From positions 1,116,001 through 1,180,000 of the forward strand of contig JAHBBC010000004.1 of assembly GCA_019915015.1 (NCBI GenBank): DNA of 64,000 nucleotides, given 5' to 3'. This stretch comes from Auriscalpium vulgare. Taxonomy: Eukaryota > Basidiomycota > Agaricomycetes > Russulales > Auriscalpiaceae. The notes below the pieces were generated by a model, which did not search any database, had not been told where the DNA came from, and saw only the letters and a list, made by a program, of their open reading frames with translations. Numbering within the stretch: position 1 is the first letter of the stretch; each line of letters starts with the position of its first letter. The translations under genes were made by a program, and so were the position numbers. Below are positions 1-64,000 of this stretch, piece after piece.

Positions 1-2517
1 CCGTCAAGAACATGCTTGCTGTCGTCTCGTGAGGCGATAGCTGCCCTTGGACCGCCTCCCGTGCCTCCTCTTCCGCCAGTTCAAGGCGCACATCAACCAG
101 GGACATTGCTGTGCGGACGATCCGGATCAATAAGAGGAATGCAAATGGGGAAGCGGAACTTACCAACAACCGGCTCCTCGTATGGATTCGGCGCCGTCTT
201 GTCGATTTCATATGCACGCATCATTTCTGTCCACTCCTCCTGCGTGTCCTGCGGGATGTTCTCGCAGGATTCATCAAATGCAATGCGCTGCTTGCGTAGC
301 GCCTCCACTGCAACCTTCAAGCTCTTCTTCACGGCTTGCGCTGCAGATTCCGTGGTGCGTGACATCAGCTACTGCTTCTTATCATTCAGGGTCGCACTCA
401 CGAATTGATATGGTCTTGCGCCAATTGATGCCGCCGCACGCATCATCTAGATTCTCTTGACGTGCCGGGCCTGTCATCTCGCGTGTACTCAACGCGAAGC
501 CGTTGAGCTCTGCCCACCCCGTCTCTACCCCCTCTCCATGTGTGCGCCCCACTCCCCACGTATTGTTGAGCGAGAATTCTGTCTGGCACTTGGGCCGTGT
601 GCGATGAGGTGAAACTTCGGAACACCCCACTTAAGTCGCAGGGCCTCCGGATCAATGTGGAAATTGACCGGGTATCTCGGCATGCGGGTCTGGAAGTTCT
701 TTGAGAACGAGCATGCGATGTCATAAGAGATGTAGAGCGTCTTGATGGCCGGCGCAGACAGTGCGAGTGCAGATAGCAACATATAGTCCATGCTTGCATA
801 CCTACCAAGCCGTTAATGAAAGCTGTTTGGACTTAGAACAATAGACGTACCTTTCACCAAAGCGGAGATCCCCAACAGAATGTCGAAGGTAAAAGCAGTG
901 CCTCGAGCAGACGACAGCCCCGACGCCGTTGATGCTGAACCGGCGTTGCGTCGGCATGTTCGCCTTGTCGACCGCGGCGTGATTGGAATCACAGTACTTC
1001 GGCTACATTGCAGTCTTAATACAATCGTGATTGATAGATAAGGATATTGCGTACCTCTGGTTCGTGCTGGTACTTCTCGCAGTGAGCGCTGTACGTCTTT
1101 TGCTCGACAAAGTAGCTCCATCCAGGAGACAGCTCAGTGTCGACGAGACCGCGATTCTTGAGCTTCATCTTGAAATTCGCGTCCATGGCTAAGAACATAG
1201 CGTGCTTCCATCTGTATGAAAGGTATGAGTAATAGCTGATGTGCAAAAGAAGCCGACCTACCGCTCACTGTCCGGTGCATCTTCCCAGCCGTCCGGCATA
1301 TTTACGCCGGGCTGCGGGCACTGCGGGCACTGCACAACAAGCGCGCCCGGTGCCGTTGCCTCGATACCAGCAGGATCATGACCGCGCGCTGACCGTTTGA
1401 GCGCACGGACATTTCGATAAAAGCGTGCCACCCGGATGAATTCTCGGTAGCGGTACTACGGCCATGCGTTAGCAAGGAAGTGCAAGAATGATTAATTGAC
1501 GGACCTTTGGAGGACGTGTACCAATACCATCCGTGAGGCGAACAAGGCTGCACCAGAAGTCGTACGCATTGAGTTTGCTCTGGAGATTGAGAGCATGAAA
1601 TGTCTTCAATGTGCGCAGGGTAATTGCAGTCTGCGGACGTTCGATAGTCGCAGGCCAGAGGGAGGCACGAAGGAGTTGGGTGAAGTGATGTGCGGCGCCA
1701 ACGATGCCGCACTCGCAGAAGTCAATGTAGACTTCGTGAATGCCGCTTATGTCAATGACTGTCATGGGCGTATTTTTGACGAGGGGATGAGGACAGATAC
1801 CGCCGCCATGGCCGAGTTGAAGGCGCTGACCGGCAGCGCAGAGCGTGTACTTCTCGAAATATTGGCCGTTCCATCTCTAGTGTAGACTGTTAGAATGAAA
1901 TGGCCGCGTTGATGCGAATCAGCACGCACCTCAATACGATGAAAGGGAAGCCTCTCATGCTCAAGCACAACACAGTTGCTGCAGAAATGCTCCCCTGTCA
2001 TACAGCTTGCGCAGCGGATCTCTCCGTCCTTCGCCTTGCAGCGACCGCAGATGGGTAGGTTTTCGTTGTCTCCAAGACCCTCCATACGGAGCAGTTCATC
2101 GACAAACTGCGAGCGGAATGGGAGCCATGCATCAATAGGTTTGCGCGCACCCTAAGTTTTGATTAGTTTCGAGAGGGCAGAAATCTGTGTGAAAGAACGC
2201 GCCCGTCCTCGTCGCCGCCGCCGCCGCGGTACCGCAATATCTTCCACATGGACGATCTGAGAGTCTGGGAAGTAATCTGGGGTGTCCTCAGGCTCGGGAG
2301 GGGGTTCAAAATGGAGAGACGGAGCTGCGGGGACCTCGACATCCTCGACATGATGAGAAGTCGCATGATTGAGCTTCCTCTTTTGCCTGCGGCCTGAGCC
2401 AATCGCAATATTGATATGTCGGGAGGCGACTTGTGTCGGCGGCACCTGGTCAGCATCGTCAGTCGCTCTGGTGACAGTAACAACGGCTTGTTTTCGTTTG
2501 CGGCGAGGGCCAGGCAT
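1..2517 (-). CDS. KDZ transposase 1, partial (off left edge) and frameshifted
   Basis: DDE/RNase H-fold transposase of the KDZ superfamily, read on the minus strand from ATG at 2517 and leaving the window at position 1 before a stop. In order: basic N-terminus with an RRRRRRGRAR run (about 2240-2200); CxC2-like Cys/His cluster (ICGRC, RCASC, FCSNC, then H residues, 2050-1925); the block ending RLTDGIGTRPPK (about 1500); CPQCPQPGVNMPDGWE (about 1300); AMDANF, first candidate catalytic Asp (about 1190); SYDIACSFSKN, second Asp (about 710); GEGVETGWAELN, candidate Glu (about 540). At about 596 one base is missing relative to the HGP-x-CQ block of the copy at 43147-47200, so the frame changes inside the catalytic region. 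Either the copy is inactive or the assembly has an error. Split by short introns. The family call is secure; exact splice sites are not. Confidence 0.82.
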
Positions 2518-2663
2518 GGGGATACAACACAGAGAGGATATGTATTACATAACACTACTACGAGTTGAAGACAAGGGCGGGCACGGTGAGGACATGGCGG
2601 GCACGGAGGGGACACGGCGCAGACACGGCGGACACGGCAGACACATGGGGGATCAACATTGCA

Positions 2664-3410
2664 TCAGAATCCGTACACACGCAGAAAGTATGCCCTGCGA
2701 ACCCTGCAACGGTGACATTCAGCGTCGATGAGAACAAGAAATGAAAGGCAGACGTACCCTCGACCGCTGAAAATGAACATTTCTTCAAACAGCGAAGCCT
2801 CGTATACGTCCGTACCATGCTGTATGATGTCGATCTCCTGATGTAAGCCCGCGATTAACCTACGATGCGCGTGGACCTCCGTCTCCGAGGCCGTGTTGGT
2901 GTCTTGCAATCTTTTGACGTGCTCCAGCTGCTCCTTGATAGCGACACGTACGTTTTCAATGTAGAGCGGCATCCAATTGTCGCCGTGGGCTGCCATCAGG
3001 TCCTCGCGATGGTTTGTCCAATCTTGCCAGACACCTTCCTCGAGGCGACGCATTTGCGGTGTGCGCAGGGGATCTTCGTCCTTCGAGATGGAGGCTATAT
3101 CACTCCTGAATGGCCTAGGCATTCATTGTTGAGTAAAATGAAGCCTATGAGGAAAGCTAGAACGTACGTAGGCAAACGGAAGTGCCGCACAATCTTTCGT
3201 GCATGCTCGACGCGAAGGCGCTGCTCCTTGCTGACCTTACGGCGACTTGCACGTTTGACGCTATTGTATGCCTTCTGGTACTCGCGGCGCTGGTCTTTAT
3301 GTCTGCACGAAAGAAAGAAAATGCAGAACTCAGTACGTTGCCTGGCCTACAACATGGACGATCACGCACCTTATGTAGTCCTCCCGCCGTCGATCAACTT
3401 TGTCAGGCAT
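2664..3410 (-). CDS. Small basic companion protein of KDZ element (copy 1)
   Basis: A gene of about four exons starting at ATG 3410, just upstream of and co-directional with KDZ transposase 1. Its product matches the gene at 41962-42784 along its length: a basic start with H-K-x-x-R-x-x-Y-Q-K and SRRKVSKEQR, a middle acidic/helical part, the shared motif RRLIAGLHQ (about 2850), and a C-terminus VRRAYFLRVYGF against VKKTVFKKLYGF in the other copy. Intron positions agree: the first falls after the opening exon, just before the HK motif, and the last just before the final 12-13 residues. I know no named domain. The helical, charged character and its fixed place beside the transposase suggest an accessory protein of the element; that role is inference. 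Confidence 0.7.
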
Positions 3411-3995
3411 TCAGTGAAATTATGACGAGACGACGGTGACTGGGAAACGGTGTGGGGATGAGCAGTGAGGAAGAGGCACAGAGGTATGAGTGGAGGTCAG
3501 AGTGAAGGCGCGCAAGCCAAGAAAGGCGTGCAAGCCAAGAACAGCGCGTCAAGCTACTCCTCACACAACATATGCACGATCTCTCCACTACTTCACATCG
3601 TCAGCAATCGCAGTCCTCTAGTACAGTAGGGCATGTATATACATTATATATGTCGTTGCCAGAAGTCGTAGATCGGCTCATTCGTCTCGCTGCTGAGTGA
3701 ACAAGATGTTTGAGACACCTCTAACGCCTGATACGCCTGTCCAAAGTGCGCGTTCAACACCACTCGTTGCAATCACACACGATTGGACGCAATAAATCTT
3801 ATGTTCACACCAATCTGATATATGCCAACCAAAACAAGAGCATGATTCATTCTATTTAACAACGGAGAATGTATCTACTGCGGATGATCAAGTAGCCACA
3901 GATGGGCCGCACCGACCGTACGAAAGCCCCTCGACAAGAACCCAGGATATCCAATAACAAGTGCGCTGGCTTCAGGCCTGTTGGCGGTCGTATTG
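3411..3995. other. Intergenic spacer inside KDZ1
   Basis: Between the companion gene and the 3' end of the next gene. It holds a small direct repeat (GCAAGCCAAGAA, about 3513-3542) and AT-rich sequence. I see no convincing gene. Confidence 0.5.
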
Positions 3996-4820
3996 TCAGA
4001 GTACGATCGGTGTCAGAGGGTGTGATCGCGGCTCACGAATTGGCAAAGATTCCACGCTTGCGTCCACGAGCGACTGCGAGGTAGGGCCAACCACCACCAG
4101 CAGGGCGACCGCCGCGTCCTTTGAGATACTATTCCCGGCCTTCTTCTGATAAGAAATGAGCACATGGGCGCCGAGCATTGGGAACAAGGTCTTACCAATA
4201 TCCGCAGAAGAGGCGATAAGCGCGATAAGCTCGCCACTCGAAAGCAGAGGCAACGGCAGAGCTGGCTGTGTCGCCACTGCGGGCAGTGGACCAGCTATGG
4301 CGCTGCGTTGCGCAGGCTGCAAGACCGTGGAGGATGCGTCACTCTCGTGCGCTCCGGGATTGACAGGAGCTTTAGGCTGGACCGGCGCTTTGACTTGATC
4401 GCCGCTGTTGACCGACAGACCTGCAAGATGGCCAGTCACTATGGCCACGGCAACATCGGACTCCCGGAGAGCTTCTTCGGCATCGTGGAACGAGAACACC
4501 TTGCGATGATTGGCTTTGATGATGGGAAGAATGGACCCGACGACAGCCCTGGAGCATGGCGTAGTATGAGACGCATGGAAAACGACAGCACGAGCGGGAA
4601 ACATACCAGTTAGTGTATATCCCACGATATTTGCCATCCAGGATCACATAGTATGCTCTCGCGCCGGGGACGAACACCTCCGTGTAGCTGGGGAGGCGCT
4701 CATCGGGCGGGAGACCCTCGGTAACTGGGTGGCAAAATGAGCACACACATTGAGGAATTAAAAATTGAGAGACGCACCTGAGGCGTTGGGAGTGCTGGAG
4801 GGCGGAGGAAATGAAGTCAT
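3996..4820 (-). CDS. Protein with RNase H1 N-terminal/Cauli_VI-like domain (KDZ1 cassette)
   Basis: Start chosen at ATG 4820: this exon (MTSFPPPSSTPNAS) splices in frame to VTEGLPPDERLPSYTEVF and resembles the start of the counterpart gene at 39437 (MTCAASNPPPPDPP). A TATA box lies about 72 nt upstream. The second and third exons form a compact domain, AYYVILDGKYRGIYTNW, intron, AVVGSILPII-x-KVFSFHDAEEAL. This fits the Y-V-x-x-G-x-x-x-G-I-Y-x-x-W...K-x-F-x-x-x-x-x-A pattern of the RNase H1 N-terminal hybrid-binding/Cauli_VI fold (binds RNA-DNA hybrid or dsRNA in known members). The intron falls right after the Trp in both this gene and the counterpart. The C-terminal 130 residues are Ala/Pro/Ser-rich and unassigned. 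No RNase H catalytic domain follows. Same strand as the companion and transposase genes. Confidence 0.62.
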
Positions 4821-4890
4821 CGTATGTCGCAGCACGTCGCTGGGGGGCGGGGTGATGGGGCAGACGATAGTGATCGAGGTGCCGATCGCG

Positions 4891-4900
4891 CTTTATATAA
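4891..4900 (-). promoter_or_regulatory. TATA box of the Cauli_VI-like gene
   Basis: TTATATAAAG read on the minus strand, about 72 nt upstream of the ATG at 4820. The opposite gene starts at 5078, so the two share a divergent promoter region of 257 bp. Confidence 0.45.
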
Positions 4901-5077
4901 GGCAATGCGCGCGTCTCACGCACGGTCCCCTCGGCCGGGACTCCTGAAAGTAAAATGGATCTAGGGGACATAGTAAAATTGGCGGAGCTCAGTACGGGTC
5001 TGATGGCGGAGTAGCTGAGTGAAAACTTCCCTTTCTCCACCATTTGCACGCGTCCTCTTGCTCCTCCTTGCATCGAC

Positions 5078-7761
5078 ATGTGGGCCACTGCTGAGCAGAG
5101 CGAATGGCTGCTCGCGCACCTTGCTGAGTACAAGGAGGCTCAGGCAAAGGGCTCGCTTGTTGTGAAGGAGCTTTGGCCGAAGTTCTACTCAGAATGGTTC
5201 CTCGCATTTCCGGAGACGATGGATGGGTCTACGAAGCCAGCTGTCAAAGGATGCCCGGACATCCACAAGGTCAGTAATTCATTCACACCATGGAGTGCGT
5301 CATAATACTCATCTATGCATTTTAAAGCGCATCAGGCAATGGTTCAACAACAACTCACGCGATACCGTCCGTGCCAGCACTCGCCGACGCGGCGGTATTC
5401 TCAATCTGGCCGCAAAGGCGCCTCGCAAAAAGCCGGAGCATCAAATCTTCCAACAGCTCTACTGGAAGAGGCTGAAGCCTCTGGTTGACGACGCGTGGGC
5501 GAAACACATTGCCGACCTTCCTGAGGGCGAAGTACCTAACGACGATCGCAAGCTCGCCTTCCAGAACGAAAAGTGTAAGCAACTGTTAGCGGAGGAGCCA
5601 GAGGACGTCCGCGCAGCCGTCAAGGCGGCGCGTGAGGGCGATGAGGTGGAGGACAAGTCGGATGAGGCAGCCGTTCGACGGTAAGTGCGTGTTCGTATAG
5701 CAGGATAGCCGAGCAGCTCACCATTTGCTTCCCCAGGAATGTGGAGATGTTGCCGGATACGTTGGCGTTGGCCGTTAGCCAGGTTAACGACTTGACGAAC
5801 TGGACCTGTACGATGCTCGTCGGCGGGCCGTCGCCTGATGGCGATGGCAAGATCATTTCATACGCGTCAGTAGTGAAGAATATACTATCTATGTGTGCGT
5901 GCTCACCGCAATCAATCCAGACTCCACACGCGCCTTGAAGATGGTCGCAACTTCGCCACCATGTACCCAGAATTCAAGGAAAAGGTCGAGCAGCCGTTCC
6001 GCACTTTTCTGCGTAGCGTGTATCGTGAGTCGTGTCCATTTATTCGACAAGGAGTAATGAGCTCACCTCATATTCAGCAAATATTGGCAATGCAGTGTCC
6101 AGTGCGGCTGCGGGTGCATCGGAACCCAAAACCGTGACGTCGTCCGACACAGCGCAGTCCTCCGTCCCTGACTCCGCGCAGTCATCTAATGCGTCGGCCG
6201 ATGACAAAGCGCCAGTTCATCAGTCATCTGGGAAGAGGCAGCGGTCGAAAGCAAAGCGCAGGAAGTCCACGGAGGCCAGCGATGAGGCGACATCTGAGGA
6301 AGAGGCCGACATCGATGACTACGAGGCCGACAGAATCGAGGATGTCGAACCTGCTCCCATTGTGACGGCACCTCCAAAGCGGACGGCGTACGAGCAACAA
6401 CGTTTTGCTAACATCGAGAGGAATCAGCAGTTGCTGAGAGATGCCGGCGTTTTACCTTCAGACAAGCCGCAAACAGTTGAGGAGAAAGCGGCGGCTGATA
6501 GAGCCATCCAGCGCGAGAAGCTTGCTGCTCTGGCTCTGGAGACCGGACCACCGCGGCACTCCGAAAGGATCAAGTCCAAAGAACAGCCTTCGTGAGTGTC
6601 TCTGGTGTTTGTGCAATGAGAGATGCTGACAATGCGTTGACCAGAGTTGACGACGAGCGCCAAGTCGACGGCGCAGAGCCCGGCGCCGGTGATGAACTAG
6701 GCCGGCAGTCCGCAGACGCGGAAGTCCCACCTCATTCATCTGGCGCTAGTGCTCCGACGACTATCGCACCTGCGCAGACATCGAGCATAGCGACGACGAC
6801 GGCGCACCAAGAGCCTGAGTCCAACTCTTCCCATATCCATGGCAGCTCTTCGTTGGCCGCTGACGACGCGCTTCCTCCGGCATCCACTTCACCTGATGCC
6901 GCCATTCCTACGACCCTCCCCGCGGCTGTACCACTCATTGACGAAATGACACCGTCCGAGAGCGCCACTCCGGATACGACATCCGCAGAAGACCGCGCAC
7001 GCTGGCCAGCATGGCTAATCACCGAATATGAGTATCTCCTGGAGGCGATTGATGGCGACAACGGGTGGACGACGCTGGTAGAAAGATGGGTCGCGATTGA
7101 GGACCTGATGGGATTTCCCTCTGGCAAGGTGCGTGTCAATTTCGCCTTATCAATCAGCAACTGATATCCGAACCTTCTCTCAGGGAAAGAACTTCCAGCT
7201 GTCGAGTACGGGCAGTCGCCCCACCGAAGTTAGCCGCTGGATTCGCAGCCGCGATTATTCGAAGCCCCCCGTCATCCTCGACGTCGATGCCTATGCCGAC
7301 AACTGGCGGATGTGGTGGATAGGTCTCCAGCCGGAGTGGCGTGGTGCAAAATGGCCATTGAAGAGACAGGCGCGTCCCTCCGAGGAGTGGCAGAGCTGCA
7401 TGAAAGGTGGGCGCACTGGCTTTGGGCTCGTGCTGTTTTCCCTCTGCTTCTGGTACGGCGCAACGATGTCAGTGACGGAGCAACGGGAATGGGAATCGGC
7501 GCTGGAGGATGTATTGTGGGTCGCAGACAATCTCGTCTCACGCTTGCAGAACAAGCAACCGGCAGTCAGCGAGAGCCTGGTGCTTGAGGAAGAAACTCAC
7601 GCCGGGAAGAAGCGATCTGCGGACTCCTCCGGAGAGATCAAGTCGCCTGAAAAGAAGTTTGTCCTTCATATTGTGATGGAATACATTTGCTGACGGTCAC
7701 AACCAGGCGCAAATCAACGGGCAAGTCAGCGCCGCGCAAATCAGCACGTCTCGCCGCCTAA
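5078..7761 (+). CDS. WFNN-motif protein (KDZ1 cassette), homeodomain-like HTH suspected
   Basis: Multi-exon gene from ATG 5078 to TAA 7761, divergent from the Cauli_VI-like gene. Exon 1 is rich in spaced Trp/Phe residues (LWPKFYSEWFLAFPE). Across the first intron comes RIRQWFNNNSR, which resembles the WFxN recognition helix of homeodomains. Next is a conserved block (FQQLYWKRLKPLVDDAW ... LAFQNEKCKQLLAEEPEDVRA), then an acidic/basic linker with a KRQRSKAKRRK stretch, a long Ser/Thr/Pro-rich part, and a C-terminal domain with RMWWIGLQPEWR and GFGLVLFSL (about 7300-7440). The last exon is very basic (KSTGKSAPRKSARLAA). Paralogues: 36115-39074 (whole length) and 58572-60430 (N-terminal half). 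A DNA-binding role is inferred from the WFNN motif and basic tails. Confidence 0.65.
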
Positions 7762-8082
7762 TGCGACGGTGCACGATTATTCACGATACCCAGTTGTTAC
7801 GACCCGTGCTGGTGCTTCAACACGCGTCCCGGAGTATTCGTCCCGGAGTATTATTGCTCGGTTGTGCGGCGTTCAACATGTCGCTTTTTCCTGGTTCCCC
7901 TGATACGGTACTGCTCGGCGCTCAACACGCCGTCTTTGTACGCCTGCTTCTCTCGGTGCTCAACGCACTGCATATCTGTGTATGTTCTGTTGCGTAGCCC
8001 TTTCTTTGCTACCCACTGTACTCTCGACTCTCGCGCGTCAATGATAAAGGTTGCATTTAACTTCGTCTGTCTGAGTAGCACA

Positions 8083-9690
8083 TAGTAAACACTGTGCGGA
8101 CTCTACGTGAACTTCGCATTTCCCGAGCCCACAAAGAGTATATACTTCCGTCTGCCGATCTCGACAAGTCGAGTGGTCCAAAAGTAAATACTATGTGATT
8201 GCAGCGCCAGATGGCGCGCAGGCAATAATAAATACTACCGCATAGGGTCTGGCATGAATATCCGGGTAGAAGTGAATTCTGGGGGATCCAATTCAAAGTA
8301 AACACCATGTGATTGAGGTGGGGGACCGCGCGCAGGCAAGAGTGAATACTACGCGGACAAGCCTGGCCTGAACAGCCGAGTGGTATTGGGGCGAAAGTAA
8401 ACACTATGTGAGCGCGGCGCGGGACCGCACGCGGGCTAGAGTAAATACTGCGCGCGCAGGGCCTGGCCTGGATATCCGAGCGGAAGTGAATACTGAGTAA
8501 ATACTGCGCGCGGCCTGGATATCCGAGTGGAAGTGAATACTGGGAGATCCCAGCGAAAGTAAACACTTACTTGGAGATCCCATCACGGCGCGGGACTGCA
8601 CGCGGGCAAGAGTAAATACTGCGCGCGGCCTGGATATCCGAGCGGAAGTGAATACTGGGAGATCCCAGCGAAAGTAAACACTTACTGGGAGATCCCATCG
8701 AAAGTGAATACTATGTGAGCGCGGCGCGGGACCGCACGCGGGCTAGAGTAAATACTGCGCGCGCAGGGCCTGGCCTGGATATCCGAGCGGAAGTGAATAC
8801 TGGGAGATCCCAGCGAAAGTAAACACTTACTTGGAGATCCCATCGAAAGTGAATACTATGTGAGCACGGCGCGGGACTGCACGCGGGCAAGAGTAAATAC
8901 TGCGCGCGGCCTGGATATCCGAGCGGAAGTGAATACTGGGAGATCCCAGCGAAAGTAAACACTTACTGGGAGATCCCATCGAAAGTGAATACTATGTGAG
9001 CGCGGCGCGGGACCGCACGCGGGCTAGAGTAAATACTGCGCGCGCAGGGCCTGGCCTGGATATCCGAGCGGAAGTGAATACTGGGAGATCCCAGCGAAAG
9101 TAAACACTTACTTGGAGATCCCATCGAAAGTGAATACTATGTGAGCACGGCGCGGGACTGCACGCGGGCAAGAGTAAATACTGCGCGCGGCCTGGATATC
9201 CGAGCGGAAGTGAATACTGGGAGATCCCAGCGAAAGTAAACACTTACTGGGAGATCCTATCGAAAGTGAATACTATGTGAGCACGGCGCGGGACTGCACG
9301 CGGGCAAGAGTAAATACTGCGCGCGGCCTGGATATCCGAGCGGAAGTGAATACTGGGAGATCCCAGCGAAAGTAAACACTTACTGGGAGATCCCATCGAA
9401 AGTGAATACTATATGAGCGCAGCGCGGGACCGCACGCGGGTAGAGTAAATACTGCGCGCGCAGGGCCTGGCCTGGATATCCGAGCGGAAGTTAATACTGG
9501 GAGATCCCAGCGAAAGTAAACACTTACTGGGAGATCCCATCGAAAGTGAACACTATGTGAGCGCGGCGCGGGACCGCACGCAGGCAAAAGTAAACACTGC
9601 CCGTGCAGGGCCCGGCCTGAATATACGAGTGGAAGTAAATACTGCAGACGGAAGGTAAACACTTTGTGAGCGTCCCGCGCGGATAAAAGT
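8083..9690. repeat. Tandem array of KDZ1, motif AGTRAAYACT, 281-bp higher-order unit
   Basis: The decamer AGT(A/G)AA(C/T)ACT recurs roughly every 30-60 bp, separated by GC-rich spacers (GCGCGGCGCGGGAC, GGCCTGGATATCCGAG, GGGAGATCCCA). Segments starting at 8711 and 8992 repeat exactly 281 bp apart and a third, diverged unit follows at 9273. Open frames across it (MFTFAGISQYSLP...) come from the repeat. It lies at the gene end of KDZ1, where KDZ2 and KDZ3 also carry motif arrays near their ends. Confidence 0.85.
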
Positions 9691-11620
9691 AAATACTATG
9701 TGAATTACTCACTACAGTACCCATCCCGAGGCCTGGAAAGTAGAGCAAAGTGATTACTACGCCGCCTATAGAGCCCCACCAAAGTAGATGTTATTGCAGG
9801 CACATAGTAAAGTTCTACATTCAGTTGGTATTGATACTTTCGATTTGCTACTCTAGTAGGCCAAAGTTTACCTTAATGACAGACAGGGCTCCTGACTGAT
9901 CATCTAGCGTCGAAGCAATATTGATTGGATCTGATGCAGGAGTCTGATTCCCGCTGATTGAAAGGCCGCTGGTATTTTCTTGCCTGGTGGGAACAGCTGC
10001 ATTTGTACAAGACTAATTTATTGGCAAACGGCTCGTTATAATAGATGGAGAAGACCGTAAAAACGCGTGCGTCGTTACCTTGCTCGCCAAGGTCTCTCCC
10101 CGGTCATAAATGTGCCAGGCACATATGTATATGCTCCTGTATGCGTACCTTTGCACATGTTTGCACCTCTCCAGCCACCGAGAACTTGAGAACTTGGAAG
10201 GACGGCTCAATATTGTCCTGCAGGCCTGGCCAGCCTCTGTCCTGTATCGGAGCAAGGTTACGGCCCCTGGGGCGCGTTTCGAGTCAAGGAGAGGAATGTC
10301 TTTGTATACGGCCACGCATACCTGGCCGCCGGACGTACGTGCAGTTCGCGTCTGCGATGCAGTCTACTCTGACACCGTTGCAGGAGAGGCCGACAATCGC
10401 CCACGCTCCAGCCTGGGCGACCCAGGTCACTGATCAGATCCGCGGCCCGCGCTATCATCTTGACGAGCATCGTACACTCAGCCTCCCGAAGCTGGCCAAG
10501 GTTGCGGACATCAGGCCGTCGAATTGGGAGCGCCTGGTCACATCAGCCTGCGCTACGGATTGGAGAAACCGAGGACCGTGCGCGCATGGCCAGGGAGAGG
10601 CGAGAGACTCGCGAGTGACGAAGATCGCGAAGTCAAAGCCATGCATCACGAGTTACAAATGGGCGAGTTACAAATGGGCGAGTTACTTGTGTGCTCGGCA
10701 TTGTGATCGCTCCGCTGACAGCGTACACAGGATGCGGTCGACAAGCGCAACGCCGACGCACGAAGTATAGGATGGATCACAGCTAACGTGGACCGTCGCG
10801 CGGACGTTGGTGTGCTGCTAGGAGACAACGCAGGCGACTGGCACACGCCGTTCTCGGTGAGCAAAATCAGTCTTCAGCAATGAATTTGCGGCAACCTGGC
10901 CGTTGCGACCTTGTAGGACTTCCTCTAGCCGTCTCGTCTCAGGCCGTGCTGTTCGTTCCGGTCCGCCGGCGCCGAAGACGTCGCGCTGAGGCCGCCCGCC
11001 AACCTATACCTTATCAAAGCCCATTGGCCTGCAAACACCTGGGCGTCGCTTCGAGGAGCAGACCACGTAGAGGCCTCGACATCCTGGGGCCGCCTCGCGA
11101 CGGTGCGCTCCAGCTCCGTCACCCCGCCGCCTATGCCATCCTCGCCACCCACGGCACCTGTTCCGTCCATCATTCAGCACGTCGCGCATGTCCTCCAAGT
11201 AGCCGTACAGGCCCATGTACCATACGACATGGGCAGTGAGGCTGGCACACGGCGTCCTCGCAACAAGCGCGTCGCATCGCCGAGGGGGTGGAAGGGCTGG
11301 GTGGAGGGTTCGCCGCCGCCCTCGGAGAAGCTCATCGACTTCGGCGATGTGAAGGTGCTGAGCGGGAGGCGGACGAGGAGTGGGAAGGGGCTGGTGTAAC
11401 TGATGGCAATGGCAATACATTCGGGCGCGGTGAGTGTCCCCGTAGCTGCCGTCGCGGAGGCGTGCTGATCGCCTCGATCGCGTTCGTCGGCAGCATAGCA
11501 TGTGGTGTTCTTTTGCGGGTCACGTGTATGGCAGTTTGGGATCCTTTGTCCGCTGGGTCGCCACTTGCACTCCAGTGCCACTCCGCTGCTCACCTTCCCC
11601 TTTGCCAACATACTCTCAAC
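9691..11620. other. Probable right end of KDZ1, then DNA without a recognisable gene
   Basis: CACTACAGTACCCATCCC at about 9711-9728 is the reverse complement of a sequence containing GGGATGGGTA, the core of the KDZ2 TIR, so KDZ1 may end near here; AGTAAAGTT-like motifs continue to about 9870. From 10.0 to 11.6 kb several frames are open on both strands (for example 11103-11399 + and 10045-10770 +), but none has a domain I recognise and none is clearly preferred. They may be decayed gene pieces. Confidence 0.4.
10650..10686. repeat. 15-bp tandem repeat
   Basis: GAGTTACAAATGGGC occurs twice in a row followed by a partial third copy (GAGTTAC). Confidence 0.8.
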
Positions 11621-13950
11621 ATGGAGCAAACCGTACAGGAGCCCAGGAAACCATTTGCTCCCTATGATGCCCTCGGGCATACTTATAATCTTCACTTACT
11701 TTCGGGAAGAAGTGAGTGGCATTCTCGATTGTGGAACTTGGTGACAGTCTCACACTGCGTGCAGATCTCCTCACCGAGCTAAACACCGCCGGCACGAACT
11801 TCCTTGACTCTGGTCGTTACGAGCTCGCATATAAGAAGTTCGAAGACGCGGTGACCCAGCTTACTGGAAGCAACGCGCTGGTCTCTATGTTGTCTCGTGC
11901 CGGCAGCGTCAACCTCTCGGAGACGTCCTCGTATTCGAATTTGAACGTTTTTCAGAAAGGAGTACTGCTGGGCTTTTGTGGTAGTATTGCGGAGTGCCTG
12001 CTGGGGATGAACAGGGTAGACGAGGTTCGTGCTTAGTTTGAATGCCTTGTCATATTCGTTCTTGACAACCGTGAACGTGAAGGCATTGATATGGCTTGAA
12101 GAGACCAATATCATTTTTCGGAACGCGACCACGGAACAGTCAGCATTCGGTGAGCGTCGTACATATATAATCATAGTCATTCTCTCTTCTCAACATTTTT
12201 TCTTCTCAACGCATGACAGAGTGGAGCCCGTTCCCAGGATACGAGTGTCCTGGCTTCGCTTTGAACCACACCACTGCTCTCAACCGCGCCGCCGAAGTTT
12301 TTGGATCGATCGGAAACACGTCTGCCGCTGCGAGCCGGCTGTGTGGTGCATATCGCTACCTCGCCGTTGTCCGGCGGCAACTTCCTGAAGATACGCAACG
12401 GTCCATGAGGCCATTCGCTCTCCCTCTTGAGGCTGAGGACGATCTTCGAGTCCGCCACCCGGATCCGGCAGCGGGCACGACGCCAACGGTTGTCTCGGCG
12501 CAACGTGTGCTAGGTTCATGGCGGGAGATCAGGCTTTCGAAGGGCGCAGACCGCGTTCGCTCTCGAATGAACTTCTTCGGCTTCGTTTGGGCAGGTGCGT
12601 CGTCGGCCCAACTCTGACGGTATTGAAAGCCATCTGATCGTGACAGCAGGCAGATTCTATGTAGGCGGTGGAAGAAAGACTCCAGACGATCCATTCTACG
12701 ACGACTTTCAATACATCGATCTCGAGAAATTGGACAAGTGGGTCCCCCTTCCAGCACCGCCCGTGCAGTCCAACTTGATATGTCTCGATGAAGAAAGGGA
12801 CAAGGCGTACCTCTTCACGGGGAAATCTGTACTCCATGTCTTCGACCTGAAGGCAAACAGGTGGTCAAAGGTCAATACCTTATGGGACGGCGAAGATCAA
12901 ACTCGCTGGCCATTTCAAGATGGTTATCGCGCGTTCTCCGTGTCCTTGGTCTCCGGGAAACTGTATATCTTTGGCGGCGCACATCCCGGGGCGCTTCCTG
13001 ATACTGAGGTAGGCTGCAACATGTTCGCAGCCCTTGACCTCAAGACGTTGCGCTGGAAAGCGCTGTCGGGAAGGTCGGGCAGACCGAAACCAGACTCTTC
13101 TTGCCCTGCGGCACGAACCGCCGCGTCAATGTGGACTGACGGAAGGAAGGAGAAGTTGTGGTTGATGTTCGGCGATCTGGACTGCGGGTGGTACGCGCAT
13201 GTTTACGATGACTTCTGGAGCTGGGATATCGCTGGGCAGTATTGGCAGAGAGAAAGGGTCGTCGGGAATCCTCCCAGCCCTCGTGCAAGTGCAGCGTCCA
13301 CGTTTGTACGTTCACCTCACCCTCCTTACCGTGCAATTCCGAACCTAATCACGCGTTTCACTCACGCAGAATCCCCAATTGAACAAGGTTATTGTGTTCG
13401 GAGGCATCAATATGGCTCAAGCAACAGGCTCGCGCGTGTCCACTTACTATGGTGACACATATGTCTGCGACCTAGAGGGTGGGGCGCCAATCTGGAGCCA
13501 TGTCATCACGAGGGGATTCCCCACGTACCGCTGCCGGGCGATGCTCTTCTCAGACCCTGCCACTGGCAAAATGTTCCTCTTCGGCGGGCAGAGCAACTCG
13601 AAGTTTGCGCGTGGTCGCCGGAGGTCACATCATGGGGATCTGAGCCACGGTGACTTATGGCAGCTAAAGTTGGACGTTCCCGGCGGGTGTTTCGACGGCG
13701 TGGACCTGCAAGACGAGGCTAGAACCGCGAGAGTCGGGCCCTGGTTGCGGTGTTTCAGTTGCGCCGAGGTCGGCCTGTGGAAGAAATGCGGTGGTAATGC
13801 GACTGTCGGTTCCTGCCCTCGCGCTTTGCTGACGATGGGAGCTCAGGAACTTGCCTCGGACGAGTGTCTTTCTGTGGGTGGGAATGCCAGAAGGACGCCT
13901 GGAGCGAGCATAAGGAGCAGCATGGGTGTGCGCGGAAGCTGGAGGCGTGA
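11621..13950 (+). CDS. TPR-kelch-MYND zinc-finger protein
   Basis: Multi-exon host gene. The ATG at 11621 opens a short exon (MEQTVQEPRKPFAPYD). It is followed by a TPR-like segment (LNTAGTNFLDSGRYELAYKK, about 11780-11840) and a linker. From 12650 come kelch repeats: FYVGGGRKTPDDPFYDDF, AYLFTGKSVLHVFDL, KLYIFGGAHP, LWLMFGDLDCGW with YDDFWSWDI, then after an intron KVIVFGGINMAQ and KMFLFGGQS. The end is a MYND finger: CFSCAEVGLWKKCGG, a GT-AG intron of about 54 nt (from about 13793), then Cys/His pairs ending with H-x-x-x-C and stop at 13950. Reading through that last intron gives a false C-terminus. Kelch propellers and MYND fingers mediate protein-protein contacts; the substrate is unknown. 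It appears intact. Confidence 0.72.
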
Positions 13951-14046
13951 CGGATGATTGTAAGGGTCTCGGAGACCATGTAGAATGGATGTTGTATAGA
14001 GGCGTCTCGGATGATTGTAAGGGCTACGGAGACTGAGTAGAATGGA
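13951..14046. repeat. 57-bp tandem duplication downstream of the kelch-MYND gene
   Basis: CGGATGATTGTAAGGG(T/G)... occurs at about 13951 and again at about 14008, each followed by a near-copy of GGAGAC...GTAGAATGGA. Confidence 0.6.
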
Positions 14047-16259
14047 CACTGCGCGCTCCTTAATTCAGAGCGACGACGAGTCGATCATGTCATTGTCACT
14101 GTGGTTGTCCGTGTGACGTGACCATGTGACTCCGACCACGTTGAGACTCTCTGAGTCTGAGTCTCCATCCACCAAACCCCCTCGACGAGCACCCTGCGAT
14201 GAGCAGCGGCGAGACGATGCCACATGGTCTATGACACGGTCGCATAAGCCTGGAAACCTATATGGCGACTGGGTAGAACCGACGTGTCAGTACCGGCGGA
14301 CGCGAGCTCCTGCTGGCGACTCCTGGCGACTCTTTTCCCGACACTCCCTGGCTATCCTTTTCCCGACCTACACTTGTTTTTCTACTCCTTTTTCAGGCGC
14401 AGCTCGCGCGGCATGGACGTATGTGGCTCTGTATCAAACTTCTACTCGTTCTGACTTTTTTTTTGCACCCAGGCGTTGTTCGACGCCTTAGACTCGCGAC
14501 CCCCTCTTTTCTTCAGCAAAGCTCGCGTGCCGGAGCGTAGATGGTTCGTGGCCTCGCATTAAATGGTTCCATTTTGTTGTCTGATAAATTTGACCTACGC
14601 TTCTGCAGCATTTCCCATATACACTCTCAAACGGGTGAAGTTGCCGTCGTGCCGCGACGACTCGAAGCCCGACGCGGCGGTGGCAAGCGCTGTCAGTGCG
14701 CCAAGGGAACGGGCGTTTCGCGAGATCAGCGCACAATGAGGTACAATCTTCGCATCGTTTGCGAGCACAGTGTACTCATTAGCCGCCAGTTTAGACTAGA
14801 ATTTGATAGTATCGCACGCATACCGGCGAGCGGTGGCATCTTACGCGGAATTTTGTGGCCCCAGAATGGGTGCGATATCGCATCACGCATCTGAGCACTC
14901 GCACCGAAATACATTCATATCTTTGCCAAGAAACAACTCCCACCCCGCACTTCCCCTCCCATTTTGCCAACACCGACCCTTCCGCGTCTTCGTACCCTCT
15001 CCACCTCCAGCGGCGTTATTCGACTTCTCTCCCTCTCCGACTCGCGCACATGTGTTCCCCCTCGCGCCCACGCCATCCCCTCCGCCTCCTCCACCCTCCG
15101 CTCGCACTGGCAATCAAGCCCGGCCTCCTCGCAGCTCGCGCAAGATGTCGGCCTGGAAGGTCTCGAAGCTCGCGTGCTTGGCGGGAAGAATGGCCGCGGC
15201 GATCACCGCCTGGGGTGGCAGGCGACGAAGGTGGGGGTTCTGGGCGTCGCGCGAGGCCTTGAAGGCGACTGAGAGAACGTCTCTCCCATCGCGCTGAAAC
15301 CGATTGCCCACTTCAAAGACGAGTGCCGATGCCTCCGCCGTATTGGAGTTGGTCTCCGCGCCGAGCGGTGACCAAAACTGCCTTGATGCTCGGCCAGTTC
15401 TGCTGAACGGTGAGTACACTCTAATTAGCGATACAAACGACTCACTTTCTCAACCTTAGGAAGAACACGCTTTTTGAAGAGGTCACGACCATTGTGGAGC
15501 GGAGGATGGATGTGGTATAGTGAGAGTGTGGCGGGTGAAGAGTGAAGACGAAGAAGACATGATGGCAGGCCGACGGCGCGACGACGAAAGCGGACGTTGA
15601 AGACGCGCAGCCTGCCACCAGCCACAGCCACGGCTTCGCGCTCTCCTGAAACGCGTCACAACGAGGCATTGAACAGCGAGGGAGGAAGCAGGAGAGCAGG
15701 CGGCGTTTACCGTCTCACACGCATCTCCAGGCCGCGCTGAAATGCTTCTCCCGTCATTTCATGTGTAGACCGCGCCAGACGGTCTTGGCCGCTGCCCCAC
15801 TAGCGCTTCATCCTTCTCTGCTCGTTGTGCCCGGAGAGCGCCCCTCGCATGAATCAAAGAACATTAGCATCAGCTGGGCGCGCAAAGACGATGGACGCAC
15901 CCGACCATCGCTCGCGCGCGCCAACGCATCTTCTTCCGCCCACCGGCGCCTGTCGCGTGGACTCTGGAATTGTCGCGCCGGTCCCGCTCGCGAGCACCAT
16001 CCCTGGATTTCTCTTGCGCCCGGACGCCTCGCGGGCCACAGGGTGCGCGCATCGCCTGATGTCGTCCACGAGCACACTGGGGCCGCGTGTAACGCCGCCC
16101 GGACGCATCTCCAACCCGCCGGACGCGCCTACAAATATCTTGGACGTCGTCTGCAAGCGAGATAGCATTGACTTTTTCTTTGGCAGATTGCTTGCTTCGC
16201 GATAGCGGGCTGAGAGCACGGCATGCTCCAGACGGGGCCCAACGCCACCACAGGCGATC
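14047..16259. other. Gene-poor DNA with weak coding-like segments
   Basis: No recognisable gene. The best candidate is a minus-strand frame at 15133-15419 (segment ALVFEVGNRFQRDGRD ... ALRRLPPQAV-like, with AILPAKHASFETFQADI), which reads like real protein but has no family I can name and no clear start or end. The long minus frame 15854-16774 is opposite the Ca2+-ATPase fragment and is treated as a shadow. Confidence 0.35.
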
Positions 16260-17220
16260 TTGCGCGAGCGCCTGACGGTACTCACTTTCGTAGCTGCTGC
16301 AGCAAACACTGCACGCATCCCCGACTCCTCCTCCATGGGTGCTTGCACCACTCTCATCGGCTCCTCCATCGCCTTGGCCGCGCATGTCCGTGGCCACCGG
16401 CGCAAGGGTAGCAATGCGACATTCACGAGTACGACCTCCGCTGCCGACACAGAACCCGACCACGCGCCCGACACCCCGCGTATTGGGCTCACTCCCATCT
16501 CCTCTGTGCGCTCAGACGGCGCGAGCACGCTTGCGTCCCCTACACAGACCCACGTCGACGACGCGTCGCGCCCCAACTCGCGTAACAGCTTCGTCAAGAA
16601 GCTCTCGCATTTTGGCCGCTCCAAGTCGCCGAAACCTGACCCTGGCGAGGGCGATGATGCTGCTTCTACCCACTTGAATAAGGCAGACAAAGGCAAGAAG
16701 CCGGAGGAGAAGCCGGAACGCCCTGGCGTCATCGAGGAGGCCGCCGACTTCAACACCGCTCCATTCGCCTTCAAGCCGTCTCAGCTCGCGCACCTCGTCG
16801 ACCCCAAGAGCTTGGAAGCTTTGGAAGCAATGGGCGGCATCAACGAATTGCTGCGTGGTATCGGCGCCGATCAGGCTCAGCACGTCCAAAGGGCCATCAG
16901 TGACGCCCTCTGAAGGGGGCTCGCCGAGTATCGGGTACAGCTCGAAGAAGAGTGACTACGCCGCTACGGAGGAACACATAGGGCGCCTTAATATCATGAT
17001 CACCACTCCGAGCGGCGAGGCACAGGATATCAAGAACTCCCCAAGTGTGGGTGATGTCGGGGGAGGCGGTGGCGGAGATGGTAGCGGCTCATCGCCCCCG
17101 GAGATCGGGGACGACGCGATGGTGCGAGTCTTCGGACGCAATCTGTTACCAATTTGTCCTAGTAAAAGTCTCCTCTCATTGATGTGGACGGCGCTCAAGG
17201 ATAAGGCATACCATGGTTAA
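16260..17220 (+). pseudogene. PMC1-type Ca2+-ATPase, N-terminal fragment, frameshifted
   Basis: The translation carries the cytosolic N-terminal hallmark of fungal vacuolar P2B Ca2+-ATPases: PFAFKPSQLAHLVDPKSLEA and LEAMGGINELLRGIGADQ (16755-16880). After a one-base frame change near 16880 it continues with RVFGRNLLPICPSKSLLSLM and WTALKDK (about 17130-17205), which immediately precedes the first membrane helix in the family. The frame then stops at 17220. No membrane segments, DKTGT phosphorylation site or ATP-binding domains follow. It is therefore a broken N-terminal piece, not a functional pump. Confidence 0.72.
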
Positions 17221-17377
17221 ATTGGGAGTTCACAGAGACGGGACGGACGCACCGTTTTGCCTTTCCCTCGCCCACCCGGCGGGAGGCTGCGAATCGGAGT
17301 CGCTCGAGCTAGGTGACAAACGTACTGCAGGCGCAACGGCTTCCGTGGCAGCTCTGTCTCCGCCTATGCCTGTCACC

Positions 17378-17756
17378 GCTCCCAGCGTGTAATTAGCGGG
17401 GATGTGGGATCTATCCCGCATCTACGCCATTTATGCGCAGAATCGCAGCGACGCGCAGAATTGGCAAAGAGTTCAATTATTCGCCGCTTCTGCCCCGGTT
17501 CCATCCCAAATTTGCGCCGCTTCTGCGCATAGCGTAGACTCAGGACCCTGGCCATGCACCGCGGGTTGCCCCAAATCGCTCCCGGCGTGTAAGTGGCGGG
17601 GATGTGGGATCTATCCCGCATCTACGCCATTTATGCGCAGAATCGCCGCGACGCGCAAAAGTAGCGGCGAGACGGGATCGCCGCCGTTTCTGCGCCGGTT
17701 CTATCCCAGATTCGCGCCAGTTCTGCGCATGTAGCAGATTCAGGACCCTGGCCGGC
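17378..17756. repeat. Two-copy direct repeat, period 200 bp
   Basis: The segment starting GCTCCC(A/G)GCGTGTAA at 17378 recurs at 17578 with the shared block GGGGATGTGGGATCTATCCC, and both copies end with AGGACCCTGGCC (17541 and 17741). The exact 200-bp spacing and small differences indicate a tandem duplication of non-coding DNA. Confidence 0.8.
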
Positions 17757-18709
17757 GTGTTTGCTTCGGCATATTGCAATATACTAATACTGTATGCTTG
17801 TATTGACTGGATAATGCTACACAGGGGACAGTCTACGGTACAAATGACTACAATATCCGTCGCCCTTGCTCACCGTGTCGCCCTTCGCTCACCTGCAGGG
17901 CTGTCTCAGCGGCTCTGTAGCACGTCACAATGAGCAAAAAGATAGGACAGACATGAAGAATACTGACCGTGGCCGAGAAAGCGTGGAGCGCGAGAAGGTG
18001 AACTAAATGCATAGGATGAGCAGAGTCCGACAGACTGAGTGCAGCGGAAGCAGGACTTACCTCCACTGCAATCGAGACCGACCTACGACGAAAAGGTGAG
18101 TAACAGCGCCCCAGAAGAGACATACAGCACTCACCCGGAGCGCATATATCTACCTTGCGATGCCCTTGAGGCCTCTGCAGCGGGTGTGGCGCGCATACCT
18201 GGGCTGAGCATACCATCGACGTTGCTCGAGTAAGCCGAGGAGTCGACATTCGGAGGCTCAATGAGGGGACGAGTCTTGGAGGCAGGGCGGGAGGGCAGGG
18301 CGTGCGGGTGAGGGAGGTGGTGGTGTGCGGGAAAGGGAGCTCAAGAGACAAGTCGAGAGGCTGCAGTATAAATGAGAGACGACGTGTTGTTTGCGCGTTG
18401 TTTGGCTTGAGCCGCGCGGCACTGGCTCGGCATCGTGTGTACCGGAAATAGCTGAATCTATTTGGTGGCGATTTAGGCCGCAAATTTACGCTGGGGGTAA
18501 ATATGGCGGAAATGGCACGGTGCGTCGATTTGGCGGAGAGGTAGCGTAGATATTGTATCTACTCCACATCTATCTGGAGGCGATTTAGGGCAACCCGCGG
18601 TGATGGGTGGTTTGCAATGTTAATATTCACGGAATGCTGCAATATATGCTTGAATTGACTGGATGATGCTACAGTATACCGCGACTGGAGCGGCGACCTT
18701 CTTCGCTTT
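17757..18709. other. Spacer left of the Ty3 element, flanked by a 33-bp direct repeat
   Basis: TATGCTTG(T/A)ATTGACTGGAT-type sequence occurs at about 17789-17820 and again at about 18648-18679, roughly 860 bp apart. The minus strand between them is open (17848-18483) but shows no family features. The last 40 bp continue the exon interrupted by the retrotransposon. Confidence 0.4.
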
Positions 18710-18713
18710 GCGC

Positions 18714-19891
18714 TGATACGCCCCCAGCGCGGGTGGCTTCTGTTTTCGCATTTTTGGCACGTTCTATCGCCTCAACATCGACTATCGCAACACATCGCGC
18801 TCGCAGTTCCAGCCAAGACGCTAGCACACTTGTAGCAACACGGGCCTATACTCCTTGACGTCTCCATCGATTCTCTACCATCCAGGCCACGCAGGATGAT
18901 TGCACAAGTCCCCAAGTCATGTGTACACGCCCCCCAAGTCACCAAGACGTTCTGAGCCAGCCATTAGCATTCTGTGCGCACGTCGCAATGTCTCGCGCAT
19001 ACATCCCCTTGTTGCCCGCAGCCCTACACATGTTGCACTCGCCTCCCACCTCGTTCCCAGAGCGTCCTAGCGTTGCGCAGCTCCTCGACACGTCACCCAC
19101 AGGTCCCAGGGTCCGGTCTAGATGCAGTGTCTCAGAGCAATGTTCCGGTTTGATGGTTTCCGATACGTCGCGATCCGCATATCTCGGAGTTTCACATGGA
19201 GATAGCACAGCCTTGCTGTTCCGATACGTCGCGATGCTTGTTTCTGATTGGATACGCCTTCTAGAATGTCTCACTATCCCCATACTTACCAGATGACTCA
19301 CAGTAGCCACAGAGACATGTTTCCCGTGTATATCTGTTGGTAGCTAGGTCACTGAATATCAGACAACTTCTCCCCTCCAGAGTCAACGTCTCAAACCTTT
19401 GCAACATCGTTTTATCGCGTTCAACATCGACCTCGACCTTCAACTTCGCAGCGCCCAAGATTATAGCCTTCACCTTCGCAGAGCCCACGTTTACAAGCCT
19501 TCAACTTCGCAGAGCACATTGTTTTCACCTCGTCCAGCGTTATCGCGTTACGTCGCGACCTTCGTATCACCTTGTCCCCTTGTCCCCTCGTCCTCGCCTT
19601 TGTTCCCCCATCGTCTCAGCCCTCCAGCAAGGTATTCTCAAGCTCGCTACACATCGCAACGTCCTGTTCCGCACCAGCAGTGTCGACTTCCATCCCAGAT
19701 CACCTTGTCCATTGTCCTATCGCCCTCCAAGTCACCTAGCGACTTCCCCCCAGCGTTCACGCCTCTCCCCGAGTCATCTGTAGGTCCTGGGACGCGCCCC
19801 CAACCTGTTACTAGCACCGCTCGAGCCAGCAGGAGTTGGTTTTGTGGTTTGTTTTGCCATCTGACCGCCTGTGCGCCGAGATAGGTCATCA
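18714..19891 (+). repeat. 5' LTR
   Basis: First of the direct pair, 7,735 bp upstream of the second. Open frames inside it are repeated unchanged in the 3' LTR and are not genes. Confidence 0.95.
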
Positions 19892-19895
19892 TTTG

Positions 19896-19913
19896 TGGAG
19901 CCCACCGCGAGGG
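19896..19913 (+). promoter_or_regulatory. Putative primer-binding site
   Basis: TGGAGCCCACCGCGAGGG starts 4 nt after the LTR end. It begins TGG, complementary to a tRNA CCA end. I cannot name the tRNA. Confidence 0.6.
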
Positions 19914-20353
19914 GCACTACCAGGATTGCTTCAGATCACTCTCGTTCATCTTCCACACCCCCTACACATCGACATCGCTATCCTACTCGAGTCTCCACCC
20001 TAGCCGCAGAACTTCGCGAATCGTTTGTCGTTTGGCCCCCCAGTCCAGGAGAACTCTTTTCCTCAGTCCCTAGTCCATTTGCGACACACAACAACCTTCC
20101 TTCCGACCTTCTCAGTGATATCAACCTCCTAGATCCATTAGAAGACTCTCCACCGTTTCCAGGAAGCTTCCCATCGTCGCCTCGCCCCTTGTTACATCCC
20201 GTCACATCGCGCACTCCGCCTTCGCCATCGCCCCAGCCTATTTCCACACCTCCAGCCATCACCAGTTGTCTTCCATCGCCCGCCGTTTATATCGCGAACC
20301 GTCGCACACACACCGTTCAAGTCCCTATCACCAATCCCCAACCTTTTATCGCG

Positions 20354-21502
20354 ATGACTACGCTTATGCCAGCTCGTGGTGATCGCACCGCCCCTATATT
20401 TACCCCAGAACAGCCTCGTTCAATCCGCAGGTTCTTTGCAGACCTTGAAATCCTATTCCTTCGTTGCTCAATCACCAAGGATGAAGAGAAGAAGACTTGG
20501 GCACAGAGTTATGTCCCTATCGAAGTAGCCGATCTTTTCGACGCCATGACAGAGTTCACCGACGCCTCCAAGTCATACAAAGAGTTCAAGGAAGCTGTCG
20601 CGAAGCTCTACCCAGGTGCTAGCGAAGACAAAGCATATTCAGTTGCAGACCTTGAGCACCTCGTCGCGGAACGTCGCGCCAACGGAATCTCAACACTGGA
20701 AGAGTTCGCAACATTCCATCGCGACTTCTTGACGCTCTCCAGCTATCTTATCAAGCACAAGCGCCTCTCAGACCTCCAGCAACAACGAGAATTTGTTCGA
20801 GGCATCCCAGCTGAGCTTTGGCAGCGTGTCCATGCTCGCCTTCAGATCAAATTGCCAGACCAGGAGCCAGAAGACCCCTATCTTGTTTCTGACGTCAAGG
20901 ACGCAACGAACTATGTTCTACATGGCACAGCAGCCTCTTCCTTTCGCAACGACGCCGCTTTAGCACCCAGCTCATCGTTAACGCCAGCCCCAGCGATCAA
21001 GACAGAAGAACTCCTTGTCACCCTCGTTCGTTCGCTCACCCAAGCAATTCAAGGCAATAGCGCAGTCCCAGCAGCCTTGTCCACGCCCACACCTGCTCCA
21101 GTTGACACCATTCGCTCAGAGAATCGTTGCCTATATGATGGCGCTCCAGATCATCACATCGCGAACTGTCCTGCAGTCGAAGAAGACATCCGCACTGGCT
21201 ACGTCAAGCGAAACCATGAAGGACGAGTCATACTACCTGGTGGAGGATTTGTTCCTCGCTTTATTACAGGCAACACCCTTCGTGATCGCATGATGGAGTG
21301 GCATCGACGCAACCCAGGCCAGCGCGCACAAGCCCAGATGATGCTCGCAGTTGAGCCGCTCTCGACGTTCACGCTTTCCGCGACAGATCGCATCGCCGCA
21401 CTTGAAGCTGAGCTAGCAGCACTGAAAGGCCCACAGGCTCGCGATTCGTTCAAGTTGGTCTTCGACGGCGTAGAAGTGCCCCTCGTCGAACCGCGAACGT
21501 GA
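20354..21502 (+). CDS. Gag (capsid/nucleocapsid) of the Ty3 element
   Basis: First ATG in the open gag frame is 20354; the frame is open upstream into the LTR only through non-ATG codons. The capsid-like region contains PRSIRRFFADLEILF, SYKEFKEAVAKLYPG and FVRGIPAELWQRV, as in the retrotransposon Gag family. Near the end, RCLYDGAPDHHIANC sits where a CCHC zinc knuckle is expected but keeps only the first Cys, the His and the last Cys; the second Cys position is Asp. Ends in TGA at 21502, overlapping the -1 frame that encodes the protease. Confidence 0.8.
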   Translation: MTTLMPARGDRTAPIFTPEQPRSIRRFFADLEILFLRCSITKDEEKKTWAQSYVPIEVADLFDAMTEFTDASKSYKEFKEAVAKLYPGASEDKAYSVADLEHLVAERRANGISTLEEFATFHRDFLTLSSYLIKHKRLSDLQQQREFVRGIPAELWQRVHARLQIKLPDQEPEDPYLVSDVKDATNYVLHGTAASSFRNDAALAPSSSLTPAPAIKTEELLVTLVRSLTQAIQGNSAVPAALSTPTPAPVDTIRSENRCLYDGAPDHHIANCPAVEEDIRTGYVKRNHEGRVILPGGGFVPRFITGNTLRDRMMEWHRRNPGQRAQAQMMLAVEPLSTFTLSATDRIAALEAELAALKGPQARDSFKLVFDGVEVPLVEPRT

Positions 21503-22551
21503 AGCCGACTCAAGATGCCCCACCAGTTCAAGCTCCAGCTCCAGCGCAAGCTCCCGCTCCTAGTCCAGCACAGTCATCAGCACCTCGCACACCTTCGCAC
21601 CCCTTTGCCAAAGCTCGTGACGCTACTTCCGCCCCAGTCAAGCAGACACGCTTTGTCCCTGCAGACCCGCCCAGGCCTTCGAATGCGCGAGACACCGCCT
21701 ACAAGACAAATGCTCCAGTCCACAAGACAGAGATAGCAGACACAGTGTTTGCTCGCTCGATGAAAGCGAACTCGATCACGCTCACACCTGAGGAACTCCT
21801 TTCACTCTCGCCAGAGGTCCGCGCGAAGTATCGCGATGTTGTCACACCTCGTCGTGCAGTCAATGAGCAAGTCATTTCCAGTTTCCCCACTGTCGAAGAG
21901 GTCCCAGAAGACATAGTCTCGCCCGCCGCGGCAATTGCCGAAGCTGAAGCCAAGACGTTTGCAAACTATGTCCCTGCCCCTCGTGTTATCGCGCCAGATC
22001 GCAATAACCCTCCGCCCGGTGTCCTAGTCATTGATGATCCATATGAGACGTACCTGATGGACTTAGCCCCTGAAGAAGAGCCTAAAGTCTTGACTGTCGC
22101 CCGCGAATCACATGCGCTCCGCTCCATCGACGCTATCATTGACAACAAAGACACAGTTGAATGCCTTTTGGATCCCGGGTCACAGATTATCTCGATGTCA
22201 GAAGAGATTTGTCACCATCTTGGCCTTGCATACGACCCTTCGATCCGCATTCGTGTTCAGAGTGCCAACACACACTATGACAGCTCGCTTGGATTAGCTC
22301 GCAACGTCCCCGTCAAGATCGCGAATATTACCATCTACTTGCAGATCCACGTCATTCGCAACGTCGCGTACGACATTCTACTTGGACGCCCCTTCGACGT
22401 TATCACAGAGAGTGTTGTGCGCAACTTCAAGAACGAAGACCAGACTGTTACGCTTCGCAATCCCAACTCGACAGCTGTTGTCACAGTGCCTACGTTCCCT
22501 AGAGGGCATCATCGGTTTCGAGTCTCACAGGAGACAACTTTCGCTGCTTGA
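21499..22551 (+). CDS. Aspartic protease frame of the Ty3 element
   Basis: Open in the -1 frame relative to gag; its first in-frame start-like codon is only GTG at 21499, so it is probably made by frameshifting from gag. The N-terminal half is Pro/Ala-rich. The retropepsin domain has ECLLDPGSQIISMSEEICHH (active-site DPGS at 22171-22182 instead of D[ST]G) and the second conserved block NVAYDILLGRPFDV (about 22365-22405). Ends at 22551, overlapping the pol frame by about 170 nt. Confidence 0.78.
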   Translation: MKPTQDAPPVQAPAPAQAPAPSPAQSSAPRTPSHPFAKARDATSAPVKQTRFVPADPPRPSNARDTAYKTNAPVHKTEIADTVFARSMKANSITLTPEELLSLSPEVRAKYRDVVTPRRAVNEQVISSFPTVEEVPEDIVSPAAAIAEAEAKTFANYVPAPRVIAPDRNNPPPGVLVIDDPYETYLMDLAPEEEPKVLTVARESHALRSIDAIIDNKDTVECLLDPGSQIISMSEEICHHLGLAYDPSIRIRVQSANTHYDSSLGLARNVPVKIANITIYLQIHVIRNVAYDILLGRPFDVITESVVRNFKNEDQTVTLRNPNSTAVVTVPTFPRGHHRFRVSQETTFAA

Positions 22552-25500
22552 TTATCTAGAAGATGGTGAAGAAGTCGCCCTCATCTTGGAAGGCGACGGC
22601 GCGAGTGTTCGCGCACTTGCTTACACCCCTCTTGACCCTTCAGACGAATCCTCGCTCCAGTTTGCTTATTTAACCGCCTCCGACGCTCGTTCTTTGCTTC
22701 CCAACCACGCCGCTCCAGCAGCTTTTACAGTTTTGACTTCAACGTTCGCTCCAAATCCCGCCTCAACGCAATCCACACTCTTTTCTACCTTTGCCTCAGA
22801 CCTTCGTCCACTGCCTTTGCCAGAGAATCAGATACCCCCAGTTCGCGAAACGTTTGCGAAGCGCAAGTACAAGCCCGTTGCCCAGAAAGTCAAGCCTGTG
22901 CTAGGCTCAGTCCCAGAACAGTTCCGCATAGTTCGCAACATACAGGGAGATCCCCTTGCATCGCTCCCTATGCTCCCTACGCATCCCCCGCCCTTTGTAC
23001 CCACCGGACGCTACACGCAAGAACGCAAAGACACTGTCGATAGCCAAGAGTGCTACAATTTCCTTCAGCCAGCCGAACGAGACCTATTGCACCACGTCAT
23101 TTCAGTTCACAACGACGCTTTCGCTTGGAATGACTCAGAGCGAGGCAGTTTCAAGCGCGAGTTCTTTCCTCCAGTCCAAATCCCTGTCGTTCCGCATACA
23201 CCTTGGGTACAGCGCAATATTCCGATCCCACCAGGTCTTTACAAAGAAGTCACAGATCTCATTCGTCGCAAGATTCATGCAGGCACATATGAAGACTCGA
23301 ATTCATCGTATCGTTCGCGTTGGTTCTGCGTCGCGAAGAAAGATGGCAAGTCGCTACGCATTGTTCACAGTCTTGAGCCCCTCAACGCCGTCACTATCGC
23401 ACATTCCGGAGTCACACCCACGCCAGAGCACCTTGCAGAACAGTTCGGAGGCCGCGCATGCGGTGGAATACTCGATCTCTACGTTGGCTATGACGAACGC
23501 CTCATTGACGAACACTCGCGAGATCTCACTACGTTCCAGACGCCCTTTGGAGCCAAGCGCCTTGTCACCCTACCCATGGGATGGACGAACTCAGTTCCTA
23601 TCTTCCATGACGACGTCACGTACATCCTCCAGCCTGAGATACCAGCGATTACAGTCCCCTACATCGACGATGTCCCACTCAAAGGTCCCGCATCCGAGTA
23701 TCTTGACGAATATGGCAAGCCCGAGCACATCGCGAACAATCGCAACATCCGCCGTTTTGTCTGGGAGCACTTCCAGAATGTCAACCGTATCTTGCAGCGC
23801 ATGAAGTATTGTGGTGGCACATTCTCTGGCACCAAGTCTATCATTATCAGTCGCGAGTTCACCGTTCTTGGCCATCGTTGCACCCCAGAAGGTCGACGTC
23901 CTGACGAGTCCACTGTCTCAGTTATCCGCAACTGGGGCCCCTGCAAAGATGTCTCTGACGTTCGTGCATTCCTTGGTACCATTGGAGTCTGCCGCATTTT
24001 CATCGACTCGTTCGCGAAACGTGCCCACGTCTTGACACAGCTTACCCGCAAAGGTGTCCCATTCGAGTTTGGACCAGAACATATTGCCGCTCAAGAAGAC
24101 CTTAAAGTAGCCTTGCTCGCCTCGCCAGCGCTCCGTGCCATCAACTATGAATCACCCGACCCAGTTGTCTTAGCTGTTGACTCCTCGTACATTGCAATAG
24201 GCTATATCTTAGCGCAAGACGTCGCGACCCCCAAGAAGACGCTCCGCTATATCAATCGCTTTGGTTCTATCACGCTCAACGACCGCGAACGACGCTTCTC
24301 CCAGCCTAAGCTTGAGATTTACGGCCTTTTCCGTGCACTACGCACACTCCGCATCTATCTACTTGGCGTTCGCAACCTAGTTGTTGAAGTAGACGCTAGC
24401 GCTATCAAAGGAATGCTCAAGAACCCGGATCTCGTCCCTAGTGCAAGTATCAATCGATGGATTCTAGGCATCCTCATCTTCCATTTCAAGCTTCGCCACG
24501 TTCCAGGGGTTCGCCATGGACCAGACGGACTTTCGCGACATAGACAAGAAGGTGAAGATACCCCAGCAGAGACAGAACAAGATGACAGTTATGACGATTG
24601 GCTTGATAACATGCATGGATTCCTTCACATTGTCTACCCTTCGCCTTCTGCGTTTCGTTCCCACATCCTAGCTGTGCCCACCCACCCTCCCTGCTTCGCG
24701 ACCTATGCCCTGACCGAGGACGGTCAAGACTTCAGTAAGGAGGAGGAGGAGCCCAAGCTCTGTTATGACGATGTGCCACGTTCCGACTCAGCTAGAACCC
24801 ACGACCTTCGCATTCAAGCAGTCCACAATTGGTTAAGGAAACCAGAACGCCCAGAAGACTTGTCAGATTCTGAGTTCGCGACCTTTGTCCGCTATGCGAC
24901 GCGCTTCTTTATCGACAAGACAAGACTTTGGCGACGCAGTCTTGATGGCGCACACAAGCTTGTGATACAACCAGCTCAACGACTTCAAGTTCTTGCAGAA
25001 TGTCATGATCGTGTTGGACATCGCGGAGTTTTTGCTACAAGATCGCTTATTCAAGAACGTTTTTGGTGGCCAGCTTCCGAAGCGGATGCCATGTGGTATG
25101 TCCGCAGCTGTCTCATCTGTCAGCAGCGTCAGAAGCGTCAAGTTCTCATCCCCCCGGTTGTTGCGACACCCGCTGCGCTTTTCGCGAAGATCTACGTTGA
25201 CACAATGCATATGCCAGTCTCTAACGGCTTTCGCTATATTGTTCAAGGACGCTGTTCACTCACCCAGTACCCCGAGTTTCGACTCCTACGCCGTGAGACA
25301 GCCAAGGCCATTGCAGATTGGGTCTTTGAAGATATCCTTTGTCGTTGGGGTTCATTAAGCGAAATCGTCACAGACAACGGAGGCCCATTTGTCAAGGCAC
25401 TTGACTATCTGTCCAAGAAGTACAACATTCGCCATATTCGCATCAGTGGTTACAATTCGCGAGCCAACGGCATCGTTGAACGTGCACACTTTGACGTTCG

Positions 25501-26200
25501 TCAAGCATTGTTCAAGGCCTGCGATGGAGAACAGAGTCGCTGGTCTATGTCTGCGCACACAGTCTTTTGGTCCGAGCGCCTTACTACAAGACGCCGCATG
25601 GGTTGCTCGCCCTACTTTGCAGTCACAGGTTGTCATCCGCTCATTCCCCTTGACATATCCGAAGCAACGTACCTCTTGCCGCCGCCCACGTCCATTCTTT
25701 CGACCACAGACCTCATTGCACGACGCGCCATAGCCCTCCAGAAGCGACACGAGCACATTTCACACCTGCGTTCCAAGGTTTTTGCACATCGTCTAGCAGC
25801 AGCAGAGCACTTTGAGCGTGACCACGCAGCGACCATTCGCGACTTTGATTTCAAGCGTGGAGACCTTGTATTGATCCGCCACACCGCTATCGAGAAGTCG
25901 CTAAACCGCAAGATGCGCCCTCGCTATCTAGGCCCCCTTGTGGTTGTATCGCGAAACCGCGGAGGCGCCTACCTTGTTGCAGAACTAGATGGTTCCGTCT
26001 TTGATCGACCCATTGCCGCCTTCAGAGTCATCCCCTTCTTCGCGCGAAAGCGAATTGAAGTGGACTTAGATGCCATTGATATTGACACTACTCGACTTCG
26101 CGAACTAGAAGCTTCCCAGTCCTTAGGAGACGATGACAGCTTAGAAGACATGCCAATAGCCGATGAAGACGACATGGATGGTCCCCCAGATGGCTCCTGA
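22382..26200 (+). CDS. Pol (RT-RNase H-integrase) of the Ty3 element
   Basis: Long open frame without an early ATG, entered from the protease frame by a +1 shift somewhere in 22382-22551. RT: SRWFCVAKKDGKSLRIV, TLPMGWTNSVPIFHDD, and catalytic YIDD at 23660-23671. RNase H: AVDSSYIAIGYIL, QPKLEIYGLFRALR, VEVDAS. Integrase: HHCC finger (H-D-R-V-G-H ... SCLICQQ, about 25010-25130), catalytic D (KIYVDTMHM), TDNGG (25367-25382) and IVERAH (about 25470), then a GPY/F-like module (RPRYLGPLVVVSRNRGGAYL). I see no chromodomain in the acidic C-terminus. All catalytic residues appear intact. Confidence 0.92.
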   Translation: MDAPSTLSQRVLCATSRTKTRLLRFAIPTRQLLSQCLRSLEGIIGFESHRRQLSLLDYLEDGEEVALILEGDGASVRALAYTPLDPSDESSLQFAYLTASDARSLLPNHAAPAAFTVLTSTFAPNPASTQSTLFSTFASDLRPLPLPENQIPPVRETFAKRKYKPVAQKVKPVLGSVPEQFRIVRNIQGDPLASLPMLPTHPPPFVPTGRYTQERKDTVDSQECYNFLQPAERDLLHHVISVHNDAFAWNDSERGSFKREFFPPVQIPVVPHTPWVQRNIPIPPGLYKEVTDLIRRKIHAGTYEDSNSSYRSRWFCVAKKDGKSLRIVHSLEPLNAVTIAHSGVTPTPEHLAEQFGGRACGGILDLYVGYDERLIDEHSRDLTTFQTPFGAKRLVTLPMGWTNSVPIFHDDVTYILQPEIPAITVPYIDDVPLKGPASEYLDEYGKPEHIANNRNIRRFVWEHFQNVNRILQRMKYCGGTFSGTKSIIISREFTVLGHRCTPEGRRPDESTVSVIRNWGPCKDVSDVRAFLGTIGVCRIFIDSFAKRAHVLTQLTRKGVPFEFGPEHIAAQEDLKVALLASPALRAINYESPDPVVLAVDSSYIAIGYILAQDVATPKKTLRYINRFGSITLNDRERRFSQPKLEIYGLFRALRTLRIYLLGVRNLVVEVDASAIKGMLKNPDLVPSASINRWILGILIFHFKLRHVPGVRHGPDGLSRHRQEGEDTPAETEQDDSYDDWLDNMHGFLHIVYPSPSAFRSHILAVPTHPPCFATYALTEDGQDFSKEEEEPKLCYDDVPRSDSARTHDLRIQAVHNWLRKPERPEDLSDSEFATFVRYATRFFIDKTRLWRRSLDGAHKLVIQPAQRLQVLAECHDRVGHRGVFATRSLIQERFWWPASEADAMWYVRSCLICQQRQKRQVLIPPVVATPAALFAKIYVDTMHMPVSNGFRYIVQGRCSLTQYPEFRLLRRETAKAIADWVFEDILCRWGSLSEIVTDNGGPFVKALDYLSKKYNIRHIRISGYNSRANGIVERAHFDVRQALFKACDGEQSRWSMSAHTVFWSERLTTRRRMGCSPYFAVTGCHPLIPLDISEATYLLPPPTSILSTTDLIARRAIALQKRHEHISHLRSKVFAHRLAAAEHFERDHAATIRDFDFKRGDLVLIRHTAIEKSLNRKMRPRYLGPLVVVSRNRGGAYLVAELDGSVFDRPIAAFRVIPFFARKRIEVDLDAIDIDTTRLRELEASQSLGDDDSLEDMPIADEDDMDGPPDGS
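24712..24750 (+). promoter_or_regulatory. Central polypurine-tract-like copy inside pol
   Basis: CTGACCGAGGACGGTCAAGA then CTTCAGTAAGGAGGAGG duplicates the sequence just before the 3' LTR (26413-26448). It includes the purine run, here extended to AAGGAGGAGGAGGAG. Confidence 0.5.
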
Positions 26201-26437
26201 CTCCTTTGTTTTGTTTCTCTTTCCAGCATGCTACGCATGGTTTCCCTTGTGTTTGTTTAAGTTTTGTTTCCCTTTTGCCCATGCCATTTACAGAGACCAA
26301 GAAGGGACATTCAAGTTCGCTATATGCTTCACTCTTCCATTTCTGTATCCTTTCGTTCCCACCCACCGCAGCCCCCAGCACTCCTTTGCCGACCCATATT
26401 CAACGCACGCGCTGACCGAGGACGGTCAGATCTTCAG

Positions 26438-26448
26438 TAAGGAGGAGG
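26438..26448 (+). promoter_or_regulatory. 3' polypurine tract
   Basis: AAGGAGGAGG directly abuts the TGATACG start of the 3' LTR, the position of the plus-strand primer. Confidence 0.8.
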
Positions 26449-27626
26449 TGATACGCCCCCAGCGCGGGTGGCTTCTGTTTTCGCATTTTTGGCACGTTCT
26501 ATCGCCTCAACATCGACTATCGCAACACATCGCGCTCGCAGTTCCAGCCAAGACGCTAGCACACTTGTAGCAACACGGGCCTATACTCCTTGACGTCTCC
26601 ATCGATTCTCTACCATCCAGGCCACGCAGGATGATTGCACAAGTCCCCAAGTCATGTGTACACGCCCCCCAAGTCACCAAGACGTTCTGAGCCAGCCATT
26701 AGCATTCTGTGCGCACGTCGCAATGTCTCGCGCATACATCCCCTTGTTGCCCGCAGCCCTACACATGTTGCACTCGCCTCCCACCTCGTTCCCAGAGCGT
26801 CCTAGCGTTGCGCAGCTCCTCGACACGTCACCCACAGGTCCCAGGGTCCGGTCTAGATGCAGTGTCTCAGAGCAATGTTCCGGTTTGATGGTTTCCGATA
26901 CGTCGCGATCCGCATATCTCGGAGTTTCACATGGAGATAGCACAGCCTTGCTGTTCCGATACGTCGCGATGCTTGTTTCTGATTGGATACGCCTTCTAGA
27001 ATGTCTCACTATCCCCATACTTACCAGATGACTCACAGTAGCCACAGAGACATGTTTCCCGTGTATATCTGTTGGTAGCTAGGTCACTGAATATCAGACA
27101 ACTTCTCCCCTCCAGAGTCAACGTCTCAAACCTTTGCAACATCGTTTTATCGCGTTCAACATCGACCTCGACCTTCAACTTCGCAGCGCCCAAGATTATA
27201 GCCTTCACCTTCGCAGAGCCCACGTTTACAAGCCTTCAACTTCGCAGAGCACATTGTTTTCACCTCGTCCAGCGTTATCGCGTTACGTCGCGACCTTCGT
27301 ATCACCTTGTCCCCTTGTCCCCTCGTCCTCGCCTTTGTTCCCCCATCGTCTCAGCCCTCCAGCAAGGTATTCTCAAGCTCGCTACACATCGCAACGTCCT
27401 GTTCCGCACCAGCAGTGTCGACTTCCATCCCAGATCACCTTGTCCATTGTCCTATCGCCCTCCAAGTCACCTAGCGACTTCCCCCCAGCGTTCACGCCTC
27501 TCCCCGAGTCATCTGTAGGTCCTGGGACGCGCCCCCAACCTGTTACTAGCACCGCTCGAGCCAGCAGGAGTTGGTTTTGTGGTTTGTTTTGCCATCTGAC
27601 CGCCTGTGCGCCGAGATAGGTCATCA
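26449..27626 (+). repeat. 3' LTR
   Basis: Second of the direct pair; same length and, by eye, same sequence as 18714-19891. Followed by GCGC(T), matching the left flank. Confidence 0.95.
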
Positions 27627-27845
27627 GCGCTTGCTGGTCTTTGTCACCGCCCACGCCGACGACGACAAAGATTGCCCGTCGCCACGACCAACGCTCGCGC
27701 CAGGCGATTGCCGCGCCACCACTTCCGCCTCGCTATCAGCAGTTACCCCATCGTCGTACTCTAGCTCTTCTCCCTCCAGCTCAGAAGACGGCTCCTCGCT
27801 TTCTCCCAAAGGTCTCCACAGAATGGGTGGGTCGGCTCTGCGCAT
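27627..27845 (-). pseudogene. First exon of a host gene interrupted by the Ty3 element
   Basis: Minus-strand ATG at 27845 opens an acidic exon (MRRADPPILWRPLGESEEPS ... VTKTSKR) that runs into the 3' LTR. Beyond the 5' LTR, after one copy of the GCGC target, the same frame continues at 18709-18668 as KAKKVAAPV. The join across the target site gives the basic run KRKAKK, resembling a nuclear localisation signal. The insertion therefore hit coding sequence. I do not recognise the protein, and the remainder to the left is unclear. Confidence 0.5.
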
Positions 27846-28028
27846 AGTAGACTTGGTTTGTAAAAAGCGAGGGAAGGGACGAAGGAGTGGGGACGCGGAG
27901 AGAGGGAGGAGACGGAAGGGACGGAGAATGGCGGGGAAGCGAGAGCGGAAGCGAATGCACACGTGACGTTCCGTAGCCACAGGCCTTGCGCGGTGCATTT
28001 CAAAGTGTAACTTAAGCACGGCCGCTAC

Positions 28029-28450
28029 GTGAACAAGCTGCCTCCATCCGACGTGGACACTACTGTAAGTGATCGTCAGCCAGTCGTTCGCAGTCCCGCT
28101 TTGAGGCCTCACTCGGACGAACGCAGGTTCGCGATGCGATGCCCCAAGCTGGCATCTTGCGCATCTTTACTGCTACGGCGACTGCGACGGCGCGTTTCGT
28201 CTGATAAAGTTCAGATAGAGCGATATGGACAGCGATCCTTGGTCGGATTCTCTACGCTATATGGACTACATTGCGCCTCACAATCCGCCTTAGCCTCGTT
28301 CCGTCCCACGGTTTTGTCGCTCCCTGTTGCGGTCCCATCTCACCGTGTTTCACCCTCGTCTCTGACCGCACTCACGCTATGGATATGGCTTTCTTGAGAC
28401 GTGTTTTTGAGTCACCACCAGACGTGCGCACGGTTGTAATCTTGATTTAA
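28029..28450. other. Spacer, no gene recognised
   Basis: A plus frame (28029-28397) is open but low in family signals. It may be upstream sequence of the gene that follows. Confidence 0.3.
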
Positions 28451-29050
28451 ATGACGCTGACATTGCTGCGACAGGTGCGCACAATTCTCGATGCGCCTGA
28501 ATGGACGGCTGCTGTAATAGAGCAAATCCCAGAACCTCGTTATACTGTCGACACACCTCTCACCTTTTCCATGGCAAGCTTCGACAATGCCGCCAGAACA
28601 TCTCGTGACCAACATGGCCGAAGAATTGTCAAAGATCCAAACTTCAGCAGCCGGCACACGCTACGGTCTCTGATCGCCATGGACGATGAGCCGCAACCGT
28701 TCATGCCGGCATGGCCTTTCATGACCGGCATCATCTTACACCTAGACTGCCCCAGCGCGTCTTCGATGGCGGTGGAGACCGTCGTGGCGAGGTGCACGGA
28801 GGATCGGGATGTATACACCTACCTAGGTGTGTACTTAGTGGAGCAGCTGGTCGTCCTCAGTCTCCACCAATATCGACAGCTGCCGGTAAAAGTGAGCCAA
28901 ACACAGCGCGTTCGATGATTCCACTTAACCACATCTGCTAGACGCGATCGTATTACGAGCATCTGGAGACCCGAGCGAGCCGACGTGAGGATTACCCGCA
29001 GGAGACCTACCGACAGACGATGTCCACTGCCCACGACGTCCTTGTGTCAT
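28451..29050 (+). CDS. Hypothetical protein, two visible exons
   Basis: Exon 28451-28891 (segments APEWTAAVIEQIPEPRYTVD, FSMASFDNAARTSRDQHGR, YLVEQLVVLSLHQYRQLPVK) ends at a GTGAGC donor. A 50-nt intron with CTTAAC as branch-like site and a CTAG acceptor at 28941 joins it in frame to TRSYYEHLETRASRREDYPQ and TYRQTMSTAHDVLVSF. The coherent splice and protein-like composition support a real gene or gene piece. No family recognised; true start and end are uncertain. Confidence 0.4.
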
Positions 29051-29715
29051 TCCCCAGGGTGCGCGTGTCTACAAGCTCTGCGTAAACCATGCCCTCACAT
29101 ATCGATCCAGATACGGGTGTATAAAATGGTACCACTGGCCTACGAACCACCGCAATGGCTCTCAACATGCTCCTCTCGCGCCTAGCGCTCACAAGAAGAC
29201 ATCGTCGCCCGCGTGCAGATCCTATGGTAGAACGAGTGGCGTCATCGTTCAATTCGGCGTCCAAGTGAGAAAGGTCCGCGAAGTCCTATATTGTGCAGGC
29301 GAGATGCTGTATCCTTGTTCATGTACTCATGTTGCGTTCGTGGTCTCGTGGTCTCAACGAAGTTCCCCTATGTCCACATACTCAATGGCTTGTCGGAAAG
29401 CAAGCCGACCCCAAACGGGGCCGGGCGAAATTTAACGTAGCATGTCCTCCACATCGACAGATTGGACGCACCCTCGCACACGCGGATTCGCGAGTCAGTT
29501 GATGCCCGGTAGAACATTGCTTTAACATCCTAGCAGGCAGTCGTTGAAAGCTGTTTCCGCCCTCGCGTGTCTCGCTTGAAACCAGGCTGTCAAGGTATGT
29601 TCATTGGCATGTATCGTGGACTGATTACGGGTACAGCCATTGATCGTATGCCCTACAGGACCTCCGCTGACGCCTCTTGAGTGGACTGCAAGTAACGCTG
29701 CTTGGTCGATGCGGC

Positions 29716-29931
29716 TCAACTGGCAAGGCGCGTAAATTCATCCCTGAATTCATGAGTCAAAGGCATGCTGATTTTGTTCGGCGGGAAACCGCGTAGTATC
29801 GCAAGACCCTTCAAGCTCTTGACACGGGAAAGCATCACATATGCACTCTGAAGACTGCGACAGCCGGCGATATCAACAATAACGGTCTCGAGGGAGCGTC
29901 CCTGGCTCTTATAGTCTGTTCGGCGGTCCAC
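29716..29931 (-). pseudogene. C-terminal tail of a PIF1-like helicase
   Basis: DYKSQGRSLETVIVDIAGCR and SLQSAYVMLSRVKSLKGL match the last helicase motifs (V/VI) of PIF1/RecD-type SF1B enzymes of the kind common in basidiomycetes, including Helitron-linked ones. The Walker A and B motifs that should lie upstream are absent; instead the dioxygenase gene ends 88 bp away on the same strand. It is therefore a fragment, or a terminal exon joined to something I cannot see. Confidence 0.65.
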
Positions 29932-30018
29932 GGGCCGCGCTCTGACTCGTCGCTAGTACAGTTTAATTCTATAGTATGCCAGCCAGACTGCCCCATGTGA
30001 AAAAATTCATCATACTAC

Positions 30019-31595
30019 CTAGTCCACTTTCTGCTGTACATTAAACACGGCTTCAATGTCTGTCGCAAGCTCATCGTACTTCGAAATGAGGGCCACAGAT
30101 TCACGCCAACGCTCGTGTTTGCTGGCATCCATGGCAGCCCACCCATCCGGGTCCTGGTCCTGAAACTCCCGCTCCGTGCGATGTCCGTACGCGACCCTGC
30201 GAAACAACGCACCCGCAGTGTACTGCGTGATGGACGCCCGTGTTTCGTCAAGCCCGATGGGAATGTTGCCGTGAGGAAATGCAGCGGACAGGATATGCAT
30301 GACCGAGTGAGGGGGGAATTCGATTACAAGCTTCGCGCGGTGGAGGATGATTTGGCCGCCCGTTCTTGGGTTATACTCACCCAAGGACGCAATGCTGCAC
30401 CAGCCATTAGGAAGGTTCGCGGAGTCGAGGTGGGTCTTGGTAAACGCCTGCGGGCCAAAGTTGAAAGTTGTGGCCGCGCGGATCGAGTTGTCGTATGGCA
30501 GTTCGAGGCTTGGGTCGTGGTCCAGTATCTGAGCGATATTGCTCTCAAAGTACTTATACATCTTCGGGGATCCGAGGGCGAAAGTTGCTTTCGAACCGTG
30601 CGTAAGAGTCGTGTGAGTGGCGGAGCCTGTGTTAGCTCACCGTTCATGAACCCTGAAATGCGGCGGGGCCCGCGCCGTCTAAGCAGCTTCTTGACTATCG
30701 GCCGATTGCTCTCGTGGAGCATCAGCTCGGCTGGCTCCTACATGACGCATGGGTGAGCTCGTCTGGATACAGTCGGACAGAACTCACAGTTTGCCCTCCT
30801 CCATAAGAAATACATGTTGATAGCGCAGGATAGTCACCGCGATGGTGATAACGCTGGTCCTTAGACAGCTTGAGATCTTCTTTGGCCTCGTCCATCGCGA
30901 GATATGTGTCAACGCAGTCGTCGTGCCACGTTAGATCTCCTGGCACAGGCCGGCCAGCGAGGCTTCCAATGATGCGACCCTTCAAGTCAACGATGGCGTG
31001 GTGCGTCCTTGAGGTCTCTGAGCGTGCGGCATGCAGTTGATTTGCTGCTGACTCACCTTCCGTTCCATGCAAAATAGCGATAATTTTGCGCCCTCAGCTT
31101 CGCCAACGTTCTCCGAATCACCAGCAGTAGCCCGCAGTCCCTCACGCCAACCCAACCGCCACTAGCGTGCGGCAGTTTCTCCGCGATCACTCGAACCGTG
31201 ATCTTCTTGGGCTGAGAGTACTTTGATACAAGCTTGCTGCGAACCTTGTAAATGATCATGCGACGCCCAACCCTTGTCTGCTGGCGCAGGCGGTTACGGC
31301 GAACGATGTTGTGCCGTTGCCTGGCAGATTGCGTCTCGGCTTCGATGGCGGCGTCAACCTCGTCGACCTCGGCAGCATTAGATGAACGCGTGGAATGGGA
31401 ATGCACGAGGTTATCGGCGGATGGGGTGCTTTGCAGTGGGGTGGTGTATGCGTCAGGGTCGTTGTCCTCGGCACGTACAAATGCGTCGTGGATGAGTGCA
31501 TCAAGATTGCAGCCATCGTCGACGATGCGACGCACTCTGCTCGCTGCGAGGAGCGCGCGGCAACGCTGAGGGCCCGAGCTTCATTTCCAGGACAG
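30019..31595 (-). CDS. TET/JBP-family 2OG-Fe(II) dioxygenase
   Basis: Four exons on the minus strand; the last (30587-30019) holds the double-stranded beta-helix core. FNFGPQAFTKTHLDSANLP gives the HxD metal motif (His 30430-30432, Asp 30424-30426). The distal His is in FPHGNIPIG and the 2OG-binding Arg in ETRASITQYTAG. Family features upstream: RDCGLLLVIRRTLAKLRAQN and YFAWNGR (about 31150-31057), then AIVDLKGRIIGSLAGRPVPG and DYPALSTCISYGGGQT, then NRPIVKKLLRRRG. In known members such enzymes oxidise 5-methylcytosine (or T in JBP). The family is expanded in Agaricomycetes, and its association with KDZ transposons has been described. All catalytic residues look present. The true N-terminus is unclear: the frame is open to about 31595 with no convincing ATG. 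Confidence 0.75.
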
Positions 31596-31599
31596 CGCG

Positions 31600-33427
31600 T
31601 GGACAGCTGGCGCGATCTTCACTGAGATGGGCGCGCACAAGCATCGGAATCGCGCACCCTGCCGGCTGCGCAGGCTCGCACCCGCTGGCTGCGCAGGGCT
31701 CGCACGAGCGCGCACGCGTTGGTTGTGGACCACGACTGGGCTGGGTCCTCCTCGACCAAATCTCCTGCCAATGTCCTATTCAAACTCACCACAGCGCCAG
31801 TACCGGACCCCGAGAATCATGACAATGGGTTACCGGTGAGAGAAGATGATGTCAGAGCGATCTCCACGGTGCACGCCCACGACAATGACCAAACAACTGC
31901 TCTGTCATGACAGCATGCCTCGCGCCCGCCGTATCCCACACCCGTCTCTCCGGCGTCGGCACCGACGAAGGTCAAGGCCGTTACCCGACCACTGGCGATC
32001 CCATGCCCGCGTCGCTACCAGGACCCCCACTCAACGAACGTACCGCGCTGCACGACCTCAATATATCTGTTTCCCCGTCGTCACTGAACGACACGACTCT
32101 TGCCCACGGACAAAGTATGAGAGATAAACCGGATCAGTGAGTACCCACATGTGTTCGCCTGGACCGCTTTCAATAATAGCAGTGCCCACAGAGCCGCTTC
32201 ACGATCGTGCTTCAACGCTAAAATTCGCCTCAGACTCGACCTCACGCAGCCTCACGCAGCAAGCCTGAAGAACCTTCGTTGCGTACGTAGCCCTACGAGG
32301 CGGTCACGGGAGAGCAGAGCACCTGTTGGCGACCTCGGTGGGCTGTGGATGTCACCGCGGTAAGCTGGTGCTCACATGCCGTTTATCTATTGATGCGGCT
32401 CATCGATGGACCAAAGGCTTCGGTGCGCCGACCACCGAGGATCGCGGCAGCCTGCCGCGAGTCGCTACGAGAATACGTACGTCTTCCCTGTCCAAGCACG
32501 AATACCATGGCCACGGACGACGAGATACGACGTCATCATCAGTGGGCTTGGTGTGCTAAAGACAGCGAAACGGTACTCGCAGGGATGGCGGATACCATCG
32601 TGGCTTCTCGTATATAATCATGGCTTCTCGTATATAATCATGGCTTCTCGTATATAATCATGTTTGCATTAATGCCAACCATCGCTCTACCATACGCCGG
32701 AGCTAGCGGGGTTAGACGTAACAATGAATCAGGACAGGCTGAGGTTACTTACAGCGAAGCCTAGACCATGATAATTTACTTGTCGGCCGCCGGGCCGGGA
32801 ACAGATAAAGAAATCGGGGTTCCTTTATGCGAGATTGTGCGGTTCATGGCCCAACTTAAATCTCAACCATGAACTTGGCGCCTGCCAGGACGACCCCAGA
32901 TCCTCCTGTACATAATGATTCGGGGTGCCCCACAAGCGAGGCAGCTTGTGAACTCTTGTGGACTACTTTATAATAGTATGTACTTATTTGTGAGCACAAT
33001 CAGCGCCTCAGGTGGCCTCACTGGTCCCTCAGTGCCGGCCACGTGGCGTGCGACTTTCCTTGGCACTAGGCACTCAGGCTGTTGTTAGTCTACAATGACT
33101 CCAAACATCATTCATCCAGTTGGTCCAACTGGACTGTGTCTATCCCACGTCGTCGACAGCTCAGCCCGCAATCCTTCTCGCAGCCTTTGAGACTGTCATC
33201 CAGGCGAAGCAAGCAGAAAGATCTAGAGTGCCACTGCGCTGGAGCGTTTCCATGTTGTCGTCAGCCCCTCCCCCAACCCCCCTCCCCTACTACCCCTTTC
33301 TTTCAAACTCTCGTTGCGACCTCAACGCAATCTCCTCTCAGCATTGAGCACGCTGAGCCTAAGCCGCATTCTCTGCTTGGCCATCCGGTGGCTGGGAATC
33401 TGCATTCATGCACTCATCGCTTGTCAG
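31600..33427. other. Mostly non-coding spacer
   Basis: No recognisable gene on either strand. Short plus frames at 31846-32127 and 32326-32617 have no family signal. AT-rich from 32.6 to 33.1 kb. Confidence 0.45.
32601..32661. repeat. 20-bp tandem repeat, three copies
   Basis: GGCTTCTCGTATATAATCAT three times in a row, the last running into non-repeat DNA. Confidence 0.9.
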
Positions 33428-33896
33428 ATGACCGACGGCTCGTCGACCGCTGCGCCGAAGCTCAAGCCCACCTACGACCCGCAGCGCAAGTGGGGGCTCA
33501 CCTCCGACAAAAAGCCGCAGCTGTCTGCAGACGGCGGGGCGACGTGTGTCGTTGAAAGGGTACGTCGTTCCCAGTTCGACGTCCAAATCGCTCTCCAAAA
33601 TCGCTCTTTGCCAGCGTGGACATTGGCCAGGAAGCCCAGGCGCAGCTGTCTGCCGACGGCGGGGCGACGTATGTCGTTGAAAGGGTACGTCTTCCCTTGT
33701 TCGAAGTTCAAATCGCTCTCCAAAATCGCTCTTTATCAGCGTGGACATCGGCCAGGAAGCCCAGGCGTGTGCGCAGCGGAGGAAGTACGCGGAAGACGAG
33801 GACCGCGCGGTGTTAAGGCCGCTACAGTGTGACCGCGAGGGGATATCCACGGTAGAGAAGGCGTTTAAGGCGCTGGCAATGACAGCGACAGCGTAA
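33428..33896 (+). CDS. Hypothetical small protein with a tandemly duplicated intron-exon unit
   Basis: ATG 33428 (MTDGSSTAAPKLKPTYDPQR), stop TAA 33894-33896. A 125-bp block (intron GTACGT...CAG plus exon) is duplicated. The exon unit VDIGQEAQAQLSADGGATYV-VES is followed by a second intron and another VDIGQEAQA start. Splicing at GAAAG|GTACGT ... CAG|CGTGG keeps one frame through QRRKYAEDEDRAVLRPLQ to the end, giving about 118 residues. Without splicing the frame is lost. I do not recognise the family. The duplication preserves the frame, so it may be tolerated. Confidence 0.5.
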
Positions 33897-34966
33897 GCTC
33901 GAAAGGGGAGGTACCGAAAGCTAGGACAAAGCGAAAGAGCAATTAGGCAAGCGGGCAAGCGACCCGTATTCAACTTCTCCACGAAGGGTCAGTCTCAACG
34001 CACCTCCACGGCTCGGGGGACCTCGGTGCCCCGGTGTCCGCGTCAAAAATTACAGGCGAACGTTCCGCGCTGGAGCAGCAGTGCATTACTGCGATCGGCA
34101 TTGGGCCCGACTTGCACCGAGCTTGTTTGCGAGGAGGAGCACGCTGCGCGTTTTCGATGGTCAGTGCGTCATTTTGTTGCGGGAGACCTGGTGTGCTCTG
34201 CGGTCAGTGTCTGGGCCGCGTTCCAAACTACAGCCTACAGTCCAGCCATCAGCTTTGTACGGCCTGACGTCGTGACTGCGTGCGCGCGCTGTGCGCGGAG
34301 AGTTGCAGGGATCCATGGCGCGGGGCGAGAAGCGCGAGTCGAGAATCTGCGGGGGCTAGGAGCGCCGCGCGAGGCGGCGGCAATGGCAAGGCTGCACCCG
34401 GGTATTCTAGCCACCAGCCGCGGTTATGTCCCCGCGGCGACGAAGGTGCGCATCTGTGGACGCGGTGGTCATCACACCAGCGTGGCTCAATTCATCCACC
34501 GCGGTTAGTCGACGGGTGCGTGGTTTTGATTACTTGGGCTGCAGATACTGATTCGAGAATAGTCGAATTTGTAGTCACCGGTAGGCGCGATGAAATAGAA
34601 ATGGGGACTTACCTCGGTGCACGAAGATTTGCGCAAGCACCAGCGTGAGGCGTCTTTGGTCGGCGGCTGCGACAGCGCGTTTGGCCGCTTAAGATTCTAT
34701 CAGAACGACAGTGAGCACGCAACCATGGAGCATCTTTAGGCACATATCGCACAAACACAGTGGCTAGCAGGAACATATACATTTTGGATCACTCGCCACA
34801 CCCTCCGATCAAGAAAACGTACACATCAAACCGCGCCCGCTCCCCGCCGCCCGCACCCCGAAGCCCTTTTGCTGCCTTTTCATTTTGGTGTCGCTCGCCC
34901 TCCTGGTCGCACCGCCCCGGCCTCGCCATACTCCACCCGGAAGATCGTGTCCAGGAAGGAACATAT
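33897..34966. other. Spacer, no gene recognised
   Basis: Several short frames on both strands without family features; the minus strand at 34970-34810 lies beyond the stop of the repeat-protein gene. Confidence 0.4.
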
Positions 34967-35521
34967 TCACAGGAGCATATTGACGGACCAAACGAGCTGC
35001 CGTCCTACGCGCCGCGCCGTACGCCCGAATGCTCCGTTCCCCCCGAATGCTCCGTTCGCCCCAAACGCTCCGTTCGCCCCAAACGCTCCGTTCGCCCCAA
35101 ACGCTCCGTTCGCCCCAAACGCTCCGTTCGCCCCAAACGCTCCGTTCGCCCCAAATGCTCCGTGCTGACCGTATGCGTCGTGCTCGCGATAGTAGCCGAC
35201 GTGCGCGCCGGGGTGGCGAGGGTCGCCGTGTCGCTGGTGGTGGCCGCGCTCGCGGCCGTGGCCCGCCGCCGTCTGGACGCCGTCCGCGCCGTGGTGGCCG
35301 ACCCTGGGGACATGAACGGAGTGGTGGTGCCCGTTCGCGCCGCGCTCGAGAGGGTCGCCGCGTTGCTGGTGGTGGCCGTGCTCGCGCTCGCGGCCGTGGC
35401 CCGCCGCCGTCTGGACGCTGTCCGCGCCGTGGTGGCCGACCCTGGGGACATGAACGGAGTGGTGCCCGTTCGCGCCGCGCTCGAGAGGGTCGCCGTGTCG
35501 CTGGTGGTGGCTGCGCTCGCG
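34967..35521 (-). pseudogene. 3' half of a His/Gly-rich repeat-protein gene split by KDZ2
   Basis: The correct minus frame reads RERSHHQRHGDPLERGANG, HHSVHVPRVGHHGADGV and QTAAGHGRER in repeats of about 43-45 residues. It then runs through DAYGQHGAFG into repeats of the hexapeptide GAFGAN, encoded by an 18-bp tandem repeat at 35045-35165, and stops at 34967-34969. Upstream the frame is cut at 35521 by the KDZ2 end. Its 5' half is at 48366-49023. Confidence 0.7.
35045..35165. repeat. 18-bp minisatellite (hexapeptide repeat)
   Basis: GCTCCGTTCGCCCCAAAC repeated about six times with end variants. On the minus strand it encodes AFGANG repeats. Confidence 0.9.
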
Positions 35522-35592
35522 GAGCCGTGGGGCCTACTTTATTCACTAACCCCCTACAGTGGTAGGGATGGGTATATTCTCAGTGTAGATAG
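35522..35592 (+). repeat. KDZ2 left terminal inverted repeat
   Basis: Core GTAGGGATGGGTAT at 35562-35575. Positions 35553-35592 match the reverse complement of 48294-48333 at 32 of 40 sites. The outer 31 bp match 48334-48365 more weakly with small gaps (for example CTACTT, ACTAA). Confidence 0.82.
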
Positions 35593-36114
35593 TGTAGTTA
35601 AACAATGCACTATAGTTATGCAGTGGTTTACTATAGTAAACCTTGTACTAGCAGAAGTCTCTGGGCTTAGAGACTGTGGTCTACTATAGTAATGCTTGTA
35701 ATGCTTGTTCTCGGGTACAGCATCGGGACTGTACCTTTCCTACTATAGTGCATAACCCGCAGTCCCATATGTACTGTAGTTTTGGGACCGTACCTTTACC
35801 ACTATAGTGCGTGACGCGCTGTTCTGTGTGTACTGTAGTAATGTAGACTTGTCACTATAGTACTCCGTTGAACACTATAGTGCTACGTCGACAATTGTAT
35901 CAGCCCGCAATTTTTTTAATCATTTTTTAATCATTTATTTATTCAGGCATAAAATACGGGTAGGGTACAAAAAAGCCGCGCCAAACAGGTTTCGCAGCTC
36001 ACACAACCAGACAAAACACAGCACGAGAGATTCAAGAACATAGATAGGGTATAGGAACGCAGCAGGAGCATTTGGGGGCGGATTGGGAAGCTAAACCAGA
36101 AATATAACTAATAT
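35593..36114. repeat. KDZ2 left subterminal motif cluster (ACTATAGT)
   Basis: Between 35600 and 35890 the palindromic ACTATAGT and near variants (ACTGTAGT) occur about nine times, e.g. in CACTATAGTT, TACTATAGTAA and CACTATAGTGC. The rest (to 36114) is AT-rich without a gene. The same motif recurs at the other end of the element (47.38-48.3 kb). Confidence 0.75.
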
Positions 36115-39074
36115 TTACGACAAATAAATCGCACCGTTGGAGAAATCAACCCGCATGGTCAGATCTTGGCCCTGTCGACTACGTGTCAGTGTCCCGTAGG
36201 GACATAAAAGGAGAGCACGACGTACCGCTTGGAGCTGGCCTCCTCGCCGCCCTCCGGCGCGCTGCGTTTTTCTCCTCGGCGCAGGCCGGCCGTCAACTGC
36301 GCTAGAACCCAGTCTACGTCTTCCAATGCTGAAATTACCTCGTTCTTCTCGCTGTCGGTCTTCGCTGCCGTCGTCCACCAGACAATCGTGAGCAGGATGA
36401 GGACAAATCCATTTTTACCGCCCTTTCGCAGCTCGTTCCAGGGCTCGTCCTGGCGGTCCTCCCGCACCATCGGCCATGGCTGCGCGGCTGCGCGTCGCCA
36501 CTCGGGCTGCATGGCGGCCCACCAGGATCGCCACCGCTTCCCGAAGACTGACACCTTTGAGACTGGTTGCACCTTGTCGAGTTTGCGCCCGTTCTTCATC
36601 CACACACGAACCTCTTCGGGACGGATCCGTTTGTCGACGTTAAGCCAGTGTGCTTTGTCCTGTACGCAGTTGTGATCAGACGTGGGGAAAAATAGATAAC
36701 AGACAATACTCACGCGAGCGTCGACGTTGCCCAAAGAGCTCTCCAGCACCAGCCAGGAGTCCACGCTTCTGACCCACTCGGGCTCGTCGATGGCTCCCTC
36801 CAGGTGGCAGAGGAACTCCGGCTTCCAGTCGTCTTCATCGGCAGCATCGAGGGCACCGGGACTTGCTTCCGCAGGCTGGATAGCACCTGCGGCAGCCGCA
36901 GGTGCAGGCATCGCAGCTGCGCCTGTGCTCTCGACGGTGGCCACAGACAGCGTGGCGGGGGCGGGCGGCGGTGCGGGGGTGTCGGTAGTGCCGGACACCG
37001 CGGGCGCAGGTTTCGGTGCAGGGATGTCGGTGGCGATGGAGACCGCAGGCGCAGGCGTCGATGCAGGCATGTCGGTAGCTATGGTGACCGCATCGGTGGC
37101 GATAGAGACTGCGGGCGCGGGCGTCGTTGCGGGGATGTCGGTGGCGATGGACGCTGCGGGCGGAATGTCGGCGGCAGGCGCAGGCGTCGATGCAGGCATG
37201 TCGGTAGCTATGGTGACCGCATCGGAGGCGACAGAGACTGCGGGCGCGGGCGTCGTTGCGGGGATGTTGGTGGCGATGGACGCTGCGGGCGGAATGTCGG
37301 TGGCAATGGACACCGCGGGTGCAGGCGTCGGTGCAGGGTTGTCGTTGGCGACGGCGCTCCCATTTCCGGCATAGTCGTCCTCCTCGCATACCGTCTCCTT
37401 GTTGGCAGCATCCTCCTCTTCATCGGCTTCCTGGTCGTCGTCCATCTCCATTGCGATGGCGCCCGCAAACTCCTCGTCCTCCACAGACGGCAGACTAACG
37501 ACACAGCATCAGCACAAGACCGTATCAATAGCGTAGACAAACTCACGATTTTTTCTGTCCCCTCAGAGATACACGGCGCTCTCCGGAAACCTGGGGACGC
37601 TCGACTCGCGTCCTGGTCTTCGCGGGCTTTGCAATTTCAGCGACGAGGCGGCTGCCGCCGTGGAGCAAGTCCAGGGCCGCCAACCGCGCCTTGTTCTCGC
37701 GGATGCGGTCTTCACGCTGCTGTTCGTAGAGTGTGCCCTTACGCGGGGTCGGGGGCCGATTCTCCTTCTCGACTGGCTCGACGGATGACTCGGCACGCTT
37801 GGACGCCGACTGCGACTTGTTGCTCAACGGGGCGCTGCCCATTGTGACCGTCCCGTTGGCAGTGTTGGATGAGGCGAGCGGTGCGGTAGATGAGATAGCG
37901 GGAGGGGATGAAGATGTTGCACCCAAATTTGAAGGTGCGCTGGCAGCTAGACTGATGGAACCGCCCTGCGTAGATGCGCTGGTGCCCGGCAGAGCACGAG
38001 CATCGCAAACGTCTTGAGCTGTAGCAGGGCATTTAGCACACATCCGGCTCCATGGGTCGAGACCACGCACGAAAAATATGATTGAGATGGGCAACGAAAG
38101 GCTTCTCCACGGTCTCCTTGAAGTCGGCGTAGTCAGTTTTGAAGGTTTTGTCCTTGAACGGGGATGCGTGAAGGCTATATAGGTCCTACGTTGAGTACAA
38201 CCGCGCACTGTTGGTATGCGTGGGAAGGACTTACGCAAATGACCGCAAGTTGCCGCCCTCCACCGGAACCGGCCCGCCGAAGAGAATTGTCGTCGACCAG
38301 CCTGTCTGGCGCACTATCTCTCTCAACGCCGCTACCGCCGTCCGCGGGAGGGCATCGATCGCCCTGTTGTTGTGCTCGGTGAGTCTCCTGGATACAGGTA
38401 CAGTGAGTGGACTTACTCTTGCTGCTCTTGCAGCTTCGCGCCCGCGGGATCGTCTGCTTCAATCTCCTGGCCGACGCCGTTGTCGAAGGCAACGGCCACC
38501 TCATTACGCACCTCCTCCGACTCCCCGGCGAGCAACTCCCGGCAGCGTCGGTTACGAAACGCCAACGCACCACTGCCAGTCTCGCCTGGCGTCGTCTCAA
38601 GGTGTCTCTGCCACTCCGGCTCGACAACCGCCTGAAGCTTCTTTACCCAGTATAGGGTCTGATACGTCTGATACGGCGCCAGACGGCGACGCGTACTCCT
38701 TCCGGAAAGGTCGAGCACCTTTTTGCCTCCAGAGCCATCCGCAGAGGTACGACTTTTGTTGTTATACCATTGCTTAAGACGCTATTGATTGGTCAGTGCG
38801 ACGACAGATACGGGATCACGATGCCACGTACAATGCGGATAGGAGGCCCCTCATCACCTGACGCCTTCATGTTCCACCCCGGCGCGTCGGTCTCCGGCCA
38901 TAGCGCGATCCATTCGCCGAAGAGAGTGGGCCAAAAGTCGACGGTGGTCTGTTCGGACTGATGCTCGCGAAACTGCGGGAAGCGTTCCCAGAGGAAGGTG
39001 AGCTGCTCGAGGGACGTCCACATTTTTTTATTGACAGACGGGCGGGAGCCTTTGTTTTTTTTTGCACGAGGCAT
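36115..39074 (-). CDS. WFNN-motif protein (KDZ2 cassette), homeodomain-like HTH suspected
   Basis: Multi-exon gene from ATG 39074 to TAA 36115. Exon 1 is basic then Trp-rich (MPRAKKNKGSRPSVNKKMW, FGEWIALWPETDAPGW). Across the intron comes RLKQWYNNKSRTSADGSG, the equivalent of RIRQWFNNNSR in the gene at 5078. The block LYWVKKLQAVVEPEWQRHL and LAFRNRRCRELLAGESEEVR matches that gene closely. Then Ser/Ala linkers, RKGTLYEQQREDRIRENKAR, an acidic stretch, and long repeats of (P/T)APAVSIATDIP type (36990-37330). The C-terminal domain RWRSWWAAMQPEWRRAA with GKNGFVLILLTIVWW (about 36540-36380) also matches. Final exon RRQGQDLTMRVDFSNG is joined after SSK. Divergent from the gene at 39437. Function unknown; nucleic-acid binding is inferred. 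Confidence 0.68.
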
Positions 39075-39436
39075 GACGGACGACGCAAAGCGGCTGGGGG
39101 AAGAACAGGTGGGGTGGGGCGTTGTTCACTACGCCCTATACATTTTATCTGGCGGTCGTTCGATGCCCTGCTGACCACAGCGATCTGCGCCACGAAGACA
39201 ATATCACCGCGGTAGGCAGGTCACGCTGGCGCCACTCTGGCATGCGGCGGGCGACCGCATGGACGCTGGCTTCTTGTACTGGAGGGCTTCGACGCGTTGA
39301 CATATAAAAGCATTCGCGCAGCTTATGGGAGGCGCTGGCGCACTCTTTTTCTCCCCCGTCCGCCCGCGTCCGCTCACTTATCTTCGCCACAGTCTTCTTG
39401 CTCACTGCTTGCCCTCAAACATTTTCACCGTTCAAT

Positions 39437-41034
39437 ATGACTTGTACGTCCCTCCCTTGCGTTGCAATGCCGCTGGAACATGCTCACCCGCTTCCATGAT
39501 AGGCGCCGCTTCCAACCCGCCCCCTCCCGACCCTCCCCGTCTCCCAGGCTCTCCCGACGTCGCGCGGTCCGGCAGGAGTCGCCGCTATTCGTTCTACGCG
39601 GTGACCATTGGCTCCCTGGTTGGTGTCTTCCAGGATTGGTAAGTCGCCTCCGCTATAACTCACAGGCACGAGCTGATTCGCAACAGGTTGGTCGCCGCGC
39701 CTCTTGTTACGGGATGGCCAAACGCACAGTTCCGCGGTTTCCATCTGTTTGAGGAGGCAGCGCAGTCGTACATTACTGCTGTGGCCGCCCAGTCAAACCC
39801 CCGCCCCGAGCACCCGCTCAGCCTGGTGGCGCGCGTGGAGGACCCGGGTGCCGGTGGCGCTCAGGCCGCGGTACCTCCGACCGACGATCCGTCTCCACCC
39901 CCTTCCCACGACGTACCTCATGGTGCACCCTCAGCCACGATTGTTTTGGGAACCAGCACGTCCGCCCCCTCTGCGCCCGCCCCCACGCTCGCCACGCCCG
40001 CCCCCATCCTCCCCACGCCCGTCCCCGCGCTCCCCACATCCACTGCGCAGGCGGCTGGTGCCCAGTCTGGCTCCCGCTCGCTTCTCCTTCGTCGCGTCGA
40101 CGACCTCGACGAGCTGACCGGAGTCTTGCACTCTCTGAATGTCGACGACATGTTGAACTACCTTTCCGGACGCCGGGTCCCCGGCAGCAGCGTCCCTTCG
40201 GATGAGGCGCCCATTGTGATGTCGGTGTCCATCGCGAGGAACCCTCACCCTGGTCCTGGCGAGGACGCGTTCCGTGTGCTCGTGCGCACGAACCTCTCGG
40301 TAAGCGATTGTACCACCGCCTCCCGCAGTTTGCTCATTTCTTTGCAGGAACAGGCCGAAGTATACCCCTGCCCCGACAACGACGAGGACAACAACGACGA
40401 GGACAACAACGACGACGACAACAACGACGACGACGATGGCCCGGCGTATTCAACGGCTCCTCCCTCACCTGTGCAGCCACAGCACGCGCCCATTGACCGC
40501 GACGACACCCCGGAGCCGAGCTCGCCCAACCTCAGCGTCATATCCGTCGTCTCCACGCCCCCTTCTTCTCCGTCGCTGACTTCCGCCCCGGCATCGAGCA
40601 TGGGCGCTGTTCAGTCCCCAGAAGATGCCCGTGTTGTCGCCGTCCTCGAGGCACCCGTCCTTCGCCGGCCCCGCTGCCCTTGTGCCAACTGCCGCCGCAG
40701 GCAGGAGATGCAGCCGGCAGACCATGCTAGTCACTTGCAGGGGTTGCCCTCTGCTTCTGCGCAGCTGCGCACAGTCGGTACCGACACCGCCCTTGTCGAC
40801 GTGCCGGACGATGGAGACGAGTGGTACGTTGTCGCGCGTGGCCGTGTTCGCGGCGTTTTCCGAGGCCCTCTGTAAGTGCCGCTTCTTTTTCCCATGTCAG
40901 TCATCTTCTGATGCTTTTTGACATGCAGGCAGAACGTGCGCTCGCTCATTGTGGGCTTTAACGGTGCTTTCTTCCAGGGCTTCCAGACGAGGGCTCACGC
41001 GCTTGCGTGGTTCGTTGAGCAGGACGTGGCCTGA
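39437..41034 (+). CDS. Protein with two RNase H1 N-terminal/Cauli_VI-like domains (KDZ2 cassette)
   Basis: ATG 39437 opens a tiny exon (ATGACTT), spliced to CAASNPPPPDPPRLPG. First domain: RRYSFYAVTIGSLVGVFQDW, intron, LVAAPLVTGWPNAQFRGFHL then FEEAAQSYITAV. Second domain at the C-terminus: EWYVVARGRVRGVFRGPL, intron, QNVRSLIVGFNGAFFQGFQT then ALAWFVEQDVA, stop 41034. Both show the Y-x-V-x-x-G-x-x-x-G-V-F ... V-x-G-(F/W)-x-x-A-x-F-x-G-F pattern of the RNase H1 hybrid-binding/Cauli_VI fold, each with an intron at the same point, as in the gene at 3996-4820. The linker is Pro/Ala-rich and carries an Asn/Asp run (40378-40440). A TATAAAA box lies at 39303-39309. No nuclease domain. A role on RNA-DNA hybrids or dsRNA is inferred from the fold. 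Confidence 0.68.
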
Positions 41035-41961
41035 TCGCCCGCCGCACTCTCCCGCCGCACTCTCCCAAGCGTCCCGCTTCCTTGTTATGTTGCTCTCGCC
41101 CGCATCGGACGTTATCTATTGGCCTCGTCGTCTGTGTCCCCCATTGCTCTGTGATATGTTGTCGCTGCTTTCTTGTCATCCGATGTTCTTCATTCACCAC
41201 CATCATTCCCCGCGCGGCTCTTGCGCGGCTCGTCATCTTCTGCGGCCACGTTACCGCTCTCTGCTTATTGTCTGATATAGCGGCTACGTTACCGCTGCGC
41301 TATGATTGTGCGCCCGTCTTATCTATGCGGCTACGTTACCGCTGCCTATGTTTCGTATTGCGTGCCCGTTTATCTATTTGCCTTCTTTGATATGTTGTGG
41401 CCCTTTCTGATACATGCCGCCGTGTCCTCGCGGGTTCGGACATTATTTTGCACGATATCACCATTGCGCAGTGTTTGGGTTGTAGTTCTGGGTCGCCGTG
41501 TTGTCTGGGGTGCTTTCATGATGTCGCGTTCGTCTGTGACTGTCCGCTGTACATATTCTGTAGTGCTTGTGTTAGTGTGTAGACACAAATAAGACATAGC
41601 CCGCGCGGGCGTGTTAGGCTTTCGTACACCGGTGGAACTAAGAAAAATGAATATGAGGACACTGGAGCGAAGCCTTGACAACATTTCTCGAGGCTCAGGC
41701 TGCACATATGCAGTATACTGGCGCGCTCGCTGTATTGGCGTCAAAAACCTTTGGTTTGGGTCATGGACTTCCGTAGCACTTGTGTAATATTGCATAGATT
41801 TTATAGCTCGTTATATGACATTGCCCCCACAGTTCTGTCATGTTGAGGCTGCGAGGCGACGAGGAGGAGGTGGGAACGAGCATGGACCACGCCTGACAAG
41901 GTGAATGGGCTTGAGGCTAAACTGGGAATTCACCGGTGCGCTCGCTCAGCCTCGTCCCGTC
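41035..41961. other. Spacer inside KDZ2 with an 18-bp dispersed repeat
   Basis: GCGGC(T/C)ACGTTACCGCT occurs at about 41241, 41280 and 41328. Pyrimidine-rich, no gene recognised. Confidence 0.5.
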
Positions 41962-42784
41962 ATGGCGTCACACAATCCTTCCACTTCCTCTGCTTCCACT
42001 CCATCCGCAAACAGTTCAGATCCAACATACTATCAACGGTCAGTTACCAAGCGCATTTGGAGGTTCATCACGCTCACAAGGTCCGGCGTACAGACACAAG
42101 TCCCGACTGCAGACTTATCAGCGCAAATACGCTGCTGAAAAGCGTGCGTGCGGTCGACGTAAGGTATCGAAGGAGCTTCGCAAGGCAAAGAAGGGCTGGA
42201 AGAGGGGAGAGCCAGAGAACACCGGAGATGGTGACGGTGAAGTGGGTCTCGCGAGGTACGTCGCTCTGTTATGTTGGATACCGCTCTACTGACAGTGAAT
42301 CACCCCACAGTTACACGGACACCCTTGCATATCGCAGCCACGAACGCGACCCGGAGCGCACGATCCTCATGCAACTCGATGAGGTTGACCTTGCCGGTCA
42401 ATGTGCCCGCCTTGAAGTTGAAGAAGACGACTGGCTCGACGACGGGGACGGCTGGAGGTCCAAGTACCTCGATGCCCTCCGGAAGCTGCTAGACGAACAC
42501 CTTGAGCGGGCAAGGGAGCGTCAGGCCTCGCCATACGATGTTCCGCTTGCACAATACCGTGCCTTGCATAACCTCCGTCGACTGATCGCCGGACTGCACC
42601 AAATGATCGAACTTGTCACCCAAGGCCCAACGAACGGACTGTCTTATGAAGAATTGCGGTCACCCTCTTTGATATTGAATGGATGTCGGTGAGTAACAAG
42701 AATTACTGCACGAGGCTGAGTTGTGCTGAGATTGCTCATCCCAGCGTGAAGAAGACAGTGTTCAAGAAGCTTTACGGGTTCTGA
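41962..42784 (+). CDS. Small basic companion protein of KDZ element (copy 2)
   Basis: ATG 41962 (MASHNPSTSSASTPSA), four exons, stop 42782-42784. After the first intron the frame gives RHKSRLQTYQRKYAAEKR and GRRKVSKELRKAKKGWKRGE; after the second, an acidic helical region (LDEVDLAGQCARLEVEEDDW), LRRLIAGLHQMIELVTQG (about 42565-42620), and after the third VKKTVFKKLYGF. Each block has its match in 2664-3410 with the introns in the same places. Lies 363 bp upstream of the transposase on the same strand. No named domain recognised. Confidence 0.7.
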
Positions 42785-43146
42785 CTGTTGCGTCTGGCGA
42801 TGTCCCTCGCATTGTCAACTACTTGAACGGTTCTCTCACTTGTGTGTACATTTTATTTGCTGTGCGCGCACGTTGTGTTCGCTGCCGCCGTGCGCGTTTT
42901 GTGCGCAGCGTCTGGTTTGGCACGTCTGATTGGCTGCACGGTTGTGCAGCTTGTTAAGCTTCTGTTGTTGGTAGTACATTACTGTTAATCAGATGGCTAA
43001 TAGCCTTGCTGAGTGCGTGCTATACTGTACAAGAATTGAGCATTGGGAACAGCTGAAAGGCAGCAGAGGCCCGGACTGGTCACGTGTCCGCCGCCATGTG
43101 TACTGCTATGTCGTGGGATCCGTAACTTACCCGCGTACCCGCTGCC

Positions 43147-46100
43147 ATGGTGCGCAAGCGCAAAGGCATCAGTACAAGCGATGTTGACGTCGTTCCCATG
43201 GACGTCGGCCCCGCCCCTGCCAGCTCAGCTCAGCGTCGACGGATGCGCCACACCAATGTCACCATTCGGGACAAGAACACTGGCCATTCAACCGCCCACC
43301 ATGTGCCAACCACCGAGCCCTCATCCAGCACAAATGCTGCCACAAACACGGCCCCGGACGCGTCTGAGGCCCTTCAAGAGCCCGAATATCATCATGAAGA
43401 TGTCTACATTGAGGACATCGATGTGCCGCAAGCCCGCAAACGTCAGCGGCGGGAACGTCGCAAGAAAAAGAATCGCGTACGTGTTATTCCGCATTGCTAG
43501 TAAAGTAGACGATTTCTCACTACATTTCATCATGATGCAGGTTGCACTCCTCCAAGAGTGGTCTCCCTTACGGGACATCTTTATGGACGAGTTGGTCCGC
43601 CTCGAAGGAAGAGGCGATTATCTCGATGTCGTGGACTGCTGCGAATGCAGCGAACGACCCTTCAAAACTCGCTGCATCGACTGCGTCGGATCGCCCCTCC
43701 TGTGCGAGGAGTGCCTTTGCGCGGCTCATTCCACGAGTCCTCTTCATCGAGTTCAGGTGAGTTACCGTCGTTTCCATGGTCACCAGCTATTCATTTATTT
43801 GCACAGTCGTGGAACGGCAATCACTTCGAGAAATACTCGCTCATGGAGGCCGGAGTCTGCCTGCAACTCGGCCATGATGACTCCGCATGCCCAAATCCCC
43901 GCAACACCACGTCGACCCTGACCGTCATTGATGTCAGCGGTGTTCACACCGTCCGTGTTCGCTTCTGCGACTGCGGTAATATCGAGAGCGCCCGGTCCTA
44001 CATTCAAATCTTGCGTGCCCGCTGGTGGCCAGCAACGGTGAAGCGGCCCCGTACTGTGGTCACTCTGAGGACGTGCGAGCTGTTTCATGCGCTCACTCTT
44101 CAAGGGAAGATGAATGCGTATGACTTTTGGCACGGGATCGCGCGCATCACGGACAATACGGGGCTGAACGCGCCGAAGGTGCGTCTGTCGGACATCATCC
44201 GATCTCATTGTGCTCATCCGTTGCTGTAGGATCATTACAAGGACTTTATACGAATAATGCGGTGCTTCCGCAATCTCCGCATGGCCAAACGTGGTGGCCG
44301 CGCTCATGACCCAACGGGCATCCAAGGCACCGCAATCGGTGAATTGGTCGTAGAGTGTCCTGCCTGCCCACAGCCTGGCCGCAACATGCCAGCGGAGTGG
44401 GAGCTATTGCCGGAAAACGAGCGGTACGTGTCACTTCAATTGATTGATTCAACATCTCAACTCACGCAATATTAGGTGGAAGCACGCGCTGATGCTATCA
44501 ATTGACGCGAACTTCAAACTCAAGTTGAAGAACCGAGGACTGGCCGATGTGGCGCTTGCCCCGGGATGGGCTTATTTCGTGGAGAACGAGCCGTACAAGG
44601 AGCATATCGAGAAGTACGTTGACCAGGAAGAAGTAAGTACTCAGTCGTCTCCCATGCACGTAGCGCGTTGACTGATATCCCTTAGATGAAGCATTGCGAC
44701 TCATCATTTGCGGCCGTGGATCACGCGAACGTCCCGGCCCACAAACGATTCGCCGTCAATGGTGTCGGCGCCGTAATATGCGCAAGGCACTGTTTTTACC
44801 GAAAAAGCGGGCTGGGAGATCTGCAGCGGGGGGAGCGGTACGTCCGCTTCCATACTCACATCACTCACGGGCAACTGGGCTGATGGATCTATTCCACAGA
44901 TATTGTAATATGGACTACATCTTGCTGTCGACCATCGCACGAACAGCGGGCAACATCAAGATCATCGTCTTGACGTACGACATTGCGTGTCAGTTTTCGA
45001 AGAATTTCGCCCGCCGGTTGGCGGAATACCCGGAGGGCTTACGCGTCGACATAGACGGTGTGACATTCATCTTCCTGGTGCCCAAGTTCCATCTCCTCGC
45101 ACACGGCCCGCAATGCCAAGCCGACTACAACCTGAACTACACCAACAAAGTTGGACGGACGTGCGGCGAGGGCATAGAGGCCGGTTGGGCAGAGACAAAC
45201 GGCTCGGCGTTGAGCACACGGGAGATGTCGCCGGAGTCGCGTCACGAAGGCCTGGACGATTTCTTCGGCGCGATCAATTGGCGCAAGACAATCACGCTAG
45301 GTAAGTGCCTGTGCCTGCGTCCGAACTTCACCATGTGACTGATCGTGTGCCGCAGGCAAGCTGCTTGTGCGCTCACTCAACGAAGCTGTTCCGGCGCTTG
45401 CAGCACAGAAGAAGGCGCTAGAGGACAGCAACGCGACTATCCCCCTCGCCATACGCGAGCGATGGGAAGCCATGATCTTGGCCTGGGATGCAGACAGCTC
45501 ATGCCCGAATCCGTACGACGAACCGCCGACAGGTATGTTTGCGCGTTGACTTTGGTAAACAAGTTGCTGATCTCTAGACTACTATAGTGACAACTCTCAC
45601 GGATGTTCGTCTGGAGCTGGCTGCACAGGAGAATGCCGACGTTCAGCGCGGCGTGATGTCCCTGCACGAGATGTCGGCTAGTATATTCCTGAGTGTCGGG
45701 ATTGAGCTCGAGGACCTGCAGTAAGTCCTTCCGTAGATTGAGAGTTGGCAATTCTGACGATGGATTCCAGGCGTACTATCAAAGTCCAAGCGAAAGACAG
45801 CGAGAGCAAGACTCCAGCGGGCCGACTTGCCTTGCAGGAAAAGCGCAACGCCCTGCAGCATCGTATACGATCGTGGCAGAACATTCAGAAGGTGTACATG
45901 CCGGCCGTTGCCGCTCTGCTGGCTTCGGCGGCGGCGTTGGCGGCATCTCCGGAGTCTGTCCTAGCTCCGGACGGTTCAGCAGTGGGGCTTTCGAACGCGC
46001 CTGCCGGGACCATCTCCACAGCCACCGCGAGCACCACGTCCGAGTCCATCGCAGCCGCCACGACCACCGCGACTGTCGTGTCCAATGCAACCATCACGTC

Positions 46101-47200
46101 CACCGCGACTATCCCACCCATCGCCCCCGCAACGCGTCGTCGTCGACGGCGCGCGGCCGCCGCACTATCAACATCAACTGGGCCGAATATCGAGGACGAG
46201 CCGCTGTATCTCCCATCCTCTATACCAGACGACATGTGGCAGGAAGGCCTCTCGACGGGTCTCATCACAAAATATCAACGACTCCGGGTTGCTCATGCCG
46301 AGGAGGCCCTTCATCATCTGCGTCGTCAACTCCGCATGCGCACGGGCCTCATTCGGTATAAACACGTCTTTGTTGATGGGCCGGGGCAGAACGCCAATAC
46401 GCGCGCGCGTAATCAAGTCAGCCGGCTGCAAGATAGGATCAAGAGGCATGCGTCGCAGTATCGCGCATCATATGACGCGCTCCTCGTGGTCTGGCCGGAG
46501 GGACCATGGCGACAACGCCTCCTGGAGCTCAAAGATGAACATCTGCGGCCCCCTCGGGACGAGGAGGAGCTCGCCCGCAATATCCGTACACGTGGAGAGC
46601 TGCTAGGAGAAGGCCATCGAGAGCAGATGTGGATCTGGAAAGCCATGCCGCATGACGCCCGTGATATCCCCGGGCAGCCGGAGAATATCAGCGAGGACGA
46701 GGTACATGAAGGTTAGCATGCTCGTGTATCTCCCAATGTCAATGGCTCACCGGGCATGCGTAGGCCTGCGTGTTGATTGGGCAAAGGCACGCGCACGAGT
46801 CCTGCGTTGGGACGAGGAAATCCAGCACCTTCAAGCAGAAATGCCACGCGCTGTGGCATTCCTACGTCACAAGGCCGATTGGTGGATCAGTCGCGCAGAC
46901 CTCCGCGCAGACGTGACTGCCGACATCCGCGACGGGCTCTATGCATACGCGGCTCGGCATTCCGCCATGTACAACAAACTAGCAGACGAGTTCCAGGCGC
47001 TTTGGACACGCGCGCTCGCCGCTCACGACTTATCCGCCGACTGGTCAGTGGCCAATCGTTCTAATCCCACGCCGGTGGTCGTTGCTAGCGAGGCGAACGT
47101 TGGGACCGTTGCTGAGGTCGAAGGGTTGCAGAGTGACACCGAGTCCGAGGCGTCAGATAATTTTTCGGTGGCCGCATCGTCAGATGACGAGTCCGAGTAG
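43147..47200 (+). CDS. KDZ transposase 2, apparently intact
   Basis: ATG 43147 to TAG 47200 in about ten exons. Basic N-terminus (RKRQRRERRKKKNR); CxC2-like cluster CCECSERPFKTRCIDC with CEECLCAAH (43640-43735); QGKMNAYDFWHGIARITDN (about 44105-44160); CPACPQPGRNMPAEWE (44360-44400). Catalytic candidates: Asp in SIDANFKLKLKNR (44504-44506), Asp in TYDIACQFSKN (44979-44981), HGPQCQ, and Glu in EAGWAETNGSALSTREM (45192-45194). The C-terminal half is helical and basic with an Ala/Thr-rich linker (46000-46180), ending in an acidic Ser/Asp/Glu tail. Every exon boundary I checked keeps the frame, so this is the best candidate active copy. It belongs to the same subgroup as the copy at 1-2517 and is more distant from 49761-53228. 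Confidence 0.85.
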
Positions 47201-47519
47201 TCGCGTGCACTTATGACTCGACAGTGTACATTAGTTCTGCTTGCATGATATAAAAGCCGTTGTCTGAGAGTGAACTGATGTCTCATACCCGAGGCAAATC
47301 CAAAGCTACGACTTAAGAACAGTAACAGTGAGCACTCATGACTTAGGAGATGATTAGCTGTCCGGAGTTCATACTACAGTGCATAGTAGGTGCCCGGAGC
47401 TCATGACTTAGAAGTTTTCAGCTGCCCGGAGTTCGTACTATAGTGCATTGGTGCACTATAGTGATACATGGGGCCTTTTCCTGGTGTGGGTAGTATGCGG
47501 AGGTATAGTGGCGGAAAAT

Positions 47520-48190
47520 GCAAAAATCTGCTGTCAGTGCCGAAAAATGCAGAATCCACGGGTTGGGGTAGTAAAGTACCGCAGTATTCAGAGGTAAAGT
47601 ACCAAAAAATACGAAATCCGTGGTTTGGGGTAGGTCAGTACTACAGTATTCAGAGGTACAGTACCGAAAAATACGAAATCCGTGGTTTGGGGTAGGTCAG
47701 TACTACAGTATTCAGAGGTACAGTACCGAAAAATACGAAATCCGTGGTTTGGGGTAGGTCAGTACTACAGTATTCAGAGGTACAGTACCGAAAAATACGA
47801 AATCCATGGTTTGGGGTAGGTCAGTACTACAGTACTCAGAGGTACAGTACCGGAAAATGTGAAATCCGTGGTTTGGGGTAGGTCAGTACTACAGTATTCA
47901 GAGGTACAGTACCGAAAAATACGAAATCCGTGGTTTGGGGTAGGTCAGTACTACAGTATTCAGAGGTACAGTACCGAAAAATACGAAATCCGTGGTTTGG
48001 GGTAGGTCAGTACTACAGTATTCAGAGGTACAGTACCGAAAAATACGAAATCCGTGGTTTGGGGTAGGTCAGTACTACAGTATTCAGAGGTACAGTACCG
48101 AAAAATACGAAATCCGTGGTTTGGGGTAGGTCAGTACTACAGTATTCAGAGGTACAGGACCGGAAAATGTGAAATCAGTGGTTTTGGGCA
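47520..48190. repeat. 62-bp tandem array at the right end of KDZ2
   Basis: About eleven copies; clear unit starts are at 47641, 47703, 47765, 47827, 47889, 47951, 48013, 48075 and 48137, exactly 62 bp apart, preceded by diverged copies. Each unit has AGTACTACAGTATTCAGAGG, GTACAGTACCGAAAAATACG and TCCGTGGTTTGGGGTAGG. The CTACAGTA motif echoes the ACTATAGT cluster at the other end. Just upstream (47380-47470) are TGCACTATAGTGA-type palindromes. Confidence 0.92.
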
Positions 48191-48293
48191 GGATGAGACC
48201 ATGTTGTACTATAGTATTGACTAGCTAAACACTACAGTTGATGTTGTATCACTACAGTAACACAGGATCCCTATGTATCGCACATGTACTATA

Positions 48294-48365
48294 CCTACTA
48301 CAATGAAAACATACCCATCCCTACTATTGTAGGACTTAGTATAACTAAGTAGCTCCCTACAGTTG
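48294..48365 (-). repeat. KDZ2 right terminal inverted repeat
   Basis: Reverse complement carries the same GTAGGGATGGGTAT core. Between core and end lies a small palindrome, ACTTAGT-ATA-ACTAAGT (48334-48350). Confidence 0.82.
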
Positions 48366-49023
48366 GCTCGCGCTCGCGGCCGTGGCCCACCGCCGTCTGG
48401 ACGCCGTCCGCGCCCTGGTGGCCGATCCTGGGGACCTGAACTGAGTGGTGCCCATTCGCGCCGCGCTCGAGAGGGTCGCCGTGTCGCTGGTGGTGGCTGC
48501 GCTCGCGCTCGCGGCCGTGGCCCACCGCCGTCTGGACGCCGTCCGCGCCCTGGTGGCCGATCCTGGGGACCTGAACTGAGTGGTGCCCATTCGCGCCGCG
48601 CTCGAGAGGGTCGCCGTGTCTCTGGTGGTGGCCGCGCTCGCGGCCGTGGCCCGCCGCGGTCTGGACGCCGTTCGCACCGTGGTGGCCAATACGCTCGCGG
48701 GGGTCGTCGAGTCGCACGTTGCCGATCCTCCCTGCCGCCGTCTCGAGGCCGTGCGTGCTCTGGTTGCTGCGGGTGCCGTGGCCGCCATGTTGCGCCTGGC
48801 CGCCAACCGTACCCGCCACCGTCTCGAGGCCCTCCTCCACAATCCTCCTCCCTCCGGTGAGCATTATCTCCCCCACCTCGCGCGTCCTGCCGTGGTCGAC
48901 ATGATGTTCTTGTCGAGGTGCGTTGTAAGGCGGGGGCGGGTCCCCGCGGGCTGGTCCTCCGTAGTCAGAAACGATATAATTGTAATTCACCGTATTGTCT
49001 CGATGATGGTGATTGGTCCACAT
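48366..49023 (-). pseudogene. 5' half of the His/Gly-rich repeat-protein gene split by KDZ2
   Basis: ATG 49023 (MWTNHHHRDNTVNYNYIVSD), then VSDYGG and a His/Gly/Arg-rich body with units such as GHHGADGVQT, GHGRERERSHHQRHGDP and LERGANGHHSVQVPRI, about 45 residues each. At 48366 the host sequence ends and KDZ2 begins; the frame then reads into the TIR. Continues at 35521-34967. Unrecognised family; low-complexity, possibly secreted or structural. Confidence 0.68.
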
Positions 49024-49290
49024 AATCTAACATTATGTTGTGAGTACCGTCTAGATTAAGAGTGGAGGGAACTGACTGACGCGTATGTGGTGGTGAAAGG
49101 AGTTGGCCGTGCACGGAGTTCGGCTGCGCGCGTACTTACTCTGGTGGCGTCGCGCTTCAGCTCTCACGGTGTGTCCTTCTTGCCCTCCTCACCCTCCTGC
49201 CCCGTCGACGAGGCGACACTCTCCTGCAGGACCCAGGTACGTCCTTATAATCAAGCATCTGGCGCGTTCTGACTCAGTACTTGCAGACAA
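49024..49290. other. Host spacer between KDZ2's target gene and KDZ3
   Basis: 267 bp with a short open plus frame (49087-49272) but no recognisable gene. Confidence 0.4.
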
Positions 49291-49600
49291 CTGAAGTAGT
49301 TCAAATGAGTAATTACTGGGCGTTGACCTAGTTCAACGCCGACTATGACGGTCGAGTATTTAGCACTAGTACTGTAGGCTTCTGGAGCCTGACAGGTAGG
49401 ATACCCTTAAGAAAAAAACACGAACTAGTTCGAGGATGAACTATATCCACATTACATTTCCATGTTCAACTAGTTAGATTATATTTCCATGCGCAACTAG
49501 TTTGTGTCTGTCGAATGCAACTATTTCACCGCAATGTATAGTGGGACTACTCCAACGCAATGTACAGTGGAAGTATTTCAGCGAAGTAACTAATTCATAC
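49291..49600 (+). repeat. KDZ3 left TIR and subterminal GAACTAG cluster
   Basis: TIR about 49291-49316, then repeated GTTCAACG, GAACTAGTTCGAGG, TTCAACTAGTTAG and CAACTAGTTTG motifs to about 49520. Confidence 0.65.
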
Positions 49601-49760
49601 CCATTGCTTGTCAGTCATGTAATGCTACCTGGGCTCCCAGGTCAGCAAGGTAGAAGTGTCTATGACAATATCAGTACTGACCTCAGTATCCGACAGCCTG
49701 AGGTACTCAGGGTAGAACTCCCTCGCATCAGACAGCAGACGCGCAAATACTGCAGCTTTC

Positions 49761-52700
49761 CTACGCTTGAATGTCAGATACTTCATTGTCAGAGTATGAA
49801 TTAGAAACCGACCGTGCAGCATATGCGGCGGCGCCACGTTGACTTAATGAACTGCCCTGTGCTTCTGCACGACTCAGCCAAACCTGTTGCTCATCGTACC
49901 AATGCCGCTGCGTCCTCCGTATCGATTCTTCCAGGCGCTTGACATGTTCCTGCCAGCGAGCTTGCTTCGCACTCGATCGGAACCAGGTGAGACGGTCAAC
50001 TATCATGATGTCAGCTGGGTACCAAGCACGTATAATCAAAGGGACTCACGCTCTTCATCCCATTTTGCTGTAGCGTCATCCGAGTCAGAAGCCCAATACT
50101 CACCATCGCGCCAGAGCCACGAGCGCTCACGGTCCTTCGATGATGTGTCGTGGTCTTCAACAGCATGAACGAGGGCCACGACGCGACAGTCATGTTCCGT
50201 TAGCGGCCGATAGTTCTTGTCATCCTCCTGGAGCCCTAGCGTGAGCATGTTCGACCGCATCGTAGTGTATAGATGGCGAAGTCGGGCGGTTGCCTGGTAA
50301 GCGCGAGTGACCGTCTTCTGGTGGCGTGTCTTCGCCTCTTGGCCATACGACGCCTTCTCTGACCTCCACAGGAAGGACTTCAATGAAATCTTGAGGCGTA
50401 GCTCCCGCAGAAGATCACAAGCCCGACCTTTTCGCAGAAGGAGCTCTGCCTCCGCTAGAGACTTGAATAAGGAATTCTGCCTGACATCCATGGGGTATGT
50501 CGATGGCAAGCGAAGTTGGACGTCCTCGGCTAGGACATCTTGGTCAGAACGCGGTGCCGGCCAGCTCGTTTCTGGACTTTCAAGCCTGAGGACTGTCGGG
50601 GCCACGATAGCAGCGTGAAGGTCCTCGAAGCGTGCAATCTGAGTGTCAAGGCGCGATCGGCTGTCTTCGATAGCGGTTTTTTCGGCACCTGACAGCTCCT
50701 TTTGCTTTGCCTTGCTTTGTACATCGTACCTATTCAAACATGTTAGGGGAATACCTGAAGTGTGTTGCAAGAAAGACGTACTGTCGCGCCTCCAAGTCGA
50801 GACCAAGCTTCAGAAATGCAGTGAGGCTTGGCCGACCATGTTCCTCGCTTGCTGTGCCCCGCTCAGCGTCAAACTCCTTCTCCAAAATCAGCAACGCTTC
50901 CTTCTCGGTCGGTGCTAAGACAAGATATATTAGTTCAAGTGAGCGCAAAATTTAAAAACGACTTCACACCTTTGTCACTCGCCGGTTCATACGGGCTGAC
51001 TTTTGGCTGGTCCTTTCGTGCCGTTCCGTCGGCAAGTGTGGTCAAGAACTCGGTTTCGGCAGTCCGCCACTCGTCCAGTGGACGTCCGCGGAAATTGAAG
51101 GTCGCTTCGCAACGTTCATGTTGCTCTTCAGCTTCCGCCGCGGCAGACTTTGCTTGGTCCAGCTTTTTTGCAAGAAACTTGGCTGATTGTAGTCAGCGCG
51201 CAACAAACAGAAGATACGCAGGAGCTATACTCACCTATCGTGAAGATTTTCTGCATGTTGAAATCTCCGTTGTGAACATTATGCGTGTCGTGGCGGTACC
51301 CTGGCCCCATCTCTTTTGTCTGAAGTGCGAGTGAATTCTGCACGGCCCACCGACGCTCAGGCGCCTCGCCCTCCGTCATGCCACACCCAGGAGTGACATC
51401 CGGCGAGTTGAGAAACTTGCAGTCATCCTTGTGCCCATTCAAGTGCCATTTTGGAACGACACGGATGGTAAGGGGGAAGTCTGGACGACCGGACGGAAAT
51501 TTGTCCATGCGCGTGTCGAAGTTAATTCCGTATTGACAATTGATATCGTATGAAGAGATGTGCAACTTGAGATCTTTGTATGGGCGTGTCGCAGACACCG
51601 TCGCAAGGTCCACATGGGCAAATCTAGCTCAACAGGTGAGGCTCACAAACAGGTGATTGGACGACAACAACGCACCTTTCGCCTTTCGTCAAGTCAACGG
51701 TTGAGGACCCCATGATCATCCCGTGCGGTGCGCATACTAAAGACACCACTCCCGTGATGCGCTTGCCGTCGAGTCGCTTGCCATTGAGAGCAAAGAACTT
51801 GTTGCACGTCGACGTCTACGATATGTGAGATACTTCGTCAATTGTAGACGGTTGCATACGTACCTCTTTGCTGCTATCCGGGTCGTTGTCCATGATCTTG
51901 AGGTGATTCGCACACTCAACATCATCAACATAATAACCACCGCCCCTCGTGAACGCGACGTCATCAAGATCCATCTTCTTCATGTGTTGATGGAGCTGAA
52001 AGTTCCCGTCTTTTGCATAAAACAGTGCATGGATGTATCTGCACGCGGCGTCAGCAGACAGCGAACTCTGATATATTTGAGTGTACTCAACTGGTCTTTT
52101 GCTGGTACGTCTTTCCAACCGGGGTCCATGTTCTTCCCAGGTTGAGGACAGGCAGGACATAGGACGACGAGACTTCCGGCGGCGTATCGATCCTGTACAC
52201 TCGCTCCAAACTGCTTGAGCGTCTGGATGAACATGAATTGCCGTTGGCTTGTGAGAAGCTGCCTATATCGATCCTGCGAGGATCAGCATGGGCGACAGTC
52301 ATGATGAGCGCAAGATAAACTCACCGGTACGTCGTCACGAAAAGCGTTGTTTGTCATGCGCAGCTTGACACGGTTGTAGTCCATCACATTCACCTTGGCC
52401 TGGAGGGAGAACTGATTGTACTCCCGTGCTGAGTGGAAAGTTGTCGCCGTTCGGGGGTTCTTATATGACGCGGGCCAGAGCCCTGCGTTTGCCAGCTGCA
52501 GTGGGACATCGACAGGATTATACTTGTCGGGTGGAAAGCAGCCGCAGAACTGGACATTGCAAGTGTGAATGCCGTTGACATGGGTCACTGTCATCGAAAC
52601 AGGTTCCTTGGCGAAGGGACAGTTGTCGCCCCCATGTCCAAGGCGGATGACGAGGCCTAGCTCTTGAAGTCCTCTGCGCTTGAAGTACGTGCCGACCCAT

Positions 52701-53228
52701 TCCTCCACTTGGTGAAACGGGTTATCGAGGTGAATTTTGACGGCGCAGTCTCTGCAGAGCATTCGACGATAGAAGCAGTCACGACAACGGATGTCAGCTG
52801 CGGTGCTCGAGCAGCCAGCGGCGGAGCAAGGGCGGCCAAGGTCATCTGCAGCCTCGTAGCCTAAGATGGCCTCCAACATTTTTGGGGCCCACTCAGTACG
52901 CCATTCGCTGTTGACAGTGTGCGTTGGCTACCAGGTCTCGTTAGAACACCGAGGCATCAGACATGTAATCCAAACTCACAATATATCTGCTTGTTGACGC
53001 AGGAGCCATTTCTTCCTCCTCAGCCGCCCTCTCCATCTCACTCTCTTCCTCGATTGTCGGCAGATACGAGATGGTTGGCTTTTCGGGCCTGGCAGCGAGG
53101 GCGCGGATGCCAAGGGGAACCTGTCGCTTGTCAACATCACCGTTGCGACGTCGGTGAACTAATTTGATGGTTTCGTCCAGTACGGCTGCACGCGACGGCT
53201 CGTATTTGCGCTTTTTTGCAGGGGCCAT
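49761..53228 (-). CDS. KDZ transposase 3, divergent subgroup
   Basis: ATG 53228 (MAPAKKRKYEPSRA) to TAG 49761, many exons. CxC2-like cluster: CSAAGCSSTAADIRCRDC, CRDCAVKIHLDNPFHQV (52830-52700). Then RLGHGGDNCPF, FCGCFPPDKYNPV, QAKVNVMDYNRVKLRMTNN; CPACPQPGKNMDPGWKD (about 52150); YAKDGNFQLHQHMKKMDLDD with first Asp (about 52005); HISSYDINCQYGIN with second Asp (about 51555); MTEGEAPERRWAVQNSLALQ with candidate Glu (about 51370). The C-terminal third is coiled-coil-like (RLDTQIARFEDLHAAIV, LAEAELLLRKGRACDLLREL). No frame break seen. It uses DGNF and YDINCQ where the other two copies have DANF and YDIAC, so it is a separate lineage. Confidence 0.8.
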
Positions 53229-53624
53229 CGCAATACTGCAGCAGCAAGGACAGAGTGAGAGAATAATGTCAGTGTGGAGGGTACTGACGGTCCAAGCAAG
53301 CACATGTGCGCCAGACCGGCCACACTGGCAGGAACAATGGAAAACGGATAATTGTAAGCAGAGTTATGATACGAAGTCCAACTACAATTTCGGGATAGGC
53401 TACCTGACAAGTGTGAACTGGATATACGTGTCATATAGTACAAAGATAAAATTGCCATTAGGAGGGGAGCAGACGAGCAAGCACATACAGGACAGCATGA
53501 CCACATGAGCAAGGAGGATCGTCAATGTAGCGTAGGCAAACTGGGCGCACTAGGCGGTTATCGGGCGCGACGAGAACATGACCCCCTCCACGCCTGCGGA
53601 AATCGGGCTGCACACGACCGCAGC

Positions 53625-54605
53625 TCATAAGATGACAACCTCCTCGCCTTGCGCAGAGTCGAGCGGGGTCGACGGGAGTACACGTGGGACTTCAACGCGG
53701 AATGTGAGGGAGGTCTCGGGGGTGTCAGGCGGCGAGGCCGGCGAGGGGTACGTGATCGTCAGGCTCGGGATCATGATGGGCGCGGCCCCGGGCGACGCGC
53801 GGTGCCCGAACGACGGGACGCTCGACGCCGTGCTGGCACCGGGGTGTGCGAACGGCGAAGGCGCGGGCGTCGGGAGGGAGATGGGAGAGTACGGGCCCGG
53901 GCCGGCGAAGTCGCGGCGCACCTGGATCTCAAAGTCGTGCAGGGTGGCGGGGTCAACATTGAGCTACCACTCGAGATAGCTACACATCTCGCGCTCCATC
54001 TGGTTGATTTCGCGGAGCGCGAACATGCCCTGGCCGACGATACACGAGCTCTTGATGCTGTATGTGTCGTCGCAAATGATCTTGGAAGCAATCATGAAGG
54101 CAGAGATGAACAGTCGATGGCCGGAGGAGCCCTTCGCTGCGGGGAACCGGGCCTTCAGACGCTGGAGGAGGTAGAGGGCGGCGAAGGTAACCGATGCGTG
54201 CAGCCGGGTGCGGTGCAGCGCATATGCGATGAAGTGCTCCAGGCGCGGGTTGGGCGCGTTGGTTGGGGGCGCGGGGAGGGGAGGGAGGTCGGGACAGGCG
54301 AAGAGGTGCGAGACGAATCTAGCACAGAGCTTCGCTGTCGGCTCATGGCCGTGGTACGGATCGCTCGCCGACTGAGGCGGAGATGAATATATATAGAACA
54401 AAGGAAAGCGCGGGGGATGCGCACTGAAGGGGCCACGCCGTGTGCGGACGGGCGGGAGATCTTGTGGGCCTTGCGGAAGGCGGGCGACGGGTGCCGAGCG
54501 ACGGGAGGACCGGAGACGGTGGCCATGGGGGACGGGGGCTGGTATGGGGCGGGGAGGGAGGGATGAACTCGTACGGATCGCATGAGGTTGGCGCGCTATG
54601 AACAA
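53625..54605 (-). pseudogene. Pcl/PHO80-type cyclin with premature stop, inside KDZ3
   Basis: Cyclin N-terminal box: RLEHFIAYALHRTRLHASVT, FAALYLLQRLKARFP, GHRLFISAFMIASKIICDDT, GQGMFALREINQMEREMCSY. Directly after LEW a TAG (53964-53966) replaces a codon; the same frame then continues without break as LNVDPATLHDFEIQVRRDFA and GPGPYSPISLP to 53625, as in intact fungal Pcl-type cyclins. Family members normally have Gln or Glu there, so CAG to TAG is likely. The KSW expected near DDTYS is KSS. In the family the partner is a Pho85-type kinase. One nonsense change makes it a young pseudogene, unless read through. Its place between TIRs suggests capture. Confidence 0.7.
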
Positions 54606-54699
54606 AAATAGTGAGCAAGCGCAGAGTATCGCTACGAAGTTGGACGTACCGTGAACACACCTTGCGACACGCGGTCCAAGGTTGGAGACACAGAGACGA

Positions 54700-55900
54700 T
54701 CGGAGGAAGCAGAGAGACGTGGGGGAACACCCGCAGCTCACTCGGAGTAGACGGCACGTCAAACTCTTCGCGGGCTGTGTGCGCTGCAGTGCAGAGGGGA
54801 TAGGACGATGTAGGAGTAGACGGCACGTCGGACTCTCTGCTGGTGGGGAAGGAGGAGGGTGTGGGTGTCTCAGCCGACGGCGACTGGTGCTGTAAAATAA
54901 CAATCAGTGAGAAAAATCGCAGAAGAGAAGAAAAAAACACACCGAAGGAGCCAGAGTGTGTTGCGGACTTTCCGGGAGGGGCAGGGACAGAGCAGAGGGT
55001 GAGAGCAGAGTGGGGACACGCGCACGCCGCTGCCTTCGCTCACGGAGACCCGGAGGTTGGAGACGCCGAGCAGGACGCGCGGTAGGGAATAAAGCAGAGG
55101 GACGGGGGGTAGCACGTACAGCACGCTCGGAGTAGACGGCACGTCCGACTCTCTGCGTACTGAACACACTGGGGGTGGGGGAGGGGAGGGGAAGGGCGGA
55201 GGGTGAAGGTGACGTGGCGCGAGAAGTGCGACTTGTCATGCGAGCAGCTGTGGACTTAGAGTTCAGACTTCGACCGGCAGCGCCCGACTTGCGCTGAGTG
55301 TGAACTCTAAGTCCACAGCTGCTATCATCATCAAGTCGCACTTCTCGTGCCACGTCACCTTCACCCTCCGCCCTTCCCCTCCCCTCCCCCTCCCCCAGTG
55401 TGTTCAGTACGCAGAGAGTCGGACGTGCCGTCTACTCCGAGTGTGCTGTACGTGCTACCCCCCGCCCCTCTGCTTTATTCCCTACCGCGCGTCCTGCTCG
55501 GCGTCTCCAACCTCCGGGTCTCCGTGAGCGAAGGCAGCGGCGTGCGCGTGTCCCCACTCTGCTCTCACCCTCTGCTCTGTCCCTGCCCCTCCCGGAACGC
55601 CCGCGACAGACTCCGGCTCCCTTCGGTGTGTTTTTTGTTGGCCGAATCCATGCATTTGTGCCTACTAACTGTTATTTTACAGCACCACTCGCCGCCCGCT
55701 CGGACTCCGGCCGCTTTCTCCAGGTGCGCTCTCGCTGCTCTATCGCCATGTCTGTGCTCGTGCTCATTGTCTGATTTAACAGCAACAGGCGTCACCCGTT
55801 GGACCTCAGCGCCCTCCGCCGCTCTGCCCCTCTCTCCAGTGCATCCAGTTTGCAGAGAGTTTGACGTGTCGTCTACTCCGAGCAGGCTGCGTGTGCTCTC
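54700..55900. repeat. Long inverted repeat (foldback), arms about 300-570 bp
   Basis: Centre near 55283, loop of 35 bp (55266-55300). The innermost arms GCAGCTGTGGACTTAGAG at 55244 and its complement ending at 55322 match perfectly. The match stays high out to 54947/55619 and continues, more diverged, to about 54700/55900. A block of about 28 bp around GACGTGCCGTCTACTCC occurs at least five times across both arms. It separates the cyclin pseudogene from the gene at 56025. Confidence 0.85.
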
Positions 55901-56024
55901 CCACATCCCTCTGCTTCTTCGCCACTGTGCAGTGCTGCTCCGCGGTTTGCATTGTGCGGCGGTCCGCGTCTCTCTCGTACCTCTGTCTGCGCCACATTGG
56001 TGTAGACTCCGTACGTGGTTCACC

Positions 56025-58235
56025 ATGCATTCTATTAATTCAGACACTAATGCGCCGGCTTGTAGTACGCGGGGTTCACGTTGGGTTGATCGTACGGTAA
56101 ACACGCACCTCGTTGTAGTCGACCTCAAGATTGCCTACGTGAGTCTCAATCTACGTTATTTACAATTCTGATCGCTAATTCTAGGACAAGGTCAGCCGCG
56201 AAGAGATGGTTCCGTTCCCGTTCCCGCTAGCATTCTGGACGTCCGATGACGAGTCCGATACCGTCGTGATCGCAGCCAACACATCATTCATCCCCTGTCC
56301 CATGCCTTCCGACCCCCCGCCATCTGTCCACGTCCAAAGCGACGGCTTGTGGGGCGTGTATGAGTGGACGCGCATACCCCAAACCTATGACGTCTCCTCG
56401 CCTTACTTAGCGTATATCAATGTTCCTCACCATGGCACCAATGACATTCTCACGGACTCGGTCGATAAAACAATGTGGATGCCACTTGACAAGGACGGCC
56501 GGCACCGGCGTACAATGGCTGACAAAGTCCGAGAGCCTCTGCACGCCAGGCTGAACGATGCGTGGAAGGTCACCAACACCGTCTTCCCGCAGGCCCGTCG
56601 TCATAAAACCGTTGCTCACGTAACAATCCCTGACGAGGCGCTGCGACGTGCGCGAGATAGCTATTATCGTCTTGAGGATGGGGTCCAGTCATGGGATGAC
56701 TTCGTGGATTTGTTCCGCGCTGCACAACGTGGCCTGCTCGAAGTCTTTGCCTTCCGCGACTGGTGGGAAGATCAAAAGAATGACATCCTGAAACCTGTCG
56801 GGTCTGCCCCTCCCATTCGGCCGAGTACTCGCGGCTCCATCGTAACTACTATCACCCAGTTCCACGAATACCATCGCATGAATGTGGCTGTCTACATGGT
56901 TGTCCGTGCGGGGCAGTGGGATCTCTCACCTTCTCGTTGGCGCCCTCGATCACCACTGCATGATCGTGGACGCCTCACGGGCCCGCGATCTGTCACCGAA
57001 AAGCATACGAAGCCCCTTTGGTTCTACCCGCCTCACGTCATGCATGTTCGGTCTTTCGAGTCGGCAGCCAGGGGCCACTGTCCGCGGGAGGACAGCCTCA
57101 ATCCATCCGACGAATACCAAGCATCCATGGGAATCGTGAAGGGTCCCAAGCAGAAGCGCGGCCATGGTGCGTTGTCCTATTCTCATATGACAGCTCTCTT
57201 GCTCATGTGAAATTCACAGCAACGGAAAATCGTGACAGACTTATGCACTTGAAGGAGATCCGTCGATCATCGGACATTGCTGACAGCCCAGCGTACTTTC
57301 CTCCCATATCCATGTTGTACTTCACTGCTAAATGGACCAATCCTCCGAGCTTGTTGCGCAACGATGAGTCCGTGAGCCGCCAGCGCCGCATGTTTTCCCA
57401 CCCACCATACTATCTTTTTTGGGGGGCTCAGACGTCAGAAAAGCAAGCCCTTTACTTCACGCGCTACCTCCAGCTCTTTCCCTACATCCGGGATCGCCAC
57501 CTTCATGTTCCCGATGGCGGCGCGCGAGGGATCAACGGCCTTGACACCAAAGACTGGCGGGAGATTCTCGGCGACACATACTGGAAAAAGTGCTGGCCGC
57601 TACCCAGCGTAGGGACGCCGTACGACCCTGCTGCATTTTACCGGTATGGAGGTCGCCTTCTGTTTGGTGATCAAATCCACGGGCAAATCATATCTGGCGA
57701 CCTCAATCCCATTCAGCCGATGGCCTGTGGATGCCCCGTGACGGCGGAGGTCTTTCAGAGCAGCGAGTTGCGATACTCTGTCGTTGCCCAGTCTCTCCTC
57801 TGCTCAATCGCCGATGAGCTGCATGCCCTGGAGCACACACTTCGCGCCACATCCAGCTTCGTCAGGGAGGGCTCCTTCGAAGAGCTCGTTTCTCGGTTCA
57901 TTTGGCCATTCGGTGCCGACTCGCTTCATGGCTGGGAGGTGATCAACCCGGAAGGTCGGAGAGAGTGGTTGGACATAGTCAGGGAAATCGTCAGTGCTTG
58001 GCCGATCTTCGACAGCTATCCATGGCGGGGTTACACAGCTGCAGAGTTGCGTGCCCTTACTTTCCAGACACTCTCGCGCGACGTCTACGTTGACGTTGAG
58101 GGCCAGCTCCTGGCATGCTATGTTCGAGCGTTCATGGTGACTTTCGGCTGGTATCCTTCACCGTGGACGCCGCGTCCCAATTTCACCGAGCGGAAGTGTC
58201 TCGCGCACCTGGCAGAGATGGACCTTGACGTGTAA
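56025..58235 (+). CDS. Large hypothetical protein of an Agaricomycete family, unknown function
   Basis: Start ATG 56025 (MHSINSDTNAPACSTRG); GT-AG introns at about 56139-56184 and 57167-57219 keep one frame to TAA 58235, about 700 residues. Blocks: VPFPFPLAFWTSDDESDTVV, REPLHARLNDAWKVTNTV, YYRLEDGVQSWDDFVDLFRA and QRGLLEVFAFRDWWEDQKND. After the second intron: SPAYFPPISMLYFTAKWTNP, LDTKDWREILGDTYWKKCWP and GWYPSPWTPRPNFTERKCLA. The composition is globular with many Trp/Tyr and no membrane segments. It resembles long unannotated proteins frequent in mushroom genomes; I know no assigned domain. It appears intact and lies inside the KDZ3 boundaries. Confidence 0.6.
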
Positions 58236-58571
58236 TTTGTATCTGTACTTGACATGATCTGAGTGTATCTATATTTGACATACTTGACATCTTTCCAGCT
58301 ATGATTGTATTGATTTGCTGCACTGATTACCTGCGCGACAGCGAACACCGCTGAAGCAGTAAGTCCCCACGCTAACAATGGCGACCGAGCTAGCCGATGA
58401 CGGCCACACTCCCCGCGTCACAGGTGCCGTAGGCATATTTTGTTTGTACGTGTATCTACTGACGGTCTTTTGTTTGCAGACTCGAACCGGGACCCAGCTT
58501 CAACCTGCTCTTACTCTTCACTCACAGATTCGACGTCCTTTTCCACCCATCACACTCACCATCCACTCGTC

Positions 58572-60430
58572 ATGCCGAATCCTCGCTGGGCTACACAGGA
58601 AGAATGGGATTGGCTAGTCCAGTATTGCCGCACACACTGCAAGCTATCGTTCACTAGAACGCAAGCTTCGACGTTTCGGTCAACTATGGTGGAGGCATTT
58701 TGCGAGAGGTTTCCCGTCGAGCGAAAAGAAGTTGACGGCGTGCGGGAGGACACGGAGGTGTGGATACAGAGGAGGATTGCGCGCAAGGAGGTGCGTGTGC
58801 GACTGTCTCCATTTCTTCATCTCTAACTCACGTCTACTTGTAGAAAGTCAGACAATGGATCAGCAACCATGCTCGCAAGAATGCGGGCGACGCTCCAACC
58901 TCCGAACCCCTTCCCAAGTTTCTCCAACTCACGGACGTGCCCACCGGTGGCCGTGCTCACAGTGCTCTCGACCTCTTCCGTGCCGACCCTCAAAACCATC
59001 ACGTTGCGCAGACCGCCCGCCAGACATTCATCGACAACGCTAAGGCAAGCGGAGATGAGATCGTTCAAAGCCAACTCCAGGCGCACGTCAACAAGGCAGT
59101 TGGGGAGGCGTATCGCGCCGATCCGGAGGCCGTGGCAAAGTACAGTGCCCTGAGTGAAGAGGAGAAGGCGGCTGCGGCTGCCAGACGCAAACAGGCGAAG
59201 GACTCCGTGGCCGGACCATCAGATGCAGCGGAGGGGTCGGAGGAAGCAATAGCTGCTCGACAAACGTACGTCCATCATTCCATGTAGCTATATCTTTGTC
59301 TCATCAGCGGTACGCAGGATGTTGCGCAATCTCGACTACACCCTGCAAAACATCCGCGCCGACTATTCTCAGAAGACGAACTGCGTTATCTTGACTGTTG
59401 TCGGGACTCTCAACGAAGTCGGTGGCCTTCAATTGATGTGGTGCGCGCATTCAGTCCGCTGAAATGATGATTGTCTGATTACATCTTTGCAGGGGTGCCT
59501 CTGATCCGTCTGGCGAGGACGGCTTTGGCATAGCGGATGAAATCGAGCGAAGCGACAAATCTTTCAAGGCGGCCATGACGGAGTGTCTCACCCGTGTATT
59601 TCCAAGCATGCAGGATCCGACTGCTGAGGAACAGGCATCAGAGAACTCACCCGATGACGGTGCTACAACGCTTCCACAGACTCCCCGACGCCTCGCCACG
59701 CCCGCCACCCCTTCTACGAGTTCTCGGCGCTTTGTGAGAGCGTTGGCTACTCCTCAGCGCCCTTCGCAGCGGGATCCGGCAGTCGAGGAACCGAAGATAC
59801 TGTCCCCGATCTTTGAGACCTCTTCCGCTAGTCAAGATCACACGCCATCCACAGTCGTGCCTGCCGGCATTCCTCCTCTTGACATTCCTGAATACATGCC
59901 CCCTAGTGGCCCATTGTCGTACACAGACAAAGACGAAGCGTCCCATCGGGACCAGGCAACTCCTACTGAAAATCAGGATGGCGTACCCGATCAGGATGCC
60001 GAAGGTGCTCGGGATGCGGTCACTGCTGTTGAGGGGGGCGTCCTCGCTCAGGACGCCGAAGCTGCTCAGGATGTGGCTCAGGATGGCGTACCCGCTCAGG
60101 AAGTCGCAGTCAAGCGCATTCAAACTTCCAAGTCGAAGGGAGGTCGCAAGAGAAAGGTGGCAGAGGTCGCACCACAGGAACCTCGTCGTTCAGGTCGTCG
60201 TAATACACAAGCACAGGTCCATGAAGAACTGTACGTATTTAAGCTAGCAATATTCTCTCGTCGCTCATTACTTATCGGTTTTTTGGGGGTCAAGGGTTCC
60301 TGTAGCAAGCGCCTCAGTTGATGAAGCAACTAGCATAGTGCGGAGGTCGACACGGGGGCAACCGGCAGGGAAAAAGGAGAACGGTGACACTCAGCCGGCA
60401 GCTAAGCGGCGTAAGACGACGAAGAAGTAG
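58572..60430 (+). CDS. WFNN-motif protein (KDZ3), shorter and divergent
   Basis: ATG 58572 (MPNPRWATQEEWDWLVQYCR) to TAG 60430. Exon 1 has the Trp-rich start and SFTRTQASTFRSTMVEAFCE. Across the intron comes KVRQWISNHARKNAGDAP, in the position of RIRQWFNNNSR and RLKQWYNNKSR in the other two genes. It then shares the FLQLTD/LDLF block and an Ala/Glu-rich helix. A short exon carries MLRNLDYTLQNIRADYSQKT. The rest is low-complexity with VPDQDAEGARDA-type repeats, and the end has two basic clusters (KGGRKRKVAEVAPQEPRRSG, AAKRRKTTKK). The C-terminal RWxxWWxxxQPEWR domain of the other two is missing. Orientation relative to its transposase is the same as in KDZ1 and KDZ2. Confidence 0.58.
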
Positions 60431-60746
60431 TAGTATATTTGTTATGTCGTTGCAATAATCCACAGTTTCCAAACGAGAGTTGCTTGCGTTCAAAAAACAT
60501 GTACGTGAACTTGTACCGGTATTCGTTCTGTCCGTTACACAATAGCTGACGACATGTGGCCGGAAAATCCATAGATTATGAGGGTGTGGCCGTCCTTTCA
60601 AACTAGTTGAATCGAACAATGACATTATCGTCCCGCGTGACTACGGCCGGCCAAGACTCCTGGCTGGAATAAATAGTTGGTACCCTTGGCCTTTTTCACC
60701 GTAGTTCCCCCCCGACCCACTCTCCCTCCCGCCTTGATCTTTCCGC

Positions 60747-61629
60747 ATGATGCTGAACGTTTCAGACGTTGAATACCGAAGAGTGCTGAAGACTCTCCCC
60801 CCTTCTTCACAGAAACAGCTCAAGGCCTTCGTAGTTCGCCTTGCTGGACGAAAGCCTGGGAGAACGGCTCCGTTTTGCAATCCCAATCATAGTGTTGCCG
60901 CTATCGACATCCAGTACCGCTCTATGAACGAAAATCTCGGTCGCTACTATACAGTGGTACGTCATGAATTAATTCTTGCGGCATTCCTGACTCTTGCACA
61001 GTGCAAGGAACAACGACACATCAACTTCCTTACGCCTCCTCTCTCAGACGTGCAACACAATGAAATACTCGACATGTGCAAGTCATTGTCTGAAGCTCGA
61101 CATGTCGTGTCGTCTCCCGTACGCGGCAGGTCTCGTCAACAGCGTGGTGACAAAAGACAGGTCGCCAGTTCCCCTGCTCGATCTCAAAGACGACGCACAC
61201 CTCCAGATGTATTGCCGACCGAGGAGCCCGTACGCCGCACTCTGTTTCCTGTGGGACAGGGACACGTCCCAGTCCGCACACACGTTCTCAGTATTGCATA
61301 TCTTGCTGTAAGCGGTCGTCTGTGTTTGTCCAAGAGTCAAGCGATCTGACTTCTTTGATTAGAAAGATGAAGACCCGGTTGCATGCACACTGGCGTGGAA
61401 CGACGGGTCTTCATTCCGGCTCCAAGACCACTGGAAGGACTACGAGCATCTTGATGTCAAGCCCACGGACAAGATATGGGTGTACGACCCTGCGGCTGAT
61501 CTCTGGGTTCACGACATTGTGCAGGATGTTCTGATTGAGGCCCCCGACATGCCCGAGCTTTTTGTATGGTGTCGAGACCATATATCACCCCCCAACGTCT
61601 TTGATCTTTTCTCTGCCGTTCACGGTTGA
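60747..61629 (+). CDS. Hypothetical protein (KDZ3)
   Basis: ATG 60747 (MMLNVSDVEYRRVLKTLPPS), introns at about 60959-61002 and 61310-61361 (both GT-AG), stop TGA 61627-61629. Spliced frame: DIQYRSMNENLGRYYTV, CKEQRHINFLTPPLSD, a basic linker (RGRSRQQRGDKRQVASSPAR) and a C-terminal block LAWNDGSSFRLQDHWKDYEH, KIWVYDPAADLWVHDIVQDV, PNVFDLFSAVHG. No family recognised. It is the last gene before the KDZ3 end array. Confidence 0.5.
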
Positions 61630-61639
61630 TGACACATGT

Positions 61640-62220
61640 GCGTCGTGCGTCGAACCATTCTTTTGTATAGTCATTTGGCTGACATCAAAGTAGTTCATTG
61701 CCATCTCTTCGAACTAGATCATCTCCCACTCCTTCGAAATAGTTCGCCGCATTGAAATACTTCATCATGAACTAGATCATTCCCCCACTCCCCCATTGAA
61801 GTACTTCATCATGAACTAGATCATTCCCCCACTCCCCCCTTGAAATACTTTGTCGTGAACTAGCTCATTCCGCACTCCCCCCTTGAAATACTTCACGTTG
61901 AACTAGCTCATTCCGCTACTGGCCTTGAAGTATTTCACGTTGAACTAGATCATTCCGCACTCCACCCTTGAATTACTTCACGTTGAACTAGCTCATTCCG
62001 CTACTGGCCTTGAAGTATTTCACGTTGAACTAGATCATTCCGCACTCCACCCTTGAATTACTTCACGTTGAACTAGCTCATTGTGCTACTGGCCTTGAAG
62101 TATTTCAGCGTGAACTAGATCATTGGTGACTGACGCGCTATCAAACTATTTGGATTCTGCGGTGTAGAAGTATATTAACTGATAGTCATATTGAAGTAGT
62201 TCGGTATCGCATGAACTATT
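61640..62220. repeat. KDZ3 right subterminal array, 85-bp unit with GAACTAG motif
   Basis: GGCCTTGAAGTATTTCA starts at 61921, 62006 and 62091, exactly 85 bp apart. Each unit is a dimer of about 42 bp containing TTGAACTAG(A/C)TCATTC. More diverged single units occur from about 61690. Confidence 0.9.
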
Positions 62221-62231
62221 TGACATAAGAC

Positions 62232-62257
62232 TAATTACTCAGCCTGAACTAGTCCGG
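62232..62257 (-). repeat. KDZ3 right terminal inverted repeat
   Basis: Minus strand reads CCGGACTAGTTCAGGCTGAG then TAATTAG; matches 49291-49316 with few differences and a one-base gap. Confidence 0.6.
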
Positions 62258-62612
62258 GTGATAGCAACGGCTCTCTGACTGTCGCCCGCCGTATAGCTGT
62301 TCAATATTTCTCGTTCGACTAACTGGGAGCCTCGCAAGCTCCTCGCATTTTTTGCCCTCCTCAGCGGCGACATCCACGCCGGGGTGCCGGGATGCCGCCG
62401 AGAACTTTCGCCCTGAGGACCCATCGACAGCCCTGCGCACCCCATCAGTTCCGCACTGCCGGCCGGCGTAGGATGCCCTGACGAGACCCCCGTGTCGCAG
62501 CTGAACGTCCCGCGAATCGACGCCGCCCTCTTGGCATCATCCCCACGGCAGCTCTTGGCTCAACCCACACCATCACACCATCGACCTCCCCGCATCCTCA
62601 CTTCTCCACGAT

Positions 62613-62833
62613 CCAGACCGGCGTATCGTACTATGAGCCTCTACACCGCCGCGTACAACTACCGCGTCCCACAAACACGACTGCCGAAATCGCGGCCCAC
62701 GACCCCCTTCACCAGCCCTGATGGGTCCGATCTGTACAACAACCTCATACGACATTGTGCGTCGCATCTACGCGGGCTGCGAGATGAGTGCGGCGTGTCG
62801 GTGAGCGTGGAGCGCGTCGATGGGCGTTCATGA
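62613..62833 (+). pseudogene. Cullin N-terminal fragment, frameshifted
   Basis: MSLYTAAYNYRVPQTR (ATG 62633) and GSDLYNNLIRHCASHLRGLR (about 62720-62780) match the first cullin repeat of CUL1/Cdc53 (Y-T-x-x-Y-N-Y ... G-x-x-L-Y-x-x-L). Just upstream, in another frame, TGVSYYEPL continues the family's TGVSY stretch, so a frameshift separates them. The frame ends in TGA at 62831-62833 and no other cullin repeats follow. A broken ubiquitin-ligase scaffold fragment. Confidence 0.65.
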
Positions 62834-63261
62834 GTTGAATATCTGCTCCTGCGGTTGACCCGTGTGACCGTGTGATGTGACCATGTAACTCCGACGAGGA
62901 GTCCGAGCGACGGTCGATCCAAGCTTCCGAGTCGAGTCTCGACGACGGTCACCTTCAAGCTTCAAGTCCTGTTCAAGTTCGTCGTTGCCTGTCGTCCGCA
63001 ATGCAGTACGCAACGCCCAGGTCGGTGCTGATTCACGAGCGGGCCGCATGACGATCTGGATATAGAATGTCGAGAGTGAGTTCTGGGCCACAGTTGAAGA
63101 TGAAGAGTCTTTTTTTGACATGTCTCTCGCAGAGGTTGTTGAAGACGCGCGGCAGAACTTCGCCTCGTCGAGCGTGGCCCATCTACCGCCGCTTCCCATC
63201 GCTCCCAACTCGCGTTCAGCATCCCATCGCGCTAATCTGTGCGACTAACCAACCGCTCGTC

Positions 63262-63610
63262 GCGCAAGGTCCTCGCGGCGAGCCCCGCGCTCCCCAAAGG
63301 CCTCCTCCTGAAAGCCGACAGAATCGCCGCGCCTTTCCAGGCAGAAATCCGCGCCTCGCTCGCCCAGTTTACGTCGCTATCCTCTACACGGCGTGCGCGC
63401 CGCGGAGTTCATGCGCAAGCAGTGCGACGAGGTTGGGTCGGCTGTAAGCGGTACGGAACGTGTGGACGGCGATGCTGTGGAGGAGGCAATCATCCATGGT
63501 GCGCCCGTATACTCACCTGCTTCGCATTCAGATGTGCTGAAAACGCACTGGCTTGTATGCAAGGCTTATTACCTGATCTTCGGCGGACAGCCCTTCTCCT
63601 TCCTTTTACC
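63262..63610 (+). pseudogene. Methylene-THF dehydrogenase (MTD1-type) N-terminal fragment, frameshifted
   Basis: VLAASPALPKGLLLKADRIA and APFQAEIRASLAQF (to about 63380), then in another frame AAEFMRKQCDEVGSAVSGTE, VDGDAVEEAII and YYLIFGGQ (to about 63590). These follow the order of the fungal NAD-dependent 5,10-methylene-THF dehydrogenase N-terminus (EEAII ... GIMVYYPIFG). The segments between are replaced by unrelated sequence and the frames are broken, so it is not functional. Assignment rests on short motifs. Confidence 0.5.
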
Positions 63611-64000
63611 ACTACCCCGCCGCCGCGCCCGAAGGCACGCACCACCTGGTCCTCTTCCAGCGCCAAGTCCGCCGCCCTATCTGGTCGAACACATAAACCG
63701 CGCGGTAGCAGCTCACGTTCGTTCGCCATCCCCCTCGCCCTCGTCGTCGTCATCGTCAAACTCGTCCGTGTCGTCTTCGGGCGCGCCTACGCCCTCCGGC
63801 ACGTCGCCCGCAAAATTGCGCGCAAGGTCACCCTGGCTGTGCTGTGTTCGAGACGCAGGCGGTGAACGAGCACCACTTCCGCAGACATGAGAATGTGGGC
63901 AACGAAGTATCACTCTGTCGGCGATCCTCATGGCGATTTCAGATCACTTCCTTGTACGACATGGACATCGTGTTCGGCCCGGATGGGAACTTCGATGAAT
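63611..64000 (+). other. Open frames at the right edge, not identified
   Basis: A Ser-rich stretch, then a frame reading FETQAVNEHHFRRHENVG and LYDMDIVFGPDGNFDE that is open to the window end. No family recognised. Confidence 0.3.

Follow-up and report, generated by a model that had tools for sequence, protein, structure and literature searches.

A KDZ transposon that probably carries four genes as one unit

The window that we analysed, a 64,000-nucleotide stretch of the Auriscalpium vulgare genome, very probably contains a complete 12,844-bp DNA transposon of the KDZ type at 35522-48365 on the + strand (1151522-1164365 on contig C4). The element is predicted to be autonomous and is likely to move by cut-and-paste through its own transposase, duplicating 7 bp of target and carrying three companion genes along as one unit; we put the probability of this reading at about 90%. 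Its extent is given by tips common to other copies and by the empty-site junction, and the hallmarks of the KDZ superfamily found in it are a PF18758 domain, a CxC cluster and D/D/E-type motifs.

The heptamer GCTCGCG, which the earlier note had placed against both outer edges, is indeed found there as an unstranded target-site duplication, the left copy (35515-35521) matching exactly the right copy (48366-48372), which lies directly outside the right tip. The imperfect terminal inverted repeats (TIRs) occupy 35522-35598 and 48288-48365 (both annotated on the + strand), with tips reading GAGCCGTGGGG on the left and ...ACAGTTG on the right; their strong parts (35553-35598 and 48288-48333, 46 nt) are 80% identical. 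The repeats had been described as matching at 32 of 40 positions and weakening outwards, and we reproduced both features: the best ungapped 40-mer between the ends scores 32/40, whereas 60 shuffles of both ends never exceeded 24/40, and the first 20 bases agree at 10 positions without gaps. The left subterminal region (35610-35900, + strand) carries the repeated motif ACTATAGT, seven of which fall within the first kilobase of the element, and the right end holds a subterminal tandem array (47535-48192, + strand; 62 bp x 10.6). The two ends of the window copy contain ACTATAGT 10 times, where 200 shuffles averaged 0.03; the motif occurs eight times in the ends of the copy C44 and is absent from the ends of the copies C4b and C2.

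The element interrupts a target repeat tract on the - strand, the downstream part of which lies at 34970-35514 (stop-to-stop frame 34970-35533) and the upstream part, with a 66% relative on C25 and no Pfam domain above cut-off, at 48373-49026. Removing the element and one GCTCGCG yields a junction identical at 60/60 positions to 48478-48537, another unit of the target repeat. The earlier claim of a restorable target thus holds at the level of sequence identity, whereas the rejoined reading frame is by itself weak evidence, because the target, a tandem repeat, has all three frames of its strand open.

Other copies confirm the element boundaries

When the left 600 bp of the window copy served as a DNA query, the genome yielded just one other match, of 67 bp, and copies were therefore sought by tip pattern and protein. 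Among 15 tip-pattern matches, three (L017, L020 and L022) were excluded as not tip-like, leaving 12 sites including the window copy. The left tip reads GAGCCGT at 11 of these (window copy included) and GGGCCGT at one; AGCCGT belonged to the search pattern and the leading G did not. All eight copies with both ends located have GA...TG termini, and seven, the window copy and six others, are flanked by a perfect 7-bp duplication, each of the others by its own different 7-mer. The eighth, C44, has both tips and no duplication (left GCGTGCT, right TACAGGG), and its right flank gave no match to the paralogous target. A paralogous empty site was identified for another copy, C19:473829. No right end was found for C17 within the sequence stretch examined, nor for C2:2105053 when traced.

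C44 and C47, which lie at different sites with different flanks, are 99.3-99.4% identical in the stretches compared, and their homology starts exactly at the left tip and stops exactly at the right tip. As the tips recur elsewhere and two near-identical copies cease matching exactly there, the boundaries of the element are independently confirmed. The window copy is without a near-identical copy in the genome, and the evidence for its own recent movement is thus its perfect duplication.

Four predicted genes in a constant order

The claim that four genes lie inside the element is borne out by spliced models predicted from sequence, which place genes A, B, C and D in one order in all four copies modelled (the window copy and three further copies). 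Gene D (43243-47136, + strand; approximately 13 exons and 1,037 aa) encodes the KDZ transposase with a CxC2 domain. Both of its ends are uncertain: one model spans 43243-47132, and the other extends to 47136, with an implausible start within gene C. The KDZ label given earlier is upheld by a PF18758 match of 4.2e-60 (203.6 bits against a cut-off of 26.6, covering 2-217 of 217), accompanied by PF18803 (CxC2) at 1.3e-36 (125.5 bits). Motifs of the SIDANF, TYDIACQ and CGEGIEAGW type, which we take to be the D, D and E of the catalytic triad, are present in 4/4 copies aligned.

Gene A (36186-39074, - strand) is predicted to have 6-7 exons and to encode 847-865 aa with the motif RLKQWYNN, and it is conserved in other copies. 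C4b and the A. vulgare relative P0002 have the 'WFNN' by which the gene was originally named; the window copy reads WYNN. Gene A has no Pfam domain and no PDB sequence or fold match. Its structure was predicted from an alignment of an A. vulgare relative with another and 16 exon pieces (mean pLDDT 51); searches with this model against PDB and viral structures gave no match at E 0.001, and that its N-terminus may be homeodomain-like is a guess.

Gene B (39496-41034, + strand) is predicted to have six exons and to encode 418 aa, its 5' end being uncertain; a 602-aa model was set aside, as its start falls in the region of gene A. The description 'Cauli_VI-like' agrees with two stretches of PF01693 (RNase H1 N-terminal type; 3.7e-18), a type of domain known for binding to RNA-DNA hybrids or double-stranded RNA. 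In the PDB search RNase H1 came up only weakly, in two matches at E 0.24 and 0.43 that ranked below an unrelated one. In C4b and C2 gene B gave no tblastn match, yet it was recovered with a lighter model. Gene C (41905-42692, + strand; three predicted exons, 225 aa) has no Pfam domain above cut-off, and the structure predicted from its A. vulgare relative alone (pLDDT 51) consists, at low confidence, of helices only. That relative stands at 64%; in A. vulgare the relatives of genes A and B bear consecutive locus tags (1612142 and 1612141) and are listed on contigs of equal length, and a single A. vulgare gene model, P0003, spans B and C.

Companion genes accompany one branch of KDZ transposases

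To map linkage we entered 79 of 81 KDZ rows, the two dropped being second pieces of one gene, and merged 102 gene A rows into 46 places and 45 gene C rows into 40 by visual inspection. The counts cover A and C, and as the searches were seeded with the window copy's proteins, remote versions of either could be missed. A Cauli_VI family search of the genome (8 matches) was left out, the exon-by-exon approach being too insensitive to map gene B. Among the 46 KDZ places of at least 45% identity (window copy included), 29 have both A and C nearby, five A only, four C only and eight neither, so that A and/or C adjoin 38/46; two of the 38 (C19:229951 and C8:67424) may borrow a neighbour's companion, and at C19:229951 an inserted element separates the place from its own A and C. 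Near the KDZ places below 45% identity, neither A nor C was found (0/33).

Genes A, C and D occur in matching order and orientation at 9 of the 11 tips checked, a set from which L019 (GGGCCGT, with a gene A match nearby) was excluded; of the other two, C12 is a contig end still showing A, and at C2:2105053 the match ceases after 744 bp. Copies enclosing the transposase only, which the earlier note had named as evidence against joint mobilisation, are absent among the eight two-ended copies in this genome. Together with the homology of C44 and C47 ending at the tips, these observations support the proposal that all four genes move together as a single unit.

We estimated dN/dS by the Nei-Gojobori method on predicted models, the main figures coming from one pair. 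For C4b/C2, unfiltered, the ratios are 0.35 (A), 0.33 (B), 0.38 (C) and 0.15 (D), and by this sequence comparison all four predicted genes are under purifying selection in the pair. For the window copy and C44, the transposases of which are 62% identical, the ratios are 0.19 (A), 0.28 (B) and 0.08 (D) at near-saturated dS, with no ratio obtained for C, in columns with local identity >0.3, a filter that lowers the ratios of A, B and C.

Alternative explanations

Could the repeats and GCTCGCG be chance matches within a GC-rich tandem repeat? The heptamer does occur twice, overlapping, at the right edge, and the openness of the target repeat in all frames of its strand fits such an origin, but the recurrence of both tips at other sites, each with a distinct 7-mer, refutes it and leaves it a practically negligible probability. 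Scarcely more credible is that the three companions are clustered genes native to the genome, around which KDZ copies gather, and that the tips enclose them by chance. While 11/46 A places and 8/40 C places have no KDZ match in range, this is contradicted by C44 and C47, the similarity of which reaches the tips on either side and which, by coordinates, hold A, C and D at equal distances from the tip, and by the 7-bp duplications that enclose the gene set in 7/8 copies.

More serious, if still rather improbable, is the notion that the transposase alone matters for movement and that A, B and C are captured hitch-hikers that happen to persist. Gene capture by fungal transposons is on record, the available part of one report describing a Cauli_VI gene within a Pleurotus Helitron (PMC4289320), and A-C do diverge faster than D. 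Against this stand the constant order and orientation of the three genes in copies with transposases as different as those of the window copy and C44, the purifying selection on all four genes in the pair tested, the fact that A-B and B-C are also neighbours in A. vulgare gene models, and the finding of neither A nor C around the 33 more distant KDZ places. Given that three further copies hold the same four predicted genes side by side, the additional genes are likely to have a working role in the element, as opposed to being carried along by accident.

Comparison with known elements

Companions such as A-C are not described with KDZ transposases in the literature searched; an earlier account is possible in the founding KDZ paper, reportedly that of Iyer and colleagues in 2014. 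Zisupton itself makes an 8-bp target duplication. The same length is given in the accessible part of PMC12730594 for Zisupton-1_PGr, a representative of a Dileera lineage. The window element shares a KDZ transposase with Zisupton and Dileera, yet duplicates 7 bp and not 8 bp.

In the portion available, the same paper (Kojima 2025, PMC12730594) describes Kyakuja, TET/JBP-bearing KDZ transposons of Agaricomycetes found in mushroom orders including Russulales, with a 7-bp target duplication, 5'-CA...TG-3' termini and, in two Laccaria families, a reported absence of TIRs. On that description, Kyakuja and the window element have in common the KDZ transposase, the 7-bp duplication and the right terminus TG, whereas the window element begins with GA instead of CA, has imperfect TIRs unlike the two Laccaria families, and carries three other genes instead of the TET/JBP gene. 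The Pfam results for its four genes contain no TET/JBP domain, and the sole PF12851 match on C4 (at 370291) is far from the element. Among 17 TET/JBP matches in the genome, the nearest to the 46 close KDZ places lies 11.4 kb downstream of C10:99317, and the spacing, by coordinates, pairs that gene with another KDZ.

KDZ1 of Cryptococcus neoformans resembles the window element in its KDZ transposase with a CxC domain and its size of approximately 11 kb, and differs in having 241-bp TIRs, an 8-bp duplication and CxC1; the available part of the report (PMC12810828) mentions no companions resembling A-C. Harbinger/Nuwa, according to the part of PMC12730594 at hand, are two-protein DNA transposons with a transposase and a Myb/SANT protein. 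They offer a working analogy for a companion protein beside a transposase, but their transposase is unrelated to that of the window element and gene A has no Myb/SANT match in Pfam.

Discussion

In the preferred reading of a four-gene transposon, transposase D would recognise the subterminal repeats and tips and cut there. The regular company that the companions keep with one transposase branch, and the purifying selection on them, suggest that their proteins serve the element and not the host. Most likely B would shield the element from silencing or work at its transcripts, A would act with the transposase in the nucleus, possibly by binding DNA, and C would be a small helical adaptor. As a tentative and rather speculative extension, a separate KDZ branch may have swapped the TET/JBP anti-silencing gene for a conserved three-protein kit, in which B, with its two RNA-DNA-hybrid-binding domains, would guard or license the element and A and C would complete a multi-subunit transposition complex. 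If this were true, the element would be a eukaryotic cut-and-paste transposon that depends on four self-encoded proteins.

Published KDZ elements, as far as the available texts go, are characterised by their transposase, often plus a TET/JBP gene. Here, one KDZ branch retains three companion genes while its transposases differ at more than a third of aligned residues, and three gene families gain a context. A set of copies with exact ends is at hand from which a transposition assay could be built, and a single genome allows KDZ branches with and without TET genes to be compared, a contrast relevant to the evasion of silencing by fungal transposons.

Boundaries and insertion site of the element

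The KDZ-type transposon at 35522–48365 (12,844 bp) is borne out in both its existence and its exact coordinates by its terminal inverted repeats (TIRs), the flanking duplication and the ends of other copies. The TIR match of 32/40 that the earlier note had claimed is indeed the best ungapped 40-mer, with 60 shuffles of the two ends giving at most 24; the TIRs are imperfect, 10 of 20 bases matching without gaps at the very tips. Sequence inspection likewise places GCTCGCG, the claimed target duplication, immediately outside both element ends. The element interrupts a target tract of 18-bp and ~135-bp tandem repeats (35013–35163, 35200–35521 and 48364–48687). Once the element and one GCTCGCG are removed, the central 60 bases of the junction are identical to 48478–48537, a further unit of the target’s own tandem repeat, and at the level of sequence this match is good evidence for insertion. 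Of the restored target described by the earlier note, this junction identity stands, while the rejoined reading frame (402 codons in the frame chosen there) is weak evidence, because each of the three frames on that strand is open through the repeat, the tract as a whole being open in several. Used as a query, the non-repeat end of the tract found one genomic relative elsewhere (66%).

Gene content

Spliced models predicted from conserved frames and splice signals yield four genes, A–D. Gene D is a predicted KDZ transposase of ~1,037 aa, with a complete PF18758 domain and CxC2 by Pfam; its D, D and E motifs, which we take to be the catalytic residues, are present in 4/4 aligned copies. The remaining three are its companions. 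Gene B carries two Cauli_VI stretches of the RNase H1 N-terminal type in each of the copies covered by the Pfam scan (the window copy, C4b and C44; contigs and the copies on them are designated by C-numbers); B in copies C4b and C2 was missed by tblastn and recovered with a lighter model. Gene A (WYNN/WFNN) gave no Pfam domain, no PDB relative by sequence and no fold match, and the small gene C no Pfam domain above the cut-off.

Among the matches listed in protein searches, relatives came from Auriscalpium vulgare only: at least two for A, at least five for B (two Cauli_VI stretches in all four scanned) and one for C. An A relative (FA95DRAFT_1612142) and a B relative (FA95DRAFT_1612141) have neighbouring tags, each on a contig with a listed length of 22,991 bases, and P0003, a single gene model, spans B followed by C (45% and 42% by blastp, respectively); A–B and B–C adjacency therefore recurs outside the genome searched.

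Other copies in the genome

Across 51.6 Mb (96 contigs), a search for a 19-base left-tip pattern, allowing up to three mismatches, gave 15 places, 12 of them tip-like, the window copy included; 11 of the 12 tips read GAGCCGT, of which the leading G alone is independent of the search pattern, and one reads GGGCCGT. Both ends were located in eight copies, and seven have a perfect 7-bp duplication: the window copy (GCTCGCG), C4b (C4:732416–747063, 14,648 bp, CCCCTGC), the C2 copy (from C2:3101758 downward, 13,666 bp, CTTGCGG), C19:253609–230776 (22,834 bp, GTTACCA), C47:85467–72986 (GGGCGGG), C22:289810–277753 (GTTGCCG) and C19:473829–491687 (CGAACGG). The pooled G+C of these 7-mers is 76% versus 56% for the window, too few sequences for a claim of preference. 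The eighth copy, C44:44800–57173, has both tips without a duplication, and a post-insertion rearrangement is possible there; its right flank has no match to the paralogous target and by eye resembles a Cauli_VI stretch.

The paralogous empty site of C19:473829 adjoins C44 and holds a single 7-mer, one base different, with an ungapped alignment spanning the junction and one 15-base gap ~70 bases upstream. The two elements occupy paralogues of a single repeated target, with insertion points 58 bases apart. The right end of the C17 copy was not found within the stretch examined, the C12 copy sits at the end of a contig, and C2:2105053 is 99.7% identical to its sister over 744 bp, where the match ends. 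Within C19:228451–260000, the 22.8-kb C19 copy is inserted in the KDZ gene of another same-branch element and, judging by facing tip-like motifs, itself seems to hold a ~1.9-kb insert, i.e. the elements are nested.

Part of a second element opens the window, with matches of the same branch to KDZ (394–809, −), gene C (~2811, −) and gene A (~5325, +); by nearly equal scores, its close relatives are C4:48880–54141 and C26:361004–366265. A KDZ fragment of a distant branch (51227–51757, −, 32% identical) is one of 12 listed places with nearly equal score.

Companion genes travel with the transposase

The earlier note had inferred that the four genes move as one unit. The most direct evidence for companions travelling with the transposase is, on sequence grounds, the comparison of C44 with C47: their DNA is 99.3% identical over the left 1,520 bases, 99.4% over 3,438 bases around the transposase and 99.3% over 4,605 plus 609 bases on the right, and the similarity starts precisely at the left tip and ends precisely at the right tip, where the flanks differ. 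By coordinates, the distances of the A, C and D matches from the tip agree between the two copies, the DNA comparison covering the left, transposase and right stretches. The C12 tip matches C44 at 99.0% over 1,525 bases, five of which lie outside the tip.

We entered 79 KDZ places from 81 KDZ rows, 46 of which, the window transposase included, are at least 45% identical to it, and counted A upstream on the opposite strand and C upstream on the same strand. The 46 close places have A and C in 29 cases, A alone in five, C alone in four and neither in eight; two of the 38 with a companion may borrow a neighbour’s. Neither A nor C lies beside any of the 33 places below 45% (0/33), although remote versions could escape searches seeded from the window copy. 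In reverse, a KDZ match is in range of 35/46 A places and 32/40 C places.

TET/JBP genes gave 17 matches in the genome. By coordinates, six (C9:154498, C9:492869, C13:416026, C13:539088, C8:1578966 and C14:947177) are divergently oriented to KDZ places with 34–36% identity and lie ~4.3 kb upstream of them, the position that gene A takes relative to the transposase in the window element’s branch. Around the 46 close places, the shortest distance to a TET/JBP match is 11.4 kb, downstream of C10:99317.

Comparing C4b with C2 gives unfiltered dN/dS values of 0.35 (A), 0.33 (B), 0.38 (C) and 0.15 (D); on filtered columns, with dS near saturation, the window copy versus C44 gives 0.19, 0.28 and 0.08 for A, B and D (C not computable). 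The companions are therefore constrained, but less so than the transposase. At synonymous sites, the divergence of C4b from C2 is 0.67–0.75 for A–C and 0.38 for D, which suggests different histories for the two halves; these may be mosaic elements, perhaps through recombination between copies.

Relation to known elements and a proposed mechanism

In the portion of Kojima 2025 (PMC12730594) consulted, two Laccaria Kyakuja families have 7-bp duplications, CA...TG ends, no TIRs and TET/JBP genes, and a Dileera family has an 8-bp duplication. Like this Kyakuja description, the window element has a 7-bp duplication and a TG end; unlike it, the element starts with GA, has imperfect TIRs and is without a TET/JBP gene. 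We therefore file it as KDZ, near Kyakuja in its duplication, and make no assignment to that group. Cryptococcus KDZ1, which according to an excerpt of PMC12810828 has TIRs of 241 bp and a duplication of 8 bp, likewise differs from it. A Cauli_VI gene within a Pleurotus Helitron is on record in the part of PMC4289320 seen, so this domain has been carried by transposons before.

Alongside the observed ends, duplication, predicted genes, linkage and constraint, we propose a division of labour among A–D. D would cut and join with a 7-bp stagger, and subterminal repeats may be what it recognises; one of them, ACTATAGT, is found 10 times in the window copy ends (shuffle mean 0.03) and eight times in C44, with none in C4b or C2. 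Domains of the RNase H1 N-terminal type bind RNA–DNA hybrids or double-stranded RNA; through such domains, B could counter silencing or act on element transcripts, while A would be a nuclear partner of D and C a small adaptor.
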